A model generated the notes under the pieces. It was not told the DNA's origin, searched no databases, and saw only the letters and a program-made list of their open reading frames with translations. From NCBI RefSeq assembly GCF_947503385.1, contig NZ_CANNDO010000002.1:62001-126000 (forward strand): 64,000 nucleotides of DNA, given 5' to 3'. The first letter of the stretch is position 1, and each line of letters starts with the position of its first letter. A program made the position numbers and the translations under genes. This stretch comes from an uncultured Tateyamaria sp. GTDB lineage: Bacteria; Pseudomonadota; Alphaproteobacteria; Rhodobacterales; Rhodobacteraceae. Positions 1 through 64,000 of the stretch are shown piece by piece.

Positions 1-471
1 CACCTTTATCCCGATCAGATCACCGACGCCGTAAAGGCCGCCGTTGCGCACCACCGTGATGCCTATGACGACATCTTTGTCGTCTACGCCGATTGCGGCA
101 CGGGCGGGCAATTGAAAACGGCGTGCGACATGATGGGCGTTGAGATGGTTCCAGGCCCCCATTGCTATAGTTTTTTCGAAGGGAACGAACGCTTTGCGCG
201 ACAAAGCGAAAGTGAAATCACCACGTTCTACCTAACGGATTTCCTCGTCCGTCAGTTTGAGGCTTTTGTCATCAAACCCATGGGCCTCGACCGTCACCCC
301 GAACTCCGCGACATGTATTTCGGCAATTATGAAAAACTTGTCTACCAAGCCCAAACCGATGACCCGGCCCTCACGCAAAAGGCCAAGGCAGCAGCAAAAA
401 CACTTGGCCTGTCCTTCGAACGTCGTTTCACAGGCTACGGCGATCTCGCCACGGAACTGGCAAAACGCTGA
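1..471 (+). CDS. DUF1638 domain protein (5' end cut by window edge)
   Basis: The reading frame is open from base 1, so the N-terminus lies outside the window; 156 residues remain. The motif VVYADCGTGG, followed by a conserved Cys (K-T-A-C-D) and a PGPHCYSFFEG segment, matches my memory of the DUF1638 family. That family has no settled biochemical role and is often found near corrinoid or methyltransferase genes, but those neighbours would lie off the left edge. The gene ends with TGA and is followed by a GC-rich palindromic element. The family call is fairly secure; the function is unknown. Confidence 0.75.
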   Translation, partial: HLYPDQITDAVKAAVAHHRDAYDDIFVVYADCGTGGQLKTACDMMGVEMVPGPHCYSFFEGNERFARQSESEITTFYLTDFLVRQFEAFVIKPMGLDRHPELRDMYFGNYEKLVYQAQTDDPALTQKAKAAAKTLGLSFERRFTGYGDLATELAKR

Positions 472-488
472 TCCTGCCCCGTCTCTGT

Positions 489-527
489 CCCCAAAAATCC
501 CGGGGAGTTTGAGGGGCAGCGCCCCTC
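489..527 (-). repeat. Short C-rich intergenic palindromic element, copy 1
   Basis: The hairpin GAGGGGC-AGC-GCCCCTC (511-527) is followed, on the minus strand, by a CTCCCCGGGATTTTTGG tail. A second element with the same hairpin-plus-tail plan lies at 45549-45588. I recall such elements as common between genes in Rhodobacteraceae. On the minus strand the T-run after the hairpin could help end transcription from sufE. Confidence 0.5.
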
Positions 528-570
528 ATCCAAAAAATGAATCGCGTCGCGCGGCAGCGCGTCCGTGGGA

Positions 571-978
571 TCACGCCGTGGCGGCGACACTGCGAATACG
601 CTCAATCATTGCCCGCAACCCGTTGGACCGCTGCGCTGACAAATGATCGTTGAGCCCCAACCGCTCCATCTCGGCCCGCGCATCCACATCCAGCACATCT
701 GCGACCGGCAAGTCGTTGTAGAGCTTGCGCAGCACTGCGATCAGCCCGTTCACGATCATCGCGTCGCTTTCGCCATCAAAGCGGAACACCCCGCCCTCAA
801 TCTGCGGATGCAGCCACACCTGGCTCGCGCAGCCGTCGACCTTGGTCGCAGGCACCTTCAGCGCGTCAGGCAGCGGGTCCATTGCCTTGCCTGCGTCAAT
901 GACAAACCTGTACCGGTCTTCCCAGTCATCCAGAAACGCGAAATCCTCAACGATCTCTTCGAATGCCGCACTTGCCAT
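571..978 (-). CDS. sufE: SufE family Fe-S cluster assembly sulfur acceptor
   Basis: A 135-residue SufE-like protein. It accepts persulfide sulfur from a SufS-type cysteine desulfurase and feeds Fe-S cluster assembly in the cytoplasm. The start MASAAFEEIVEDF is chosen because it matches the usual family N-terminus and has AAGGGG upstream; the frame stays open to 1080, but that extension is not family-like. The acceptor Cys is C50 in KVDGCASQVWL. The C-terminal part LGLNDHLSAQRSNGL is also typical. A partial sufS-type gene lies at the far right end of the window, so the two are not in one operon here. Confidence 0.93.
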   Translation of the reverse strand: MASAAFEEIVEDFAFLDDWEDRYRFVIDAGKAMDPLPDALKVPATKVDGCASQVWLHPQIEGGVFRFDGESDAMIVNGLIAVLRKLYNDLPVADVLDVDARAEMERLGLNDHLSAQRSNGLRAMIERIRSVAATA

Positions 979-1114
979 ATTTGCCGCCCCTTCTGCTTGC
1001 CAATCCACGTAAGGAGCGGCGCGCCAAAGGTCCAGCCCTGCAAAGGGACGCTTTTCATCGCGCTCCGCATCCGCTACCACTCGTGATCAAAGTCCACAGG
1101 GGCAGAGCAGTCCG

Positions 1115-1645
1115 ATGACCAAGCTAACCATCCTTATCCTTGTCGCTGCCATGACATTGGGGGCGTGCAGTACACGGCTGAATCCGTTTAACTGGTTTGG
1201 GCGTGGCCAGTCCGAGCCCGTCCAGTCACCACAAGACACCAAAGAGAAAAACCCCTTGATCCCGGAAAGCGAGCGGTTGCGGCTGAACCTTTTTGGGCTG
1301 CGCAATGCCGATGACGCCGAATATCCGGGCGGCCCGATTGATCAGGTCAGTGATCTGGTGATCGAACGCGTGCCCGGCGGCGCTGTGATCCGGGTGTCGG
1401 GCGTGGCGGATTATCAGGGCGCGTATGGCGTGCGGCTGCAACCCGCGAATGAGGACGAAGTGTCCGAAGACGGCGTGCTGACCTATCGGCTGGAGGTCAT
1501 CCGGCCAAACAGCGCGCGTGTCGGCGGCCCTGAACGGGTGCGCACGGTAACAGCCGCCCGTCGTGTGACCGACAACCAATTGGTCGGGGTTCGGACCATC
1601 CGGGTTGAAGGCCTGCGCAACGCCCAGACGTCGCGGCGCCGCTAG
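1115..1645 (+). CDS. Small predicted outer-membrane or periplasmic lipoprotein
   Basis: A 176-residue protein starting with a short lipoprotein signal: MTKLTILILVAAMTLGAC, with lipobox L-G-A-C and the lipidated Cys at position 18. The mature part has an NPFNWFG segment, then a beta-rich region with valine/arginine-rich strands and no catalytic motif I recognise. Residue 20 onward avoids an Asp at +2, so sorting to the outer membrane is plausible but inferred. It is divergent from sufE and convergent with rnd, with only 9 bases to the rnd stop. It resembles conserved Rhodobacterales hypothetical lipoproteins. Confidence 0.72.
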   Translation: MTKLTILILVAAMTLGACSTRLNPFNWFGRGQSEPVQSPQDTKEKNPLIPESERLRLNLFGLRNADDAEYPGGPIDQVSDLVIERVPGGAVIRVSGVADYQGAYGVRLQPANEDEVSEDGVLTYRLEVIRPNSARVGGPERVRTVTAARRVTDNQLVGVRTIRVEGLRNAQTSRRR

Positions 1646-1654
1646 AATCCGGAT

Positions 1655-2818
1655 CTACTCGTCCAGCGGGACGATACGCACGCTTTCGCCCTTGGCCGCC
1701 AGCGCGACGCGGCCATCACACAGGCGCAGCGCGTCCTCGCCAAACACTTCTGACCGCCACCCCTTCAGTGCCGCGATATCGCGTTCACCCGCCGCCAAGG
1801 CGTCGAGATCGGACGCGGTCGCAATCAGCTTTGCCGCCACACCGGCGCTTTCTGTCTTTGCCTTGAGCAGCACGCGCAGCAAATCCGCCAGCGCCGGGTT
1901 CACCTGTAGCTTTTCGCGGCTGCGGTCGGGTTGCGGCATCGCATCGGGTGACATCGACAACCCGGCCTTCACCGCCTTCAGAATGCCGTCGGCAATGTCC
2001 CCCTTGCGCGCTTCACGCAGCAACAGCCGGGACCGGCCAAGGTCTTCGAGCGATTTGGGCTTGTTGCTGGCCAGTTCCACAAGGGCATCGTCCTTGTAGA
2101 CACGGTTGCGGGGGATGTTGCGGTCCTGCGCGTGGCGCTCGCGGAAGGCGGCAAGTTCCTTGACCAGCGCTAGAAACTTTGGCGAATGCGTCCGTGTCTT
2201 GACCCGTTTCCACGCATTCTCCGGCTGCACGATGTAGGTGTCACCGCTCAGCAGCGTGGTCAGTTCCTCTTTGACCCAGCGCGCGCGCCCCGTTTCTTCG
2301 AGCTTGGCCGCCAAAAATTCGTATATCTGGCGCAGGTGCGTAACGTCGGCCAGCGCGTAGGTCTTTTGTGCATCCGTCAACGGACGCCGCGACCAGTCGG
2401 TGAACCGCGATGTTTTGTCCAATGACTGCCGGGCAATCTTGCGCACCAGCGTCTCATATCCGACCTGTTCACCAAAACCGCAGACCATCGCGGCCACCTG
2501 TGTGTCAAAAAGCGGATCCGGCAGCACCTGCGCATCCACATAAAAGATCTCAAGGTCCTGCCGTGCCGCATGAAACACCTTGACCACCGATGTATCGCGG
2601 AACAGATCATACAGCGGCTCTAGCGACATGTTGCCCGCGAGCGGATCCACCAGCACCGCACCGCTGTCATCGGTGCCGGGCATGGCCAGCTGGATCAGGC
2701 ACAATTTGGAATAATAGGTCCGTTCGCGCAGAAATTCCGTGTCCACCGTGACGTAGTCATGTCGCGCCGCCTCTGTGCAGAATGCAGCAAGTTCGTCGGT
2801 GGTGGTGAGAGTCTTCAT
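1655..2818 (-). CDS. rnd: Ribonuclease D
   Basis: A 387-residue 3'-5' exoribonuclease of the DEDD family, acting on tRNA 3' precursors. The first DEDD motif, VTVDTEFLRERTYYSKLCLIQ, carries D26 and E28. The motif HAARQDLEIFY supplies the second acidic site, and YALADVTHLRQIYEFL the third, with the conserved Asp and Tyr. A C-terminal HRDC-type region (about residues 210-290, with NIPRNRVYKDDALVELA) completes the usual architecture. The length fits the family. It is a single gene, followed downstream on the same strand by purN-purM reading toward lower coordinates. Confidence 0.95.
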   Translation of the reverse strand: MKTLTTTDELAAFCTEAARHDYVTVDTEFLRERTYYSKLCLIQLAMPGTDDSGAVLVDPLAGNMSLEPLYDLFRDTSVVKVFHAARQDLEIFYVDAQVLPDPLFDTQVAAMVCGFGEQVGYETLVRKIARQSLDKTSRFTDWSRRPLTDAQKTYALADVTHLRQIYEFLAAKLEETGRARWVKEELTTLLSGDTYIVQPENAWKRVKTRTHSPKFLALVKELAAFRERHAQDRNIPRNRVYKDDALVELASNKPKSLEDLGRSRLLLREARKGDIADGILKAVKAGLSMSPDAMPQPDRSREKLQVNPALADLLRVLLKAKTESAGVAAKLIATASDLDALAAGERDIAALKGWRSEVFGEDALRLCDGRVALAAKGESVRIVPLDE

Positions 2819-2893
2819 CTGCGGTATCTTCTTGTTTTTGGGCGATATGCACCGATCGGTTGTACGGGTCTATACCATTTACGCCCGTCTTGG

Positions 2894-3484
2894 CTAGAGC
2901 ATCAGCGGGTCGGTGTTCCTACCCGCAAAGCGGCGCAGCACCGCGGGATAGAGACGGTGCTCCTGCACCAAGACCCGCGCCGCAAGCGTTTCGGGCGTGT
3001 CATCGGGATGAACGGCCACACGCGCCTGACCAAGCACAGGACCATCATCAAGCGCGGGCGTGACCAGATGCACGGTGCAGCCATGTTCGGTGTCTCCTGC
3101 TTCCAGCGCGCGGGCATGGGTGTGCAGCCCCTTGTATTTTGGCAGCAGCGACGGGTGGATGTTCAGCATCCGGCCTGCCCATGGCGCGACAAATCCTTCG
3201 GTCAGCACCCGCATGAACCCGGCAAGGCAAATAATGTCGAGCGCATGTGGTGCCAGCGCCTGTGTAATCGCCGTCTCAAAACTTGCGCGTTCCCTGCCAT
3301 AGGGACGGTGATCGATGACTTCTGTTGCGATGCCTTGCGCGCGCGCCCACGCGATGCCCCCCGCATCCGCATTGTTCGAGACAACCACAGCGGGCCGTGC
3401 CGGATGATCGCCAGTCATATCGTTGACCAGCGCGCGCATGTTCGATCCGCCGCCCGAGACAAAAATGCCGACCCGTTTGGTCAA
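2894..3484 (-). CDS. purN: Phosphoribosylglycinamide formyltransferase PurN
   Basis: A 196-residue enzyme of purine synthesis. It transfers a formyl group from 10-formyl-THF to GAR. The N-terminus [17 protein letters not shown] is the GAR-binding loop. The catalytic Asn/His region is [21 protein letters not shown], and the conserved Asp lies in [11 protein letters not shown]. The start is read as TTG at 3484, overlapping the purM stop by four bases (TTGA), which implies translational coupling with purM. The gene order purM-purN is the standard bacterial arrangement. The TTG start is unusual but supported by the family-like N-terminus immediately after it. Confidence 0.95.
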
Positions 3485-4530
3485 AGAAGCCGCCCGGAAT
3501 AGGAAACGCCCTGCCCGGCTGTCACGGTGCCGATGCGCATGACACTTTGGCCTTCGGCCTCCAGCGCGGCGGTCACTGCGGTCTCTTGCGCCGCATCCAC
3601 CACCACCGTCATGCCAATGCCCGCATTGAACGTCTTGAGCATTTCGGCCTCCGCGATGCCGCCTTGTGCCGCAAGCCAGCCAAAGACGGGCGGCAAGGTC
3701 CAGCTGTTCAGGTCAATCTCTGCGCCCAGCCCCTCGGGCAACACACGGGGCAGATTTTCGGTCAATCCACCGCCGGTGATATGCGCAAACCCGTGTACGC
3801 CGCCCGCCGCAATGGCTGCCAGTGCGGCTTTGACGTAAAGCCGCGTGGGCGTCAGCAACGCCGCGCCTAATGTACCCGCGCCCCACGGGCAGGCCGCGTC
3901 CCAATCAAGGCCCGAAGCCTCCACCACGCGGCGTACCAGCGAATACCCGTTCGAATGAACCCCGTCCGAGGCCAGTCCAAGGATTGCGTCGTCCGCAGCA
4001 ACGCCATCAGGAAGCGCTGTGCCGCGCTCCATCGCGCCAACAGCGAAACCGGCAAGATCAAAATCTCCCGCCGGGTACATGCCCGGCATCTCTGCCGTTT
4101 CGCCACCCAACAGCGCACATCCCGACGCAACACAGCCCGCCGCAATGCCTTCGACAATGCGCGCCGCCTGTTCGACCTCCAGCTTGCCGGTGGCAAAATA
4201 GTCGAGGAAAAAGAGCGGTTCGGCACCCTGACACACAAGGTCATTTACGCACATAGCCACCAGATCAATGCCCACGCCGTCCACATGGCCCGTGTCGATG
4301 GCAATGCGCAGCTTGGTCCCGACGCCGTCCGTGGCCGCCACCAGAACCGGGTCGCTGAACCCGGTCGCTTTGAGGTCGAACAGGCCACCAAATCCCCCAA
4401 GTGCAGAAGCCACGCCAGACCGCTTTGTGCGCGCCGCCGCGGGTTTGATCCGCTCCACCAACGCATTGCCTGCGTCGATATCCACGCCCGCCTGGGCATA
4501 TGTCAGCCCGTTCTTGCCATCCTGCGTCAT
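3481..4530 (-). CDS. purM: Phosphoribosylformylglycinamidine cyclo-ligase PurM
   Basis: A 349-residue AIR synthetase that closes the imidazole ring in purine synthesis, using ATP. The N-terminus [24 protein letters not shown] is diagnostic. Further motifs are [13 protein letters not shown], the ATP-binding [23 protein letters not shown] and [11 protein letters not shown], and [16 protein letters not shown]. The frame remains open upstream to 4830, but the extension has no family similarity and the ATG at 4530 gives the canonical start. First gene of purM-purN; stop and start codons overlap. Confidence 0.96.
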
Positions 4531-4595
4531 TGCGCGCCCCTCGTAAAATGTTGCGCCCCCGTAGCAAGGCGGGCGCGCGGGGTCCAGTGCGCAGC

Positions 4596-5036
4596 CTAGC
4601 GGGCCGCCTTTTCCTGCCGTTTGAGCTCTTGCCGCTGGCCCAGTCCCATAAAGAACCGGGCGATCAAGACGTAGATGACAATGACCCCCACCATAATCGC
4701 CCCGAACACCGCCGGATTGAACGCAGAGATCATCGACAGGATCGACACGCCCGTCAGCACCCCCGCAAGGGCAAACAGACCAAAGCCGACCGCCACGTTG
4801 AGCAATATGCCCAGCACAGCCAGTTTCCACATCCGTCCGCTGGCCAGCGCTGTTCCGGTCGTCTTTGCATGATATGCGCCGATATAGAGCGCGGGCACAG
4901 CCGCCGTGACCGCCGCAACACCGGAATTCAGTGTGTAATCCGCAACCATCAGCAACACGATGTTCAACAGGTAGAGCGCGACAAGTGCGGCGGCGGTTGC
5001 AACGGCGTAGCGGCCCAAAAGGGCGAAATCGGTCAT
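4596..5036 (-). CDS. Small four-helix membrane protein (ABZJ_00895-like)
   Basis: A 146-residue integral membrane protein with about four hydrophobic helices (roughly residues 8-30, 40-58, 70-92 and 105-128) and a basic C-terminal tail rich in Q, R and K. The pattern resembles the family I know as ABZJ_00895, which has no defined function. The start [12 protein letters not shown] is chosen because the upstream 39 open codons are unlike membrane protein sequence. It lies upstream of purM on the same strand with a 65-base gap, so cotranscription is possible but unproven. Confidence 0.65.
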
Positions 5037-5158
5037 CGGGGTGGCCTGTCCTTGGTATGGCATCAACGTCCCAAGCCCTACCGCACAGAATGCGCGTTGC
5101 AAACCGCTCTCGCCCTCTTGACCCTTATCGCGCTGCCGCCTACCCATGCCCACATGGC

Positions 5159-5235
5159 GGGCCTGTAGCTCAATTGGTTAGAGCAGAGCGCTCATAACGC
5201 TTTGGTTGCGGGTTCAAGTCCTGCCGGGCCTACCA
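5159..5235 (+). tRNA. tRNA with CAU anticodon, probably tRNA-Ile2
   Basis: A 77-base cloverleaf with encoded CCA (5233-5235). The acceptor GGGCCTG pairs with CGGGCCT using two wobble pairs. The D arm is GCTC-AATTGGTTA-GAGC, the anticodon stem GAGCG/CGCTT with loop CTCATAA, and the T arm GCGGG-TTCAAGT-CCTGC. The CAU anticodon could be Met or lysidine-modified Ile. The CTCATAA loop and body resemble tRNA-Ile2 as I remember it, but elongator Met is not excluded. Confidence 0.88.
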
Positions 5236-5289
5236 TAACAAACTCAAATTCCCCCGCCGTCCCCGGTGGGACGGCACAAAGGGGCTTTC

Positions 5290-6069
5290 ATGAAAATCGC
5301 GCTTGTGTTTTGTGGCCAACCCCGTGCTTGCAGGGAATCCTTTGACTATTTCGACCGCAATCTGTTGCAACACGAAGACGTGGATGTGTTTGGCGCATTC
5401 TGGCGCGCGCCTCAGAAACCAGACTTTGGCGATTGGACTTTTGATGATCTGCGCATGGTCGATCCCGCACCTTACGCGGCAGAACGCGCGGCGCTGCTGG
5501 AACGCTACACCCACGAACACAGTATTTTTCACCCATCCGAGAACGTGATTGCCATGTTTCAAGGGTTCGCGCTGTGCAACAAGTTTGAGTTTGATGAATA
5601 TGACGTGGTGATCCGCGCCCGGACGGATTACGCACTGAACCGGCGGTTCGATTTCGAAGCACTGGATATGAACCAGTTGCATATTCCGAACGATGGAAAG
5701 GCTGTGGTGACGTTGACGCAAAACGATCAGTTCGGGTTTTCCAAGCCTGAGGTGATGCGCGTCTATTTCAACAGCTTAGACAGCCTGCCGTCGTTCATCG
5801 CCGAGAACCGCGTTCTCGTGGCCGAAGCGGTGCTGGATTATCACATGCTGCGCAACGGGTTTGATGCGTCAGACGTGCAGACCCATGATATGAACCTGCC
5901 CTTTGCCCCAAAAGGAATGGACAAGGCCTATCACAGCCTCATTCGGACGGATTACCACGACTGGCGCGGTGTCGATATCTCGAACCCAAAGCGTGGGAAG
6001 CTGCGCCGCTCTATCGCCAAGCGGGTTGCGAAACTGCGGCAGGTTCTGGTCTGGGAAAAGCCGCGCTGA
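5290..6069 (+). CDS. Glycan-type hypothetical protein (possible glycosyltransferase)
   Basis: A 259-residue protein with N-terminus MKIALVFCGQPRACRESFDYF and a downstream YDVVIRARTDYALNRRFDF segment. This layout (FCGQPR at the start, then an R-x-R-x-D motif) recurs in polysaccharide-locus proteins that resemble glycosyltransferases. No signal peptide or membrane segment is seen; the C-terminus is basic (KRVAKLRQ). The start at 5290 has AAAGGGG upstream. It stands alone, directly after the CAU tRNA, and converges on the thioesterase gene. Enzymatic activity is inferred, not shown. Confidence 0.6.
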   Translation: MKIALVFCGQPRACRESFDYFDRNLLQHEDVDVFGAFWRAPQKPDFGDWTFDDLRMVDPAPYAAERAALLERYTHEHSIFHPSENVIAMFQGFALCNKFEFDEYDVVIRARTDYALNRRFDFEALDMNQLHIPNDGKAVVTLTQNDQFGFSKPEVMRVYFNSLDSLPSFIAENRVLVAEAVLDYHMLRNGFDASDVQTHDMNLPFAPKGMDKAYHSLIRTDYHDWRGVDISNPKRGKLRRSIAKRVAKLRQVLVWEKPR

Positions 6070-6083
6070 CGGCAAACGCCCCT

Positions 6084-6530
6084 TTACGCTTTGCGCACGT
6101 GCCAGCCGACTTTCATGGTCACCACGGTGTCGCCGTCGCCGTCACGGATGTCCACATCAATGTCAAAGGCGACCTTGCCCTCGTCCTTGAGCGTCTGAAG
6201 CAGCGTGGCACCGGGTGCGTCGGTGCGTGCATGTGCGGTTAGCGTGCCTTTGGCGATTTTCACGTAATAGATCGTCGCCCCCGACGCTACGGGCCGCACT
6301 TCGAGGATCACGGGCGCAAGCGCACCGGCAAGGGCCGCGCCTGATGCGGCCTCACCCAAGGTGAACATCGCGCCGGCGTGCTGGGTCTGGATGTGGTTCG
6401 ACGTCTCTGTCCTTTGGTCCAGCGTCGCGGTCGCCGTGCCGTCGGCAATATCGCCCAGCACCACCCCCACATGATTGGCAAAGGGGATGACCGTGCTCAG
6501 ATGTGTCCGGATCATGTCATAGGGGTTCAT
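6084..6530 (-). CDS. PaaI/DUF4442-type hot-dog fold thioesterase
   Basis: A 148-residue hot-dog protein. The central helix region NHIQTQHAGAMFTLGEAASGAAL matches the PaaI/DUF4442 pattern, where the HAG(A/T) segment and following E lie at the acyl-CoA pocket. The preceding motif ATATLDQRTETSN and the C-terminal strands (KVAFDIDVDIRDGDGDTVVTMKVGW) fit a single hot-dog domain. A role in hydrolysing acyl-CoA or acyl-ACP thioesters is inferred from the fold; the substrate is unknown. It lies 87 bases downstream of the sensor kinase on the same strand. Confidence 0.75.
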   Translation of the reverse strand: MNPYDMIRTHLSTVIPFANHVGVVLGDIADGTATATLDQRTETSNHIQTQHAGAMFTLGEAASGAALAGALAPVILEVRPVASGATIYYVKIAKGTLTAHARTDAPGATLLQTLKDEGKVAFDIDVDIRDGDGDTVVTMKVGWHVRKA

Positions 6531-6616
6531 CGCGCGGGGCCTTTCGTCGGGAGATGTCGCGACGGATCAAGCCATGGTGCGCCTTACAATGGCAAGCGTG
6601 CCGCCACGGCACATGC

Positions 6617-7936
6617 TCAACGCGCGATCACAATGTCCGCGCGCAAACCGCCCAACCGCTCGCTCTGGCCCAGACGCAACACACCGCCATGCCCGCGCGC
6701 GATGTCCGTGGCGATGGCAAGGCCCAGACCGACGCCGCCGCCTTTGTCCTGATTGCGCGCCGGGTCAAGCCGGGTAAAGGGGCGCTGCGCATCCGCGCGC
6801 TGATCTTCCGGGATTCCGGGCCCATCATCCTCGACCCGGAACCGCAGGGATTTTTCCGTCAATGCCACCGAAAGCTCCACATTAGAACCGTAGCGAATGC
6901 CGTTGCTGATCAGATTGCTGAGCGCCCGGCGCATCGCGACAGGCCGCAACATCACCTCGCCCGCACCCTTGGTGCGTGCCATGCGCACAGGCTGACCCAC
7001 ACGCTGTGCGTCCTCCACCAGTGACTGCGCCAGCGCGATCGGGTCCACCACTTCGGGCTGCCCCTCGCCCTCCCCCTTGGAGAAATCGAGAAAGGCGTCG
7101 ATCATGTTCTGCATGTCGTCCACCTCAGGCGTGATCATCTTGCGCGCCTCGTCATCCAGCATCGACAGGCTGAGGCGCATCCGGGTCAGCGGCGTGCGCA
7201 GATCATGGCTGACCCCCGACAACATCAAGGTCCGCGTTTCCATCTGCCGCTCGATCCGCGCTCGCATATCCACAAAGGCGGTGCCCGCAGCGCGCACTTC
7301 GGTCGCACCCGTGGGCGAGTATGGCATATGACGCCCACGCCCAAACGCTTCTGCCGCACGGGCCAGCCGCTTGATCGGGCGCAGCTGATTGCGCAGATAG
7401 ATAAAGGCGATAAGCGTCGTCAGGATCGAAAAAAAGCCGAGGTAGACCAACAATTGATGCGGATTGCGCGCCGAAATGCGCCGCCGGTCAAAGGTGATCG
7501 AAATTGGCCCTGCATCACTGTCCAGCGCGATCCGCACGATCTTGTCCGCCGACAGGTCAAAGGACCTGATCTCGGGCACTTGCGTTCCCAACCTGCGGAT
7601 GATCACACGGCCCGAGAAATCCTCCCAGCCGCGCAAGTTCGGGGCATCCAGCGCTTCGGGGGCGACGCTGCGCACCACCATGTTCAGCGGCGCGATCAGG
7701 CGGGCCACCGCGTCTTCGACGCTCTCGCCCGGCGCGCGCATCTCAAGCGCCGAAAGCACCAGTTCGATCTCGCGCGCGACCGTGTCGGACATCTGCTCGG
7801 TCACGTCTTCGAAATGGCGCTGCACAAAGACAATGGCGACCACCACCTGCACCACCACCACGGGCAGCAAAAGGATCAGCGCCGCCCGTCCATAGATGCC
7901 GCGCGGCATATAGCGTTTGAGCCAAGCAAAGAACAT
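6617..7936 (-). CDS. EnvZ-like sensor histidine kinase
   Basis: A 439-residue inner-membrane kinase. A transmembrane helix at about 18-39 and a second at 162-181 flank a periplasmic sensor of about 120 residues. A HAMP linker follows (about 182-234), then the dimerisation H-box with H244 in GVSHDLRTPLTRMRL. The ATPase domain shows the N-box ALSNLISNGIRYG, the G1 box VEDDGPGIPEDQ and the G2 segment GGGVGLGLAIATDIARGHGG. The TRMRL H-box is the EnvZ/RstB type. No response regulator gene is adjacent; its partner must be elsewhere. It is divergent from the metallo-hydrolase across about 45 bases. Confidence 0.92.
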   Translation of the reverse strand: MFFAWLKRYMPRGIYGRAALILLLPVVVVQVVVAIVFVQRHFEDVTEQMSDTVAREIELVLSALEMRAPGESVEDAVARLIAPLNMVVRSVAPEALDAPNLRGWEDFSGRVIIRRLGTQVPEIRSFDLSADKIVRIALDSDAGPISITFDRRRISARNPHQLLVYLGFFSILTTLIAFIYLRNQLRPIKRLARAAEAFGRGRHMPYSPTGATEVRAAGTAFVDMRARIERQMETRTLMLSGVSHDLRTPLTRMRLSLSMLDDEARKMITPEVDDMQNMIDAFLDFSKGEGEGQPEVVDPIALAQSLVEDAQRVGQPVRMARTKGAGEVMLRPVAMRRALSNLISNGIRYGSNVELSVALTEKSLRFRVEDDGPGIPEDQRADAQRPFTRLDPARNQDKGGGVGLGLAIATDIARGHGGVLRLGQSERLGGLRADIVIAR

Positions 7937-7981
7937 GCGCTAGACCCTAGCGACGCTTGAACCCGGACGAAAGGCTTGGCC

Positions 7982-8893
7982 GTGACCCCACCTGACGATT
8001 TCGATCCTGCGATCGGCATGGCCGAAATGCTTGAACCGGGGCTGCGTCGGATCGTGGCGCCCAACCCTTCGCCTATGACCTATCGCGGGACGAACACCTA
8101 TGTGCTGGGCACGTCTGATCTGGCGGTGATTGATCCCGGCCCGCGCGATAAAGCGCATATGGACGTAATCATGTCCGCTGTCGCAGCGGGTCAGAAAATT
8201 TCCCACATCTTCGTGACGCACAGCCATCTGGATCACTCTCCGCTGGCGCGCGACCTGTCCAATGCGACCGGGGCACCCGTCTATGCGTTCGGGGATGCAC
8301 GGGCCGGACGCAGCGCAGTGATGCAGGCGCTGGCCGCGACCGGCTATGGCGCGGGTGGCGAAGGCATTGATGCGGAATTCGCACCGGACAAGGCAGTCGC
8401 AGACGGTGAAACGATACGGGGCCGTGATTGGGCATTGGAGGTGATCCATACGCCCGGACATCTGGGCAATCACATCTGTCTGCGTTGGGGTGACGCCTGC
8501 CTTACAGCCGATCATGTGATGGGTTGGGCGTCGTCGCTGGTGTCGCCCCCAGACGGTGATCTGACGGATTTCATGGCGTCCTGCGCACGGTTGGCGGGCC
8601 ATGACTGGCGCGTGTTTTACCCCGGCCACGGCGCACCGATCCATGACCCTAACGCCCGGTTGACCTGGCTGATCGAACACCGCCGCGCGCGGGAGGCTGC
8701 AATCCTGACAGCGCTTGCCGCAGGTCCGGCAACGGCGTCAGCGCTGGCGCAAGCCATCTACACGGATACGCCGCCAGCGCTGCTGCCCGCCGCAACCCGA
8801 AATGTGCTGGCGCATTTGATCGACCTGACGGGAAAATCGCGCGTCGCACCCACGGGCGACTTGGGCAACGACACCACGTTTTCGCTGGTGTAA
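7982..8893 (+). CDS. MBL-fold metallo-hydrolase
   Basis: A 303-residue metallo-beta-lactamase-fold hydrolase. The metal motif is FVTHSHLDHSPLA with H80, H82, D84 and H85. Further ligands are in HTPGHLGNHICL and the C-terminal FYPGHGAPI. The layout with a C-terminal winged-helix-like tail (HRRAREAAILTAL...) resembles LACTB2/glyoxalase-II-like hydrolases. The GTG at 7982 is preferred because AAGG lies 7 bases upstream; a TTG at 7976 is too close to that site. The promoter is shared back to back with the histidine kinase. The substrate is unknown. Confidence 0.85.
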   Translation: MTPPDDFDPAIGMAEMLEPGLRRIVAPNPSPMTYRGTNTYVLGTSDLAVIDPGPRDKAHMDVIMSAVAAGQKISHIFVTHSHLDHSPLARDLSNATGAPVYAFGDARAGRSAVMQALAATGYGAGGEGIDAEFAPDKAVADGETIRGRDWALEVIHTPGHLGNHICLRWGDACLTADHVMGWASSLVSPPDGDLTDFMASCARLAGHDWRVFYPGHGAPIHDPNARLTWLIEHRRAREAAILTALAAGPATASALAQAIYTDTPPALLPAATRNVLAHLIDLTGKSRVAPTGDLGNDTTFSLV

Positions 8894-8973
8894 TCGCCCG
8901 GAAAATTTTTCCATATCCCTGCCCCAAACCCTCTGGACGCGCGGAATCGCTGTTGCTATACGGCGCAAACCGT

Positions 8974-9048
8974 TCCGGCGTAGCTCAGCGGTAGAGCAGT
9001 TGACTGTTAATCAATTGGTCGTAGGTTCGATCCCTACCGCCGGAGCCA
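8974..9048 (+). tRNA. tRNA-Asn (GTT)
   Basis: A 75-base cloverleaf with encoded CCA. The acceptor TCCGGCG pairs with CGCCGGA, followed by discriminator G. The anticodon GTT is at 9006-9008 in loop CTGTTAA, and the T loop is TTCGATC. All arms pair well. Confidence 0.96.
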
Positions 9049-9634
9049 AAACACCTAATTTATCAACGCCTTACCTGTCAATCAACGCCTTGTCTGCGGC
9101 GTTGGGAAACACGTTGGATATCAGTCCGGGTAACGCACAATCCGGCGTGGCTTGCGTTTGGTCTCGTGATTATCGGTCATGGATTCGGTCCGCCGGTGCA
9201 TGTGTGTTGGTTCAGTCAACTGAACCGGCAGCACGGGTGTCCGCGCTCTCCAAACTGTCCGAACCGGGCATACCTGCTCTGGAGCGGTAGTGAAGCCAGC
9301 ACAGATATCAAAGGTTGGAAAATCTCGTGCGCATATCTGCTGCGCACTCAGTATCGGGACTTTCTATACCGGGGCGCGTGTCGAGGTCTGAGATGCGGCC
9401 AAAGATCACATGAGGGCGGAAGATGCTTTGCCGCCCTAACCCAACCGATCCGTCGCGCATTCGCGTGGACGCTGCAAAGCGGCACCACATGAGTTCCAAA
9501 AACTCCAACCCAGAAAACCGGTTATCACCGTTGGCGCAGGCAGAGCACGGGCGTAACGCAGACCGGGACGACTTAGCGGTCAGACGAAAGATGTGTGTCG
9601 CCCAAGAGCATCGCCCCGGAAGGTGAAACCCAGC
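9049..9634. other. 586-base region after tRNA-Asn with no supported gene
   Basis: Short open frames here lack family-like composition and start signals. Visible features are a tandem TCAACGCCTT at 9062 and 9080, an 18-base near-perfect palindrome GGTTCAGTCAACTGAACC (9209-9226), and a GGGCGG/CCGCCC hairpin near 9416-9440. No second copy of the tRNA 3' end was noticed. It may be a degraded insertion at the tRNA locus, but nothing proves this. Confidence 0.5.
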
Positions 9635-10711
9635 TTACAAATGCGGGCGGGCGGCTGCGTGCGACGCGCTGTCCTGCACCATGTTCCGGTTCTTTGACCC
9701 GTGGCGATGAACAAGTTTGTTGATCTTGCCGCGAAATGTCTGGCCAGCTTGCGCCGTCGGGTGCAGCGTCATCTGATCGGCGATGCCTGGGTGCAATGCC
9801 GCAATTTCCGCACGATCCTTCTGACTGAGCATATTGAGAGATTCGTCGCCCAGATACATGGTCTCGACAAAAGTGCCGTTCGCGACCACCAATTCATGGG
9901 TCCTGCACAAGATATGAACGTAAGTCACACCGGCGTCGGGGAGGTAGTGTTCGACGCCCGGGATGCCGAGCAGCTTCTTGGCCGGGACCATGATTTCAGA
10001 TTGTCCGGTCATGCGCTCCACGATCTTCGAAGACACAAGCACACGGTGCTGAGGCGAGACGACGAGCGCATGGACGGGTGTACCCGCACCCAAAGCGCCT
10101 GCCGCGATCAGGATCGGTCGGGACTGAGGGTGGAGGGCGAGATGCTGGTAGTGCATCGTCCGCGATCCAACCCACACCACCTCTTGCAGACCGTTTTCAC
10201 GGGTTTGAACCTTGTCACCCGGCCTGATATCCGCCGCCGCGCGTGCCCCTTGGCAGGTGTTGATCAGCGTCCCGGCGGCAAAGCACACATAGAGATCTTC
10301 GTATTGTGCCTGTGGCGTTCCGTCGGTGGAAGCAAGGGTATAGGTCTCTCCCTTGATGGGTTCAAAATCGAAGACGAAGGCTTCGATATCCGCAAGATCA
10401 GAGTTGTTTTTGGTAATGGCGTACATTTTTCCAACAGTGACGCCGTTGGAATCCTTTATGTTGTACGCGTATTCCGGGTTGACCCACGTTTCGTCGACAT
10501 TGACACCGTCGATTTCCCCGAAAATCCGGTTGTTCGTGTTGCCGTGGTCGCCAAATTGACCGCTAAATGTGTCGGTGTCGCGGTAGGTGACCAAATCACC
10601 GCCACCGTTAAAGGTGAAGGTTTCCCCGACCGGCGTACTCGACGTGCCCGTCTGCGGAACGCCCGGAAATATATCGTTCCACGAGAACACAAGCAGTGTA
10701 TAGTCTGTCAT
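9635..10711 (-). CDS. Hint-domain (Hedgehog/intein-type) protein, paralogue 1
   Basis: A 358-residue protein. Residues 1-140 form an acidic, Asn/Gly-rich N-terminal domain without a classical signal peptide. A Hint domain starts at C143 in CFAAGTLINTCQGARAAADI, followed by RPGDKVQTRENG, VSPQHRVLVSS and a CRTHELVVANGTFVETMYLGD segment. This is the Rhodobacterales Hint type, thought to act in self-processing or surface display, but activity is unproven. The start ATG at 10711 has AGGGGT upstream; the longer open frame to 11020 is unsupported. It is flanked on both sides by more than 550 bases without genes. Confidence 0.85.
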   Translation of the reverse strand: MTDYTLLVFSWNDIFPGVPQTGTSSTPVGETFTFNGGGDLVTYRDTDTFSGQFGDHGNTNNRIFGEIDGVNVDETWVNPEYAYNIKDSNGVTVGKMYAITKNNSDLADIEAFVFDFEPIKGETYTLASTDGTPQAQYEDLYVCFAAGTLINTCQGARAAADIRPGDKVQTRENGLQEVVWVGSRTMHYQHLALHPQSRPILIAAGALGAGTPVHALVVSPQHRVLVSSKIVERMTGQSEIMVPAKKLLGIPGVEHYLPDAGVTYVHILCRTHELVVANGTFVETMYLGDESLNMLSQKDRAEIAALHPGIADQMTLHPTAQAGQTFRGKINKLVHRHGSKNRNMVQDSASHAAARPHL

Positions 10712-11278
10712 TAATCTACCCCTAATACCAATTACACCAACGCATGTGATGCGTGCTTTGGCGTAGAGGCCAAGCGTGAAGATCGAGTTTAGGTCCAATG
10801 ATTGTCGCCCGCCGGGTGCCCGACGCCGCAGGGTTCCGGGCAGAGTTTTATGGAAATCCGAATTGTACCCGGCATCGGAAAAGGGCTGTTGGGGCCGACT
10901 GGCGTGCGCCCCACCGCCACAGATCATTGATCTGTATGGGGCTGATTGCAGCGGCTGTTTTTGGCGTTTAAGCGCAAAAAAGCATAGATATAGCAATCCA
11001 AAGGACCGCCTAAAATACAAGGCGGTTTTTGGCGGGTTACAATTGGGGGCAACAGGTCAGGCAAACACTGACGCTTAATAGGTTGCAATTATCTCTAAGC
11101 TGACATTCATTTCTGAACTTTGGCACCATCTTTGCATCCAACCAACGTCGTCAAACCAATCGCCACAGCCAATTCCCTCATGACGGCATGACCTGTGTCG
11201 CGGGCGCGGGCAGAGCGAACAGAGCGCCGGTATCAGCAACACCCACGCTAGGCATCACGAAACTGAAAGCGTAACGTT
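10712..11278. other. 567-base intergenic region between Hint gene and sugar operon
   Basis: This holds the divergent promoter regions of the Hint gene (minus) and the sugar isomerase operon (plus). A ~100-codon open frame in 10776-11078 has odd composition (Arg/Cys-rich) and no good start signal, so it is not called. I see no tRNA, repeat array or clear terminator. A TGAAAGCGTAACG stretch near 11264 is vaguely like half of a LacI-type operator, too weak to call. Confidence 0.45.
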
Positions 11279-12274
11279 GTGGCCATGACATCCAATGACA
11301 CTCCGCCCCCTTATGCCGCCCGGCTCAATGCGTTCAAGATCGGGGCGGCCGCCTATTGGCCAGGCAAGAACACTGTCACAACCGCTGATCTGCTGGGCCG
11401 CGCGGCGACAGCCGGTCTGACCGCAGCGGACCTGAACTACCCGGACCATTTTGTCGACGACACTCCGGCAGAGCTACAACAGGCGTTGCAGGACAATGGC
11501 ATGGTGCTCAACGGGATGGCGATGCGATACTACACCAATCCCGGCTACAAACTCGGTGCATTCACGCACCCGGATGCAACCGTGCGGCGCGGCGCCATTG
11601 ACGAGACCAAGCGGGGGCTGGATGTGCTGGCCCAAATGGGTGGTCGCCTGATGACCCTCTGGATGGGGCAGGACGGGTTCGATTACTCGTTCCAGATGGA
11701 CTACGGTCAGGCATGGGATGCCACGCTGGATGCAATGGCCGAAGTCGCGGACCACAATCCCGAAATCGACATCGCCCTTGAATACAAACCCAATGAACCC
11801 CGCGCCTTTGCCCTGATGCCGGATGCGGCCACCACGCTGCTTGCCCTGCGCGAGGTAAACCGGCCCAATACGGGTGTGACGCTGGATTTTGCGCATGTTC
11901 TGTATGCGGATGAAATGCCCGCCTTTGCCGCGGCTCTGATTGCGCGGCATTCGCGCATCCTTGGGGTGCATCTGAACGACGGCTACGGCAAATGGGACAA
12001 CGGGTTGATGGTGGGCGCAGTGCATCCGATCCAGACGGTTGAACTGTTGGTGGAACTGACGCGCTCGGGCTACGACGGAGCGATCTATTTCGATACGTTT
12101 CCCGACCATTCCGGCCTTGATCCCGTGGCCGAGGCGGAAACGAATATTCAGGTGGTGGATCGTCTGCGCGCCATTGCTGCACGCCTTGTCGGCAACCCTT
12201 ATCTGGAACATGCCATCTCGCGGCAGGACGCACCCGCGGCCATGCGCATCGTACAGGCGGCGATGCTGGGATGA
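11279..12274 (+). CDS. Sugar isomerase/epimerase, xylose-isomerase-like TIM barrel
   Basis: A protein of about 330 residues of the AP-endonuclease-2/xylose-isomerase TIM-barrel group. Probable metal and substrate residues are the Glu of IALEYKPNEPR, Asp/His of VTLDFAHVLYADE, His/Asp of GVHLNDGYGKWDNG and Asp of YFDTFPDHSG. The WMGQDGFDYSFQMDY segment resembles L-rhamnose-isomerase-type enzymes. Start choice is between GTG 11279 and ATG 11285; neither has a strong ribosome site. First gene of a transcription unit: its stop overlaps the PfkB kinase start by ATGA, so isomerisation followed by phosphorylation is the likely pathway order. Confidence 0.82.
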   Translation: MAMTSNDTPPPYAARLNAFKIGAAAYWPGKNTVTTADLLGRAATAGLTAADLNYPDHFVDDTPAELQQALQDNGMVLNGMAMRYYTNPGYKLGAFTHPDATVRRGAIDETKRGLDVLAQMGGRLMTLWMGQDGFDYSFQMDYGQAWDATLDAMAEVADHNPEIDIALEYKPNEPRAFALMPDAATTLLALREVNRPNTGVTLDFAHVLYADEMPAFAAALIARHSRILGVHLNDGYGKWDNGLMVGAVHPIQTVELLVELTRSGYDGAIYFDTFPDHSGLDPVAEAETNIQVVDRLRAIAARLVGNPYLEHAISRQDAPAAMRIVQAAMLG

Positions 12275-13110
12275 CCATTTTGGTCGCAGGTTCGCTGCAC
12301 CTTGACGTGGTGCTGCGCGCGCCGCACCTGCCCGCGCTGGATGAGACCGTGACCGGATCCGATGTGCAATATGTGGTTGGCGGCAAAGGGGGCAATCAGG
12401 CGATGGCGGCGGCGCGGATGGGGGCGCGTGTCGGATTTGCCGGGCGCGTTGGCAGCGACCAGTTCGGTGGCATGATACGCGCGGCGCTTGTGGCAAGCGG
12501 TGTGTCGGATGCGCAGGTGCAACAAGACAGCGGGGCCAGCGGCATGAGCGCTGCCATCGTTGAGGACGGCGGCGAATACGGGGCGGTCATCGTGTCGGCA
12601 GCCAATCTGCGGATCGAACCGGACCTGATCCGCATTCCCGCAGGCACGACGCATCTGCTGCTCCAGAACGAAGTGCCGGAGGCCGTGAACGTCGCCGTGG
12701 CGCGGCAGGCCCGCGCATCAGGGGCTCGTGTCTGGCTGAACGCGGCACCTGCCCGGACGCTATCGCCCGAACTGATGGACATGGTCGACCTGTTGATCGT
12801 GAACCGGATCGAGGCCGCGTTCTACGGCTCTTTCATGCCGCGTATCCTGACGACCTTGGGGGCCGATGGCGTGGCATACGGCGACAACACCTATCCGGCG
12901 CACCCCGTAGACGTCGTTTCGGCCCATGGCGCAGGCGATATGTTCGTGGGCGCGCTGGCGGCCCAATCGGCCCGTGGCACGCCAATACCGGAGGCCATCG
13001 CCTTTGCTCAGGCCGCTGCGGGCTTGCACGTGTCGACCCGTGTCGACGGGCGCAATGCGCTGACGGCGGCCCGCGTTCGTCAGTTCATGGCAGGTTCGCC
13101 CAGCCGGTAA
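12271..13110 (+). CDS. PfkB-family sugar kinase
   Basis: A 279-residue ribokinase-family kinase. The N-terminal sugar site is YVVGGKGGNQAMAAARMGA. The C-terminal catalytic motif is AHGAGDMFVGALAAQ, where the usual D-T-x-G-A-G-D reads S-A-H-G-A-G-D; the catalytic Asp is retained. It likely phosphorylates the product of the preceding isomerase, using ATP, in the cytoplasm. The start ATG overlaps the isomerase stop (ATGA). It is slightly shorter than classical ribokinases (about 300). The last 31 bases overlap the convergent fuconolactonase-like gene. Confidence 0.88.
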   Translation: MTILVAGSLHLDVVLRAPHLPALDETVTGSDVQYVVGGKGGNQAMAAARMGARVGFAGRVGSDQFGGMIRAALVASGVSDAQVQQDSGASGMSAAIVEDGGEYGAVIVSAANLRIEPDLIRIPAGTTHLLLQNEVPEAVNVAVARQARASGARVWLNAAPARTLSPELMDMVDLLIVNRIEAAFYGSFMPRILTTLGADGVAYGDNTYPAHPVDVVSAHGAGDMFVGALAAQSARGTPIPEAIAFAQAAAGLHVSTRVDGRNALTAARVRQFMAGSPSR

Positions 13111-13937
13111 AACGCGGTCGCTGTCCCGCCAAAGATCATGGCCCGTTCCGCATCGGACAGGTGTTCGGTCAGCGCCTGCGCCATGTTGTGCCAATCCGCG
13201 TAGTCCGCCTGCAACCGACACACGGGCCAGTCCGACCCCCACATCACCCGCTCCGCGCCAAATGCGTCGAGGACATGGCGGGCAAAGGGGCGGATATCGG
13301 CGACAGCCCAGCCGTCATCCGCCTCCGTGACCAAGGCGGAAAACTTGACGCAGCCCGCCGTTTGCTCTGCCAGCGCCGTGATGCCTGCCGCCCAATTGGT
13401 GAACGCATCCTCACCCGCCTGCTGATCGCGGATTTGCGGCTTCATGCAATGGTCATAGACAATGCGCAGCTCGGGATAGCGCTGCGCCAGTGTCAGAAAA
13501 TTCGCGATATGCTGGGGGAACCCCAGCGCATCAAAGCTGAGGTCCAGATCAATGAGCGCCGAATAGGCCCATTGCACGTCGTCGCGCAGCATCCAATTGA
13601 CGTCCGGAATGTCCTGTATCATGGGCCGCACGCCGCAGAATTTCGGATGCGCGGCAAGGCGGTCCAGATGCGCGCGGTGGTTTTTGTCTTCGAAATCCAC
13701 CCATCCCACAACGCCCTTGATGGACGGCGTCGCATCCGCGAGGCCCAGCATATACTCCGTCTCGTGAACGCTTGCTGCGGCCTGCACCAAGACGGTGCCG
13801 TCAATCCCGTGGCGCGCCAGATGCGGCGCCAGATCACCGGGCCCGTAGACTCGGTTCAGCGTCGCATTGTCCTTGGGCATCCAGTCATAGTCGCCCCGCG
13901 CGGGCTGCCAGAAATGCTGGTGCGCATCGATTTTCAT
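13080..13937 (-). CDS. Amidohydrolase, L-fuconolactonase-like
   Basis: A 285-residue amidohydrolase-2 family TIM barrel. The metal-site motif near the start is MKIDAHQHFW (H6, H8), then GVVGWVDFED, RIVYDHCMKPQI and VMWGSDWPVCRL with the conserved Asp. These match L-fuconolactone or rhamnonolactone hydrolases, which open sugar lactones. The start at 13937 overlaps the upstream aldo/keto reductase stop by four bases. The pair reductase-lactonase suggests oxidation of a free aldose to a lactone and then to the aldonic acid. Its 3' end runs 31 bases into the convergent PfkB gene. Confidence 0.86.
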   Translation of the reverse strand: MKIDAHQHFWQPARGDYDWMPKDNATLNRVYGPGDLAPHLARHGIDGTVLVQAAASVHETEYMLGLADATPSIKGVVGWVDFEDKNHRAHLDRLAAHPKFCGVRPMIQDIPDVNWMLRDDVQWAYSALIDLDLSFDALGFPQHIANFLTLAQRYPELRIVYDHCMKPQIRDQQAGEDAFTNWAAGITALAEQTAGCVKFSALVTEADDGWAVADIRPFARHVLDAFGAERVMWGSDWPVCRLQADYADWHNMAQALTEHLSDAERAMIFGGTATAFYRLGEPAMN

Positions 13938-14962
13938 GTGGGCGCGTCCTGCCGCATCAACCCTTCGGATTTGAGGTCCGACCACAAGCCTTGAGGAATT
14001 TTGGCACGGGCTGCGGCGGCGTTACCCTCCATCTCTGACACGCCTTGACCGCCGGGGATCACCGTCACATGCGCCGGGTGCAGCAGCGGGAACTGGAACG
14101 CCGCGTCCACCAACCGCACGCCATGCGCGTCACAAACGCGCTCAATCGCGCTCACCCGGTCCAGCACCTCTTGCGGGGCCACGTCGTAATTGTACCACGC
14201 CCCCTGCCGCGCGCCGGTGGCCAGAATGCCCGAATTGTAAGGCCCGCCGCCCACAATCCCGATGCCACGCGCCTCACAAAGCGGCAAAAAGCTGTCGAGC
14301 GCGGTCTGCTCCAGCAGCGTGTAGCGCCCTGCCAGCAGGAACAGGTCAAAATCTCCCCGCTCGGCCAGCGTCTGGCACACTTCCCATTCGTTAATCCCGC
14401 CACCAATGGCCGTGATCAGCCCCTGATCGCGCAGGGACACCATCGCGTCATAGCCGCGCCCGCCAAAAAACTCCTCGATCCGCATGTCCGACATTTCCTT
14501 GGACCCGTGCGAAAAGATGCACAGATCATGGACATAGAGGATGTCGATCCGGTCCACGCCCAGCCGTGAAAACGAATGTTCGAACGACCGCATGACACCG
14601 TCATAGGTGTAGTCATACTGCTCGCGCCGCTGCGGCACCTCGAACCACTTGCCTTCGCCCGACCGGTGTTCGGGTGCGCAGTGCTGGATCAACCGCCCGA
14701 CCTTGGTCGACAGCACGTAATCATCGCGGGGCTTATCGCGCAAAAACGGGTTGAGGCGGGTTTCGGACAGACCCAACCCGTACAGAGGCGCGGTATCGTA
14801 GTAACGCACCCCCTTGTCCCAAGCCGCATCAAGGGTTGCGCGTGCGTCCGCATCGCTGATCGCACGGTAGAGGTTGCCCAATGGTGCTGTGCCAAAGCCC
14901 AGTTCGGTGAATGTCAGCCCACCATTGCCAATCCGGTCCCAGTGTCGTGTTTTCAAATCCAT
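13934..14962 (-). CDS. Aldo/keto reductase, L-fucose/aldose 1-dehydrogenase-like
   Basis: A 342-residue aldo/keto reductase barrel. The catalytic tetrad is visible as Asp and Tyr in RYYDTAPLYGLGLSE, Lys in YVLSTKVGRLI and His in DILYVHDLC. NAD(P) contacts lie near the C-terminus. The GLGLSE segment and length match D-threo-aldose 1-dehydrogenase or L-fucose dehydrogenase. The probable reaction is oxidation of a pyranose to its 1,5-lactone. First gene of a two-gene unit with the fuconolactonase-like hydrolase (ATGA overlap); it lies back to back with the BtpA-SgcX-FGGY operon. Confidence 0.88.
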   Translation of the reverse strand: MDLKTRHWDRIGNGGLTFTELGFGTAPLGNLYRAISDADARATLDAAWDKGVRYYDTAPLYGLGLSETRLNPFLRDKPRDDYVLSTKVGRLIQHCAPEHRSGEGKWFEVPQRREQYDYTYDGVMRSFEHSFSRLGVDRIDILYVHDLCIFSHGSKEMSDMRIEEFFGGRGYDAMVSLRDQGLITAIGGGINEWEVCQTLAERGDFDLFLLAGRYTLLEQTALDSFLPLCEARGIGIVGGGPYNSGILATGARQGAWYNYDVAPQEVLDRVSAIERVCDAHGVRLVDAAFQFPLLHPAHVTVIPGGQGVSEMEGNAAAARAKIPQGLWSDLKSEGLMRQDAPT

Positions 14963-15056
14963 GGCCGTCTCCCCGATGCGTCAGCTTTGACCTTAGCGCA
15001 GTTTCTTTTTGCCTGAACAGCCCGGCGTTCCTAATGTCGGCGGGGGAGGACAGCAG

Positions 15057-15857
15057 ATGACAGAGAATTTTGCCCACGTCTTTGGGGCGGCCAAGCCGGT
15101 CATTGGCATGGTCCATATCGGCGCCCTGCCAGGCGCGCCGCTGCACGATGCGTCTTTGGATTTGCTGGCCGCCGCGCGCGCCGATCTGGTGGCATTGCAG
15201 GATGCAGGATTTGACGCGGTGATGTTCGGGAATGAAAACGACCGCCCCTACGAATTCAACGTGGACACTGCGTCTGTGGCGACGATGGCGCATTTGATCG
15301 GCCAATTGCGGTCGGAAATCACGGTGCCCTTTGGCGTCAACGTGTTGTGGGACCCGATGGCGACCGTGTCCCTTGGGGTGGCCACTGGTGCAGATTTTGT
15401 CCGCGAGATTTTCACGGGCAGCTATGCGTCGGACATGGGGCCGTGGACACCGGATGCGGGCAAGGCGATGCGCTACCGCAACCGGCTGGGGCGGCCCGAC
15501 ATGGCAATGTTGTATAATGTGTCGGCGGAGTTTGCGCATTCGCTCGACCAGCGCCCCCTGCCCGACCGGGCGCGCAGCGCAGTGTTTTCGTCCGTGCCGG
15601 ACGCGGTACTCGTTTCGGGCCAGATCACCGGCGAGGCCGCCGCGATGTCCGATCTTGAGGCGGTCAAAGCCGTGTTGCCGGACACGGCGGTTATGGCCAA
15701 CACCGGGGTGAAACACGATACGGTGGCGGATGTACTGGCTGTGGCCGATGGGTGCATCGTGGGGTCATCCCTCAAGGTGGACGGTGATACATGGAACGCG
15801 GTCGACCCCGAACGCGCCCGCGCCTTTATGGACCTTGTTCTGCAGGCTCGCGGATGA
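15057..15857 (+). CDS. BtpA/SgcQ family TIM-barrel protein
   Basis: A 266-residue protein. VIGMVHIGALPGAPLHD at the N-terminus, the HLIGQLRSEITVPFGVNVLWDP segment and the C-terminal CIVGSSLKVDGDTWNAVDPERA are diagnostic of BtpA/SgcQ. The family was named for a photosystem I biogenesis factor in cyanobacteria, but in proteobacteria it sits in sugar operons (sgc type), so a sugar-related role is likelier here. The start is set by GGGGGAGGA upstream of ATG 15057. The stop overlaps the next gene's start (ATGA). Confidence 0.88.
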   Translation: MTENFAHVFGAAKPVIGMVHIGALPGAPLHDASLDLLAAARADLVALQDAGFDAVMFGNENDRPYEFNVDTASVATMAHLIGQLRSEITVPFGVNVLWDPMATVSLGVATGADFVREIFTGSYASDMGPWTPDAGKAMRYRNRLGRPDMAMLYNVSAEFAHSLDQRPLPDRARSAVFSSVPDAVLVSGQITGEAAAMSDLEAVKAVLPDTAVMANTGVKHDTVADVLAVADGCIVGSSLKVDGDTWNAVDPERARAFMDLVLQARG

Positions 15858-16948
15858 AGGCGCGTCTGAAAACCGATCTAATAGACCTTATGGTCGTGCC
15901 GGGGCTGTCAGGGCACGAGGACCGCGTGCGCCGTGCCATCCGCACCCGACTGGACGACATGGAGATCAACAGCACGACCGACCGCCTTGGCAACCTGACA
16001 GCGCATTTCCCGGGCACAGGTCCATCGGTCATGCTGTTTACTCACATGGATCAGCTGGGCTTTGTGGTGCGCCGCATCGAGGCGGACGGGCTGTTGCGGC
16101 TCGAGCGTCTGGGCGGAGTGCCCGAGCGCGCGCTGGCCGCCCAAGAGGTGCTTGTCTGCGTGGGCGAAGGGCGCGACGTTCCGGGCGTGATCGCCAACAA
16201 GAACCACCACGCAACGGCCCCGGATGAGAAATACACCGTCACCCCCTATCGTGATCTCTATGTAGATGTGGGCCTGCGGTCGGCGCAGGAGGTCGCGGGC
16301 GCTGGCATTCGCATCGGGGCGCCCGTTGTCTATGCACCACGTGCCGTTGCGCTTGCCAATGACCGGATTGCAGGCACCAGCGTCGACGACCGTGCGGGCT
16401 GCGCTGTCCTGCTGGAGGTCGCACGCCACCTCAAGGCACGGGAAACCGGCCCGCCGGTGCATCTGGCCTTTACCGTGCAGGAGGAATTCAACCTGCGTGG
16501 GGCCCTGCCCCTCGCCCAGACTATCGAGCCTGACATTGCCATTCAGATCGACCTGATGCTTGCCGCCGACACGCCGGATATGGGGGAGCATGGAGATATC
16601 GCATTGGGTGGCGGGCCGGGCATCAGCCTGTATTCGTTTCATGGGCGCGGCACTTTGAACGGGGTCATTCCACATCCGGCCATGGTCGATTTGTTCGAAC
16701 AGACGGCGCACGCGGAGGCGATCCACCTGCAACGCAGCGCGCAGGTCGGTGTGCTGACGGACCTGTCTTATGTTCAGCTTGTGGGTCAGGGCGTTGCGTC
16801 TATCGATGTGGGCTTTCCCATGCGCTACGCGCACTCTGCCCGCGAAATGTGCGACTTGGGTGATTTGGTACACCTGACCCAATTGCTGACAGCGGCGCTG
16901 GCACGGATCGGGCCGGATTTTTCACTCGACAGGGATGATTACACCTGA
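15854..16948 (+). CDS. M42 family metallopeptidase, SgcX/FrvX-like
   Basis: A 364-residue M42-type enzyme with the full metal-ligand set: His/Asp in LFTHMDQLGFVV, Asp in GTSVDDRAGCAVLLEV, paired Glu in FTVQEEFNLRGA, Asp in IAIQIDLMLAAD, and His in RYAHSAREM. M42 members are co-catalytic aminopeptidases or deblocking enzymes; SgcX/FrvX versions are found in carbohydrate operons with unknown substrates. It overlaps btpA upstream (ATGA) and the FGGY kinase downstream (TGATG), so the three are probably translated together. Confidence 0.88.
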   Translation: MKARLKTDLIDLMVVPGLSGHEDRVRRAIRTRLDDMEINSTTDRLGNLTAHFPGTGPSVMLFTHMDQLGFVVRRIEADGLLRLERLGGVPERALAAQEVLVCVGEGRDVPGVIANKNHHATAPDEKYTVTPYRDLYVDVGLRSAQEVAGAGIRIGAPVVYAPRAVALANDRIAGTSVDDRAGCAVLLEVARHLKARETGPPVHLAFTVQEEFNLRGALPLAQTIEPDIAIQIDLMLAADTPDMGEHGDIALGGGPGISLYSFHGRGTLNGVIPHPAMVDLFEQTAHAEAIHLQRSAQVGVLTDLSYVQLVGQGVASIDVGFPMRYAHSAREMCDLGDLVHLTQLLTAALARIGPDFSLDRDDYT

Positions 16949-18435
16949 TGGCCTACACACTCGGGATCGACATCGGCACCTACGAAACCAAAGGCGTGCT
17001 GGTGGACGCGGCAGGTGCCGTTCACGCGCAAGCCTCCCGTGGTCACCAGATGCTGGTGCCGCAACCCGGCTGGGCCGAACACCGCCCCGAGGAAGACTGG
17101 TGGGGCGATTTTGTCTATGTCTGCCGCACGTTGTTGCGTGACAGCGGCGTGGACCCGGCTGACATCAAGGCCGTCGCGTGCAGCGCGATTGGTCCCTGCA
17201 TGTTGCCGGTGGACGCGCAGGGCGCGCCGCTGATGAACGGCGTGCTTTATGGTGTGGATGGCCGGGCCGAGGCGGAAGTGCGCGCGCTCACCGACCGGAT
17301 CGGCGAGGACACAATCATCGCGCGCTGTGGCAACGCGCTCACCTCGCAGTCGGTGGGTCCAAAAATCCTCTGGCTGAAACATAGTCACCCCGAGATCTAT
17401 GCCAACACCGCTCATATCCTGACCTCCACCAGCTTTCTGGTGCAGCGCCTCACGGGTGAAGTGGTGATCGACCATTACACAGCGGCCAATTTTTCGCCGC
17501 TCTATGATGTCGAAACGCAGGATTGGATAGATGATCTTGCCGATGACATCCTGCCCCTCGACAAGCTGCCGCGCCTGATGTGGTCAAACGAGATTGCGGG
17601 ACACGTCACCCGGGCCGCTGCCGAGGCAACGGGCCTTGTCCCCGGCACTCCGGTGACCGCGGGCACGATCGACGCCGCAGCAGAGGCGCTGTCAGTCGGA
17701 GTGGACCGCCCGGGCGATATGATGATGATGTACGGCTCAACCATCTTCATCATCCTGCGCGCGCAATCAAAGGTCACCGACCCGCGCATCTGGTATGCGC
17801 CATGGCTGTTTGCGGGGGAACATGCCTCCATGGCGGGGCTTGCGACCTCGGGCACCCTGACCCATTGGTTCCGCGATCAAGTGGCGCGCGATCTGGACCC
17901 CGCAGAGGCGTTTCCCGCCCTCGCAAACGAAGCCGCCGCATCGCCGCCCGGCGCCAATGGATTGCTGATGCTGCCCTATTTCTCGGGCGAACGGACGCCG
18001 ATCCATAACATCCATGCCAAGGGCGCGCTCTTTGGATTGAACCTCACACACACGCGCGGCGACATGTACCGTGCCCTGATCGAAGGGATTGCCCACGGCA
18101 CGCGCCACGTGACCGACACCTTCGCGGAACTGGGCCAGTCCCCGACCCGCCTGCTGGCCGTGGGTGGCGGCACCAAGAATGCGCTCTGGCTGCAAGCCAC
18201 GTCCAATATCACCGGCATCGACCAGATCGTGTGCGAAAAGACCGTAGGCGCCAGCTATGGCGACGCGTTTCTGGCGGCGCTTGCCATCGGCACGGTCGAA
18301 CGCCCCGAAATCAGCACATGGAACCCCGCCGCGCACAGCATCACGGCCACGCCGTCCGCATCCTATGACGCGGCGCATGACCTGTTTCTGCGGCTCTACG
18401 CCCAAACCAAGGACATCGCGCGCGCATTGGGCTGA
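16948..18435 (+). CDS. FGGY-family carbohydrate kinase, xylulokinase-like
   Basis: A 495-residue two-domain sugar kinase. The N-terminal phosphate-1 motif is LGIDIGTYETKGVLVDAAG; the FGGY middle region gives VTAGTIDAAAEALSVGV; the C-terminal adenosine motif is LLAVGGGTKNALWLQATSNITG, followed by GASYGDAFLAALAIG. It phosphorylates a ketose or related sugar with ATP in the cytoplasm. It is the last gene of a btpA-M42-FGGY unit. The specific sugar cannot be read from sequence, and no regulator gene lies nearby. Confidence 0.92.
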   Translation: MAYTLGIDIGTYETKGVLVDAAGAVHAQASRGHQMLVPQPGWAEHRPEEDWWGDFVYVCRTLLRDSGVDPADIKAVACSAIGPCMLPVDAQGAPLMNGVLYGVDGRAEAEVRALTDRIGEDTIIARCGNALTSQSVGPKILWLKHSHPEIYANTAHILTSTSFLVQRLTGEVVIDHYTAANFSPLYDVETQDWIDDLADDILPLDKLPRLMWSNEIAGHVTRAAAEATGLVPGTPVTAGTIDAAAEALSVGVDRPGDMMMMYGSTIFIILRAQSKVTDPRIWYAPWLFAGEHASMAGLATSGTLTHWFRDQVARDLDPAEAFPALANEAAASPPGANGLLMLPYFSGERTPIHNIHAKGALFGLNLTHTRGDMYRALIEGIAHGTRHVTDTFAELGQSPTRLLAVGGGTKNALWLQATSNITGIDQIVCEKTVGASYGDAFLAALAIGTVERPEISTWNPAAHSITATPSASYDAAHDLFLRLYAQTKDIARALG

Positions 18436-18739
18436 AGGTCCCACTGGCGTGTATGGGGGCGGTTCAGCGACCAATGGCGCGTTTCGTCCACGATTTTGTC
18501 CTGCGACATATGGTGGCGGCTGCGCGCCTGCCCGTTTGCGATCTGGCTTGAATCCAGCGCCCCGACACACCATCCCGGGTCACACAGCACACGCCGCAGG
18601 TGTTCACAAAATTTTATTAGATTGCGTGGTTTAGTCCACAAAATGCGCTGTTTTTTGGTCATCCGCGCGTGCGGCGATCCTTACCCGTCGCAAGACCAAG
18701 GGATCGCGTTCCCCCCGCTGCGCGCCAAGGAGATCTGAA
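18436..18739 (+). promoter_or_regulatory. Upstream region of the bacteriophytochrome operon
   Basis: This 304-base stretch separates the FGGY kinase from the bphP leader. It has an AT-rich part (GTTCACAAAATTTTATTAGA, about 18602-18621) suitable for a promoter, but no clean -35/-10 pair. A TGT-N12-ACA (PpsR-type) site was looked for and not found. It ends with a strong ribosome site AAGGAG (18727-18732), which serves the short leader frame rather than bphP. Confidence 0.4.
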
Positions 18740-18805
18740 ATGCCCGAGATGCTATGTCCAGTCCTGAGGCAATCGAACGGGTGGCATCTCGCATGGGTTG
18801 TGTGA
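18740..18805 (+). CDS. Possible 21-residue leader peptide upstream of bphP
   Basis: ATG at 18740 sits 7 bases after a perfect AAGGAG and opens a frame of 21 codons (MPEMLCPVLRQSNGWHLAWV-V) closed by TGA at 18803. The bphP frame has no ribosome site at a workable distance from its own ATG (18754); its likely TTG start lies 62 bases after this stop. The peptide contains two Trp, one Cys and one His, without codon runs typical of attenuators. It could be a translated leader or a relic; translation is inferred only from the start signal. Confidence 0.4.
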   Translation: MPEMLCPVLRQSNGWHLAWVV

Positions 18806-18867
18806 AAGCGCGTTCGGATCATACTGTAGCGCGTAACAATTCGCATTTTAAGCACGAGGAAGTTGTA

Positions 18868-21417
18868 TTGAGCTCGGCAACACGCGACGTTGATATCGAC
18901 AATGCGCTGAAAAATTGTGCCGAGGAACCCGTTCACATTCCGGGACTGATTCAGTCGCACGGTGCAATCGTGGCTGTCGACAACGAAACACTGCGCCTGA
19001 CCCACGCCAGCGAGAACCTCGAAGAAGTGACCGGCATCGCACTGAGCGACGCGTTGGGAAGCAGTATCTACGACGTTTTCCCCTCAGGGCTGCGGCACGA
19101 CATGGTCAACAACCTGCTGCCCACCTACCTCAATCTCGACACGCGGCAGATCGACCCGTTTACACTCAACGGACACGCGTTGCTCGCGGGCAGTTCTCAG
19201 GCGGTCGGCAGCACGATTTTTGAGTTTGAACCCGCCGACATCCAAAGCAGCTTTACTGACAATGCCATGCAACAATTGGCCTTTTTGACACAGCAGCTGC
19301 ACACGGTTCACGACGCGGACACCCTGTTTGCCAAAAGCGTGAAGCTGTTGCAGGTCTTTACCGGCTATCATCGCATCATGATCTACGCCTTTGACGGTGA
19401 GGGCAATGGCACTGTCTGCGCCGAGGCGCTCGCCGGGGGGCTGGAGTCACTGCTTGGACTCAATTTTCCGGCGTGGGATATTCCGTCACAAGCCCGCGAA
19501 ATCATGAAGCGCACGCCCTTTCGTTACATCGCCGATGTGGACACGGCACCGGTGTCCGTCCTTGCCGCAGAGCAAGACAGCGCCCCGCTTGACATGACCC
19601 ACTCGCATTTGCGCGGCGTGTCAGAAGTGCATCTTCAGTATCTGCGCAATATGGGGACCGCTGGGTCACTTACCCTGAACGTGGTTGCGGGCGACGCGCT
19701 CTGGGGCATGATTGCGCTGCATCACGAGACACCCCGCCTGCCCGACCAGCAAACCCGCGAGATTTGCAGAAATTTCGTGCGCTTCTTTGGGCTCAAGCTG
19801 GATTCGATCCTGCAACGCGAACGGTTGCAACGCCTGCACCGCGCCGATCAACTCAGCCGGGAGCTGACAGAGACGGCAGCCGCCGGCGACGCGGATATCC
19901 GGTTCAACACCAAACTGCTGGAAGGTCTGACAGACGCCATGCGAGCGGACGGGGCGATCCTGTCCAAAGACATGCAACTGCGGACCTGCGGACTGGTGCC
20001 CCCCGAGGCTGGCCTCCAGGCGCTGTTGAAATTGGGCCAGACTCTGGACGAGCCGCTGCATTCCTCCGCTCTGCAATCGCAACACCCGGAACTGGCCCGC
20101 GCCCTTGGCCCGGACATTGCCGGGCTGCACATGACGCCCATGCGGGGCGACAGCTTTGTCGCGTTCATTCGGCGTGACCGCGAGCGTCAGGTGACATGGG
20201 CCGGCGCGCCGACCAAAGACATCGAAGGCCAAGGCGCCAATGCGCGGCTCCGCCCCAGAGGGTCCTTTGAGACCTACAAGGAGACAGTGCGCGGCACGTC
20301 CACGCCATGGCAATCCGAGGATCATCAGGTGGCGCGCGACGTGTGGTCCATCCTGATCAACTCAGAACGCAATGCGCTGATCGAAAAGACCTCGCGCCAG
20401 CAAAAAATCCTGATCGACGAGTTGAACCACCGGGTGCGCAATATCCTGTCGCTGATCCGCTCCCTGTCGCGGCAATCGCAGCATAGCGCAGACAGTATCG
20501 AAGAATACGTCCAAACCCTCGAAGCCCGGATTGAGGCGGTCGCCACAGCGCATTCGCTGGCCGTCGAACAGCCCACAGCCTATGTCAGCATTCGCGATAT
20601 TCTCGAATTGGAGGCGGAGGCGCACAGTGTCGCGCGCACACGCGTGACGATCACTGGCGAGGATATTGGGCTGAACCCGGAAATGGCTCCGATTTTTGCG
20701 CTGGTGATGCACGAGCTGATGACAAACGCGTCGAAATACGGCGCGCTGTCAGATGAACGCGGTCAGGTCGACATCCAACTGGATTTGGATGGTGAGGAAC
20801 TGATTTTGTCCTGGCGTGAATCCGGCGGCCCAGAGGTCCATCCGCCCACCCGGCAGGGCTTTGGCACGAACCTTCTTCAGAATGCGGTGCGAAACGAACT
20901 GCGCGGCACCATCTCGCAGGATTTTGCCAAAGACGGCTTTACCGCGGCGCTCAGATTGCCGGGCGATATGCTCAGCACCATGCGGTATGTCGGGCTCACC
21001 AGCAGCAACCAATCCAAACGCAACATCACGCAATCGGACGGCACCACGGCGGCATCGACGCGGGCGGCCCAGACGTGTTTGCTTGTCGAAGACAGCTTTG
21101 TTGTGTCGCTCGATACCATGCAGGTCATGAATGCCGTCGGCTTTGACGAGGTGCATACCGCCATGACGATCAGCGACGCGCGCGAGGCTATCGCCCTTGC
21201 AAAGCCCGCGTTTGCGATCCTCGACGTCAACCTGTCCGCTGGGCAGACATCCTTTGGCGTTGCGCGCGATCTTAAGGAATTGGGTGTGCCCTTTGTCTTT
21301 GTCACCGGATATGGCAGCGAAGGCGTTCCCGCAGACTTATTCCCGGATGTACAGGTTCTGAAAAAGCCATTGCGCAGCGCATCACTGGAACAGGCGCTGC
21401 AGGCGCTGGGGCTATGA
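18868..21417 (+). CDS. bphP: Bacteriophytochrome hybrid HWE histidine kinase with receiver
   Basis: An 849-residue red/far-red sensor. The biliverdin-binding Cys is C17 in NCAEEPVHIPGLIQSHG, followed by PAS, a GAF domain with FPAWDIPSQAREI and HLQYLRNMG, a PHY domain with tongue motif PRGSF, an HWE kinase (H521 in DELNHRVRNIL; N-box MHELMTNASKYGALS; the W-R-E of LSWRESGG), and a C-terminal receiver (D786 in FAILDVNLS, Lys in VLKKPL). TTG 18868 is chosen: AGGA lies 7 bases upstream and it puts Cys at the usual family position. ATG 18754 would add 38 residues unlike the family. Coupled (ATGA) to a heme oxygenase that supplies its chromophore. Confidence 0.93.
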   Translation: MSSATRDVDIDNALKNCAEEPVHIPGLIQSHGAIVAVDNETLRLTHASENLEEVTGIALSDALGSSIYDVFPSGLRHDMVNNLLPTYLNLDTRQIDPFTLNGHALLAGSSQAVGSTIFEFEPADIQSSFTDNAMQQLAFLTQQLHTVHDADTLFAKSVKLLQVFTGYHRIMIYAFDGEGNGTVCAEALAGGLESLLGLNFPAWDIPSQAREIMKRTPFRYIADVDTAPVSVLAAEQDSAPLDMTHSHLRGVSEVHLQYLRNMGTAGSLTLNVVAGDALWGMIALHHETPRLPDQQTREICRNFVRFFGLKLDSILQRERLQRLHRADQLSRELTETAAAGDADIRFNTKLLEGLTDAMRADGAILSKDMQLRTCGLVPPEAGLQALLKLGQTLDEPLHSSALQSQHPELARALGPDIAGLHMTPMRGDSFVAFIRRDRERQVTWAGAPTKDIEGQGANARLRPRGSFETYKETVRGTSTPWQSEDHQVARDVWSILINSERNALIEKTSRQQKILIDELNHRVRNILSLIRSLSRQSQHSADSIEEYVQTLEARIEAVATAHSLAVEQPTAYVSIRDILELEAEAHSVARTRVTITGEDIGLNPEMAPIFALVMHELMTNASKYGALSDERGQVDIQLDLDGEELILSWRESGGPEVHPPTRQGFGTNLLQNAVRNELRGTISQDFAKDGFTAALRLPGDMLSTMRYVGLTSSNQSKRNITQSDGTTAASTRAAQTCLLVEDSFVVSLDTMQVMNAVGFDEVHTAMTISDAREAIALAKPAFAILDVNLSAGQTSFGVARDLKELGVPFVFVTGYGSEGVPADLFPDVQVLKKPLRSASLEQALQALGL

Positions 21418-21977
21418 TGCAGGCCGAGCGCATAAATGTCCGAAAACACCTCGCCCATGTGACCGATGATGTGCATCAGGCGCTGCACCATGACCCGTTG
21501 CTATCACGTCTGATGAACCCCGGCCTGACCGCCTCCGACTATGCGGATGCACTGGCGGTTTTCCACGGTCTCTACGCGGCGGTAGAGCGGGCGCGGACGC
21601 AGATGGACGTGTATCCGGAATTCTCTGTGCACCGAGAGTGCCATAGCTTGGAGCAGGACTTGCGGCACCGTGATGGGCCGTCCTTGGGTTCGCCGCGTTT
21701 CCGGCTGGGATGCGAACACGCCGTGCTGGGCGCGCTTTATGTGGCGCATGGCGCAGCGTTTGGCCGCAACAGCATGAGGTCGAACATCCTGCACGCCCTG
21801 CCCCAGCGCCGACACCATTTCGTGGGTCTGTCACCATCAGCCGATCTGTGGACGTCCCTCCTGAAAGAACTGGACATGCGCGGACAAGTGAGTGCTGATC
21901 TTGTCCGGATCGAACAGGGAGCGGACCGGACTTTTGCCTATGTGTCGCGGTTAAGCCGCAATATTGGACGGGCCTGA
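21414..21977 (+). CDS. bphO: Biliverdin-forming heme oxygenase
   Basis: A 187-residue helical heme oxygenase. The proximal heme ligand is probably H21 in LAHVTDDVHQALH, matching the L-x(3)-T-x(3)-H pattern of the family. The distal helix glycine region is HAVLGALYVAHGAAFGRN, although the usual E-G-S/G turn is A-H-G-A here. It opens heme to biliverdin, CO and iron, giving the chromophore for the phytochrome just upstream. The start overlaps the bphP stop by ATGA; a second ATG follows immediately and is equally possible. Convergent with the ABC permease at a 23-base gap. Confidence 0.9.
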   Translation: MMQAERINVRKHLAHVTDDVHQALHHDPLLSRLMNPGLTASDYADALAVFHGLYAAVERARTQMDVYPEFSVHRECHSLEQDLRHRDGPSLGSPRFRLGCEHAVLGALYVAHGAAFGRNSMRSNILHALPQRRHHFVGLSPSADLWTSLLKELDMRGQVSADLVRIEQGADRTFAYVSRLSRNIGRA

Positions 21978-22000
21978 CGCCAACAGCCAGCAAAGGGTTG

Positions 22001-22915
22001 TTACTTGACCGCCCCGGCTGCCATTCCCTTGATGATGTACTTTTCTAGGAAGATCGCCACGACAATCAGCGGCAGGATTGCAGCCGAGGACAGCGCCGCC
22101 ATCGACCACCAATTGATGCCCTGCGAACCGGTTTGGCTCGCCACCATCACCGGAAGGGTCGTGGCATTCGTCGAACTGAGCAGAGCGGCAAAGAAATATT
22201 CGTTCCAGCACAGAACAAGGCTCAGGATGAATGCCGCGACCATCCCCGGCAGCGCGATGGGCAGCACAATCTGCAAAAACGCGCCCCAGATGCCCAAACC
22301 ATCGACCAGTGCCGCCTCCTCCAATTCCACCGGAATGCCCTGAAACTGGTCCCGCATGATCCAGATGACGATGGGCAGCACCATCAGCGTATACAGCAGG
22401 ATCAGGCCGATCTGACTGTCGAGCAAGTCCAGTGAGCGATAGAGCACGAGGAAAGGCAGGGCCAGCACCACGGGCGGCAGGATCATCTGGCTGAGGAAAA
22501 AGAACGAGATGTCCGAATTGCGCATGAACCCAAAACGGTAATTGAACCGCGACAACCCATAAGCGGCAAGTGAGCCCAAGATCACAGCCAGCAAAGAGGC
22601 CGATGTCGCAATAATCGTGCTGTTCCAAAACCGTTTCAGAAATTCCTCGCGCACGGTTGAAACCTCGCCAATAAGGCGTGGCGACAGGCCCAGCGACTCC
22701 CACCCTTTCCAGCGTGGCGTGTAATCGTACCACGGCACCATGTTGCCGCGCATCACGTCCGGGGCCAGTTTGAACGAGGTGGTGAGCGTCCAGTAGATCG
22801 GGAAAAGGCAGATGACCGCCCAAAGGATCAGCGCGCCGTAAATCGCGATCCGGCTGGCCCACCATTTGGTCTGCGCACCGCGGTCGCCCTCGTGATCCTT
22901 GAACACGGGCGTCAT
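22001..22915 (-). CDS. Carbohydrate ABC transporter permease (MalG-like)
   Basis: A 304-residue inner-membrane permease with about six helices. The EAA loop, which docks the ATPase, reads ELEEAALVDGLGIWGAFLQIVLPIALPG. The C-terminus LEKYIIKGMAAGAVK is the classical MalG-type ending (K-Y-I/F-V/I-x-G-L/M-x-x-G-A-V-K). It overlaps the upstream permease by four bases (ATGA). It forms the importer with the neighbouring permease, the solute-binding protein and the ATPase encoded divergently at 26606. Confidence 0.93.
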   Translation of the reverse strand: MTPVFKDHEGDRGAQTKWWASRIAIYGALILWAVICLFPIYWTLTTSFKLAPDVMRGNMVPWYDYTPRWKGWESLGLSPRLIGEVSTVREEFLKRFWNSTIIATSASLLAVILGSLAAYGLSRFNYRFGFMRNSDISFFFLSQMILPPVVLALPFLVLYRSLDLLDSQIGLILLYTLMVLPIVIWIMRDQFQGIPVELEEAALVDGLGIWGAFLQIVLPIALPGMVAAFILSLVLCWNEYFFAALLSSTNATTLPVMVASQTGSQGINWWSMAALSSAAILPLIVVAIFLEKYIIKGMAAGAVK

Positions 22916-24015
22916 GCGGGCCGCTCCATCCAGCGGCTCACCAGTTTGAGCAGCAAGGTGACAAAAATGATGATCAGCACAAGATAGACCATCGCCAGCA
23001 GCGTCCCGTAGCCGACATTCGACCGGTCACGATATTCGCGAAAGATAAAGCTGGTGACGGAATCCGTTGCCCCACCCGGCCCGCCGGAGGTGACGTTGAT
23101 GATGATATCGGCCAGCTTCAGTTTAAAGATGATGCGGATCACAATGGCCGTCAACGACACGGGCAACATCAACGGAAAGATCACCTCGCGGAAGCTTTGC
23201 CAACCGGTGGCGCCGTCGACCTTGGACGCCTCGATCACCTCACGTGGCAGCGCCTGCAATCCCGCCAGCAGCATGATCATCATGAACGGGATGAAGGTCC
23301 ACGCGTCCATCGCCATGATCATGAAACGCGCAATCTCGGGACTGCCGAAAAAGCTGGGTTCGAACCCCAACTCGCGCACCACGCGGCTGATGGGGCCAAA
23401 CCGGACCTCCAGCATGGATTTGCCAATCATCCACGACACAGCCACCGGGCTGAGCATCAGCGGCAACAGGAACACCACGCGAAAGAATTTGCGCGCTCGG
23501 ATTTGCGCGTTCAGCAAAAGCGCAAGGCCAAAGGCAATCACATATTCCACGCTGACTGCGAGGACGTAATAGACCATGTTTTTCAGCGCGTTCCAGTAGA
23601 ACTGATCGTTCCACATCTGTACCACGTTGTCCCAGCCATTGGGCTGCGGTCCGTTCACGGATGCAAGGTTCCAATCGGTGAACGAAATATACAGGGCAAA
23701 GAGCAGCGGAAACACCACAAGGCTGATCACAAAGAGCGCCGCGGGAAGGACAAACAGCGTCCGTTTGCCCGCCTCACCCCGCACCATCACCTGTGCCGCA
23801 CACAGCGCCGTCGCCCAAAGCATGTAGGCATAAAGCACCGGTCGCCAGTTGCTGAACCCCGCATCAATGCGCCCGGTTTCATGGGCGAACTGCCAAACTG
23901 CGAGCGCAACACACAGCGCCGCCGCGCCCCAAACCATGAGTTTCCCCATACGCTTGCGGGTCTCCGAGATGTCGTCGGCCGTCACCGTATGAAGAAGGTC
24001 GCCTTCGGTCGTCAT
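22912..24015 (-). CDS. Carbohydrate ABC transporter permease (MalF-like)
   Basis: A 367-residue permease, longer than the usual 290-310 because of an N-terminal extension of about 75 residues that holds two extra hydrophobic helices (about 28-45 and 60-78). The core begins with RTLFVLPAALFVISLVVFPLLFALYISFTDW. The EAA loop is REVIEASKVDGATGWQSFREVIFPLMLP. The TSGGPGGATDSVTSFIFREYRDRSNVGYG region is typical of MalF/UgpA-type proteins. Cotranscribed with the MalG-like partner. A plus-strand GNAT gene separates it from its binding protein. Confidence 0.92.
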   Translation of the reverse strand: MTTEGDLLHTVTADDISETRKRMGKLMVWGAAALCVALAVWQFAHETGRIDAGFSNWRPVLYAYMLWATALCAAQVMVRGEAGKRTLFVLPAALFVISLVVFPLLFALYISFTDWNLASVNGPQPNGWDNVVQMWNDQFYWNALKNMVYYVLAVSVEYVIAFGLALLLNAQIRARKFFRVVFLLPLMLSPVAVSWMIGKSMLEVRFGPISRVVRELGFEPSFFGSPEIARFMIMAMDAWTFIPFMMIMLLAGLQALPREVIEASKVDGATGWQSFREVIFPLMLPVSLTAIVIRIIFKLKLADIIINVTSGGPGGATDSVTSFIFREYRDRSNVGYGTLLAMVYLVLIIIFVTLLLKLVSRWMERPA

Positions 24016-24205
24016 GGCGCGACGTTAACGAGGACGCAACCGGCTGTTAAGTACGAAAGTCAGAAACATGGCGCAGGCCGCAAGTTGCCCGCGATGTACG
24101 CCACGCCCGGCAATCAAACGCACTGAAGGGGCGCGGCGGCGAATGGGTCCTTGTCAGGGCACGTTCGGCGGATCAAAAGCCTGAAGATCACCAAAGGAAA
24201 CAAAC

Positions 24206-24685
24206 GTGAAACCCGAGATTGAATTTGCCCGGCTGCCAAAAATCAAGCCAACGGAGATCGCCGCGCATATGTCTGATCCCCGCCTGGCCGAGCATATGCC
24301 TCTTTTGACATTTGACTGGGATGAGGCGACGGCGGCGGGATTTGTTGCAAAAAAGGAAGAACACTGGGCGCGTAACGGCCTTGGACATTGGGCGTTTCTC
24401 GCCGATGGTCAATATGTCGGCTGGGGCGGCTTTCAGAAAGAGGGCGATGAGTGGGATTTCGGATTGGTGCTGAAACCCGACCGGTTCGGCCTTGGCATTC
24501 GCATTGCACGAAAGGCGCTTGAGTTTGCCGTGGCCGACGAACGCATCCCATTCGTCACATTTCTGCTGCCACCATCCCGGCGGAACATCGGCGCGCTGAA
24601 AAGGCTTGGCGCGCGGCACATTGGCGAGGTCAATTACGACGGCGCCAGGTTTCTCAAATTCCGTCTCGAAACAGACCTGACGTAA
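24206..24685 (+). CDS. GNAT family N-acetyltransferase
   Basis: A 159-residue GNAT protein. The acetyl-CoA site is likely in GLVLKPDRFGLGIRIARKALEFAV, with a slightly degenerate Q/R-x-x-G-x-G/A motif, followed by the beta-5 strand FVTFLLPPSRRNIGALKRLGARHIGEV. Start is GTG at 24206 with AAAGGAA upstream. The substrate is unknown. The gene is on the plus strand, wedged between the binding protein and permease genes of a minus-strand ABC importer, and ends in a strong terminator (24712-24750). Confidence 0.82.
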   Translation: MKPEIEFARLPKIKPTEIAAHMSDPRLAEHMPLLTFDWDEATAAGFVAKKEEHWARNGLGHWAFLADGQYVGWGGFQKEGDEWDFGLVLKPDRFGLGIRIARKALEFAVADERIPFVTFLLPPSRRNIGALKRLGARHIGEVNYDGARFLKFRLETDLT

Positions 24686-24711
24686 CCTCCCGCATGGCGG
24701 ATCGTGGCCAA

Positions 24712-24750
24712 TGCAAAGCGCGGCACGTATGCCGCGCTTTGCAGAGTTTT
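24712..24750 (+). terminator. Rho-independent terminator after GNAT gene
   Basis: A perfect 14-base-pair stem, with arms 24712-24725 and 24730-24743 and loop CGTA, is followed on the plus strand by GAGTTTTT. On the minus strand the same hairpin lies just past the binding-protein stop (24761) but without a T-run there. It may therefore end the GNAT transcript and stabilise the 3' end of the binding-protein mRNA. Confidence 0.85.
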
Positions 24751-24760
24751 TCTTGCGAGA

Positions 24761-26389
24761 TTACAGGCCCAGAGAGGCCCTGTAGATCGCGATCTGGCTG
24801 TCGCGCCCGATCTGGTCCGTGATCTCTTCCCAAGCGGCGGCGATGGCGTCTGCCGTCTCCTGTGCGGAGCCGTATTGACCCGCGTAGCCTTTGGCCAACT
24901 CGTCTTCGGCAACCGAATAGTACTGGAAGATACCCGGAATGCGGGGTTCGATGGCAGCGTTCGGGTGGTTGTAGCTGTCTGCGTTGGAGCCGAGGTAATC
25001 CTCAATGAACGCGCGGTCATAACCTGCCTCTTCCCACTCTTCGAACTGAAAGTGCGAATTGCGATATGGCTGGAAGCCCGACGGATAAGCCGACGCCCAA
25101 AGCGACAGGTCCTTGCCACCCAGATGGGCCGCAGCGGACCAAGCCGCTTTCTTCTTCTTCTCGTCGCCTTCGACCGTGGCCATGACGTATACACCCCAGC
25201 CGATATAGGCCATGTTGGGTGCCTCGTTGCGGGTGTCTTCCCATGCGCCGGCTTGTGCGTTGTAGACGCGGTCCGAGGCCGGGTTGATGCCAAAGCCCAC
25301 AACATCCCCCACCACGGACGTATCCGAAGTGCGCGCGCTTGAGCCGACGTCACCCCACCACATCAGCATGGACCCGGTGCCCGCAAGGAACTGTTGGAAG
25401 GCGGTTGTGCCGGGGTCGGCGTTGATCTGATCGGCAGGATATGCGCCCGCCTCAATCAGGTCCATCACGTCCTGAATGGCCTGCACCCAGGCCGGGTTGT
25501 TGACCATCGGCGTCATGGTGTCGGGGTCAAACAGCCACGCAGGCGAATTGGGGTGCTTGGCGTAGGCCGCCGCACGGTTTTCGAGGAAATAGAAGCCAAA
25601 GCCGCCCCACCCTTTGAGCGGATCAAGATAGCCATGCGCGGGCAGACCGGTCAGCGGGTCTTCCTTGCCGACCAGATCCTTGGAAACCTGATTGATCTCC
25701 TGCCATGTGGTGGGCACTTCGGCACCGCCAATGCCGTCGGGACCAAAGTAATCCTTGCGATAGGCAAAGCTGTGACAGTCGCCGTCAATCGACACCCGGT
25801 ACGTCTTGCCGTCCCATGTGCCCACGGGCGCTTTGAGGTAATCGACATAGTCGTCCATGTCGATCTGTTCCTTGACCCAATCCGGCATCTCGGAAGCGAG
25901 GCCCTTACCCAACACGTCCCCTTCGAACGGGGCACCCATCTCGATGATGTCGAAGTCGACCGTGCCCGTGGCAATCGACTGTTGCAGGCGCGCGTTGTAG
26001 TCGGCCTGCGCAAGGTCGATCCAGTTGATCTTGGCCCCGGTATACGCCTCCCACGGTTTCAGGAATCCGCGGAACAGGAAGTTGTGCAGGTTTTGGTTGT
26101 TCAGCCCCATGAACGTCAGTTCAACCCCGGCAAATTCGCCTTCGGCCACGTTCTCTTTGGTGGCGCCGAGGCACATTTCACCGACCTTCTGCCAATCGCT
26201 GTCGGTGGGCGATCCGGCACCCACGCCGGGGATTTTGAGGATTTCGGCGCGGACATTGGCATGTGCCGCCGCCGCGGCCTTGCCCGCAGGCAGCATCGCC
26301 GCCGCCCCCAGAGCCGCCGTGCCTTTGAGCATCTGGCGCCGGTTCATCTTCTGCGCGGCTTTGATGCAGTTATACAGGTCCGTCTTCAT
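24761..26389 (-). CDS. Sugar ABC transporter substrate-binding protein, Tat-exported
   Basis: A 542-residue periplasmic binding protein. A twin-arginine signal is visible as NRRQMLKGTAALGAAAMLPAG at about residues 16-36. The mature part has typical extracellular solute-binding features: VELTFMGLNNQNLHNFLFRGFLKPWEAYTGAKINWID, later GTWDGKTYRVSIDGDCHSFAYRKDYF. It is longer than usual MalE-type proteins (about 400-450). The ATG at 26389 is chosen because GGGAGG lies six bases upstream. Divergent from its ATPase gene across a 216-base promoter region. Confidence 0.93.
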   Translation of the reverse strand: MKTDLYNCIKAAQKMNRRQMLKGTAALGAAAMLPAGKAAAAAHANVRAEILKIPGVGAGSPTDSDWQKVGEMCLGATKENVAEGEFAGVELTFMGLNNQNLHNFLFRGFLKPWEAYTGAKINWIDLAQADYNARLQQSIATGTVDFDIIEMGAPFEGDVLGKGLASEMPDWVKEQIDMDDYVDYLKAPVGTWDGKTYRVSIDGDCHSFAYRKDYFGPDGIGGAEVPTTWQEINQVSKDLVGKEDPLTGLPAHGYLDPLKGWGGFGFYFLENRAAAYAKHPNSPAWLFDPDTMTPMVNNPAWVQAIQDVMDLIEAGAYPADQINADPGTTAFQQFLAGTGSMLMWWGDVGSSARTSDTSVVGDVVGFGINPASDRVYNAQAGAWEDTRNEAPNMAYIGWGVYVMATVEGDEKKKKAAWSAAAHLGGKDLSLWASAYPSGFQPYRNSHFQFEEWEEAGYDRAFIEDYLGSNADSYNHPNAAIEPRIPGIFQYYSVAEDELAKGYAGQYGSAQETADAIAAAWEEITDQIGRDSQIAIYRASLGL

Positions 26390-26605
26390 CTTCATCCTCC
26401 CTGGATCGGTGACACATTTCGTCCTTGGGCAGATGATAAAGCGCGTTTTTCTTATAGGTTTTCCGAATGATAGCGCTCCGCACTCCCCCCGCGGAACTTT
26501 CACTATGCGTGAGATTTACGTTAAGTCAACAAAAGCGGCCTCAGACACGTGGACAAGGAAAATCCCTTTCACTAGCATCAAGGCTCAATGGGGGGACAGC
26601 CGCGC

Positions 26606-27643
26606 ATGGCAGGCGTCAAGATACACGATATCCGCAAATCCTACGGCGCGGTCGAGGTCATTCACGGCGTGAATGTTGACATCGGCGATGGGGAGTTTGT
26701 TGCCCTTGTGGGCCCTTCGGGCTGCGGCAAGTCCACGTTGCTGCGTATGATCGCCGGGCTGGAGCCGATCAACGGCGGCACGATCGCCATCGGGGAGCGT
26801 GTGGTGAACAACCTGCCGCCCGCGCAGCGCGACATTGCGATGGTGTTCCAGACGTATGCACTATATCCCCACAAATCCGTGGCCGAGAATATGGGCTTTG
26901 CGCTCAAGGTCGCCGGGGCTGACAGGGCCGAGATCAAGCGCCGCGTGGCTGAGGCCGCCGAAATCCTCAGCCTGACCGAATATCTCGACCGCAAGCCGCG
27001 CCACCTGTCCGGTGGCCAGCGCCAGCGGGTGGCCATGGGGCGCGCCATTGTGCGCGATCCGCAGGTGTTCCTCTTTGACGAGCCGCTGTCGAACCTCGAT
27101 GCCAAGCTGCGCATCCAGATGCGCACAGAAATCAAGGAACTGCACCAGCGGCTCAAGACCACGACGATCTTTGTCACCCACGACCAGATCGAGGCGATGA
27201 CACTGGCCGACCGGATCGTTGTGATGCAGGCAGGCAATATCGAACAGATCGGCACCCCGCTCGACCTTTATGACAACCCGGCCAACGAATTCGTTGCGAC
27301 GTTTATCGGCGCGCCGTCGATGAACCTGCTGGACGCTGAATTGGTGGACGGCCAGATCAGGGTCAGCGGTCAGGTTTTCCCCGGCCCCGCTGGCGCGGGC
27401 AAGGTGCGGCTGGGCATCCGGCCCGAACACTTGTCACTGGCAGACACCGGGCTCGAAATGCAGGTCAAGGTGGTAGAACCCACCGGGTCCGAAACGATGG
27501 TCTTTCTGACCTGTCAGGGCCAGGACATCACGGCCGTCTTTCGCGAACGCCACGCGTTCGAGCCGGGCCAGACGGTGCACCTGGCCCCCGACACCGAGTA
27601 CCTGCACGTGTTCAACGCAGACAGCGGCGCGCGTATGTCGTGA
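26606..27643 (+). CDS. Sugar ABC transporter ATP-binding protein (UgpC/MalK-like)
   Basis: A 345-residue importer ATPase. Walker A is VGPSGCGKSTLLRMIAGLE, the Q-loop MVFQTYALYPHKSV, the signature LSGGQRQRVAMGRAIVRDPQ, Walker B VFLFDEPLSNLDAKLR and the H-loop TTIFVTHDQIEAM. The C-terminal TOBE region (residues 240-345, IGAPSMNLLDAEL...RPEHLSL) is the UgpC/MsmK kind. The start at 26606 follows GGGGGG; the preceding six codons also remain open. It energises the two permeases and binding protein on the opposite strand, an uncommon split organisation. Confidence 0.95.
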   Translation: MAGVKIHDIRKSYGAVEVIHGVNVDIGDGEFVALVGPSGCGKSTLLRMIAGLEPINGGTIAIGERVVNNLPPAQRDIAMVFQTYALYPHKSVAENMGFALKVAGADRAEIKRRVAEAAEILSLTEYLDRKPRHLSGGQRQRVAMGRAIVRDPQVFLFDEPLSNLDAKLRIQMRTEIKELHQRLKTTTIFVTHDQIEAMTLADRIVVMQAGNIEQIGTPLDLYDNPANEFVATFIGAPSMNLLDAELVDGQIRVSGQVFPGPAGAGKVRLGIRPEHLSLADTGLEMQVKVVEPTGSETMVFLTCQGQDITAVFRERHAFEPGQTVHLAPDTEYLHVFNADSGARMS

Positions 27644-27754
27644 TTTCGCTTGGGACTGTCAGCTTTGGGGACAAAGCCAACCTTCAATCGAAAGCGCGAA
27701 TTTCAGCTTTTGGATCACCCGCCAGCCACGATAGGATCACCCGCTCGCTTAACG

Positions 27755-28273
27755 TCACGCGCCGATCTTTACTCCTTTAAGAAGGACATCGTCCAAGCTC
27801 TCACCATGCAGCACAGAGATATCTCCGGTGGCTTCGAGCACAGCGGCGCGAACTTCGCTGAAATGCAGCACATTTGCCTCGCGAAGCTTGGCGATTACGT
27901 CACCGCGCGAAGTTCTGGTGCGTGTGAGTGCGGTTTCCAGAAACTCACCGTCGCGCATCAGTAGCGTAGGTGTGTTGTCTATGATGCCCTCCAAGTCATC
28001 ACGTTCGGCGCGAATGCGAGACACGGCATACTGGACACCTAGGAGGGCTGAAATGGCGATCAGCGCTTGCACCATCGCACTCCAACTCGTGGCTTGCACA
28101 CATCCCGCGAGAAGCGAACCAATAGCGACGGTGGTGACGAAATCGAATGAAGTCATTTTGGAGAATGCGCGCAGGCCGACGATGCGCACGCTTATCACCA
28201 CCCATGAAAGGCCGACAAGGGAAAGCAATGTGCCCCGCAGGAATACGTCGAGAGCGGAAATGTCGGTGAACAT
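27755..28273 (-). CDS. YetF/DUF421 family membrane protein
   Basis: A 172-residue protein with about three N-terminal helices (residues 8-90) and a cytoplasmic YetF domain. Signature segments are RIVGLRAFSKMTSFDFVTTVAIGSLLA and the C-terminal DNTPTLLMRDGEFLETALTRTRTSRGDVIAKLREANV. These match DUF421/YetF, implicated in spore or stress physiology but not biochemically defined. The start at 28273 overlaps the DUF998 stop (TGATG), so the two are a coupled unit. The frame is open to 28495 but the extension is the shadow of DUF998. Confidence 0.85.
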   Translation of the reverse strand: MFTDISALDVFLRGTLLSLVGLSWVVISVRIVGLRAFSKMTSFDFVTTVAIGSLLAGCVQATSWSAMVQALIAISALLGVQYAVSRIRAERDDLEGIIDNTPTLLMRDGEFLETALTRTRTSRGDVIAKLREANVLHFSEVRAAVLEATGDISVLHGESLDDVLLKGVKIGA

Positions 28274-28929
28274 CAGCTTGCTTTCTGCTGCTTGGAGCGT
28301 TGGTAGAAAAGGTGTGCGAGGGTCAAAATGAGCACGAAGGAGACTGCGCCGAGGTAACGCTCGTAAATGCCGTCGATGTCCGTGGGTAAAAAGAAGAACA
28401 CGGGAGCCGAAACAACCCAGACGATGCCGGTGGCGATCAGGATCGTACGGTAGCGTGGACTGGCCCGTGCCGCTCCGCGTGCCAGAGCAAAGCAAGCGAC
28501 GGTCATTGCGACGCCCAAGCCGTAGACAAGATAGATATGGATCACCCAGCCATCACTGTCGTTATCGCCGTATTCGTTACGGGCACCGATTAAAAACACC
28601 AACAACCCAAAGACAATGAGTGCAATGATCCCGACGCTCCAGTCCCATGCGCCGAGATGAACGTGCGCGGAGGACACAGCGAGGCCAATTAGCGCGGCGG
28701 AAAAGGCGTACAGACCGATATCGACGATGAATTCGTAGCGCCCCGCGCCCAGATCGCTGATTGTATCGGCAATCCAGTCATGGTTTGGAACGACAAAGTC
28801 TGCGATGAGGATTGAGGCAGCCAGCGCAAGGCAGCCAAAGACCGAAAGAAGGCTAAGGGACAAAAGAAGGAGCGGTTGCTCGTTCACTTCTGGTGGCATC
28901 TGTCGGTCGGTTTCGGTGGTCGGCGGCAT
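28273..28929 (-). CDS. DUF998 family membrane protein
   Basis: A 218-residue integral membrane protein with six predicted helices (from about residue 22 to 205). The segment NHDWIADTISDLGAGRYEFIVDIG is characteristic of DUF998, and YLVYGLGVAMTVACFALARG and YERYLGAVSFVLILTLAHL fit later helices. ATG 28929 has CAGGAG at a good distance; a GTG at 28944 would add five residues. It is the first gene of a two-gene unit with YetF, transcribed away from fucU. The function is unknown. Confidence 0.8.
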   Translation of the reverse strand: MPPTTETDRQMPPEVNEQPLLLLSLSLLSVFGCLALAASILIADFVVPNHDWIADTISDLGAGRYEFIVDIGLYAFSAALIGLAVSSAHVHLGAWDWSVGIIALIVFGLLVFLIGARNEYGDNDSDGWVIHIYLVYGLGVAMTVACFALARGAARASPRYRTILIATGIVWVVSAPVFFFLPTDIDGIYERYLGAVSFVLILTLAHLFYQRSKQQKAS

Positions 28930-28963
28930 TTCGGCTCCTGGCACACGGTATGCGCGTTACGTA

Positions 28964-28977
28964 GTCCGACGTCGGAC
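28964..28977. promoter_or_regulatory. 14-base perfect palindrome between DUF998 and fucU
   Basis: GTCCGACGTCGGAC is a perfect palindrome in the divergent intergenic region, 35 bases upstream of the DUF998 start and 126 bases before fucU. Its size and place suit a dimeric regulator binding site, but no cognate regulator is encoded nearby. Confidence 0.35.
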
Positions 28978-29102
28978 CTTTGAAACCCAGGCATCGGGAG
29001 CGGACATTCGTGCGGCTTTCAGCATTGGTCAAAGAGGGCCCCAAACCCGCCCTTGGGTCTGAACACATCCTCGGCTACCGTGTTCCAAAAGCGGAGGACA
29101 TT

Positions 29103-29549
29103 ATGCTCAAAGGAATTGCCCCCATCCTGAACGCCGACGTGCTTTATGCTTTGCGCGCCATGGGCCACGGGGATGACCTGATTGTCGCTGACACGAATTT
29201 TCCATCCGACAGTGTTGCGCGCGACACGACGCTGGGCGAAGTGCTGCGCATCGACCGGCCTGCGGCCGAGGTGGTGCGCGCGGTCCTGTCCGTTTTTCCC
29301 ATCGACACATTTGTCGATGATGCCGCTGCACGTATGGAAGTGGTGGGCGAGCCAGAGACCATCCTGCCCGTCATGAAAGAAGTACAGGCCGAGGTTACCG
29401 CGGCAGACGGCCCCACCATGATGAGCATCGAGCGTTATGCTTTTTATGATCGCGCAAAACAGGCCTATGCGGTGATCCAGACCGGCGAACGGCGTTTCTA
29501 CGGCTGCTTTGCCCTGCGCAAGGGCGTGGTTGGGCCGGACGAGGACTGA
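29103..29549 (+). CDS. fucU: RbsD/FucU family sugar mutarotase
   Basis: A 148-residue mutarotase that interconverts sugar anomers. The catalytic region is LRAMGHGDDLIVADTNFPS (H22), with the C-terminal YDRAKQAYAVIQTGERRFYGCFALRKGV typical of FucU (L-fucose mutarotase) rather than RbsD. The start ATG has GGAGGA upstream. It is followed after 3 bases by a ribokinase-type gene, giving a mutarotase-kinase pair that fits the sugar utilisation theme of the neighbourhood, including the fucose-type dehydrogenase and lactonase at 13-15 kb. Confidence 0.9.
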   Translation: MLKGIAPILNADVLYALRAMGHGDDLIVADTNFPSDSVARDTTLGEVLRIDRPAAEVVRAVLSVFPIDTFVDDAAARMEVVGEPETILPVMKEVQAEVTAADGPTMMSIERYAFYDRAKQAYAVIQTGERRFYGCFALRKGVVGPDED

Positions 29550-29552
29550 GCC

Positions 29553-30455
29553 ATGGGAACGGTTGTGATTCTGGGTGTCTTTGTCGCCGATACTGCGTAC
29601 CGCGCCGCGCGGATGCCTGTGATGGGCGAGACGATCATGGGCACCGCCTTTGCCCTTGGCCCGGGCGGCAAGGGATCCAATCAGGCGGTGGCCTGCGCCC
29701 GTCTTGGGGTCGACACGCATTTCATCTCGAACCTCGGTCAGGACGACTTTGCCAAGCTGGCGCTCGACACATGGGCGCAGGCCGGTGTTGTCCCGCACGT
29801 GCGCCAGATTGCCGAAAGCTATACTGGCGCCGCCCATATCTTTATCGAAGAGGCCAGCGGCGACAACGCCATCATCGTGGCCCCCGGCGCGGCGGCTCTT
29901 ATCTCCCCCTCTGATGTTGAGGCGCAGGCGGACCTGATCCAAGGGGCCGACGTTTTTGTCACCCAGCTGGAACAACCGATGGACGCGGCAGTGCGCGCCT
30001 TGGAGATTGCGCGCGCCGCGGGCGTCACGACGGTGTTGAACCCTGCCCCTGCCGCTGAATTACCAGAGGGAATGCTGGCCCTTTGCGACTATGTCACCCC
30101 GAATGAAACAGAATGCGAAGCGCTCACCGAGATTGCCGTCACGGATGAAAAACAGGCCGAACAGGCCTGCGCTGCCCTGATGACCAAAGGTGTCCGCACC
30201 CCGATTATCACCATGGGGCAACAAGGCGCGTACCTTGCCGGTCACGGACTGGTCCCGGCGGTGAAGGCCGGCCCAGTGGTGGAAACGACCGGCGCGGGCG
30301 ATGCCTTTAACGGTGCCTTTGCCGCGGCACTTGCCGACGGGCAAAGCGCGGTCGATGCGGTGCGGTATGGGTGCGCAACCGCAGGCATATCGGTCACGCG
30401 CCCCGGCACCGCGCCCTCCATGCCCACCCGCGACGAGGTTCTGGCCCACCTCTGA
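29553..30455 (+). CDS. rbsK: Ribokinase-type PfkB sugar kinase
   Basis: A 300-residue kinase of normal ribokinase length. The N-terminal sugar site is FALGPGGKGSNQAVACARLG; the anion hole and catalytic base lie in VVETTGAGDAFNGAFAAALADG with the canonical T-G-A-G-D. NPAPAAELP and TPNETECEALT are ribokinase hallmarks. The likely reaction is phosphorylation of ribose or a related sugar at O5. It follows fucU with a 3-base gap and is convergent with nothing, running toward the monooxygenase gene 103 bases later. Confidence 0.92.
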   Translation: MGTVVILGVFVADTAYRAARMPVMGETIMGTAFALGPGGKGSNQAVACARLGVDTHFISNLGQDDFAKLALDTWAQAGVVPHVRQIAESYTGAAHIFIEEASGDNAIIVAPGAAALISPSDVEAQADLIQGADVFVTQLEQPMDAAVRALEIARAAGVTTVLNPAPAAELPEGMLALCDYVTPNETECEALTEIAVTDEKQAEQACAALMTKGVRTPIITMGQQGAYLAGHGLVPAVKAGPVVETTGAGDAFNGAFAAALADGQSAVDAVRYGCATAGISVTRPGTAPSMPTRDEVLAHL

Positions 30456-30558
30456 CCGCACGGACCATCGGCAAGAAACCGGACACCCTCAGCAAAACCG
30501 TCGCACAAACGGCACCGTTCTGGCACACTCGGACAAGTTGCACTTGGGAGGGCGCAGA

Positions 30559-32358
30559 ATGCTGGACAATACACTCGACACCGAAATCCAAGGTTTTCTG
30601 GACAATTTTGGCGGCGCTTTGGCGCGCGGAGATATCGACGCGGCCGTCGCGATGTTTCAGACAGATTGCTATTGGCGGGACCTCGTCACTTTCACTTGGA
30701 ACATCCGCACCATGGAAGGTCCGGATCAGGTCCGCGACATGCTGGCAGCGCAGCTTGGCACCACAAAACCCAGCCAATGGCGCATCGCGGACGGCGAGCC
30801 GGTCACTGAAGATGGCGGGATCACCACCGCATGGATCACATTCGAAACGGACGTTGCCCGTGGCTATGGCCTGATCCGCCTGCGCGACGGGCTGATCTGG
30901 ACACTGCTGACATCCATGACCGAACTGAAAGGCCACGAGGAACCTCTGGGCTACGAACGCCCGCTGGGGGCGAAACATGGCGCTGGCAAAGGACGGCTCA
31001 GCTGGGCCGAAGAGCGTGAGAAGGAACAGGCCGAACTGGGCTACACCACCCAGCCCTATACCGTGATCATCGGTGGCGGACAGGGCGGCATCGCCTTGGG
31101 CGCACGGCTGCGCCAGCTTGGCGTGCCCACGATCATCGTTGAGAAAAACGCACGTCCCGGCGACAGTTGGCGCAAGCGCTACAAATCGCTCTGCCTGCAC
31201 GACCCGGTCTGGTACGACCACCTGCCCTACCTGCCCTTCCCGCCGAACTGGCCGGTGTTTTCGCCCAAGGACAAGATCGGCGACTGGCTTGAGATGTACA
31301 CACGGGTCATGGAGCTGAATTACTGGACGCAATCGACCGTGCATCACGCCGAATTCAACGAAAGCACAAAGGAATGGGCCGTCACCGTGGACCGCAACGG
31401 CCAAACGGTCACCCTCCGCCCCAAACAGCTGGTCTTTGCCACCGGCATGTCGGGCAAGGCGAATGTCCCCGATTTCCCCGGCATGGATACGTTCAAAGGT
31501 GACCAGCACCATTCGTCGCAACACCCCGGCCCGGACAAATACAAGGGCAAGAAGGCCGTCGTGATCGGGTCAAACAATTCCGCCCACGATATCTGCGCCG
31601 CACTTTGGGAAAACGATGTGGATGTGACGATGGTCCAGCGGTCGTCGACCCATATCGTGCGGTCCGAACCGCTGATGGAACACGGGCTGGGCGATCTGTA
31701 TTCCGAACGCGCGGTAGAGGCCGGTGTAACTACGCAAAAGGCCGATCTGATCTTTGCCTCCTTACCATACCGCATCCTGCACGAGTTCCAGATACCGGTT
31801 TATGACAAGATCAAGGAGGTCGATGCAGAGTTTTATGCAGGTCTCGAAAATGCAGGCTTTCAGCTGGACTGGGGGGCGGACAATTCGGGTCTCTTTATGA
31901 AGTATCTGCGCCGCGGCTCCGGCTACTATATCGACGTCGGTGCCAGCCAGCTTGTCATCGACGGAAAGATCAAATTGCAGGCCGGACAGGTCAGCGAGAT
32001 TGTACCGGATGGTGTTATCCTTGAGGATGGCACAAAGCTTGAGGCGGACCTGATTGTCTATGCCACCGGCTATGGCTCAATGAATGGCTGGGTGTCGGAC
32101 CTGATTGATCAGGACACCGCAGACAAGGTTGGCAAGGTCTGGGGATTGGGGTCGGACACGCCCAAGGACCCCGGCCCGTGGGAAGGCGAACAGCGCAACA
32201 TGTGGAAACCGACCCAGCAGGAGGCGCTGTGGTTCCACGGCGGCAACCTGCACCAGTCGCGCCATTACTCGCAGTTCCTGTCGCTACAGATCAAAGCACG
32301 GATGGAAGGCATCAACACGCCTGTTTACGGGCTTCAGGAAACGCATCACCGCGGCTGA
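30559..32358 (+). CDS. FAD-dependent monooxygenase fused to N-terminal NTF2-like domain
   Basis: A 599-residue fusion. Residues 1-130 look like a SnoaL/NTF2-type alpha+beta barrel (FGGALARGDIDAAVAMFQTDCYWRDLV). The flavin domain begins at about 166 with the FAD site YTVIIGGGQGGIALG, then WRKRYKSLCLHDPVWYDHLPY and a second Rossmann motif VVIGSNNSAHDI for NADPH. The region TFKGDQHHSSQHPG resembles the FMO/BVMO fingerprint. It probably hydroxylates or oxidises a small organic substrate. The start has GGGAGGG upstream. A strong hairpin follows the stop. Confidence 0.9.
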   Translation: MLDNTLDTEIQGFLDNFGGALARGDIDAAVAMFQTDCYWRDLVTFTWNIRTMEGPDQVRDMLAAQLGTTKPSQWRIADGEPVTEDGGITTAWITFETDVARGYGLIRLRDGLIWTLLTSMTELKGHEEPLGYERPLGAKHGAGKGRLSWAEEREKEQAELGYTTQPYTVIIGGGQGGIALGARLRQLGVPTIIVEKNARPGDSWRKRYKSLCLHDPVWYDHLPYLPFPPNWPVFSPKDKIGDWLEMYTRVMELNYWTQSTVHHAEFNESTKEWAVTVDRNGQTVTLRPKQLVFATGMSGKANVPDFPGMDTFKGDQHHSSQHPGPDKYKGKKAVVIGSNNSAHDICAALWENDVDVTMVQRSSTHIVRSEPLMEHGLGDLYSERAVEAGVTTQKADLIFASLPYRILHEFQIPVYDKIKEVDAEFYAGLENAGFQLDWGADNSGLFMKYLRRGSGYYIDVGASQLVIDGKIKLQAGQVSEIVPDGVILEDGTKLEADLIVYATGYGSMNGWVSDLIDQDTADKVGKVWGLGSDTPKDPGPWEGEQRNMWKPTQQEALWFHGGNLHQSRHYSQFLSLQIKARMEGINTPVYGLQETHHRG

Positions 32359-32372
32359 TGTGATAATATCCA

Positions 32373-32414
32373 GACCGGGCCGTCCCGTGTGAAAACCACG
32401 GTGGAGGCCCGGTC
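32373..32414. terminator. Strong hairpin after monooxygenase gene
   Basis: The arms GACCGGGCC (32373-32381) and GGCCCGGTC (32406-32414) are perfect complements, and an inner CCGTG/CACGG stem adds length. No T-run follows on either strand, so it may be a Rho-type or processing hairpin rather than an intrinsic terminator. Confidence 0.55.
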
Positions 32415-32499
32415 AACCGCAGTGCATTGTCCCGCAGGTCAGACGGCGCAGTGCGGCCATCGCCTTAGCGTGGCATTAAATTACTCATTATATTCAACG

Positions 32500-32518
32500 C
32501 CGTGAACGATTTTCACGG
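32500..32518. promoter_or_regulatory. Inverted repeat just upstream of the ECF41 promoter
   Basis: CCGTGAA-CGATT-TTCACGG has perfect 7-base arms separated by 5 bases, ending 6 bases before the ECF41-type -35 element. Its place suits an activator or repressor acting on this promoter. The binding protein is unknown. Confidence 0.4.
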
Positions 32519-32524
32519 GCGACA

Positions 32525-32551
32525 TGTCACACATCGCCGATGCGGTTCGTC
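32525..32551 (+). promoter_or_regulatory. ECF41-type sigma factor promoter
   Basis: TGTCACA (32525-32531), 16 bases, then CGTC (32548-32551) exactly matches the ECF41 consensus TGTCACA-N16-CGTC that I recall from work on this sigma group. It lies 38 bases before the AhpD-like gene, which is followed by the ECF41 sigma gene itself, giving an autoregulated unit. Confidence 0.85.
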
Positions 32552-32588
32552 AAAGAGGCATAGGAACACTGCACTCAGGAGACTGACC

Positions 32589-33020
32589 ATGACACCAACG
32601 CACGCCATCACATATGAACACGCCATTCCGGACATCCTTCAGGCCATGGCCAATGTACACGGCGTTATCGCCGCCCATGGGCTGGACCCATCACTTTGCC
32701 ACCTCGTGCGCCTGCGGGCCTCTCAGATCAACCGCTGCGGTTACTGTGTCAAGATGCATACCCGCGACGCCCGTCGCGACGGTGAAACGGCGGATCGGTT
32801 GGACCGCGTGATCGTCTGGAACCACGTCAGCGATTTCACCGAGCAGGAACAGGTCGCGCTGGAATGGACCGAGGCGCTGACCCAGATGGATGCCCGGACG
32901 GATCTGGGCACCCTGCGTGCCCGGTTGCGCGATCATTTCTCCGATGCTGAAATCGGCGCGCTGACGGCAGAAATTGCCATGATCAACCTGTGGAACCGGA
33001 TCAATGTCTCAAAACACTGA
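32589..33020 (+). CDS. AhpD-like carboxymuconolactone decarboxylase family protein
   Basis: A 143-residue AhpD/CMD-family protein. The redox motif is NRCGYCVKMHTRDAR with C50, C53 and H57, as in alkylhydroperoxidase AhpD; the decarboxylase chemistry is not implied. It may act as a peroxide or thiol-dependent reductase. The start follows a GGAGACTGACC ribosome site. The ECF41 sigma gene starts 17 bases before its stop, a tight overlap. Pairing of a CMD-type protein with an ECF41 sigma factor is a known hallmark of that sigma group (the COE targets). Confidence 0.92.
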   Translation: MTPTHAITYEHAIPDILQAMANVHGVIAAHGLDPSLCHLVRLRASQINRCGYCVKMHTRDARRDGETADRLDRVIVWNHVSDFTEQEQVALEWTEALTQMDARTDLGTLRARLRDHFSDAEIGALTAEIAMINLWNRINVSKH

Positions 33021-33900
33021 CACCCCGGATGCCGCTTTGTTCGACAGCCTCAGACCGCGGCTGACCGGCCTTGCCTACCGCATCCTTGGCTCGCTCAGCG
33101 ATGCGGAGGATGTGGTGCAGGACACCTTTGTGAAATGGGCGCGCGCAGACCGTCCGTCTATCGACAATCCAACCGGCTGGCTTGTCACCGCCTGCACGCG
33201 GCGTTGCCTCGACGTACGGCGGACAGGCGACCGGGCGCGTGTGGATTATGTCGGGGCGTGGCTGCCAGAACCCATCCAGATATCGACGGACATGGACGCC
33301 GAAGCACGGCTGACGCTCAGCTCAAGCCTGTCGATGGCCTTTTTGACGATGCTGGAACGGCTGACGCCAAAGGAACGTGCCGCATTTCTGCTGCACGACA
33401 TATTCGACCTGCCCCACGCCGACGTGGCGCGGACTCTCGATGTGACTGAGGCCAGCAGTCGCAAGTTGGTGTCCCGCGCGCGCGGCCATGTGGGCCGGTC
33501 TGTTGTGCGGCACGACGTGCCGGTGGATCGCCAGATGGCGTTTCTGTCTGCGTTCCAGAACGCTGTGCAGGCCGGCGATGTTGGCAGTCTGTCGTCTATG
33601 CTGGCCGCAGATGCGCGGCTGCGTGCGGATGGTGGCGGCAAGGTGCCTGCGGTGCTTGAACCTGTTGTAGGGCGCGCGGCGCTATGCGCCTTTTTGGCCA
33701 ACGATCTGGGAACCTATTGGGGCGGTCATGACTGGACAGTTGCAGACCTGAACGGCGCACGCGGTATTTTCATCGGCGTGGACGGGCGCATCACTGCCGC
33801 CGTGTCCTTTGCCTACGATCAGGATCACAGGGTCGATGACATTTTTATTGTTCGAAACCCTGACAAGCTGACGCGGCGGGACGCAGTTTACATTCACTAG
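33004..33900 (+). CDS. ECF41 sigma factor with C-terminal SnoaL-like domain (SigJ-like)
   Basis: A 298-residue ECF sigma factor. Sigma-2 covers residues 12-75 (GLAYRILGSLSDAEDVVQDTFVKW), the inter-domain WLPEP motif is at about 80-84, and sigma-4 spans 110-165 (LTPKERAAFLLHDIFDLPHADVART). The C-terminal NTF2/SnoaL-like domain carries RADGGGKVPA, the D-G-G-G-K motif that controls ECF41 activity in place of an anti-sigma factor. It overlaps the AhpD-like gene and is expected to transcribe it from the promoter at 32525. A terminator follows. Confidence 0.95.
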   Translation: MSQNTDTPDAALFDSLRPRLTGLAYRILGSLSDAEDVVQDTFVKWARADRPSIDNPTGWLVTACTRRCLDVRRTGDRARVDYVGAWLPEPIQISTDMDAEARLTLSSSLSMAFLTMLERLTPKERAAFLLHDIFDLPHADVARTLDVTEASSRKLVSRARGHVGRSVVRHDVPVDRQMAFLSAFQNAVQAGDVGSLSSMLAADARLRADGGGKVPAVLEPVVGRAALCAFLANDLGTYWGGHDWTVADLNGARGIFIGVDGRITAAVSFAYDQDHRVDDIFIVRNPDKLTRRDAVYIH

Positions 33901-33934
33901 GCCGCGCCCCGCCCCCCCCCTCACCCGACCGCAA

Positions 33935-33971
33935 CGGCGCAGCCTGTTTCCCGCAGGCTGCGCCGCTTTTT
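33935..33971 (+). terminator. Rho-independent terminator after ECF41 sigma gene
   Basis: A 12-base-pair stem with arms CGGCGCAGCCTG (33935-33946) and CAGGCTGCGCCG (33954-33965) and a 7-base loop is followed by CTTTTTG on the plus strand. Confidence 0.9.
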
Positions 33972-34012
33972 GTCTTGCCACAGGGGGTCGATGTGCAACG
34001 CAAGCGCGGGGA

Positions 34013-34056
34013 TTGACATTTAGGATGTTGTTCATCATCTATTTAAGAGTATACTC
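34013..34056 (+). promoter_or_regulatory. Candidate promoter with palindromic operator
   Basis: A perfect TTGACA (34013-34018) is followed 17-18 bases later by a weaker AT-rich -10 (CATCTAT). Just past it is the 10-base palindrome GAGTATACTC (34047-34056), placed near the expected transcription start. It would drive the membrane protein gene at 34203, leaving a leader of about 150 bases in which I see no other feature. Confidence 0.45.
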
Positions 34057-34202
34057 ATAATCCAAGAGATATCCATTACACCGAACCACATCACGTTTTA
34101 CCAACGCGCCCGCTGCCGGGCGCGCACCAATCAACGCGCCTGAGACGGGTGAAAACACCCCCGGACCGCCGCACAGTCCCACATCAAACTGAAAGCCACA
34201 CC

Positions 34203-34952
34203 ATGACTGACTTCCTCATCTTTTATGTCCGCACCTTCGCAGTCGCCCTGCCCCTGATCGCCCTCGCAATCATGATGATTGGCGCAAGCCGGGCCAACCT
34301 GACCGGGCAACAGACCGGCGTGGCTGTTGCTGTGGTGGCCTTTGTTTTTGGGCTTTGGTTTGCGATTGTTGTTCCGCCGTCGGAAAATGATGTGCTGAAC
34401 GTCCCGCCGACATTGCAGGACCCGCCGGTTGTGCTCGCCTTTCTCTTTGGTGGGGCTGCGCTGGTCTGGGCATTGGCATGGCTCGTTCCGCTGGGGCGGC
34501 GCATCACGATGGCCACGCCGCTGGCCGCCATTGCTGCATTTCAGATCCCCCGCATCATGGGCGGCGTGTTCCTGATCGGCTGGCTGGGCGGCAGTATCCC
34601 GGCGGAATTCGCTTTGCCTGCTGGTCTTGGCGACATCTGGGCGGGCATCGCGGGCTGGCAGGCCAGCAAGGCGCTGGCAAATGGTGCGCCCAATGCGCGC
34701 AAGCTGCTGATGCGGGCCAACATCATCGGCATTCTCGACTTTGTCTTTGCCGTCGCACTTGGCATCATGACGTCCGAAGGGTTTGCGCACCTGCTGTCGC
34801 ACGACGCGCCCAATATCGTGAACGATCATCCGCTGGCACTGTTTCCCGCGTTTTTCGTACCGATTTTTCTTGGCTTTCACTTTATCTCAATCAGCAAAAT
34901 TCGGGCGGACCGCGCGGCGATGAACGCGGTCAACCAAGCCCAGCACACTTAG
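34203..34952 (+). CDS. Hypothetical multi-pass membrane protein
   Basis: A 249-residue integral membrane protein with seven to eight hydrophobic helices: about 6-27, 38-58, 78-97, 103-125, 132-150, 175-200 and 208-240. Polar loops carry few charged residues, and there is no transport signature I recognise. Segments GDIWAGIAGWQASKALANG and ARKLLMRANIIGILDFVFAVALGIM suggest a conserved hypothetical family of Proteobacteria. It is monocistronic, with its own promoter and palindrome upstream, and converges on the TetR regulator gene. Confidence 0.7.
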   Translation: MTDFLIFYVRTFAVALPLIALAIMMIGASRANLTGQQTGVAVAVVAFVFGLWFAIVVPPSENDVLNVPPTLQDPPVVLAFLFGGAALVWALAWLVPLGRRITMATPLAAIAAFQIPRIMGGVFLIGWLGGSIPAEFALPAGLGDIWAGIAGWQASKALANGAPNARKLLMRANIIGILDFVFAVALGIMTSEGFAHLLSHDAPNIVNDHPLALFPAFFVPIFLGFHFISISKIRADRAAMNAVNQAQHT

Positions 34953-34988
34953 GCGCAGATGTCGCAGGTGCCCGGGAAACCGGGCACC

Positions 34989-35585
34989 TCAGCCGCGTTT
35001 GGCCACCATGCTGGACACCAGAAACTGCCTTAGATGCCGCCGCGCCTTGTCCGCGCTCCAACCGCAATCGCTGGTAAGCAACCCCCAGACCTGAACGCTG
35101 GAATGAGCCCAGAACACCTCGCTCGCATCCCGTGCGGTCCAGCCATGGGGCAGAACGCCGTCCGCTTCGAGGGACGTAAACAAAATGGCCAGCCAACTGC
35201 GCAGCTCCTGCATCCGGTCCTCCCATGCGGCGGCGGATTCTGCGTCCGTGTCGCGCAGACGGATAAGGTCCTTGGCCACGGGGTAGATTTTGGGGACAAA
35301 ATCAAGCCAGACATCCAAAGTCCGTTCAAGCCGCGCCTGCGGGTCCGGCAGTGCAAAGGCGTCAAACAGCGCCGTCTTGATGTCGAACCGGTCATCGGCC
35401 CTGCGCACCAGCGCGATCAACAACCCGCCGCGCGATCCAAAGTGCAGATAGATCGACTGGCGGCTGATGCCGACCTGCTTTGCAATGTCCGACACGGATA
35501 CATCCGCGCCACGCCGCGACACCAGATCCCACGCCGCATCCAGTATTTCCGTTTTGGTCTGGGTCGCCACCCGTTTACTTGACAC
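34989..35585 (-). CDS. TetR family transcriptional regulator
   Basis: A 198-residue regulator. The N-terminal helix-turn-helix is KTEILDAAWDLVSRRGADVSVSDIAKQVGISRQSIYLHFGSRGGLL (about residues 11-58), the standard TetR pattern. The C-terminal ligand domain is not assignable. The start is GTG at 35585, with GGAG eight bases upstream; the first operator repeat covers this start codon, implying autorepression. It is divergent from the DUF1330-like gene, its probable target. The ligand is unknown. Confidence 0.92.
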   Translation of the reverse strand: MSSKRVATQTKTEILDAAWDLVSRRGADVSVSDIAKQVGISRQSIYLHFGSRGGLLIALVRRADDRFDIKTALFDAFALPDPQARLERTLDVWLDFVPKIYPVAKDLIRLRDTDAESAAAWEDRMQELRSWLAILFTSLEADGVLPHGWTARDASEVFWAHSSVQVWGLLTSDCGWSADKARRHLRQFLVSSMVAKRG

Positions 35586-35619
35586 CTGTAAAGCTCCAGC
35601 TTACTTGACACATGTAAAG
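35575..35619. promoter_or_regulatory. Two direct-repeat operators for the TetR regulator
   Basis: TTACTTGACACCTGTAAAG (35575-35593) and TTACTTGACACATGTAAAG (35601-35619) differ at one base, with starts 26 bases apart. Each also has outer TTAC/GTAA symmetry. They cover the tetR start codon and lie directly before the divergent gene's ribosome site (AGGAG at 35622-35626), as expected for a repressor controlling both genes. Confidence 0.8.
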
Positions 35620-35634
35620 TACAGGAGAAGACCA

Positions 35635-36084
35635 ATGAACACCACAGAAACCACACAGCGCATCACGGAAATCTACGGTGACGGGTCCGATGGCTCCTGT
35701 CCCACGCCAGACCAATGGCGCCGCGTGCTTGATCGGGACCCGGACGCGGCGCTGACGCTCATCAATTTTTTCAAGTTCCGGGACGTCGCTGACTACACCG
35801 ATGACCGCCAAAGTTTTGACGACATGTCAGGCAACGCCGCGTTTCAGCGATACGCGGATGTCAGCATCCCCACCATGGAACGCAGCGGCGGGTCATTCCT
35901 GCTGGTGGCCCCGTGTGCGGGTACTTTTCTTGGCGCAGACGAAGACTGGGATCTGATTGCAATCGGGTCCTACCCAAACCAGCAAGCGTTCCTGAACCTG
36001 TATCTGGATGACGCTTACATTGCCGCCTTTCCACACCGGGCCGCTGCCGTGGCCGCACAAAAGGTCCTGATCGCGACGCCCTGA
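35635..36084 (+). CDS. DUF1330-like ferredoxin-fold protein
   Basis: A 149-residue protein. The core LTLINFFKFRD, SGGSFLLVAPCAGTFLG and DLIAIGSYPNQQAFLNLYLDDAY segments fit a ferredoxin-like alpha+beta barrel of the DUF1330/dimeric barrel type (the N-x-x-x-F-K-F-R and Y-P-x-x-x-A-F patterns). These often accompany stress regulators; the function is unknown. The start at 35635 follows ACAGGAGAAG. It is controlled in all likelihood by the adjacent TetR protein through the two operators in the short divergent promoter. Confidence 0.75.
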   Translation: MNTTETTQRITEIYGDGSDGSCPTPDQWRRVLDRDPDAALTLINFFKFRDVADYTDDRQSFDDMSGNAAFQRYADVSIPTMERSGGSFLLVAPCAGTFLGADEDWDLIAIGSYPNQQAFLNLYLDDAYIAAFPHRAAAVAAQKVLIATP

Positions 36085-36130
36085 CCGGACGGCGTGCGCG
36101 ATGTTGCGCCCGTCATCGTCTCCGCCCCGG

Positions 36131-36997
36131 TTACGGGCCTTCAAACAACGCTTTGTCGGCCCGTGCGCCTTCGATCATTGCGTCAAACACCGCGCGGACC
36201 CGGCGGTTGCGGCGCATGTCCATGTGGCAAACGATCCACAAATCACCAACAGGCGATGCCAGCGCATCGCTCACCCGGCGCAAACCGGGCCAGACCTCAC
36301 CTAAGATCATCGGCAGCACGGCCCGGTGTCCGCCATTTGCACACATGGACGCGCGCAGTACCAACGAACTGGCAAAGAATTGCGGCCCCTCTGCGCTATT
36401 CGGGTCAAAGGCCGGGGCACCGAAAAACGCGGCCAGACGCGGGTCACCCGCATGTCCTATATGATCTTGCTCGGTATCGTCCGTTCGGCCTTCGGCCATG
36501 TAGGTGGCCCAACGGATCGTGGCGAATTTCCGGCCAAACAGGGCGTTGGAACACAGGCGCTTGGGCCTGATGGCGACATCCGCCTCGTGCCGGGACAGAT
36601 CCAGCATTCCGTCACTGCTGACCACCTGCATCCGCAGTTCGGGATGCGCCTGTCCCAGAGCCATGACATGGCGGGCCACAAAGAAGGACGACAGCACCTC
36701 GCTTGTCGTGATGGTCACCGATCCGGACAGCGCGCGGTCTTCTCCCTGAAACTGGCGCGAAACGTTTGCCGTTTCCTGCTCCATCCGTTCCGCGGCGGCA
36801 ATGATCGTGGCCCCGTCATCCGTCGGTGTGTAGCGGCCTCCATCGCGCTGGAACACGGGCATGTTTAGCTGCGCCTCAATCGCGGCAAGGCGACGGAACA
36901 CGGTGGATGTGGTCACGCGCAGGTCTCGCGCCGCCTCCGGCACACGCCCGTGCCGCGCGATATGCAGCAGCAGCCTGTAGTCGTCCCAGCCCATCAT
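36131..36997 (-). CDS. LysR family transcriptional regulator
   Basis: A 288-residue LysR-type regulator. The winged helix is DDYRLLLHIARHGRVPEAARDLRVTTSTVFRRLAAIEAQLNMPVFQRDGGRYTPTDDG, i.e. the typical N-terminal 60 residues, followed by the periplasmic-binding-like effector domain (SGSVTITTSEVLSSFFVARHV...). Start ATG is at 36997 (a second ATG follows); the extension to 37051 is not family-like. It is divergent from the NDH-2-like oxidoreductase, with a perfect T-N11-A LysR box between them. The inducer is unknown. Confidence 0.9.
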   Translation of the reverse strand: MMGWDDYRLLLHIARHGRVPEAARDLRVTTSTVFRRLAAIEAQLNMPVFQRDGGRYTPTDDGATIIAAAERMEQETANVSRQFQGEDRALSGSVTITTSEVLSSFFVARHVMALGQAHPELRMQVVSSDGMLDLSRHEADVAIRPKRLCSNALFGRKFATIRWATYMAEGRTDDTEQDHIGHAGDPRLAAFFGAPAFDPNSAEGPQFFASSLVLRASMCANGGHRAVLPMILGEVWPGLRRVSDALASPVGDLWIVCHMDMRRNRRVRAVFDAMIEGARADKALFEGP

Positions 36998-37013
36998 CTC
37001 TGTCTCATTTTTG

Positions 37014-37034
37014 CGAATCGTGGATGCAAATTCG
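37014..37034. promoter_or_regulatory. LysR box (T-N11-A) in divergent promoter
   Basis: CGAAT, 11 bases, then ATTCG forms a perfect inverted repeat containing the T-N11-A signature of LysR sites. It lies 16 bases from the lysR start and 60 bases from the oxidoreductase start, the usual position for autoregulation plus activation of the divergent gene. Confidence 0.65.
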
Positions 37035-37094
37035 TTCGTATACCCGCGCAAACGCGACTGTTACCCCAAGATGTGCAGCAACGATAGGAAGATC

Positions 37095-38246
37095 ATGCCA
37101 AACATCACAATTGCAGGCGGCGGCTTTGCCGGGGTTTGGGCCGCGCTTGCCGCAGCAGCGACGCGTCACCGCAACACCGCGGACGCCATCGACATCACGC
37201 TTGTGTCCAAAGACGCCGACCTGTGTATCCGCCCCCGCCTTTACGAAGGCGCAAAGGCAGATATGCGCGTCCCGCTTCGGCCACTGCTCGACACGGTGGG
37301 CGTCACGTTCGCGCAACAGGATGTCAGTGGGATTTCGGACAGCGCGGTGCAGACGCGCGCGGGCGGCACGTTGGACTTTGACCGGCTGATCCTTGCCACA
37401 GGCAGCCATTTGGCAATGCCCCCGGTGCGCGGAGCGTCAGATCACGGTTTCGCGGTGGATGATTACGTCAGCACGGCCCGCCTGGACGCGCATTTGGACG
37501 GGTTGGATATGTCGGTGGCACGCGCCGCAACGGTGGTTGTGGTTGGCGCAAGTTTCAGCGGGCTGGAGATTGCAACGGCCCTGCGCGATCGTCTGGGTCC
37601 GGTGGCCCGCATCATCCTGTTGGATCAGGGGGCGGTCGCAGGCCATTCCTTGGGGTCCAACGTGACCAGCGCCATTGCCGAGGCGCTGTCGCGCGCCGAT
37701 ATCACCTTTGTCGGAGAGGAGACCGTTACCGAGGTCACCGCACGCCGCATCACGCTTGGCTCCGGCACCATCATTGAAACGGATACATGTATCTTTGCCA
37801 CAGGGTTGCGCCCGTCCCCGCTGGTCCATGGTCTTGGCGCGCAGGCGTCAGATGGCCGGCTGCAGGTGGATGCCTTTTTGCGCCTGCCGTCACAACCCAC
37901 ACTGTTTGCCGCGGGCGATGTTGCAGCGGGTCAGGCAGATGCGGATCACATGACGCTCATGTCCTGCCAGCACGCCATGCCGATGGGAGTGGTCGCAGGT
38001 CAGAACGCCGTGCTGGACCTGCTGGGACAGCCGCTGATCCGCTATGCCCAGCCGGACTATGCAACCTGCCTGAGCCTTGGTCAGTCGGACGCGATCTTTA
38101 CCCAAGGGTGGGACCGGACGGTTGTGCTGACCGGCACAGAGGGTGCCGCGATGAAGGCACAGATCAACGAAACATGGATTTATCCCCCCGCCTCCACGCT
38201 GGGCCGCGAGGCGATCTTTGACACCATTCTGCCCGTCAGCGCCTAG
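37095..38246 (+). CDS. FAD-dependent NADH dehydrogenase-like oxidoreductase (NDH-2 type)
   Basis: A 383-residue pyridine nucleotide-disulfide-type oxidoreductase without the redox disulfide. The FAD site is ITIAGGGFAGVWAALAAAA at the N-terminus; the NAD site is ATVVVVGASFSGLEIATALRD at about 150; the FAD-closing motif LFAAGDVAAGQADADHMTLMSCQHAMPMG is near 300. This suits NDH-2-like quinone reductases, though no C-terminal membrane helix is evident. GGAAG precedes the ATG. Followed by an SDR and an ABM-type gene, all likely under LysR control. Confidence 0.88.
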   Translation: MPNITIAGGGFAGVWAALAAAATRHRNTADAIDITLVSKDADLCIRPRLYEGAKADMRVPLRPLLDTVGVTFAQQDVSGISDSAVQTRAGGTLDFDRLILATGSHLAMPPVRGASDHGFAVDDYVSTARLDAHLDGLDMSVARAATVVVVGASFSGLEIATALRDRLGPVARIILLDQGAVAGHSLGSNVTSAIAEALSRADITFVGEETVTEVTARRITLGSGTIIETDTCIFATGLRPSPLVHGLGAQASDGRLQVDAFLRLPSQPTLFAAGDVAAGQADADHMTLMSCQHAMPMGVVAGQNAVLDLLGQPLIRYAQPDYATCLSLGQSDAIFTQGWDRTVVLTGTEGAAMKAQINETWIYPPASTLGREAIFDTILPVSA

Positions 38247-38279
38247 CGGCAGAAAACACATCTGGAAAAGAGAAAACCA

Positions 38280-39167
38280 ATGACAGACACAAAAACCATC
38301 CTGATCACCGGTGCCAGTCGTGGTATCGGTCTGCTGGCCGCTCATGCGCTTGCCGCCAAGGGCCACCGTGTCTTTGCCGGTATGCGTGACATCGCCGGTC
38401 GCAACGCCGACGCGGCAAAGGCTATGCGCTTATCCGCGCTGGAAAACGGCTATGACCTCACGCCGATTGCGCTTGACGTAACTGACGATGCTGCCTGTCA
38501 GGCGGCCGTCGATGCGGTTGAGGCAACCGGCGCGCTTGACGTGCTGGTCAACAATGCGGGCGTTATGCCTGTCGGCCTGACCGAAGGTTTTTCAATGGAA
38601 CAGACCGAAGCCGTCTTTGACGTGAACGTCTACGGGCTGATGCGCATGACACGCGCGGCACTGCCCGCGATGCGGCGTCGGGCGTCCGGTCTGGTGATCC
38701 ACCTCAGTTCCTCTGCCGGGCGGTTCGGAATGCCGTTTTTTGGAATTTACTGTGCCAGCAAATGGGCAGTCGAAGCCTATAGCGAGGCGCTCCACAATGA
38801 GCTTGAGACCTTTGGCGTCGACAACGTCCTGATCGAACCCAGCGGTCATGGCACGGACCTTGTCGTCACCGCACCTGCGCCTGCGGACCAGGTGCGGATG
38901 GCCGAATACGGCGATCTTGCACATGGACGGGACAGGTTACTGGGTATGTTTGGACAAATGTTCGAGACGGACACAACTGGGACCGACGCCAACAACGTTG
39001 CCACAGTGATCGTCGATCTGGTCGAGATGACAGACCCACGCCCGATCCGCGTCCAAGTGGGGCATGACATGGGTGTCAGCGCCGTCAATAATGCGGTTGC
39101 GCCAATCCAGGCCAATCTGATCGACATGCTGAAACCAGTCTATACCGGGGTCGCGTCCGATGCCTGA
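38280..39167 (+). CDS. Short-chain dehydrogenase/reductase
   Basis: A 295-residue classical SDR. The cofactor motif is ILITGASRGIGLLAAHALAAKG, the structural LDVLVNNAGVM follows, and the catalytic set is Ser in HLSSSAGRFG, then Y-C-A-S-K in FGIYCASKWAVEAYSEAL. It reduces or oxidises a carbonyl/alcohol with NAD(P)(H); the substrate is unknown. A spacing of 33 bases from the oxidoreductase, and an 8-base overlap with the ABM gene, indicate one operon. Confidence 0.92.
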   Translation: MTDTKTILITGASRGIGLLAAHALAAKGHRVFAGMRDIAGRNADAAKAMRLSALENGYDLTPIALDVTDDAACQAAVDAVEATGALDVLVNNAGVMPVGLTEGFSMEQTEAVFDVNVYGLMRMTRAALPAMRRRASGLVIHLSSSAGRFGMPFFGIYCASKWAVEAYSEALHNELETFGVDNVLIEPSGHGTDLVVTAPAPADQVRMAEYGDLAHGRDRLLGMFGQMFETDTTGTDANNVATVIVDLVEMTDPRPIRVQVGHDMGVSAVNNAVAPIQANLIDMLKPVYTGVASDA

Positions 39168-39489
39168 TCCGGGTGATCTGTTCCTGTTTGCCACAATCCG
39201 GCCAAAGCCCGCGCATTTCGACGATGCGCGGGCCGCGCTGGACAGTTTGGTGCCGCTGACACTGGCCGAACCCGGCTGCCGCGTCTTTGCCGCGTTTCAA
39301 AGCGGTGATGCAGGGCACCGTGTGTTGCACCTGTTCGAACGGTTCCGCGATCAAGCAGCGCTCGATTTGCATTACGCACAGCCTTACACGCGGGCGGTTT
39401 TTGCAAAATACGAGATGTGGCTGAGCGCCCCGGTGGACATCGTGCGGCTCAACCCGATCTCGCTTCAGGCATCGGCGCAGTTTCCGTGA
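39160..39489 (+). CDS. ABM-domain quinol monooxygenase-like protein
   Basis: A 109-residue antibiotic-biosynthesis-monooxygenase (YgiN-like) ferredoxin fold. The pattern FLFATIRPKPAHFDDARAALDSLVPLTLAEPGCRVFAAFQ, then RVLHLFERFRDQAALDLHYAQPYTRAVFAKYE, matches the family, which oxidises quinols or polyketide rings without cofactors. Its start lies inside the SDR gene end (8-base overlap). With the NDH-2-like and SDR proteins it suggests quinone or electrophile handling. No -ATG spacing problem is seen; the ribosome site is inside SDR coding sequence. Confidence 0.85.
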   Translation: MPDPGDLFLFATIRPKPAHFDDARAALDSLVPLTLAEPGCRVFAAFQSGDAGHRVLHLFERFRDQAALDLHYAQPYTRAVFAKYEMWLSAPVDIVRLNPISLQASAQFP

Positions 39490-39721
39490 TGCCGTGCCCC
39501 GCGACCAGATCTGGCCCCACATGCCAGAGATACGGCCCAATTGTGAAACTTGTGACCGTGACTTTGGCCCGATATCACCGGGCGCTTGATCCGCGGGTAT
39601 GACTGCACGTATTGCGTTGACGCATATCGGTGGCATGACTGACCGAGACGCGGCGCACGTCCAACCACGAGCAACCAACCCCCAAAACAGTATGGCAACC
39701 GGACCGCTCGCGGGGCCGCGA

Positions 39722-40642
39722 TCAGCCTGCCTGCGCGGCACCTTGTGCAATCAACGCCTTGTAAGCCGCCCGCAGACGCAGAAAGACCGGCCCCGCCTGC
39801 CCCGCCCCGATCCTGCGGCCATCAATTTCGAACACGGGTGTCTGTGCGCCGAACGTGCCGGTCAAAAACGCCTCGTCCGCGCTGTAGGTGTCGACCAGCG
39901 AATAGTTGCGCTCGAACACCGGGATACCTTCGGCGCGGCACAGGTCGATGACCTTTTGCCGCGTGATGCCGTTCATGCAGTAATCCCCGGTCGAGGTCCA
40001 AACCGCCCCCTTTTTGACGATAAAAAAGTTGCAGGCGTTGGTGGTGTTCACAAATCCGAACGGGTCCAGCATCAACGCCTCGTCCGCGCCCGCGCGCACC
40101 GCATGGTTCAGCGCGATGATGCAATTGAGCTTGGAATGAGAATTCAGCTTGGCATCCTGCGTCAGCGGCAGACCACGATGGTGCGGTACGGTGTGCAGGG
40201 TGATGCCGCGGGTCAGGACGCTGTCGTCAGGCACGGAATGTTCCGCGATGATGACGATGGTCGCGCCCCACAAGCTGAGATGCGGATGCTGGAACGGCTT
40301 GGCCTTGCGCCCGCGCGTGACCATCAGGCGGATATGGGCATCTGTGGTCATACCATTGGCAGCCAGCGTGTCCCACACCGCAGTTGTCAGTGCAGTGCGG
40401 TCAAGGCCGATGTCGATTTCGGTATAGGCCGCCGCCTCGAACAGCCGATCAAGGTGGTCGTCAAAAAACGGGATATGCCCATCATAAAGCCGCAAACCCT
40501 CCCAGATGCCGTCGCCCAGCATGAACCCGCTGTCATAGACCGAAACCATGGCTTCGGCCTTGGGCACGATCTGACCATCCACGTAAATCAGGATGGCATC
40601 ATTGCGGTCATCAGCGCTGGCGTCGTGGGTCGAAATGGGCAT
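39722..40642 (-). CDS. Class IV PLP-dependent aminotransferase
   Basis: A 306-residue class IV (BcaT/D-amino-acid transaminase fold) enzyme. Visible family segments are VSVYDSGFMLGDGIWEGLRLYDG, the PLP-lysine region QDAKLNSHSKLNCIIALNHA, EALMLDPFGFVNTTNACNFFIVKKG and SADEAFLTGTFGAQTPVFEIDG. It transfers an amino group between an amino acid and a 2-oxo acid; substrate choice (branched-chain, D-Ala or aminodeoxychorismate-like) is open. ATG 40642 fits family length; ATG 40666 is an alternative eight codons longer. Divergent from the aldose epimerase. Confidence 0.88.
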   Translation of the reverse strand: MPISTHDASADDRNDAILIYVDGQIVPKAEAMVSVYDSGFMLGDGIWEGLRLYDGHIPFFDDHLDRLFEAAAYTEIDIGLDRTALTTAVWDTLAANGMTTDAHIRLMVTRGRKAKPFQHPHLSLWGATIVIIAEHSVPDDSVLTRGITLHTVPHHRGLPLTQDAKLNSHSKLNCIIALNHAVRAGADEALMLDPFGFVNTTNACNFFIVKKGAVWTSTGDYCMNGITRQKVIDLCRAEGIPVFERNYSLVDTYSADEAFLTGTFGAQTPVFEIDGRRIGAGQAGPVFLRLRAAYKALIAQGAAQAG

Positions 40643-40738
40643 GGCGGCATCCGTTCTTTTCGCCATGAGCACGCGGCCAGTCCGGATCGTCAAGGCCAAA
40701 GGTTTGCACCCGCGCGGCACCTGCGCCACTGTCGCGCC

Positions 40739-41644
40739 ATGACGGAGACCTACACCATATCCTCGGATCGCCTGACGGCCCTTTTTGACCCAATTGGCGC
40801 GCGCATACGGGCGCTGCATCTGGATGGCGGGCCGAACCTGATCCTTGATGCAGATGCGCCGGAATTTGTCGCCGCATATGGCGGTGTGCTTGTCGGCCCG
40901 GTGGCGAACCGGGTGCGGGATAGTCGGGTGCAGATCGGCGGTCACAGCTACCAGATGCCCCAGAACGAAGGGTCCACATGTCTGCACAGCGGCCCCGACG
41001 GGGTGCATGTACAAAGGTGGTCTGTCACGGCCCGAGGACCCGAACATCTGATCCTGTCACTGGTATTGGAAGACGGCGCATGTGGTTTGCCCGGCGGGCG
41101 GCAAATTACAGCCGCATTCACTGTCATTGGCCCGACCATGCAACTGAGCCTTCATGCGGTCACAGACGCGGCGACCCCAATGGCGCTGGCGCATCACCCC
41201 TATTGGGCATTGGGCGGACCTCCGGTGCTGCGCTGCGCGGCAGTGCATTACCTGCCCACGGATGCCGCGAACCTGCCCACGGGTCAGATTGCCCCGGTGG
41301 CAGGCACGCCCTTCGATTTCCGCGACGGGCGGTCTTTGCCGCCTGAGATTGATCACAACCTCTGTCTTGCCTCCGCACGGCGGGACAAGCCGGAGATCGT
41401 TGCCACGCTGACCGGGGACAAAGCGAGCCTGACAATCGAAAGCACCGAACCGGGCCTGCAAGTCTATTCCGGCGCGGGGTTGCCAGACATCCCCGGCACA
41501 GACATTGCCCCATACGCCGGGTGCGCATTGGAGCCGCAGGACTGGCCCGACGCTGTCAACACGCCAACCTTTCCACCGGTTTTGATCACACCCGATTCAC
41601 CATACCGTCAGATCACACGCTATACCTTGCAGCCCGCCACATAA
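40739..41644 (+). CDS. Aldose 1-epimerase family protein
   Basis: A 301-residue galactose-mutarotase-like beta-sandwich protein. The catalytic His pair lies in ALAHHPYWALGGP, and the C-terminal catalytic Glu is in AGCALEPQDWPDAVNTP, the G-x-A-L-E-x-Q-x-x-P-D-A-x-N hallmark. It interconverts alpha and beta anomers of an aldose. The long upstream open frame is the shadow of the divergent aminotransferase. It is monocistronic; a gap of about 90 bases leads to a small possible frame. Confidence 0.88.
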   Translation: MTETYTISSDRLTALFDPIGARIRALHLDGGPNLILDADAPEFVAAYGGVLVGPVANRVRDSRVQIGGHSYQMPQNEGSTCLHSGPDGVHVQRWSVTARGPEHLILSLVLEDGACGLPGGRQITAAFTVIGPTMQLSLHAVTDAATPMALAHHPYWALGGPPVLRCAAVHYLPTDAANLPTGQIAPVAGTPFDFRDGRSLPPEIDHNLCLASARRDKPEIVATLTGDKASLTIESTEPGLQVYSGAGLPDIPGTDIAPYAGCALEPQDWPDAVNTPTFPPVLITPDSPYRQITRYTLQPAT

Positions 41645-41736
41645 TTGCCACATTTCAGCCATGCGCACGGCACAGTCCCGTGCTGAGGTTAATCTACCGC
41701 ATCCATGCGGGCAGCAATAAACGAAAGGGCGTTGGT

Positions 41737-41829
41737 ATGCCCAAGGATTCAAAGCAGCAACCGCCGAAACCGCAACCGTCGAAAGAGCCGCGGCCGACGC
41801 CGGTCATCACAGACTTCGCCAGCATCTGA
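41737..41829 (+). CDS. Possible 30-residue proline-rich small protein
   Basis: ATG at 41737 with AAAGGG eight bases upstream opens 30 codons ending in TGA. The product is lysine/proline/glutamine-rich (K-Q-Q-P-P-K-P-Q-P), then E-P-R-P-T-P-V-I-T-D-F-A-S-I. The start signal and lack of competing genes support it, but short length and composition keep it uncertain. The function is unknown. Confidence 0.35.
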   Translation: MPKDSKQQPPKPQPSKEPRPTPVITDFASI

Positions 41830-41889
41830 TCGACGCCGCATCGTGCGCCGGACCGTGACAGCGGGTCTTGCGCTGCGTAGACTTGGCGC

Positions 41890-42219
41890 ATGAGCACCCC
41901 TGTTTCCAGCATCCGCAACCTCGGGCCCGCAATGGACGCTGCCTGCGCCAAGGCGGGCATTCCTGACGCCGAAACGCTGCGTGTGCTTGGGGCAGACGAA
42001 ACCTATCGCCGCCTGCTGCGCTCGGGCGTGCGTCCGCATTTCATCGGCTATTACGTACTGGTCATGGGTCTTCAGGGCCGTCCGTGGAACGACTGCAAGG
42101 GCGACGAGAAAAAAGCGCTGAGGGCCCGTTTCGACGCCATCAAGGCCGAGGCGTTCGACAGCGGTCGGTCCGCCTTTGAAAAGGCGCTGGACGAGATTGG
42201 CGTGATCGAACGCCCCTAG
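41890..42219 (+). CDS. TfoX/Sxy C-terminal domain protein
   Basis: A 109-residue stand-alone TfoX C-terminal domain. The helix-hairpin-type sequence SIRNLGPAMDAACAKAGIPDAETLRVLGADETYRRLL and FIGYYVLVMGLQGRPWNDCKGDEKKALRARFDAIKA match the family; LGPAMDAA and LGADETYR are typical. The N-terminal TfoX domain is absent. TfoX/Sxy proteins regulate competence in gammaproteobacteria, but the role of isolated C-terminal domains is unclear. The stop overlaps the convergent PQQ-type dehydrogenase stop by four bases. Confidence 0.82.
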   Translation: MSTPVSSIRNLGPAMDAACAKAGIPDAETLRVLGADETYRRLLRSGVRPHFIGYYVLVMGLQGRPWNDCKGDEKKALRARFDAIKAEAFDSGRSAFEKALDEIGVIERP

Positions 42220-43307
42220 CGGGTCATCCGGTAAATCGCACCGTTCCCAACGGAGATGAACAGGATGCTGCCATCGGGCGCCTCTATGATGTCGCGCACG
42301 CGCTCTGTTTCATCACCTTGTATCTGTTCCACCTCACGCGCGGTGTCACCGGAGATATCCAGCCGCGAGATATAGCCGAACTTGAGTGATCCCACGAACA
42401 TATCGCCCCGCCAGTCGGGAAACATATCACCCTGATAAATCATCAGGCCCGAGGGCGCGATGGACGGGTCCCAATAATGTGCGGGCTGCTCCATCCCCGG
42501 TTTGGAGGTGCCTTCGCCGATCTCCTCACCCGAGTAATGCACGCCGTAAGAGATCACCGGCCAACCGAAATTGGCACCCTTGCGCACCCGGTTCACTTCG
42601 TCGCCGCCGCGCGCGCCGTGTTCCGCCGTCCAAAGCGTGCCATTTGCATCAAGGCCAGCACCCTGCGGGTTGCGGTGGCCATAGGACCAGATGTGCGGTT
42701 GCACGTCCGCCTGCCCCACAAACGGATTGTCGGCAGGCACCGTGCCGTCACGGGTCACACGCACGATAGCACCGTTGTGATTGCTGCGATCCTGCGCGGA
42801 AGGTCGGTCGCCACGATCACCGATGGTGACATAAAGCGTGCCATCGGTGGCCTCGACCACGCGGCTGCCGAAATGCCGCCCGCCGCTGAACCCGGGTGCC
42901 GCCACAAAAAGGTCGCGCAGATTTTCCAGACGGCGGCCATCCGCGCTCAGCTCCGCTGCGGCCAATGCGGTGCCCGCCCCGCCTTGTTGTCGCTTGGCAT
43001 AGGTCAGAAACACCGTTCGGCTGGTGGCAAAGTCGCGCGCCAGCGTCACGTCCAGCAGGCCGCCCTGCCCCCGCGAGGCGACGCGCGGTGCACCATTAAC
43101 ACGCTGCGCACGACCCTCCACCACGCGCAACAGCACGCCGTCCCGTTCGGTCACAAGAAGGCTGCCGTCCGGCAATTCGGCCACGCCCCATGGCTGGTCC
43201 AACCCCGTCACAACAGGCGTCACAGTGACCGCCCCGCCGCCCGTATCCAGCGCAAGGGCCGCCACCGGCCACATCAGAAGCAGTGAAAGAACGGGCATAC
43301 GCATCAT
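42216..43307 (-). CDS. PQQ-dependent sugar dehydrogenase (YliI/Asd-like)
   Basis: A 363-residue secreted beta-propeller. The N-terminus has a signal peptide (MMRMPVLSLLLMWPVAALA). Diagnostic segments are GLDQPWGVAELPDGSLLVTERDG, RVNGAPRVASRGQGGLLDV, HFGSRVVEATDGTLYVTIGDRGD, YGHRNPQGAGLDANGTLWTAEHGARGGDEVNRV and GANFGWPVISYG. These match soluble aldose sugar dehydrogenases with a PQQ pocket in the periplasm. ACAGGAG precedes the ATG. The likely reaction is oxidation of aldoses to lactones. Convergent with the TfoX-C gene. Confidence 0.93.
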   Translation of the reverse strand: MMRMPVLSLLLMWPVAALALDTGGGAVTVTPVVTGLDQPWGVAELPDGSLLVTERDGVLLRVVEGRAQRVNGAPRVASRGQGGLLDVTLARDFATSRTVFLTYAKRQQGGAGTALAAAELSADGRRLENLRDLFVAAPGFSGGRHFGSRVVEATDGTLYVTIGDRGDRPSAQDRSNHNGAIVRVTRDGTVPADNPFVGQADVQPHIWSYGHRNPQGAGLDANGTLWTAEHGARGGDEVNRVRKGANFGWPVISYGVHYSGEEIGEGTSKPGMEQPAHYWDPSIAPSGLMIYQGDMFPDWRGDMFVGSLKFGYISRLDISGDTAREVEQIQGDETERVRDIIEAPDGSILFISVGNGAIYRMTR

Positions 43308-43462
43308 GAATTCTCCTGTCAGGCATCTGTGTCAGAGGTAAGCACGGTTGACCCTGCGTCCACTTACAATCCCGTGTTCACGCAGGACTATTGCCACTTT
43401 TCTTTTGCGACAGGCCCGCCTAGGTTTCGGGCTAGGAAAATATTCCACAGGGAGAAAATCAC

Positions 43463-44662
43463 ATGAAACACCTGTTGATGGCCACAGCGGCCACGGCACT
43501 GATGGCGGGCGCAGCTGTTGCTGGCGGCCACGCAAAAGAAGTCAAAATCGGCGTCATCCTCGGCTTTACCGGCCCGATTGAATCGCTGACGCCCTCTATG
43601 GCGGACGGCGCTGAACTGGCGATGAAAGAAGTCACCGACAGCGGCCTGCTGCTCGACAGCGCCACCGTGACATCGGTGCGCGCAGATTCCACTTGCGTCG
43701 ACGCAGGTGCAGCCACTGCCGCGGCAGAGCGTCTTGTGACCTCTGACAAGGTTGATGCGATCATGGGCGCGGACTGTTCCGGCGTCACTGGTGCGATCCT
43801 GAACAATGTGGCTGTGGCCAACGGTGTGGTGATGATCTCGCCCTCTGCCACATCGCCCGGCCTGTCGCACAATGACAACGAAGACAACGGTCTCTTCTTC
43901 CGCACCGCGCCGTCGGACGCCCGCCAAGGCGTCGTGATGACCGAAGTGCTGATGGAAGAAGGCATCAAGGAAGTCGCAGTCACCTACACCAACAACGACT
44001 ATGGCAAGGGTCTGGCAGACAGCTTCCAAGCCGCGTTTGAGGCCGCAGGTGGCACCGTGACCATCAACGCCGCCCACGAAGACGGCAAGGCCGACTATTC
44101 GGCCGAAGTGGGCGCACTGGCCTCGGCTGGTGGTGACCGTCTGGTCGTCGCGGGCTATGTGGATCAGGGCGGTTCGGGCATCGTGCGCGCGGCTCTCGAT
44201 TCCGGTGCGTTCGACACGTTCCACTTCCCCGACGGGATGATCGGCGCCAAGCTGCAGGAAAACTTCGGTGACGAGATCGAAGGCTCCACCGGCCAGCACC
44301 CCGGCACCGACAGCGAAGGCGCGGCGATGTTCACCGAGATGGTCGGCGATGCGTTTGACGCCACCTCGCCCTTTACGCCCGAAAGTTACGATGCTGCGGC
44401 GCTGATCATGCTGGCGATGCAGGCCGCAAACTCCAAGGACAGCAACGACTTTAAAGATCATGTGATGGATGTGGCCAATGCGCCCGGTGAACAGATCTTC
44501 CCCGGTCAGCTGGCCAAAGCGTTGCAGATCATCAAAGACGGCGGCGACATCGACTATGTGGGTGCGACAGCGGTTGAACTGATCGGCCCCGGCGAAAGCG
44601 CTGGCAACTATCGCCAGATCGTCGTCGAAGGCGGCGAGATCACGACAGCCAAGTACCGCTAA
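43463..44662 (+). CDS. livK: Branched-chain amino-acid ABC transporter substrate-binding protein
   Basis: A 399-residue periplasmic binding protein of the Leu/Ile/Val (type I) class. A signal peptide MKHLLMATAATALMAGAAVAGG is followed by EVKIGVILGFTGPIESLTPSMADGAELAM, VDAIMGADCSGVTGAIL and SPSATSPGLSHNDNEDN, typical ligand-loop regions. It captures branched-chain or other amino acids or amides for the permeases encoded downstream. GGGAGA precedes the ATG. First gene of the livKGF-x-HM operon; a hairpin lies between it and livG. Confidence 0.93.
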   Translation: MKHLLMATAATALMAGAAVAGGHAKEVKIGVILGFTGPIESLTPSMADGAELAMKEVTDSGLLLDSATVTSVRADSTCVDAGAATAAAERLVTSDKVDAIMGADCSGVTGAILNNVAVANGVVMISPSATSPGLSHNDNEDNGLFFRTAPSDARQGVVMTEVLMEEGIKEVAVTYTNNDYGKGLADSFQAAFEAAGGTVTINAAHEDGKADYSAEVGALASAGGDRLVVAGYVDQGGSGIVRAALDSGAFDTFHFPDGMIGAKLQENFGDEIEGSTGQHPGTDSEGAAMFTEMVGDAFDATSPFTPESYDAAALIMLAMQAANSKDSNDFKDHVMDVANAPGEQIFPGQLAKALQIIKDGGDIDYVGATAVELIGPGESAGNYRQIVVEGGEITTAKYR

Positions 44663-44684
44663 GCGATCCTGAATAGGACCAGAG

Positions 44685-44707
44685 CAGCCCGGGTTTTTCC
44701 CGGGCTG
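44685..44707 (+). terminator. Hairpin between livK and livG (partial terminator)
   Basis: CAGCCCGGG (44685-44693) pairs perfectly with CCCGGGCTG (44699-44707) around a TTTTT loop, then TTTCAATATC. The T-run after the stem is short. As in many ABC operons it probably ends some transcripts, giving more binding-protein mRNA than transporter mRNA. Confidence 0.7.
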
Positions 44708-44752
44708 TTTCAATATCTTGAAGATCGCTCTTAAAGCGGCACGGGGATACAT

Positions 44753-45535
44753 ATGATCGTCGTTGACGATATTCACAAGCATTTCGGCGGCTTTCACGCC
44801 GTTGATGGCGCGTCGCTGTCGATTGACGCGGGGTCCATCACCGGGTTGATCGGCCCCAACGGTGCCGGAAAAACGACACTTTTCAACGTGATTGCTGGCG
44901 TTCTTAAACCTACTTCTGGCCGTGTGACCATGGACGGAGAGGACATCACGGGACTGCCGCCACATACGCTTTTTCACAAGGGACTGCTGCGCACCTTTCA
45001 GATTGCGCACGAGTTTTCGTCGATGAGTTGCCGCGAAAACCTGATGATGGTGCCGGATGCCCAATCGGGCGAAACGCTGTGGAACACGTGGTTCGGACGT
45101 CGCCGCATCGCGGACGAGGAACGCGCACTGCGCGCCAAGGCCGACGAGGTGCTTGAATTTCTGACCATCGAGCATCTGGCAGACCACAAGGCAGGGCAAG
45201 TGTCCGGCGGGCAGAAAAAGCTGCTGGAACTGGGCCGCACCATGATGGTCGATGCCAAGATCGTGTTTCTGGACGAGGTGGGTGCGGGCGTGAACCGGAC
45301 GCTGCTGAACACCATCGGCGACGCGATCCTGCGGCTGAATGCCGAGCGCAACTATACCTTTGTCGTGATCGAGCATGACATGGATTTCATCGGTAAGATT
45401 TGTGGCCCGGTGATCTGCATGGCCGAAGGCCGCGTTCTGGCCGAAGGGTCGCTGGCCGAGATCAAAGCGAATGAACAGGTGATCGAGGCCTATCTGGGCA
45501 CGGGCCTGAAGAACAAAGACAAGGTGGGCGCATGA
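44753..45535 (+). CDS. livG: Branched-chain amino-acid ABC ATPase LivG
   Basis: A 260-residue ATPase. Walker A is GLIGPNGAGKTTLFNVIAG, the signature VSGGQKKLLELGRTMM, Walker B AKIVFLDEVGAGVN and the H-loop TFVVIEHDMDFIGKICG. The LRTFQIAHEFSSMSCRENLM part is the LivG Q-loop region. Usual LivG Walker B ends D-E-P; here it is D-E-V, a mild deviation. Together with LivF it energises LivH-LivM. The start at 44753 follows a weak ribosome site. Confidence 0.93.
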   Translation: MIVVDDIHKHFGGFHAVDGASLSIDAGSITGLIGPNGAGKTTLFNVIAGVLKPTSGRVTMDGEDITGLPPHTLFHKGLLRTFQIAHEFSSMSCRENLMMVPDAQSGETLWNTWFGRRRIADEERALRAKADEVLEFLTIEHLADHKAGQVSGGQKKLLELGRTMMVDAKIVFLDEVGAGVNRTLLNTIGDAILRLNAERNYTFVVIEHDMDFIGKICGPVICMAEGRVLAEGSLAEIKANEQVIEAYLGTGLKNKDKVGA

Positions 45536-45548
45536 ACGGCGTGTGTGC

Positions 45549-45588
45549 GTGGGGGCCAGCCCCCACACCCCCGTGGTATTTTTGGTCA
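45549..45588 (+). repeat. Short C-rich intergenic palindromic element, copy 2
   Basis: The hairpin GTGGGGG-CCAG-CCCCCAC (45549-45566) is followed by ACCCCCGTGGTATTTTTGG. It matches copy 1 (489-527, opposite strand) in plan and in the tail ACCCCCG..ATTTTTGG. It lies in the 72-base gap between livG and livF. Confidence 0.55.
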
Positions 45589-45607
45589 GAAGAAGCCGGG
45601 GGCGTAC

Positions 45608-46321
45608 ATGTCTGAGCCGTTTTTGATCGGGGATACGATGACGGGCGGCTACGGCGCGGGTCCGGACATTTTGCACGATTGCACAGTGGCCGTGGACCCC
45701 GGCGAGATTGCCGTGATCGTTGGACCAAACGGGGCTGGCAAATCCACGGCGATGAAGGCTGTGTTCGGGATGCTGGACGTGCGGCAAGGGTCGGTGCGGC
45801 TGGATGGCGAAGACATCACGGCCCTGTCGCCGCAGGACCGGGTTGCGCGTGGCATGGGCTTTGTGCCGCAGACGTCGAACATCTTTACCTCCATGACGGT
45901 GGAAGAGAACCTTGAGATGGGTGCCTTTATCCGGCGCGACGACTTTTCGGACACGATGCGCCAAGTCTATGACCTGTTCCCGATCCTGAAGGAAAAGCGC
46001 CGTCAGGCGGCGGGTGAATTGTCGGGGGGTCAACGGCAGCAGGTGGCCGTGGGACGGGCGCTGATGACCCAGCCCAAGGTGCTGATGCTGGACGAGCCGA
46101 CGGCGGGGGTTTCGCCGATTGTTATGGACGAGCTGTTTGACCGGATCATCGAGGTGGCGCGCACCGGCATCCCGATCCTGATGGTGGAGCAGAACGCGCG
46201 CCAAGCGCTGGAGATCGCCGACAAGGGCTATGTTCTGGTGCAGGGCCGCAACGCGTATACGGGGACGGGCAAGGAATTGTTGGCCGATCCCGAAGTGCGC
46301 AAAAGCTTTTTGGGGGGATAA
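45608..46321 (+). CDS. livF: Branched-chain amino-acid ABC ATPase LivF
   Basis: A 237-residue ATPase. Walker A is VIVGPNGAGKSTAMKAVFGML, then GMGFVPQTSNIFTSMTVEENLEMGAF (Q-loop), signature LSGGQRQQVAVGRALM, Walker B KVLMLDEPTAGVSPIVMDEL and H-loop IPILMVEQNARQALEIADKGYVLVQG. ATG 45608 is favoured; earlier open codons are within the palindromic element. Second ATPase of the liv importer; the next gene starts 2 bases after its stop. Confidence 0.95.
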   Translation: MSEPFLIGDTMTGGYGAGPDILHDCTVAVDPGEIAVIVGPNGAGKSTAMKAVFGMLDVRQGSVRLDGEDITALSPQDRVARGMGFVPQTSNIFTSMTVEENLEMGAFIRRDDFSDTMRQVYDLFPILKEKRRQAAGELSGGQRQQVAVGRALMTQPKVLMLDEPTAGVSPIVMDELFDRIIEVARTGIPILMVEQNARQALEIADKGYVLVQGRNAYTGTGKELLADPEVRKSFLGG

Positions 46322-46323
46322 CG

Positions 46324-46755
46324 ATGTTGCGCCACATCCTCTTTCTCATCGTAGCCCTGTCGCCGTTTCCGGCAGCAGCAGATGGCCTTCAACGCATTGC
46401 GTGCAGTTTCACCGTGGAATGCGTGGATACCGAGCCGTGCGGCGAAACCGATTACGAGATTTCCGCGGTTTATATGCCTGATCCGTCGGGAAAGAGATTT
46501 CGTGCGGCCAATCCGACCGAGACGCCGCCGGACGCGTTCACTGTCGAGGTGTCGGATGTGGCGGGCGATTTTAAGGCGGCGCCGATCACAGCGGGTGGAT
46601 TTGGCCATCCGATGACGGGTTTCGTGGCGTTCAACGCGCAGGCCACCCAGCGTTTGCTGACCATTGCAGAAGGCAAGGGCCGCTATTCGATCCACATGCG
46701 CGCGCAAGGTATGTCCTTGTATTACGAGGGCACCTGCGTGGAGGTAACGAACTGA
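46324..46755 (+). CDS. Secreted hypothetical protein inside the liv operon
   Basis: A 143-residue protein with a signal peptide (MLRHILFLIVALSPFPAAADG) and three Cys near the mature N-terminus (I-A-C-S-F-T-V-E-C-V-D-T-E-P-C-G-E-T) plus one near the C-terminus (G-T-C-V-E-V-T-N), so disulfides in the periplasm are likely. No domain is recognised. It lies between livF and livH with a 2-base gap and a TGATG overlap, so it is cotranscribed with the importer; similar small genes in liv operons of this group exist, but its role is unknown. Confidence 0.7.
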   Translation: MLRHILFLIVALSPFPAAADGLQRIACSFTVECVDTEPCGETDYEISAVYMPDPSGKRFRAANPTETPPDAFTVEVSDVAGDFKAAPITAGGFGHPMTGFVAFNAQATQRLLTIAEGKGRYSIHMRAQGMSLYYEGTCVEVTN

Positions 46756-47765
46756 TGGACTTGCTCAACGCCTTTGTGGCGCTCTCCAATTTCGTCCTGA
46801 TCCCCGCGATTGCTTATGGATCGCAGTTGGCGCTTGGCGCGCTTGGGGTCACGCTCATTTACGGCATCCTGCGGTTTTCGAACTTTGCCCATGGCGACAC
46901 CATGGCCTTTGGCACGATGGCCACGATCCTGATCACTTGGGGTTTTCAGGCAATTGGTATCAGTGCGGGGCCGCTGCCGACCGCCCTGCTTGCCCTGCCC
47001 TTTGGGATCGCCGTGTGCGCCGGTCTTATCCTTTTGACGGATCGCGGGGTTTACCGGTTTTATCGAACACAAAAGGCCAAGCCGATCATCTTTGTCATGG
47101 TCTCCTTGGGCGTCATGTTCATCATGAACGGGCTTGTGCGGTTTATCATCGGCCCGAATGATCAACGCTTTGCCGATGGGGAGCGGTTCATCATTTCCGT
47201 CCGCGAATTCAAGGCACTGACCGGCCTCAAGGAAGGGCTGGCGTTCAAGACCACCCAAGGGATTACCGTGCTGACGGCGGTGATTGTGGTCGCGGCCCTG
47301 TTCTACTTCTTGAACCGCACGCGCACGGGCAAATCCATGCGCGCCTATTCCGACAACGAAGACCTCGCCCTGCTGTCGGGCATCAACCCGGAACGGGTTG
47401 TCATGGTCACATGGCTGATCGTGGCCGCACTCGCCACCATCGCAGGCGTGCTTTACGGCCTCGACAAATCGTTCAAGCCGTTTGTCTATTTCCAGCTGCT
47501 GCTGCCCATCTTTGCCTCTGCCATCGTGGGAGGTCTTGGCAGTCCATTGGGGGCGATTGCGGGCGGGTTCACCATCGCCTTTTCCGAAGTGATGATCACC
47601 TATGCATGGAAGAAGGTCGCCAACTACGCGCTGCCCGAGGCGCTGGCGCCCGATGGTCTCGCGCAGCTATTGTCCACAGACTACAAATTCGCCGTCAGCT
47701 TTGTCATCCTGCTGATCGTGCTGTTGTTCCGGCCCACGGGCCTCTTTGCGGGGAAATCAGTATGA
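46755..47765 (+). CDS. livH: Branched-chain amino-acid ABC permease LivH
   Basis: A 336-residue inner-membrane permease with about eight hydrophobic helices. GSQLALGALGVTLIYGILRFSNFAHGDTMAFG is the signature LivH N-terminus. A hydrophilic middle segment (RFIIGPNDQRFADGERF) is followed by NRTRTGKSMRAYSDNEDLALLSGINPERV, the cytoplasmic loop contacting the ATPases. LPIFASAIVGGLGSPLGAIAGGFTIAFSEVM is typical. Start overlaps the previous stop (TGATG); its own stop overlaps livM start (ATGA). Confidence 0.94.
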   Translation: MDLLNAFVALSNFVLIPAIAYGSQLALGALGVTLIYGILRFSNFAHGDTMAFGTMATILITWGFQAIGISAGPLPTALLALPFGIAVCAGLILLTDRGVYRFYRTQKAKPIIFVMVSLGVMFIMNGLVRFIIGPNDQRFADGERFIISVREFKALTGLKEGLAFKTTQGITVLTAVIVVAALFYFLNRTRTGKSMRAYSDNEDLALLSGINPERVVMVTWLIVAALATIAGVLYGLDKSFKPFVYFQLLLPIFASAIVGGLGSPLGAIAGGFTIAFSEVMITYAWKKVANYALPEALAPDGLAQLLSTDYKFAVSFVILLIVLLFRPTGLFAGKSV

Positions 47766-49066
47766 GCGATACGGCACGCAATGTCCTCTACTTTGGCTTT
47801 GTCGCCCTGCTGATCATCGGCACCGGCTTTGTACAAAGCTGGAACTCGGCCCTGTTTGTCCTGAACTTTGGTTTGATTTCGGCAATCATGGCATTGGGGG
47901 TGAACCTGCAATGGGGGTTTGCGGGGCTGTTCAATGTGGGGATCATGGGGTTTGTCGCCCTGGGTGGTCTCGCCACTGTGTTGATTTCCATGCCACCTGT
48001 GGGCGAGGCTTGGGCCGCGGGGGGCTTGCGCGTCGTGCTGGCGCTTGTCCTCGGCGCTGCGACAATCGTTGGCGCGATCCTCGCCTATGGCGCGCTGCCA
48101 CGGGGACGCGTGCGGGCCATCGGCATGATCGCGATCCTGATCATCGGGTTTTTCGTCTACCGCGCTGTATTCGACGGTGGTGTCGCCGCGGTGGAGGCCG
48201 TGAACCCCGCCAATGCGGGGTATCTGGGCGGGCTGGGCCTGCCTGTGCTGGTGGCGTGGCCTGTGGGTGGGCTGCTCGCTGCGGGGGCTGCATGGATCAT
48301 CGGCAAGACGGCTTTGGGGCTGCGGTCTGACTATCTGGCCATTGCCACGCTTGGCATTGCCGAAATCATCATTGCCGTGCTCAAGAACGAAGACTGGCTG
48401 GCGCGCGGGGTCAAGAACGTGGTGGGCCTGCCCCGCCCCGCCCCCTACGAAATCGACCTGCAAAACTCGCCCGACTTTGTCGAACGCGTGTCAGGCTGGG
48501 GTCTTGATCCGGTGAAGGCATCGACCTTGTGGGTCAAGCTGATCTATGCCGGGCTTTTTGCCGCCGTCCTCGTGGTGCTGTTCGTTCTGGCGCAGCGCGC
48601 GTTGCACAGCCCATGGGGCCGCATGATGCGCGCCATCCGCGACAACGAGGTCGCATCGGAAGCGATGGGCAAAGACGTCAAGGCCCGGCATTTGCAGGTG
48701 TTTGTGTTGGGCTCCGCCATCTGCGGCATTGCCGGCGCGATGATGACAACGTTGGACGGGCAACTGACACCGGGCACCTACCAGCCGCTGCGCTTTACCT
48801 TTCTGGTCTGGGTCATGGTGATCGTGGGCGGGTCGGGCAACAATCTGGGTGCGGTGCTGGGCGGCTTCCTGATCTGGTGGCTGTGGGTCATGGTGGAGCC
48901 GATCGGCCTTGGCCTGATGCAATTGATCACGGCCGGTATGGCCGACGGCTATTGGCTGCGCGACCACCTGCTGGATTCGGCGGCACATATGCGGCTGTTG
49001 ACCATGGGGTTGGTTTTGCTGCTGGTCCTGCGGTTCAGCCCGCGCGGTCTGATCCCCGAGAGATAA
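47762..49066 (+). CDS. livM: Branched-chain amino-acid ABC permease LivM
   Basis: A 434-residue permease, partner of LivH. Family segments are LISAIMALGVNLQWGFAGLFNVGIMGFVALGG, LRSDYLAIATLGIAEIIIAVLKNEDWLARG, SPWGRMMRAIRDNEVASEAMGKDVKARHLQVFVLGSAICGIAGAMM and RFTFLVWVMVIVGGSGNNLGAVLGGFLIWW. About ten helices are visible. Last gene of the liv operon; a weak hairpin with T-run follows near 49088-49110. The start overlaps the livH stop by four bases. Confidence 0.94.
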   Translation: MSDTARNVLYFGFVALLIIGTGFVQSWNSALFVLNFGLISAIMALGVNLQWGFAGLFNVGIMGFVALGGLATVLISMPPVGEAWAAGGLRVVLALVLGAATIVGAILAYGALPRGRVRAIGMIAILIIGFFVYRAVFDGGVAAVEAVNPANAGYLGGLGLPVLVAWPVGGLLAAGAAWIIGKTALGLRSDYLAIATLGIAEIIIAVLKNEDWLARGVKNVVGLPRPAPYEIDLQNSPDFVERVSGWGLDPVKASTLWVKLIYAGLFAAVLVVLFVLAQRALHSPWGRMMRAIRDNEVASEAMGKDVKARHLQVFVLGSAICGIAGAMMTTLDGQLTPGTYQPLRFTFLVWVMVIVGGSGNNLGAVLGGFLIWWLWVMVEPIGLGLMQLITAGMADGYWLRDHLLDSAAHMRLLTMGLVLLLVLRFSPRGLIPER

Positions 49067-49169
49067 CGGCATTGACTAAAATTTGAAGAAAACCGGGGTG
49101 ATGGTTTTTCGCCTCTGTTAACGACTGTCGCTTATACACGGCACGCTGTGTTGTGCAGGGCGCGGGTTC

Positions 49170-50213
49170 ATGTCTGGCTACTTTTCGGAAATCGACTATT
49201 TCGGCACAGACGCGGATGAATTCATTGAAATCGCAGTGCCGACTGGCACGGATATATCCAGCTATTCCGTTCTGCTTTACGGCTCTACCGGCGAGGTCCT
49301 GTACACCTTTGGCCTGGGCGCTGTTCAAACCACGATCAACGGGCATGATGTCTATGTCATCGACGCCAGCAATCCGGCCTTCGACTCCGGCGGCGATGCG
49401 ACCGGGGTGATGTATCCAAACGATGCGCTGGCGCTTGTGGATGGCAGCAACACGGTGCTGCAATTCGTCTCTTGGAGCGGGAACACCCTTACGGCGACCC
49501 AAGGGGCCGCCAACGGGATGACCAGCACCAATGCAGGCAATGCAGAGGCGGCGAACCAGTCACTGCAAAGCGACGATGGCGGCAGCAGCTACTACGCCCA
49601 GACCTCGACGAACAAAGGGACAATTCCCGCCTGCTATGCGCGGGGTACGTTGATTGAAACGCCGCGCGGTGCCACGCGTATCGAATTTTTGCGACCGGGG
49701 GATCATGTTTGCACAGCCAACGGGGGTGCACAGGTGTTGCGGTGGGTCTGGACCCGAAAACAGATGTTTGCCAAAGGCGATGCAGCCCCGCCGATCTGCC
49801 TGCAAGCGGGATGCCTCGGGCCGGGCGTGCCCGCGCGCGATCTGGTCGTGTCTCGGCAGCACCGCATCGCCATCGGGGTGCAGGGACAGATCGACGTTGG
49901 CCCCCCTGCCCTTGCTCCGGCGCAGGCCTTGGTCGATCTGCCGGGTGTGCACGCAATGGCTGGCCGCCGTCAGATACAGTGGTGGCACCTGATCTGCGAC
50001 CGGCACTGTCTGATCCGTGCAAACGGCGTTCTGTCGGAAACGATGTTGCTGGGACCGCACGCATACCGCGCGTTCAGCCGTGCAGAACGCGCGTCACTGC
50101 GGCAGGCCATGGGCCGGTCGTTCATATTTGGAGCGATGGCACCGGCCCTGCCCTGTCCTTCGGTCCGCGTGGCGCGCGACCGGCTGTCCAAAGCGCCGCT
50201 CAACGCCCTTTGA
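49170..50213 (+). CDS. Hint-domain protein with lamin-tail-like N-terminus, paralogue 2
   Basis: A 347-residue protein. Residues 1-120 resemble a lamin-tail-type beta-sandwich ([32 protein letters not shown]...[20 protein letters not shown]), seen in bacterial extracellular nucleases. A Hint domain starts at C155 in [26 protein letters not shown], followed by [13 protein letters not shown] and [23 protein letters not shown]. It shares the Hint core with the protein at 9635-10711 but a different N-terminus. No signal peptide; surface export is inferred from the family. Its end overlaps the convergent HerA-like gene by 14 bases. Confidence 0.85.
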
Positions 50214-51744
50214 ACAGCCCTCCAAGCACGCCGCGCACGATGCGACGACCGGTGGTGCCCGTCAGTTCCTTGACCACCATCTTGGTCATGGCCTCGCCAA
50301 AACTGGCCCCGCGCCGCGTCGATTTCGAGGTTGATCGGGACACGCGCGCGCCCGAAAACCGTCGGGCCGCGTTGAATTCGCGCAGAACGGGCTGCATCTC
50401 TTCTGCTTTTTCCTCGGCCTCCGCCGCCTCTGTCGCGGCCTTGTCCGCTCGCGCCTTGAGGATTTCAAACGCCGATTTCCGGTCCAGCCGCTCGTCATAT
50501 TTTCCCGACATGTCGGACGCCGCCATGTGCGCGGTGCGCTCTGATTTGGTGATCGGCCCCAGTTGCGATGATGGCGGGCGGATCAAGGTTCGCTCCACGA
50601 TCCCCGGCACGCCCTTTTTCATCAACATGGACGTCACCGCCTCGCCCACGCCGACTTCGCGGATTGCCGCTTCGGTGTCGAAGCGGGGATTTTCGCGGTA
50701 GGTTTCGGCGGCAAGGCGCAATTCCTTGCGGTCCTTGGCCGTAAAGGCGCGCAGCGCGTGCTGGATGCGGTTGCCCAACTGACCAAGTATATCCTCGGGC
50801 ACATCCGCCGGGTTCTGGGTGATAAAGTAGACGCCGACACCCTTTGACCGGATCAGGCGCGCGACCTGTTCGACCTTATCCACCAGCGCCTTGGGCGCGT
50901 CATCAAAAAGCAGATGGGCCTCGTCAAAGAAGAAGACCAGCTTGGGTTTGTCCGGATCACCCACCTCGGGCAGTTCTTCAAAGAGTTCGGACAAAAGCCA
51001 CAACAGGAAGGTCGCATAAAGTTTGGGGGAGGCCATGAGTTTATCGGCGGCCAGAATGTTGACCATGCCGCGCCCGTCCGCGTCAGTGCGCATCAGGTCC
51101 GACAGCGCCAGCGCCGGTTCGCCAAACAGCCCCGCGCCGCCTTGGTTTTCCAGCACCAGCAGCCTGCGCTGGATCGCACCGATGGAAGCAGAGGACACGT
51201 TGCCATAGCGCAGCGATAGCGATTTGCCGTTCTCGCCAATCCACACAAGCAGCGCTTGGAGGTCCTTGAGATCAAGCAGCGGCAGCCCCTCTTCATCTGC
51301 AAGACGGAAAGCGATGTTCAAGATGCCTTCCTGCGCTTCGGTCAGATCAAGAAGGCGCGCCAGCAACAGCGGCCCCATCTCGGACACCGTTGTGCGCACC
51401 GGATGGCCCTGTTCGCCAAACAGGTCCCAAAACGTCACCGGACAGGCGTGATACGTGTAATCGTCAAAACCGATCTTTTGCGCACGATCCGTGAACGGAA
51501 CATGCAACTTGTGGGTTTCGGTGCCCGGTTTGGCGAGGCCGGACAGGTCGCCTTTGACGTCCGACAGGATCACCGGGACGCCTGCATTGGAAAATCCTTC
51601 GGCGAGGATCTGAAGCGTCACGGTTTTGCCGGTGCCGGTTGCACCTGCCACTAATCCGTGCCGGTTGGCGTACTTTAGCGTCAGTTCCTGACGCTGAGCG
51701 TAATCCACGCCCCCGCCGCCTATGAATAGCTTGTCGTTCATCAT
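50200..51744 (-). CDS. HerA-like ATPase (DUF853)
   Basis: A protein of about 514 residues. Walker A is [14 protein letters not shown] near residue 37 ([13 protein letters not shown]), and Walker B is [45 protein letters not shown] is the typical sensor region of DUF853/HerA-like helicases. The family couples ATP hydrolysis to DNA handling, but no NurA partner is nearby. Start is ATG 51744 (or the next ATG, 51741); codons up to 51786 are not family-like. C-terminal region is charged and coiled-coil-like ([17 protein letters not shown]). Confidence 0.88.
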
Positions 51745-51796
51745 GTTAACTCTTTGTCCATGCACGGTTTCGCGACGACCATACAAAGTTAACCTT

Positions 51797-51895
51797 TTGA
51801 CGCCATAGTGATCTTCGTTCCCGCCTACATGTCCTCCTGGCGCGGAACACTTCCTCCCTGTCAGACTGGCCGCGCCTTGTGCGCGGCCTTTTTTT
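51797..51895 (+). ncRNA. Candidate small RNA with anti-Shine-Dalgarno motifs and terminator
   Basis: Upstream is a TTGACG (-35-like, 51797-51802) but no clear -10. The RNA would carry GTCCTCCTGG (51831-51840) and CTTCCTCCCTGTC (51850-51862), both complementary to ribosome-binding sites. It ends in a perfect terminator: GGCCGCGC (51868-51875), loop CTTGT, GCGCGGCC (51881-51888), then seven T. A competing stem GGCGCGG (51839-51845) with CCGCGCC (51870-51876) would put the CTTCCTCCCT in its loop. The motif resembles the alpha-r8/mmgR and CcsR-type small RNAs as I remember them; that link is unverified. Confidence 0.6.
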
Positions 51896-51933
51896 ATTTG
51901 TGCGCCCGACGTTTACCGACACGATATTAGCGG

Positions 51934-52043
51934 TTGACCGACGACTCACGCTTTCGTAACGTCTGCCCCATAAGTCGGCCAGTCCGACGGGGAGAGAAGA
52001 AGACGTGGGAAAAGGGGGCCGTTTGGTTCCCTTTTTCTGTTTT
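51934..52043 (+). ncRNA. Candidate second small RNA, complementary to its neighbour
   Basis: A strong promoter-like pair TTGACC (51934-51939), 17 bases, TAACGT (51957-51962) predicts a start near 51969. A terminator hairpin follows: arms 52010-52020 and 52025-52035, eleven pairs including two G-T, GTTT loop, then TCTGTTTT. The predicted RNA is about 75 bases. Its purine-rich segment 51976-51999 is almost fully complementary to 51850-51872 of the preceding RNA (nine perfect pairs, then 13 with one G-T and one bulge after a single mismatch). It could alternatively be the 5' leader of ialB, 117 bases further on. Confidence 0.5.
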
Positions 52044-52159
52044 GGACAAGGCATTTATCTGCCAACCTGTGGGATCGTGAATTTCTTGACCGTTTCGCGC
52101 TGACATGGCCCGCGCGGCATGTTAGCTACGCTCGAAACGCAACACCTACAGGGAATATC

Positions 52160-52789
52160 ATGCGCACTTCACTGTTTGCTCTCAGCCTTGCCCTTTTGGT
52201 CCCGTTCGGGGCATGGGCACAGTCCACGGACACCGAAGCCGCAGACACGGACACCCAGACCGAAGAAACCCAACAGGGTGACACGGGAATCGAGGACCAG
52301 CTGAGCCTCGGCGAGCCGGCCAATACCGAACCGCAAGTGGGCCAAACCTATATTCAGGAAAAGAATGGCGACTGGGAAATGCGCTGCATCCGGACCGAGG
52401 ATGGCAACGATCCCTGTCAGATGTACCAGTTGATGACTGACAGCGAAGGCACACCGGTTGCGGAAATTTCGATCTTCCGCCTGCCCGAAGGTGGCCGCGC
52501 GGTTGCCGGGGCGACGATCATCGTGCCGCTGGAAACCTCGCTGCCGGAACAGCTGACCATGCGTGTGGACGCCGGTCAGGCGCGCCGCTATCCATTCGCC
52601 TTCTGCAACACGGTCGGGTGCTATTCCCGCGTGGGTCTGGTGCAGGAAGAGGTCAATTCCTTCCGCCGTGGCAATGCAGCGACCGTGACGATCGTGCCTG
52701 CGCTGGCGCCGGATCAGAAGGTTGAACTGAAGCTGTCGCTGTCGGGCTTTACCGCATCGTTCGAAAAGACTTCCGTCGCGCAACAATAA
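52160..52789 (+). CDS. Invasion-associated locus B (IalB) family protein
   Basis: A 209-residue secreted protein. Signal peptide MRTSLFALSLALLVPFGAWAQS is followed by an acidic Thr/Glu/Asp-rich linker (residues 22-50) and the IalB domain: GDWEMRCIRTEDGNDPCQMYQLMTD, VAEISIFRLPEGG, then PFAFCNTVGCYSRVGLVQEEVNSFRRGN. The paired Cys (C76/C84-type and C-N-T-V-G-C) are family features. IalB was named in Bartonella but is widespread in free-living Alphaproteobacteria; the role is probably periplasmic and not about invasion here. A terminator follows. Confidence 0.9.
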   Translation: MRTSLFALSLALLVPFGAWAQSTDTEAADTDTQTEETQQGDTGIEDQLSLGEPANTEPQVGQTYIQEKNGDWEMRCIRTEDGNDPCQMYQLMTDSEGTPVAEISIFRLPEGGRAVAGATIIVPLETSLPEQLTMRVDAGQARRYPFAFCNTVGCYSRVGLVQEEVNSFRRGNAATVTIVPALAPDQKVELKLSLSGFTASFEKTSVAQQ

Positions 52790-52812
52790 ACTGCACGGAC
52801 GGACCATGACAG

Positions 52813-52842
52813 GGCCGCGGTTGGCAACGCCGCGGCCTTTGC
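52813..52842 (+). terminator. Hairpin terminator after ialB
   Basis: GGCCGCGG (52813-52820) and CCGCGGCC (52830-52837) form a perfect 8-pair stem with a 9-base loop, followed by a short TTTGCC. On the minus strand it also lies after the stop of the sulfotransferase-like gene, so it may serve both converging genes. Confidence 0.65.
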
Positions 52843-52846
52843 CGTT

Positions 52847-53725
52847 TCAGGGCGCCCGCTCCAGCGTGATACCGTCCATGGCCGCAATGCGGTCCAGATC
52901 GCGCGCATAGGTGTCGGCCCAATGTGTCACTTCCTCTGCGGCAAAGCTGGCAAAGCCGCGGGGTTCGCGGTCGTCGGCATGGGCTGCCACGACGCTTTGC
53001 CATTCGGTGCGCGTGATAGCCTCGTCCTTGGCATAGCGCGCCTGCAAAGCCACCAGCGCCGCTTCGGTCGCGCTGACGTTCATGTTTCGCACAGGCTCCT
53101 TGAGCGTCTCCGACGCCAGTACCGGCACCAAGCGCGCCAAAAGGGACGCGCTGGTGCCGCGCGCGGCGTAGGGCACCACCGTTAACCGTTCGGGCCGAAG
53201 CACATCCCGCAAAATGCCCACCAATTCCGGCCAACCGCGGTCCATCCGCATGTAATTCGGACGCAGCACGTCAAAGGGTGGCACCGGATTGTCTTCGGCC
53301 CGTTTACGAAACCCGGACACGAACAGCTGATCATAGGGCCGCACAACCAGCATCACATGCGCTATGGGGCCCGGCCACGCCTCGCGCAGCACGGCACAGC
53401 GTTTTTCGGCAGCCGGGTAAAACTGTCCCTTGATGAAATGCATCATACGGCCCGGTACATTCTCTTCGGACAGGATCAAGGGCAGTCCGCCCGAATGCGT
53501 CGACAGCAACCGCGTGGTCCGGATCGTCACCCGGCCCAGCTTGCTGTCACGTGGGCGCGGCAGCCGCAGCGCCAATGTGCCAGAAGGAATGTCATCGCGT
53601 GGGGGATAGGCCAGCGCATATCCGCGCGCCTGCACCAGCGCACGATTCTCGTGCAGGCACATCTGGAAAGATGACGTGCCCGTGCGGTGCGCGCCCGCAT
53701 GAATATAAAGCGGCTGATCACTCAT
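52847..53725 (-). CDS. Sulfotransferase-like hypothetical protein
   Basis: A 292-residue protein. The N-terminal LYIHAGAHRTGTSSFQMCL resembles the 5'-PSB (P-loop-like) site of sulfotransferases (G-x-H-R-T/S-G-T-S). Downstream are HVMLVVRPYDQLFVSGFRKR, comparable to the 3'-phosphate-binding R-x-P-x-x-x-x-x-S motif, and YMRMDRGWPELVGILRD. A role in sulfating a glycan or other acceptor is inferred. The start at 53725 is chosen by family-like N-terminus; the extension to 53797 is not. Convergent with ialB; divergent from the nucleoside hydrolase gene. Confidence 0.72.
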   Translation of the reverse strand: MSDQPLYIHAGAHRTGTSSFQMCLHENRALVQARGYALAYPPRDDIPSGTLALRLPRPRDSKLGRVTIRTTRLLSTHSGGLPLILSEENVPGRMMHFIKGQFYPAAEKRCAVLREAWPGPIAHVMLVVRPYDQLFVSGFRKRAEDNPVPPFDVLRPNYMRMDRGWPELVGILRDVLRPERLTVVPYAARGTSASLLARLVPVLASETLKEPVRNMNVSATEAALVALQARYAKDEAITRTEWQSVVAAHADDREPRGFASFAAEEVTHWADTYARDLDRIAAMDGITLERAP

Positions 53726-53844
53726 GGACCCGAGGGTTAAGCACAGGGCCCGGCACGCGCAAGGAATTGCGCAAGCGGGCGCGTCTGTTCTGGACATCAG
53801 GTGCCAAACTGGCCACGGTGCCGCGACATCAGAATGAGGCCCGA

Positions 53845-54786
53845 ATGCCCCCGCGCAAAATCATCATTGATACCGATCCAGGACAGGACGACGCCGTCGC
53901 CATTCTGCTGGCGCTGGCCAGCCCGGACGAGATCGACGTGCTGGGTATTACGGCTGTGGCGGGCAATGTACCATTGGACCTCACGGCAAAAAATGCGCGC
54001 ATTATCTGCGAGTTGGCGGGCAAAACGGATGTGCCTGTCTTTGCCGGATGTGATCGCCCGTTGGGCCGTGATCTGGTGACAGCCGAACATGTGCATGGCA
54101 AGACCGGGCTGGACGGACCGAACCTTCCTGACCCGACCATGCCGCTGTCCGATGGTCACGCGGTCGACTTTATCATCGACACGCTGCGCCGCGAAGAACC
54201 AGGCACCGTGACATTGTGCCCGCTGGGCCCGCTCAGCAATATCGCCACGGCGCTGCAACGCGCGCCCGAGATCGCCGAACGCGTGCAGCAGATCGTGCTG
54301 ATGGGCGGGGCCTATTTCGAGGTGGGCAACATCACACCCACGGCTGAATTCAACATCTACGTCGACCCGGATGCAGCTGAAATCGTTATGAAATCCGGAA
54401 TCGACATTGTGATCATGCCGCTGGATGTCACGCACAAAGCGCTGGTGACGCAAGCGCGCAACGACGCCTTTCGCGCCCTTGGCACACCCGTCGGCGTCGC
54501 AGTCGCCGAGATGACCGATTTCTTTGAGCGGTTTGACAAGGAAAAATACGGCTCCGCTGGCGCGCCGCTGCACGATCCTTGCGTCACGGCCTACCTGATC
54601 CGGCCCGACCTGTTCACGGGACGCCATGTGAATGTTGAGATCGAAACAGGTTCGGAACTGACGATGGGCATGACCGTGGCCGATTGGTGGCGCGTGTCGG
54701 ACCGCCCGGCCAACGCGACGTTCATGGGTGATATCGACGCTGACGGCTTTTTTGCGCTGCTCACTGACCGGCTGGCGCGGCTGTGA
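53845..54786 (+). CDS. Inosine-uridine preferring nucleoside hydrolase
   Basis: A 313-residue nucleoside N-ribohydrolase. The Asp-rich calcium/ribose site is KIIIDTDPGQDDAVAILLALASP (D9, D11, D15, D16), then LCPLGPLSNIATALQ, VLMGGAYFEVGNITPTAEFNIYVDPDAAEIV and HDPCVTAYLIRPDLF with the catalytic His. It cleaves the N-glycosidic bond of purine or pyrimidine nucleosides in the cytoplasm. The longer open frame to 53551 runs through the divergent sulfotransferase-like gene and is not coding. GTGA overlap with the next gene. Confidence 0.95.
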   Translation: MPPRKIIIDTDPGQDDAVAILLALASPDEIDVLGITAVAGNVPLDLTAKNARIICELAGKTDVPVFAGCDRPLGRDLVTAEHVHGKTGLDGPNLPDPTMPLSDGHAVDFIIDTLRREEPGTVTLCPLGPLSNIATALQRAPEIAERVQQIVLMGGAYFEVGNITPTAEFNIYVDPDAAEIVMKSGIDIVIMPLDVTHKALVTQARNDAFRALGTPVGVAVAEMTDFFERFDKEKYGSAGAPLHDPCVTAYLIRPDLFTGRHVNVEIETGSELTMGMTVADWWRVSDRPANATFMGDIDADGFFALLTDRLARL

Positions 54787-55232
54787 GCGCCGCCCTCACC
54801 CTTGCGCTGCCCGAGCATTTTGACCGGCTCGACGCGCTGGTCGCAGCCTTTCACGCCGAAGAAGGCATCACGCTGAACGCCGAGGCGCGCGCGGCAGGTT
54901 TGAAACCGCTGCTTGACGGTATTCCGCACGGTGCGGCCTATCTGATTGGTCCGCCGCGCGCACCCATCGGCTATGTCATCGTGACCTTTGGCTGGTCCGT
55001 GGAATTCGGCGGCATGGACGGCTTTGTGGACGAGATCTTTGTCAGGCCCGGTGTGCGCGGTCGCGGTGTTGCCAGCGAAGTACTGTTGGCCCTGCCCCGC
55101 GCCCTTGCCGGTGCGGGGGTCAAGGCATTGCATCTTGAGGTCGCACAGGACAACGAGGCGGCGCAGCGCCTTTATGCGCGCTCCGGCTTTGGCTTGCGCA
55201 GCGGCTACCACCTGATGACCCGCAAGCTCTAG
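54783..55232 (+). CDS. GNAT family N-acetyltransferase
   Basis: A 149-residue GNAT. The acetyl-CoA site is [22 protein letters not shown] (R-x-x-G-x-G/A), followed by [29 protein letters not shown], the standard beta-5 and C-terminal part. The start GTG overlaps the nucleoside hydrolase stop (GTGA), so cotranslation is likely. The substrate is unknown; coupling with nucleoside hydrolase suggests nothing specific. Confidence 0.88.
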
Positions 55233-55264
55233 TCACCGATGAGCTGCACGCTTATGTGTGGGCC

Positions 55265-56662
55265 ATGACCCTGCATATCCCCTTTGACAACAGCTATGCC
55301 GCGCTGCCCGATGCGTTTTACACGCGGTTGAACCCGACACCGGTCCGCGCCGCTGATACGCTCGCATGGAACGACGCGCTGGCGGGCGAATTGGGCATCT
55401 CCGGTCAGGACGCCGCCGTGTTCGCGGGCAATGTCGTGCCGGACGGGGCAGCACCACTGGCGCAGCTTTACGCCGGGCACCAGTTCGGCAACTACAACCC
55501 GCAGCTGGGGGACGGGCGCGCGATCCTGCTGGGTGAGGTGGTCGATGTGAACGGCGTGCGCCGGGACATTCAGCTCAAGGGGTCCGGCCCTACGCCTTAC
55601 AGTCGCATGGGCGATGGACGGTCCTGGCTGGGTCCGGTGCTGCGCGAATACGTGGTGAGCGAGGCGATGCACGCGCTTGGCATTCCGACCACCCGGGCGC
55701 TGGCGGCTGTGGCGACGGGCGAGCCTGTGTTGCGCGAACAAGGGCCCTTACCCGGTGCCGTGCTGACCCGTGTGGCGTCCAGTCACCTGCGTGTGGGCAC
55801 GTTCCAGATCTTTGCCCATCGCGGCCACATTGATGAGCTGCGTACGCTGACCGACTACGCCATCGCCCGCCACCACCCAGATGCGGACGGCCCGTTGGGC
55901 CTGTTGGCGGCGGTGTGCGCCGCACAGGCGGAACTGGTTGCGGCGTGGATGTCCGTAGGTTTCATCCACGGGGTGATGAACACCGACAATTGCACCATCT
56001 CGGGCGAGACAATTGATTACGGTCCCTGCGCCTTTATGGACGGCTATCACGAGGGGCGCGTCTACAGTTCCATTGATCAACAGGGCCGCTATGCGTTTGG
56101 CAACCAACCGCGCATCGCGGTCTGGAATATGGCGCAGCTTGCCACGTCCCTGATCCAGCTCTTTGACGACAAGGACGCCGCCATCGAACAGGCGACAGCC
56201 ATCGTGCACGCCATGCCCGAGCAGGTACAGGCGGCATGGCTGCGCCGGTATGGGGCCAAGATCGGGCTGAGTGATGCCACGGCAGAGGATCAACCACTGA
56301 TCGAGGACTTGCTTGCGCTGATGCAGGCGCAGGGGGCGGATTTCACCAACACGTTTGCGGCACTGGGCACCGACACCGCGCGGGACCAGTTCACTGACCG
56401 GGACGCCTTTGATACGTGGCAGGTCAGGTGGCGCGACCGGAACCCCGATATGTCCGTCATGGCGCAGGCCAACCCACAGATCATCCCGCGCAACCACCGG
56501 ATCGAGGCGATGATCGAGGCCGCCGTCGCGGGCGACATGGACCCGTTCCAACGCCTGATGACGGCGCTGGCGCAGCCCTATGACGTGGCGGCTGCGTTCG
56601 ACGATCTGCGCCGCCCACCCACCGACGACGAGATTGTGCCTGCCACCTTCTGCGGCACCTAA
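55265..56662 (+). CDS. selO: SelO/YdiU family protein adenylyltransferase
   Basis: A 465-residue pseudokinase-fold AMP-transferase (UPF0061), near the E. coli YdiU length (478). Family hallmarks: [71 protein letters not shown], the metal/catalytic [24 protein letters not shown], and C-terminal TFCGT with the redox Cys. It transfers AMP to Ser/Thr/Tyr of partner proteins, in a redox-linked manner. ATG 55265 is used; GTG 55256 would add three residues. Convergent with the EamA gene (4-base overlap). Confidence 0.95.
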
Positions 56663-57534
56663 CGGCGGTTAATCAGGACAAGGCCCACCGCAACAAGCGC
56701 CAGCGCCAGCCAGATGCGCAGCCCCGTCTCTTCGCCCAGCAACGCCCAGCCAAGGGCAACGGCAAAGACTGGCGACAGAAAGCTGAAGGAGGCGACGCCG
56801 GAGGCGGGATAAATCTTCATCAGCCAGAACCAGAACAGAAAACCAAAGCTGGCGATAAACACCATTTGGTAGCCAAGGCTGACCCAGTGGATCAGCGCCA
56901 GATCACGCACCAGCGGGCCGAAACCGGGTGCCAGTACGATCAAAACGGGAGCCGAAACCAAAAGCTGCCAGAAGAGCTGTTGTTCCGCCGGGATACGCGA
57001 CAACGGCGTGACCCGCACGCACAGCGCAATGCCCGCCCAACACAGTGCCGCGCCCAACGCCATCAGGTCGCCCAACAGATTGCCCGGCCCCGACCCGCGA
57101 TCCGCCAGCGCGATCACGACACCTGCCATGGCCAGGATAAGGCCGACGCCCCGCAGGGCGGTCAGACGCTCTCCGGGCAGTACAAAATGGGCAGCCAGCG
57201 CCAGCCAGACCGGCATGGAATAAAACACGATGGATGCGCGGGCCACGGTCGTGAGATCCAGCGCCGAGAACAGGAACATGAACTCAATCGCAAAGAGCAG
57301 ACCGGCAATGATCCCGGCCATCCGCCCCTCGGACGGCAGGCGCAACGGCACGCCCCGCGCCCACATCCACAGTCCAAGCAAAACCAGCGCCCCGGCAGAC
57401 CGCAGCCCGGCCATGAACACAGGTTGAAACCCGCCATTGGCAAACTTGATCACCACCTGATTAAACCCAAGGTTCAGCGAAAACAGCGTCAGCGCCACGA
57501 TGCCGAACAGATCGATATGGGATTTGCGCTCCAT
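56659..57534 (-). CDS. EamA/DMT family transporter
   Basis: A 291-residue membrane protein with ten predicted helices in two EamA repeats (about residues 10-135 and 148-285). Typical features are the [36 protein letters not shown] opening and the second-repeat [60 protein letters not shown] members export amino acids or other metabolites; the substrate is unknown. Its stop overlaps selO on the opposite strand; the gene is monocistronic. Confidence 0.88.
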
Positions 57535-57654
57535 GAGCGGGACTTGGCCGGGAGCGCGTCCAAAATGTCAATGCGCCGCAAATATTCCCCGCCCATGAGG
57601 GCCGCCCCTGTGCAAGGCTGGTGCCAATCGATTCTGAACGCGGGGGAAAGCGAT

Positions 57655-58443
57655 ATGAGCTTGATGAAAACATTGGCCAAAGTGGCCATCGGCGTAGCGG
57701 TGGCCAAGGGGGCCAGTGCCATGATGAACCGGTCGGGTGGCAGCGGTGGCGGCGCCGGGCTTGGTGGCTTGCTTGGCGGATTGCAAAGCGGTGGCGCTGG
57801 TGGTGCTGGTGGGATGCAGAACATGCTGGGCGGTCTGATGGGGGGGGCTGGTGGCAGTGGCGGCGGTCTCGGCGGCTTGCTCGAAGGGTTGAACGGATCA
57901 CAAGGCGGCGGCGGTTTGCAGGGTATGCTGGGCGGTTTGGCCGCGGGCGGCGGTGCTGCAGGCCTGATGGGTGCGCTGGGCGGGCGTGCCGCGGCGCGAC
58001 CTGCGGACAACGGCGCGAGCTTTGGGCAGGTGCTGAATTCGCAATTCGCCGAAACGCCCGAGCCCGAGATTGAACCCACCGCAGATCAGGAGGCCGCTGC
58101 GGCGCTGATGCTGCGTGCGATGATCCAAGCGGCGAAGTCCGACGGTCAACTGGATCAAGGCGAAGAAGACAAACTAATGAAGCAGTTGGGCGGCGATATT
58201 GATGCGGATGAGGCGGCATTCCTGCGCGCCGAGATGGGCAAGCCCGTCGATGTGGACGCGTTGGTCGCGGACGTGCCGCGCGGGTTGGGGCCGCAGGTCT
58301 ACGCCATGTCCCTGCTGGCCATTGACCTCGACAATCAGGCCGAGGCTCAGTACTTGCATTCCCTCGCGCAAGGCATTGGAATGGATGCTGAAAACGTCAA
58401 CGGTATCCACGGGCAACTGGGTGTGCCGTCGCTTTATGCCTGA
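57655..58443 (+). CDS. DUF533/TerB-like protein with Gly-rich N-terminal half
   Basis: A 262-residue protein. Residues 25-110 are extremely Gly/Leu/Met-rich (repeated GGLLGGL and GGAGG units), probably disordered. The C-terminal part (about 140-262) is helical: ADQEAAAALMLRAMIQAAKSDGQLDQGEEDKLMKQLGGDIDADEAAFLRAEMGKPVD, the TerB/DUF533 (YebE) pattern with acidic D-G-x-L-D. A short N-terminal hydrophobic stretch (residues 5-22) could be a membrane anchor. GGGGGAAAGCG precedes the start. The function is unknown; stress-related in some relatives. Confidence 0.82.
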   Translation: MSLMKTLAKVAIGVAVAKGASAMMNRSGGSGGGAGLGGLLGGLQSGGAGGAGGMQNMLGGLMGGAGGSGGGLGGLLEGLNGSQGGGGLQGMLGGLAAGGGAAGLMGALGGRAAARPADNGASFGQVLNSQFAETPEPEIEPTADQEAAAALMLRAMIQAAKSDGQLDQGEEDKLMKQLGGDIDADEAAFLRAEMGKPVDVDALVADVPRGLGPQVYAMSLLAIDLDNQAEAQYLHSLAQGIGMDAENVNGIHGQLGVPSLYA

Positions 58444-58460
58444 CCGCGCAGCGCCCTGCG

Positions 58461-59669
58461 TCACATGCGGCGCAGGGCGATGACCGCGTTCATGCCGCCA
58501 AAGGCAAAGGCGTTGCTGATGGCCACATTGACCTTGGCCTCGCGCGCCTCGTTCGGGACGACGTCCAGCGCGCATTCGGGATCAGGTTCCTCGTAGCCTA
58601 TGGTGGGCGCGATCACACCGTCGCGTAGGGCCATGATGCAGGCGAGCAATTCCACCGCACCGGTGCCGCCGATCAGGTGGCCGTGCATGGATTTCGTGGA
58701 CGAGATCATCAGGCTGTCGGCATGGGGGCCGAACACGTCCGCCACGGCGGCGCATTCCGTCTTGTCATTGGCGGCCGTGCCGGTGCCGTGGGCGTTGATA
58801 TAGCAAACATCGGAGCGGTCGACCTTGGCATCTGCCAACGCGCCGGACATGGCCCGCGCGGCCCCGTTTTTGGACGGCATCACGATGTCAGAGGCATCCG
58901 ACGACATGGCAAAGCCGATGACTTCGCACAGGATGTCCGCCCCGCGCGCGCGCGCGTGTTCGTATTCCTCGAACACGAAAATCCCGGCGCCCTCGCCTTG
59001 CACCATGCCGTTGCGGTTGGCTGAAAACGGGCGGCAGGCGTCCTTGGACATCACGCGCAGCCCTTCCCACGCCTTGACCCCGCCGAAACACAACATGGAT
59101 TCAGACCCGCCTGTGATCATCACCGGGGCCATGCCGCTGCGCACCATCTGAAAGGCCTGTGCCATGGCGTGGTTGGACGAGGCACAAGCCGTCGCCACGG
59201 TAAAGGACGGCCCTTTGAGGTTGAACTCCATCGACACGTGGCTGGCGGCGGCGTTGTTCATCAGCTTGGGCACAACAAAGGGGTGCACCCGGTTCTTCCC
59301 CTCTTCGTAGACCAGACGGTAATTCTGGTCCCACGTGCTGACCCCGCCTGCGGCAGTGCCCAGAATAACGCCCGAGCGCGCAGCCTCGTCCCCCGAAAAG
59401 GTCAGGCCGGATTGCGCAATGGCTTCTTTGGCTGCGGCAAGCGTGAATTGGGTGAACCGGTCGTAGAGGCTCATTTGCTGACGGTTGTAGCGTCCCTCCG
59501 CCTCAAACCCCCGCACCTGCCCGCCGATCTTGACCGCGAGGCGATCCACGTCCTGAAATTCCAGCTCGCCGATGCCACAGCGCCCCTCGCGCATGGCTTC
59601 GAGCGTTTCGGGCACATCGTGGCCCAAGGCGTTGACCGTGCCCGCCCCCGTAATGACAACGCGGTGCAT
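58461..59669 (-). CDS. Beta-ketoacyl-ACP synthase II (FabF-like)
   Basis: A 402-residue condensing enzyme. The Cys-His-His triad is intact: C162 in VATACASSNHAM, His in YINAHGTGTAANDKTE and His in STKSMHGHLIGGTGAVE; the C-terminus NAFAFGGMNAVIALRRM is standard. It elongates acyl-ACP with malonyl-ACP. It is paired with a dedicated ACP (start and stop share one base) and lpxD, a grouping also seen in very-long-chain or 3-hydroxy acyl lipid loci, so a specialised outer-membrane lipid role is more likely than bulk fatty-acid synthesis. Confidence 0.92.
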   Translation of the reverse strand: MHRVVITGAGTVNALGHDVPETLEAMREGRCGIGELEFQDVDRLAVKIGGQVRGFEAEGRYNRQQMSLYDRFTQFTLAAAKEAIAQSGLTFSGDEAARSGVILGTAAGGVSTWDQNYRLVYEEGKNRVHPFVVPKLMNNAAASHVSMEFNLKGPSFTVATACASSNHAMAQAFQMVRSGMAPVMITGGSESMLCFGGVKAWEGLRVMSKDACRPFSANRNGMVQGEGAGIFVFEEYEHARARGADILCEVIGFAMSSDASDIVMPSKNGAARAMSGALADAKVDRSDVCYINAHGTGTAANDKTECAAVADVFGPHADSLMISSTKSMHGHLIGGTGAVELLACIMALRDGVIAPTIGYEEPDPECALDVVPNEAREAKVNVAISNAFAFGGMNAVIALRRM

Positions 59670-59929
59670 CAGGCTTTTTGCGCGGTGATCAGCGCCTCGA
59701 TCCCGGTGATGATCGATTGCACGTTGGTGATGTCAAAGTCGCTTTCAGTCGGTTCGTTCGCGTTGAACGGGACCGAGATGTCAAACTCTTCCTCAATGGC
59801 AAAGATGCTTTCCACGAGGCCCAGCGAGTCGATGCCCAAATCTTCCAGCGAGCTGTCCATCGTGACATCGCCGGGTTCCAGAACCGCCTGCTCCGCGATG
59901 ATCTCGATCACCTTGTCCTTGACGCTCAT
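59669..59929 (-). CDS. Dedicated acyl carrier protein
   Basis: An 86-residue ACP. The phosphopantetheine attachment is S35 in LEDLGIDSLGLVESIFAIEEEF. It differs from the AcpP consensus (D-S-L-D/G-x-V-E-L/I) by the extra SIFAIEEEFDISVPFN part, as in secondary ACPs for specialised acyl chains. The start ATG at 59929 is clear. It directly precedes the FabF-like gene (overlap of one base) and lies 32 bases downstream of lpxD, forming an lpxD-acp-fabF unit. Confidence 0.93.
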   Translation of the reverse strand: MSVKDKVIEIIAEQAVLEPGDVTMDSSLEDLGIDSLGLVESIFAIEEEFDISVPFNANEPTESDFDITNVQSIITGIEALITAQKA

Positions 59930-59961
59930 GTGCCTGCCCCTCTGCCGCTCACGGGTGTGAT

Positions 59962-61053
59962 TTAGTCACTGGAGCCTGCGTTGAAAACCGCTTTCTTCAA
60001 CGCCGTGACGTCCGCAAGCAGACGCGGCAGCCGGCGGACGTTCTTGAACGAGGACAGATGCGTCTTCATCTCGACCGCGGGGTATCCCAGCATAACCTTG
60101 CCATCGCGGACCGAGCTAAGCACCTTGGACGCCGCGCCACAGACCACACGGTCTCCGATGGTGATATTGTCCGACAGACCCACCTGCCCGGCAAAGACAC
60201 AGAAATTCCCCACCGTGGTCGAGCCTGCGATGCCCACCTGACCGCAAATGAGGTTGTCATCGCCAATGACCACGTTGTGGGCAATATGCACAAGGTTGTC
60301 GATCTTGGTCCGGTGGCCAATGCGCGTGGGGCGAATGGTGCCGTTGTCGATGGCACTGTTTGTGCCCAATTCGACATCGTCGCCAATCTCGACGGCACCA
60401 AGGCTTGCGATGCGCGCCCAAGGCTGGCCCTGCGCGGCCCCCTGATCACCAAGGCTTTCGCGGACCTCTTCGACGCCACTTTTTTCGGGTGTGACAAAGG
60501 AAAACCCGTCGCCCCCCACCCGTGCGCCCGGCTGCGCAATGAACCTTGCGCCGATCCGGACCTGAGCACCGATGCTGGTGTGTTCGCGCAGATAGGCGTT
60601 TGGGCCCAGTTCCGCGCCCCATCCGACATAGCACAGCGGACCGATGGTGCTGCCCGTGCCAATGCGCGCCTCCGGTCCAATCACAGCCCCCGCCGCGATG
60701 GTGACACCGTCCCCGATGTCCGCCGTGGGGTCGACCGATGCGCCGGGGTGAATGCCAGACCCAAAGCCCTGACCAGGATCTGCGATGGCGGTCAGGCCCG
60801 ACAGGGCAAAACGTGGCCGTGCAGGCCGAATGGCCGCCCGCAGACCCAATGCTTTCCAATCAGCGTCAGCCCAGAGCAAGGCCGCCTGCGCGGCCCCTGC
60901 CCCAATGGCATCGGCGTATTTCGGGTTACTGGCCAGCGCCAGATCGTCCGGACCGGCATCGCCCGGCTCAGAAAGGCCGGTGATCACGATATCCGGGTCA
61001 CCCACCACATCCAGATGCAGGGCCGCCGCAATCTCGCCAATTGTGTATCGCAT
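59962..61053 (-). CDS. lpxD: UDP-3-O-(3-hydroxyacyl)glucosamine N-acyltransferase LpxD
   Basis: A 363-residue lipid A enzyme. An N-terminal uridine-binding domain (YTIGEIAAALHLDVVGDPDIVITGLSEPGDAGPDDLALASNPKY) precedes a left-handed beta-helix of hexapeptide repeats (residues 105-330), with the catalytic His region in KIDNLVHIAHNVVIGDDNLICGQVGIAGS. It transfers a 3-hydroxyacyl group from ACP to the 2-amino group of UDP-GlcN. It is slightly longer than E. coli LpxD (341). The dedicated ACP downstream may carry its acyl donor. Confidence 0.95.
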   Translation of the reverse strand: MRYTIGEIAAALHLDVVGDPDIVITGLSEPGDAGPDDLALASNPKYADAIGAGAAQAALLWADADWKALGLRAAIRPARPRFALSGLTAIADPGQGFGSGIHPGASVDPTADIGDGVTIAAGAVIGPEARIGTGSTIGPLCYVGWGAELGPNAYLREHTSIGAQVRIGARFIAQPGARVGGDGFSFVTPEKSGVEEVRESLGDQGAAQGQPWARIASLGAVEIGDDVELGTNSAIDNGTIRPTRIGHRTKIDNLVHIAHNVVIGDDNLICGQVGIAGSTTVGNFCVFAGQVGLSDNITIGDRVVCGAASKVLSSVRDGKVMLGYPAVEMKTHLSSFKNVRRLPRLLADVTALKKAVFNAGSSD

Positions 61054-61083
61054 CTGCGTCCCCTTTGCCGTCAGGGGATGGAT

Positions 61084-62691
61084 TTACCCCTGAACGGCGC
61101 GCAGGGCCACCCCGGCATTGCTGAGCGCGCGCCAGACCTTGGCGTCACGGCCATAGATGTCGCGGCGATACTGGGTGTGCCCCTTGGGCGTGGTGAACGC
61201 CGTGCGGTAGATGATGTGCACCGGCACTGGCGATTTCAGGTCCACCCGCGTTTCCTTGCCCGTAGCCAGCACGGACTGGAAATACTGTTCAGGATTCGAC
61301 TGCTGTTTGGCCAGCAGCGTGTAGGCAAAGTCGAACGGGTCCGCCAGACGCACGCAGCCGTGGCTGTAGGCGCGCACCTCGCGGCCAAACAGATTCTTGG
61401 CGGGCGTGTCATGCAGGTAGATGTTGTGCACGTTGGGGAACATGAACTTGACCAGACCCAGCGCGTTGCCCTTGGAGGGCGGCTGGCGCATGGCAAAGGG
61501 GAACGTCTTTTCCGTGTATTGCGCAAAGTTCACGGCGCCGCGGTTTACCTTGCGGCCCCGGCTGTCCGTAATCTCGATATGTTTGACCGCGTTACGGTTG
61601 CGCTTGAGGGCGGGCAGATATTCCTTGGTCACGATCGAGCGTGGGACATACCAGCTTGGATTGATGACCATGAACTCCATCACGTCCGAAAACTCGGGCG
61701 TCGGGCGGTCATCCTTGTTGGCACCCACAACCGAGCGGGTCTGAAATGTCACTTTGCCGTTGTCGACAACCTTGGCCGAAAAGTCCGGAATGTTCACGAG
61801 GACGTGGCGCTTGCCGCGTTCCTGATTGACCCAGCGCTCCCGCTCCATTGCGACAATGATGGACTGCAAACGCGTCTGCACGTCCTTGTTCAGCTCGGTC
61901 ATTGTCCCGGGACCAGCCACACCATCGGCCGCAAGGCCATGTGCAAGCTGAAACTGCTGCACGGCGGACTGAATGTTTGCGTCATAGGTCTGTGTGTTTG
62001 TCCGTTTGAGGAACCCCATGGCGATCAGCCGGTTGCGCATGATCGCCACCGCGTCGCCTGATTGACCGGGCTTGAGCGATTTGGCGGGCACCGTCTGGCC
62101 CCAGCCGCCTTTGGCCAGCAGCCGCTCCATGCGCAGCTTTTCCTTCATCAGGGCGTTGTATTCAGTGGTCTTCGGTGACAGCGCCTTGAAGAAACCCGAA
62201 GGCGAGGATTTCGTGAAATTCACCAGATAGGACGTCCGGTCACGGTAGGGCACCTGCCGCACGATGGCGCGGTCCACGCGGCTGGGCACCAGAACACCGG
62301 TTTGCAGATCGCGCGAGAATTGCAGGAAGGTACGGCTGATCTCGACCTCAACCTGACCACGGTCACGCGGCGTTTTCGCAGCTTTCATCTTGGCCTGAAG
62401 ACCCGCCGCATCATAGCGGGCCGTGGGCAGGCCGTGATTGCCCGACTGGCTAAGCGCCTTGAAAAGAGCGACGCGACGTTGCCGTTCGCGCCCGCTTTTG
62501 CCGGTCCAAATGCTCTTGTACCCGTTGGCCTGATAGAAGGCTGCGATGTCAGCGTCACGCGCGGCAGCTTCGGCCACCGCCTGTTTGAATGCGGTCACCT
62601 GCGCGGTTGCAGCGGTGGGCAGGCTCAGGGTCAGCGCCGCAGCCATCGCAACGAGCGCAAACACCCATGCGCGGAAAATCGTCACTGTCAT
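61084..62691 (-). CDS. L,D-transpeptidase with peptidoglycan-binding domain (YcbB-like)
   Basis: A 535-residue periplasmic enzyme. An N-terminal signal (to about residue 30, ALTLSLPTAATAQ) is followed by an LdtD/YcbB-type scaffold, a peptidoglycan-binding segment (MRNRLIAMGFLKRTNTQTYDANIQSAVQQFQLAHGLAADGVAGPGTM) and the YkuD catalytic domain with HDTPAKNLFGREVRAYSHGCVRLADP, nucleophile C446. It forms 3-3 cross-links in peptidoglycan. GAGGGACC precedes ATG. Divergent from the M15/DUF882 protein, a probable cell-wall partner. Confidence 0.93.
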   Translation of the reverse strand: MTVTIFRAWVFALVAMAAALTLSLPTAATAQVTAFKQAVAEAAARDADIAAFYQANGYKSIWTGKSGRERQRRVALFKALSQSGNHGLPTARYDAAGLQAKMKAAKTPRDRGQVEVEISRTFLQFSRDLQTGVLVPSRVDRAIVRQVPYRDRTSYLVNFTKSSPSGFFKALSPKTTEYNALMKEKLRMERLLAKGGWGQTVPAKSLKPGQSGDAVAIMRNRLIAMGFLKRTNTQTYDANIQSAVQQFQLAHGLAADGVAGPGTMTELNKDVQTRLQSIIVAMERERWVNQERGKRHVLVNIPDFSAKVVDNGKVTFQTRSVVGANKDDRPTPEFSDVMEFMVINPSWYVPRSIVTKEYLPALKRNRNAVKHIEITDSRGRKVNRGAVNFAQYTEKTFPFAMRQPPSKGNALGLVKFMFPNVHNIYLHDTPAKNLFGREVRAYSHGCVRLADPFDFAYTLLAKQQSNPEQYFQSVLATGKETRVDLKSPVPVHIIYRTAFTTPKGHTQYRRDIYGRDAKVWRALSNAGVALRAVQG

Positions 62692-63006
62692 TGTGGTCCC
62701 TCATTATTCTGATGTGGCGAGCATCTTTCACTTATCCTAAACGCGCCGCGCGGCTGTCTATTCACAACTGAAAGAGCGTGCCGTCTTCGTCCGCCCGTGA
62801 TGCAGTGATGCACCGGGTTCAAGAGGAATTCACGGTTTTTGCAACATCTTGGCAAAATTCTGCGCAACACTCTTGCGACAATAAAAATCCGGATTCAGCC
62901 CTTGGTAAACGAATCGCGTTATGCCATAAGAATGTTGCATCTGGGGATGAGATAGCAAAACCCGTGTAACATCACGGGTGGCAGGCGTACGGGACGGCGT
63001 AGAAAT
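62692..63006. other. 315-base divergent promoter region of two cell-wall genes
   Basis: It separates the L,D-transpeptidase (minus) from the M15/DUF882 gene (plus). No gene or strong hairpin is seen. AT-rich segments near 62830-62900 and 62915-62945 probably hold the promoters, but I cannot define -35/-10 elements. A short repeat-like CACGG...CCGTG (near 62831 and 62962) is weak. Confidence 0.4.
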
Positions 63007-63576
63007 ATGACGGATTATACCTCTCCGGGTTTGACCCGCCGGGCTTTGCTTGGTGCATTTGCAGCAACAAGCGTCGTGGCAGCTCCAACTTACTCCAAGG
63101 CCGCAGGTTTCTTGCGTGGATCGGGCGACATCCGCCGGTTGCGCATGTATTCAGGGCGCACTGGTGAACGGATCGACATGATTTACTGGCTCGAGGGCAA
63201 GTACATCAAAGACTCCGTCAAAGAGATCAATCACTTCATGCGGGACTGGCGCACCAATCAGGTCAAATCCATTGACCTGCGCACCGTCGATATCATGGCC
63301 GCCGCACACAACCTTCTGGACGCGGAAGAGCCTTATATGCTGCTGTCGGGCTATCGCAGCCCGCAAACCAACGCCATGTTGCGCTCGCGCAGTGGCGGTG
63401 TGGCCAAAAATTCGTTGCACATGAAAGGTCAGGCCGCCGACCTGCGCCTGTCCACACGGTCCGTCAGCCAGATGGCCCGCGCCGCAGCGGCCTGCCGTGG
63501 TGGTGGTGTCGGTAAGTATTCCGGCTCGAACTTTGTCCACATGGATTGCGGCGTCGTCCGCAGTTGGGGCCGCTAA
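63007..63576 (+). CDS. DUF882/M15A peptidase family protein (YcbK-like), Tat signal
   Basis: A 189-residue protein. A Tat-type signal is visible: LTRRALLGAFAATSVVAAPTYSKA at residues 8-33. The M15A/DUF882 core has YMLLSGYRSPQTNAMLRSRSGG, NSLHMKGQAADLRL with the zinc-type H-x(6)-D, and FVHMDCGVVRSWGR with the second His. It is related to D-Ala-D-Ala-type carboxypeptidases (YcbK). It acts in the periplasm on peptidoglycan or as a processing factor. It shares a divergent promoter region with the L,D-transpeptidase. A terminator follows. Confidence 0.92.
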   Translation: MTDYTSPGLTRRALLGAFAATSVVAAPTYSKAAGFLRGSGDIRRLRMYSGRTGERIDMIYWLEGKYIKDSVKEINHFMRDWRTNQVKSIDLRTVDIMAAAHNLLDAEEPYMLLSGYRSPQTNAMLRSRSGGVAKNSLHMKGQAADLRLSTRSVSQMARAAAACRGGGVGKYSGSNFVHMDCGVVRSWGR

Positions 63577-63604
63577 GCCCTTACTGACAGTCCGACACCA
63601 GATC

Positions 63605-63630
63605 AAAGCGCTCTTCCGGGCGCTTTTTTT
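63605..63630 (+). terminator. Rho-independent terminator after M15/DUF882 gene
   Basis: AAAGCGC (63605-63611) and GCGCTTT (63620-63626) form a 7-pair stem with an 8-base loop, and the T-run continues to 63630. Confidence 0.88.
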
Positions 63631-63645
63631 GTGTTGCGGTAAGGA

Positions 63646-63722
<77 letters not shown>

Positions 63723-63781
63723 AGTGATTTGCCTATACCCGGCGTGCCGATGCGCTGCAATTGCAAATCGCGCAGCCCGGG

Positions 63782-64000
63782 TCAGCCAAAGAGATCGTGT
63801 GCCAGTTCCAGCGCGTCGACCAGCGCATCGACCTCGGCCTTGGTGTTGTACATGCCAAAGGAGGCGCGACAGGTGGCGGTCAGTCCCATATGTTCCATCA
63901 ACGGCCCGGTGCAGTGCTGGCCCGCACGCACCGCCACCCCCTTTTTGTCAAGGATCGTGGATATGTCATGCGCGTGCCCGGCCCCGTCAAGCGTGAAGGA
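63782..64000 (-). CDS. sufS: SufS-type cysteine desulfurase (C-terminal part; start beyond window)
   Basis: The last 72 residues of a group II cysteine desulfurase read SFTLDGAGHAHDISTILDKKGVAVRAGQHCTGPLMEHMGLTATCRASFGMYNT. The persulfide-forming Cys is in RAGQHCTGPLM, and ATCRASFGMYNT is the conserved C-terminal motif of SufS/CsdA. It mobilises sulfur from cysteine for Fe-S cluster assembly, probably with the SufE protein encoded at the left end of the window or a suf-operon partner beyond the right edge. Confidence 0.95.
   Translation of the reverse strand, partial: SFTLDGAGHAHDISTILDKKGVAVRAGQHCTGPLMEHMGLTATCRASFGMYNTKAEVDALVDALELAHDLFG

Follow-up and report, generated by a model that had tools for sequence, protein, structure and literature searches.

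The second of two adjacent candidate small RNA genes that we call RNA1 and RNA2, found in 64,000 nucleotides of DNA (the window) from an uncultured Tateyamaria sp., is best understood as encoding a sponge dedicated to small RNAs of the SorX/SorY/RNA1 family, which is comparable to CrfA of Caulobacter crescentus, is linked to one of its own targets and has been kept throughout the family Rhodobacteraceae. We put the probability of this reading at about 0.62. The computations support both genes (Table 1), the conservation of the RNA2 promoter and terminator, and a conserved complementarity of RNA2 to this family of sRNAs.

Table 1. Features of the RNA1-RNA2 locus, in window coordinates
Feature	Position	Strand	Basis
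HerA-like ATPase gene, divergent conserved neighbor	50200-51744	-	Pfam HerA_C PF05872, E 1.3e-225
RNA1, SorX/SorY/mmgR (alpha-r8)-type sRNA gene	51822-51895 (about)	+	Rfam SorX RF02784 match at 51822-51894
Anti-Shine-Dalgarno 10-mer of RNA1, CUUCCUCCCU	51850-51859	+	sequence
RNA1 site complementary to RNA2, cttcctccctgtcagactggccg	51850-51872	+	duplex with 51976-51999
RNA1 intrinsic terminator, GGCCGCGC/GCGCGGCC + T7	51868-51895	+	sequence
RNA2 promoter, TTGACC (51934-51939)-N17-TAACGT (51957-51962)	51934-51962	+	sequence
RNA2, candidate sponge sRNA gene	51969-52043 (about)	+	covariance model
RNA2 5' hairpin, GUCGG-CCAGU-CCGAC	51974-51988	+	five-pair consensus stem, 30 loci
RNA2 site complementary to RNA1, cggccagtccgacggggagagaag (3' part of hairpin + GGGGAG)	51976-51999	+	
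RNA2 intrinsic terminator, AAAAGGGGGCC-GTTT-GGTTCCCTTTT + T-rich tail	52010-52043	+	sequence
Separate ialB promoter, CTGACA-N17-TAGCTA	52100-52128	+	sequence pattern
ialB gene, conserved neighbor	52160-52789	+	Pfam IalB PF06776, E 9.7e-38

The two complementary sites form nine base pairs, an A.C mismatch and then 13 further pairs (one of them G-U) with a single bulge, at a computed -40.7 kcal/mol. An earlier note on this DNA had described this complementarity correctly to the base, and the RNA2 promoter and the two terminators that it listed are likewise present; its statement that the paired part coincides with the RNA1 10-mer and the 5' arm of the RNA1 terminator holds for the 10-mer, but of that arm no more than the initial five bases (GGCCG) are included. 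The 36-nt windows placed over RNA1 reach -43.8 with RNA2, as against a best value of -39.1 (mean -16.5, sd 4.0) among 21,299 others from both strands of the 64 kb, a background from which the 23 lying over RNA1 or the antisense of RNA2 itself were left out. In 128 of the 132 sampled loci with a clear pair, the pairing of RNA2 with its own RNA1 surpasses that of all 100 dinucleotide shuffles of RNA2. The best other pairing site in the window, on the minus strand at 46499-46540 (-39.1 kcal/mol), is possibly a target of RNA2 or a chance match.

Rfam searches of the window place RNA1 near SorX (45.7 bits, E 5.2e-10, just below the gathering threshold of 46.6), with a weaker match to SorY and one to mmgR (RF00519, alpha-r8) of 28.0 bits (E 8e-4) that does not reach the threshold of 41. 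Eighteen of 20 further RNA1 loci from other genomes match SorX with 26-35 bits, all below threshold, and two of these 18 also match mmgR; the other two of the 20 gave no match up to E 0.01. As RNA1 stays below the SorX threshold both here and in the further loci, it is, judged by its sequence, a distinct branch of the SorX/SorY/mmgR kind and not a strict member. RNA2 has no credible Rfam family in the window, its only match being a chance-level one to a terminator (E 5.6). At one of the 20 further loci (L184) sub-threshold Rfam matches extend over RNA2, the best being MH_s15 (26.1 bits, where the threshold is 123), in an alignment that rests mainly on the terminator hairpin.

RNA1 has in common with SorX (RF02784) and SorY (RF02651) of Rhodobacter sphaeroides a CUCCCUGU..GACU.GGCC core and a terminator, and differs from them in having GUCAGACUGG instead of GUUGGACUUGG and in its genomic site. 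The gene upstream of RNA1 is the divergent HerA-like ATPase, and SorX derives from the 3' UTR of an ompR-like gene according to the excerpts of PMC6238624, which also give takP mRNA as affected by SorY; repression of potA by SorX is stated in those of PMC9438474. With mmgR/suhB of the alpha-r8 group RNA1 shares an architecture of hairpin, C-rich 10-mer and terminator, and its 10-mer CUUCCUCCCU is identical in 9 of 10 positions to the alpha-r8 core UUUCCUCCCU as printed in PMC12559287 (in part). Membership of alpha-r8 is judged by the presence, in most species, of one copy beside the FGase gene; RNA1 does not lie beside that gene, and no 10-mer within one mismatch occurs in about 1.5 kb flanking 10 FGase loci (out of 12 FGase matches in four genomes). 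Among 30 aligned loci the RNA1 10-mer is nearly invariant, being lost in one (L032) and altered in another (L015), and the terminator forms an eight-pair consensus stem with both sides changed in one pair. At least two other copies, with the core CCUCCCUGUUGGACUU, are present in the genome of the window (C2:375005 and C1:41577), and both pass the SorX threshold; for such unnamed copies we use "SorX-like" and "SorY-like" as labels based on the core sequence. Between the start of the ATPase gene and RNA1, most of the 30 aligned loci also show a conserved block (51776-51812; CATACAA.NTTAACC...GCCATAGT), which may be the RNA1 promoter, the promoter of the divergent ATPase or a CtrA-like half-site, its TTAACC being what we take to be a candidate half-site of this type.

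A covariance model of RNA2, applied with strict filters to the family and to the class, recovers it in 243 of 295 family genomes (242 of the 294 sampled genera), as a single copy except in two genomes with two. At the level of the class 6 of 289 genomes match, four of which are members of the family and two of which are weak matches to the terminator only; with nothing convincing outside the family among these 289 genomes, we rejected a spread beyond it. From 175 RNA2 loci, 157 of them distinct, 156 were used for comparison after removal of one wrongly chosen stretch, a sample that leans to the better-scoring matches. The order divergent HerA-like ATPase, RNA2, ialB holds in all of the 30 loci fetched first, which are the best matches, and 29 of them have the RNA1 core between the ATPase and RNA2, the core being degenerate in the remaining one (L032). 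A scan of genome contigs returned at least 119 RNA2 loci; among the matches listed, ialB lies downstream in 101 of 104 with room for it, the ATPase upstream in 99 of 108 and RNA1 upstream in 97 of 114, and the recognizable ones among the 80 titled matches listed all come from the family or its order. The closest ATPase among the matches listed is 88.7% identical (Tateyamaria sp. syn59, L289). All 14 genomes without an RNA1-like match also lack RNA2 (Fisher 5.6e-12, relatedness ignored); this co-absence is only suggestive, and as some RNA1-like matches consist of the terminator only, the phyletic argument is weakened.

One of the genomes corresponds to R. sphaeroides 2.4.1, as its SorY match starts at 1,632,642, the SorY start given in the excerpts of PMC6238624. 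There RNA2 lies on the minus strand at C4:1426517-1426601 and RNA1 at 1426669-1426765, the order being catalase, RNA1, RNA2, ialB; on the far side of the catalase follows a LysR-type gene in divergent orientation. In this arrangement (L125, 4400-6400) RNA1 and RNA2 are found just downstream of the catalase gene, on the same strand as it, and not beside a HerA-like ATPase; RNA1 could here be a 3'-UTR product made together with the catalase.

Conservation within RNA2 is concentrated at its 5' end, where 17 of the 18 invariant alignment columns fall within the first 28 positions; the hairpin located there has both sides changed in one consensus pair over 30 loci. RNA2 fits SorX/SorY-type cores about as well as RNA1 across the sample: mean duplex energies for the 156 RNA2s are -38.8 with the RNA1 consensus, -39.0 with SorY and -39.2 with SorX, and -40.4 and -34.2 with the SorY-like and SorX-like copies from the genome of the window, as against -16 to -21 for shuffled targets. 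As expected of a CrfA-like sponge, RNA2 is thus complementary to a core that several sibling sRNAs have in common. Cofolding gains in R. sphaeroides are likewise similar (SorX -16.4, SorY -16.2, RNA1 -15.8); in the genome of the window RNA1 gains -21.7 against -17.6 for each of the two other copies, and this better partnership points to a bond with RNA1 that is tighter than a sponge of the whole family would require.

RNA1 can be recognized clearly within 420 nt upstream of RNA2 at 132 of the 156 loci, doubtfully at 5 and not at 19. The RNA2 site is kept at loci lacking a recognizable neighboring RNA1, although detection by the RNA2 model required it in any case. One of the 19 (L163) has an RNA1 match slightly farther off than 420 nt. 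The search for cores covered the genomes of the other 18, all of which contain SorX/SorY cores elsewhere, one to three each, with zero hits for a reversed-pattern control. A T-run follows within 45 nt after 28 of the 30 such cores that were fetched, and each of the 18 genomes contributes one or more of these 28. Remnants of RNA1 occur in three of the 18, namely about 2.2 kb away (G032), some 19 kb away (G239) and in degenerate form (G266). Three of the 18 also have two SorX/SorY-type cores in close tandem (G210:C3:381912 and 382065; G182:C35:29538 and 29742; G135:C1:142666 and 142786).

In the model that we favor, RNA1 would be an anti-Shine-Dalgarno sRNA that silences mRNAs through its C-rich core, which, by analogy with SorX, SorY and SisA, probably covers the ribosome-binding sites of its targets. 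The GGGGAG of RNA2 would mimic such a ribosome-binding site and dock on the CUCCC of the sRNA, whereupon the duplex would extend along the 5' hairpin of RNA2 as far as the foot of the sRNA terminator, over some 18-22 pairs. RNA2 would in this way tie up RNA1 together with its paralogues of the SorX/SorY type and perhaps also direct them to degradation, and production of RNA2 would raise the targets of RNA1, SorX and SorY. Transcription, binding in the cell, decay, a part for Hfq, the direction of regulation, an inducing signal and the order of pairing are all elements that we infer. GGGGAG is predicted to be unpaired in the RNA2 of the window (0.79-1.0); across the 156 RNA2s the mean unpaired probability of the GGGAG segment is 0.44, exceeding 0.5 in 50 of them, and in the consensus fold it is paired with a terminator arm. 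A start codon follows GGGGAG at 56 of 156 loci as compared with 34 after shuffling, which is some excess, and no conserved ORF was seen after it at these 156 loci.

Sponging is symmetrical in sequence, and this raises the alternative that RNA2 is itself a regulator of mRNAs, which either holds SorX, SorY and RNA1 in check as they do it, or is sponged by RNA1. Such an arrangement would be consistent with the fall of CrfA levels upon overexpression of SisA given in the excerpts of PMC12559287 and with the predicted unpaired probability of 0.91-1.0 for the hairpin loop of the window's RNA2. However, strong conservation in RNA2 falls on the very part that is complementary to the sRNA family, and we regard this alternative as unlikely.

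The genetic organization of RNA2 bears on a different proposal, in which it would be the leader of ialB and transcription would proceed past 52043 only when this leader is paired with an sRNA of the SorX type, in effect an attenuator of ialB controlled in trans. A promoter of the TTGAC-N18-TARC.T type, with one mismatch allowed per box, precedes RNA2 at 150 of the 156 loci (3 of 156 when the bases of each were shuffled once), and a terminator lies downstream of its core at 149 (1 of 156 after shuffling in the same manner). After that terminator 28 of 30 loci have CTGACA-N17-TA ahead of ialB, where about 0.4 would be expected after base shuffling. As its promoter and terminator are kept and ialB has a promoter of its own, RNA2 looks like an independent small gene and not merely a leader, and its status as a separate transcription unit appears well supported by these sequence patterns. 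The nearly constant presence of ialB downstream among the matches listed (101 of 104) would suit a leader, as would the 5'-UTR origin of UdsE, if this RNA is RNA2. UdsE of R. sphaeroides, formerly RSs2778, is recorded in the excerpts of PMC8625941 as 5'-UTR-derived, co-transcribed with its mRNA and visible on Northern blots; its number adjoins that of katE, RSP_2779 (PMC3413700, in part), beside which RNA1 and RNA2 of R. sphaeroides lie. It is plausible that UdsE is RNA2, its position before ialB being deduced from the gene number, and a search for RSP_2780 meant to settle the numbering found nothing. The 3' end of UdsE is listed as unknown (PMC8625941, in part), whereas RNA2 has a clear terminator. 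The promoter ahead of ialB, together with a pairing site that does not overlap the RNA2 terminator hairpin, makes control of ialB by attenuation improbable.

Across loci the pairing of RNA1 with RNA2 is conserved and not covarying. In the 92 gap-free rows of the 156-locus alignment all but one of the 18 positions are paired in 86-92 rows, and the remaining one is the A.C mismatch in 73 of the 92. The C at this position is unchanged in 143 RNA2 cores of standard length, possibly because it closes the hairpin of RNA2 itself and faces G in SorX/SorY cores. Two RNA2 positions facing U show A or G and no other base in all of these 143 cores, and a loop base expected to face U is C or T in eight of them. 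Cis covariation is essentially absent: swapping partners costs about 0.14 kcal/mol in an energy permutation (p 0.08; 0.05 with distinct combinations), and counting of cells gives 1555 paired against 1554.3 permuted, of 1656 (p 0.24). The alignment of relatives that the earlier note had proposed as a source of covarying pairs thus yields practically none, and covariation gives no support since the RNA1 and RNA2 cores are nearly invariant. An extra A in RNA2 is weakly associated with GACUUG in RNA1 (2 of 5 vs 4 of 128, Fisher 0.016), and changes in the RNA1 of two loci (L208, L225) are not matched by changes in RNA2. The near lack of cis covariation would be in keeping with the remains of an inverted duplication or a DNA element, neither RNA acting on the other, but mere remains would not have stayed complementary at 132 of the 156 loci sampled amid otherwise diverging sequence, and the RNA2 promoter and terminator are kept as well, which renders this origin very improbable.

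These observations modify the idea, put forward in the earlier note, of a self-contained switch made of two RNAs. The relation of RNA and sponge between neighboring sRNAs remains the best reading; a closed two-member circuit is less supported, as the two hardly covary, RNA2 fits SorX/SorY cores and it persists where no RNA1 is recognizable beside it, even though RNA1 is the better partner in its own genome. The same note knew of no described example at such a locus; for the idea of such a sponge CrfA offers a precedent: in the excerpts of PMC12559287 it sponges four alpha-r8 sRNAs, SisA-D, via their 10-mer. Like RNA2, CrfA carries a stretch, rich in G and A, that is complementary to the anti-Shine-Dalgarno 10-mer of an sRNA family with several copies; unlike RNA2, which pairs through its 5' hairpin and GGGGAG, it pairs via its second stem-loop. 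The siblings titrated by CrfA are encoded at scattered places, adjacency to a target not being mentioned in those excerpts, whereas RNA2 adjoins one of its targets.

In R. sphaeroides SorX and SorY give protection against singlet oxygen, and RNA2, if indeed a decoy, would be an off-switch for both. To our knowledge, sponging of alpha-r8-type sRNAs has so far been seen with one Caulobacter RNA, and a sponge function of RNA2 would mean that a second form of it occurs in a further large bacterial group. We consider the chances about even that RNA2 represents a new sponge sRNA spread family-wide in Rhodobacteraceae, a decoy gene that is vertically kept, is physically linked to one of the anti-Shine-Dalgarno sRNAs titrated by it, sets the activities of SorX, SorY and RNA1 together and so couples the regulation of stress, transport and growth in hundreds of genera.

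The excerpts of the literature searched contain no report of a sponge for SorX or SorY, and those examined mention no dedicated antagonist of either. By term counts no paper was found to join SorX/SorY/UdsE terms with CrfA/SisA terms, and a search for the RNA core sequences in print matched only papers on human cells. An sRNA acting on another sRNA is known from R. sphaeroides in StsR, which targets UpsM and affects SorY only slightly (PMC8307010, in part). StsR was rejected as a counterpart of RNA1 or RNA2, its published probe (PMC11354728, in part) matching C4:858073 and the RNA2/RNA1 pair lying near C4:1426600.

On contig C76 of genome G032 (1-60 and 2306-2383; L106 and L078) the distance between RNA1 and RNA2 is about 2.2 kb; the RNA1 core is GACUUGCC in this genome, and RNA2 has an extra A.
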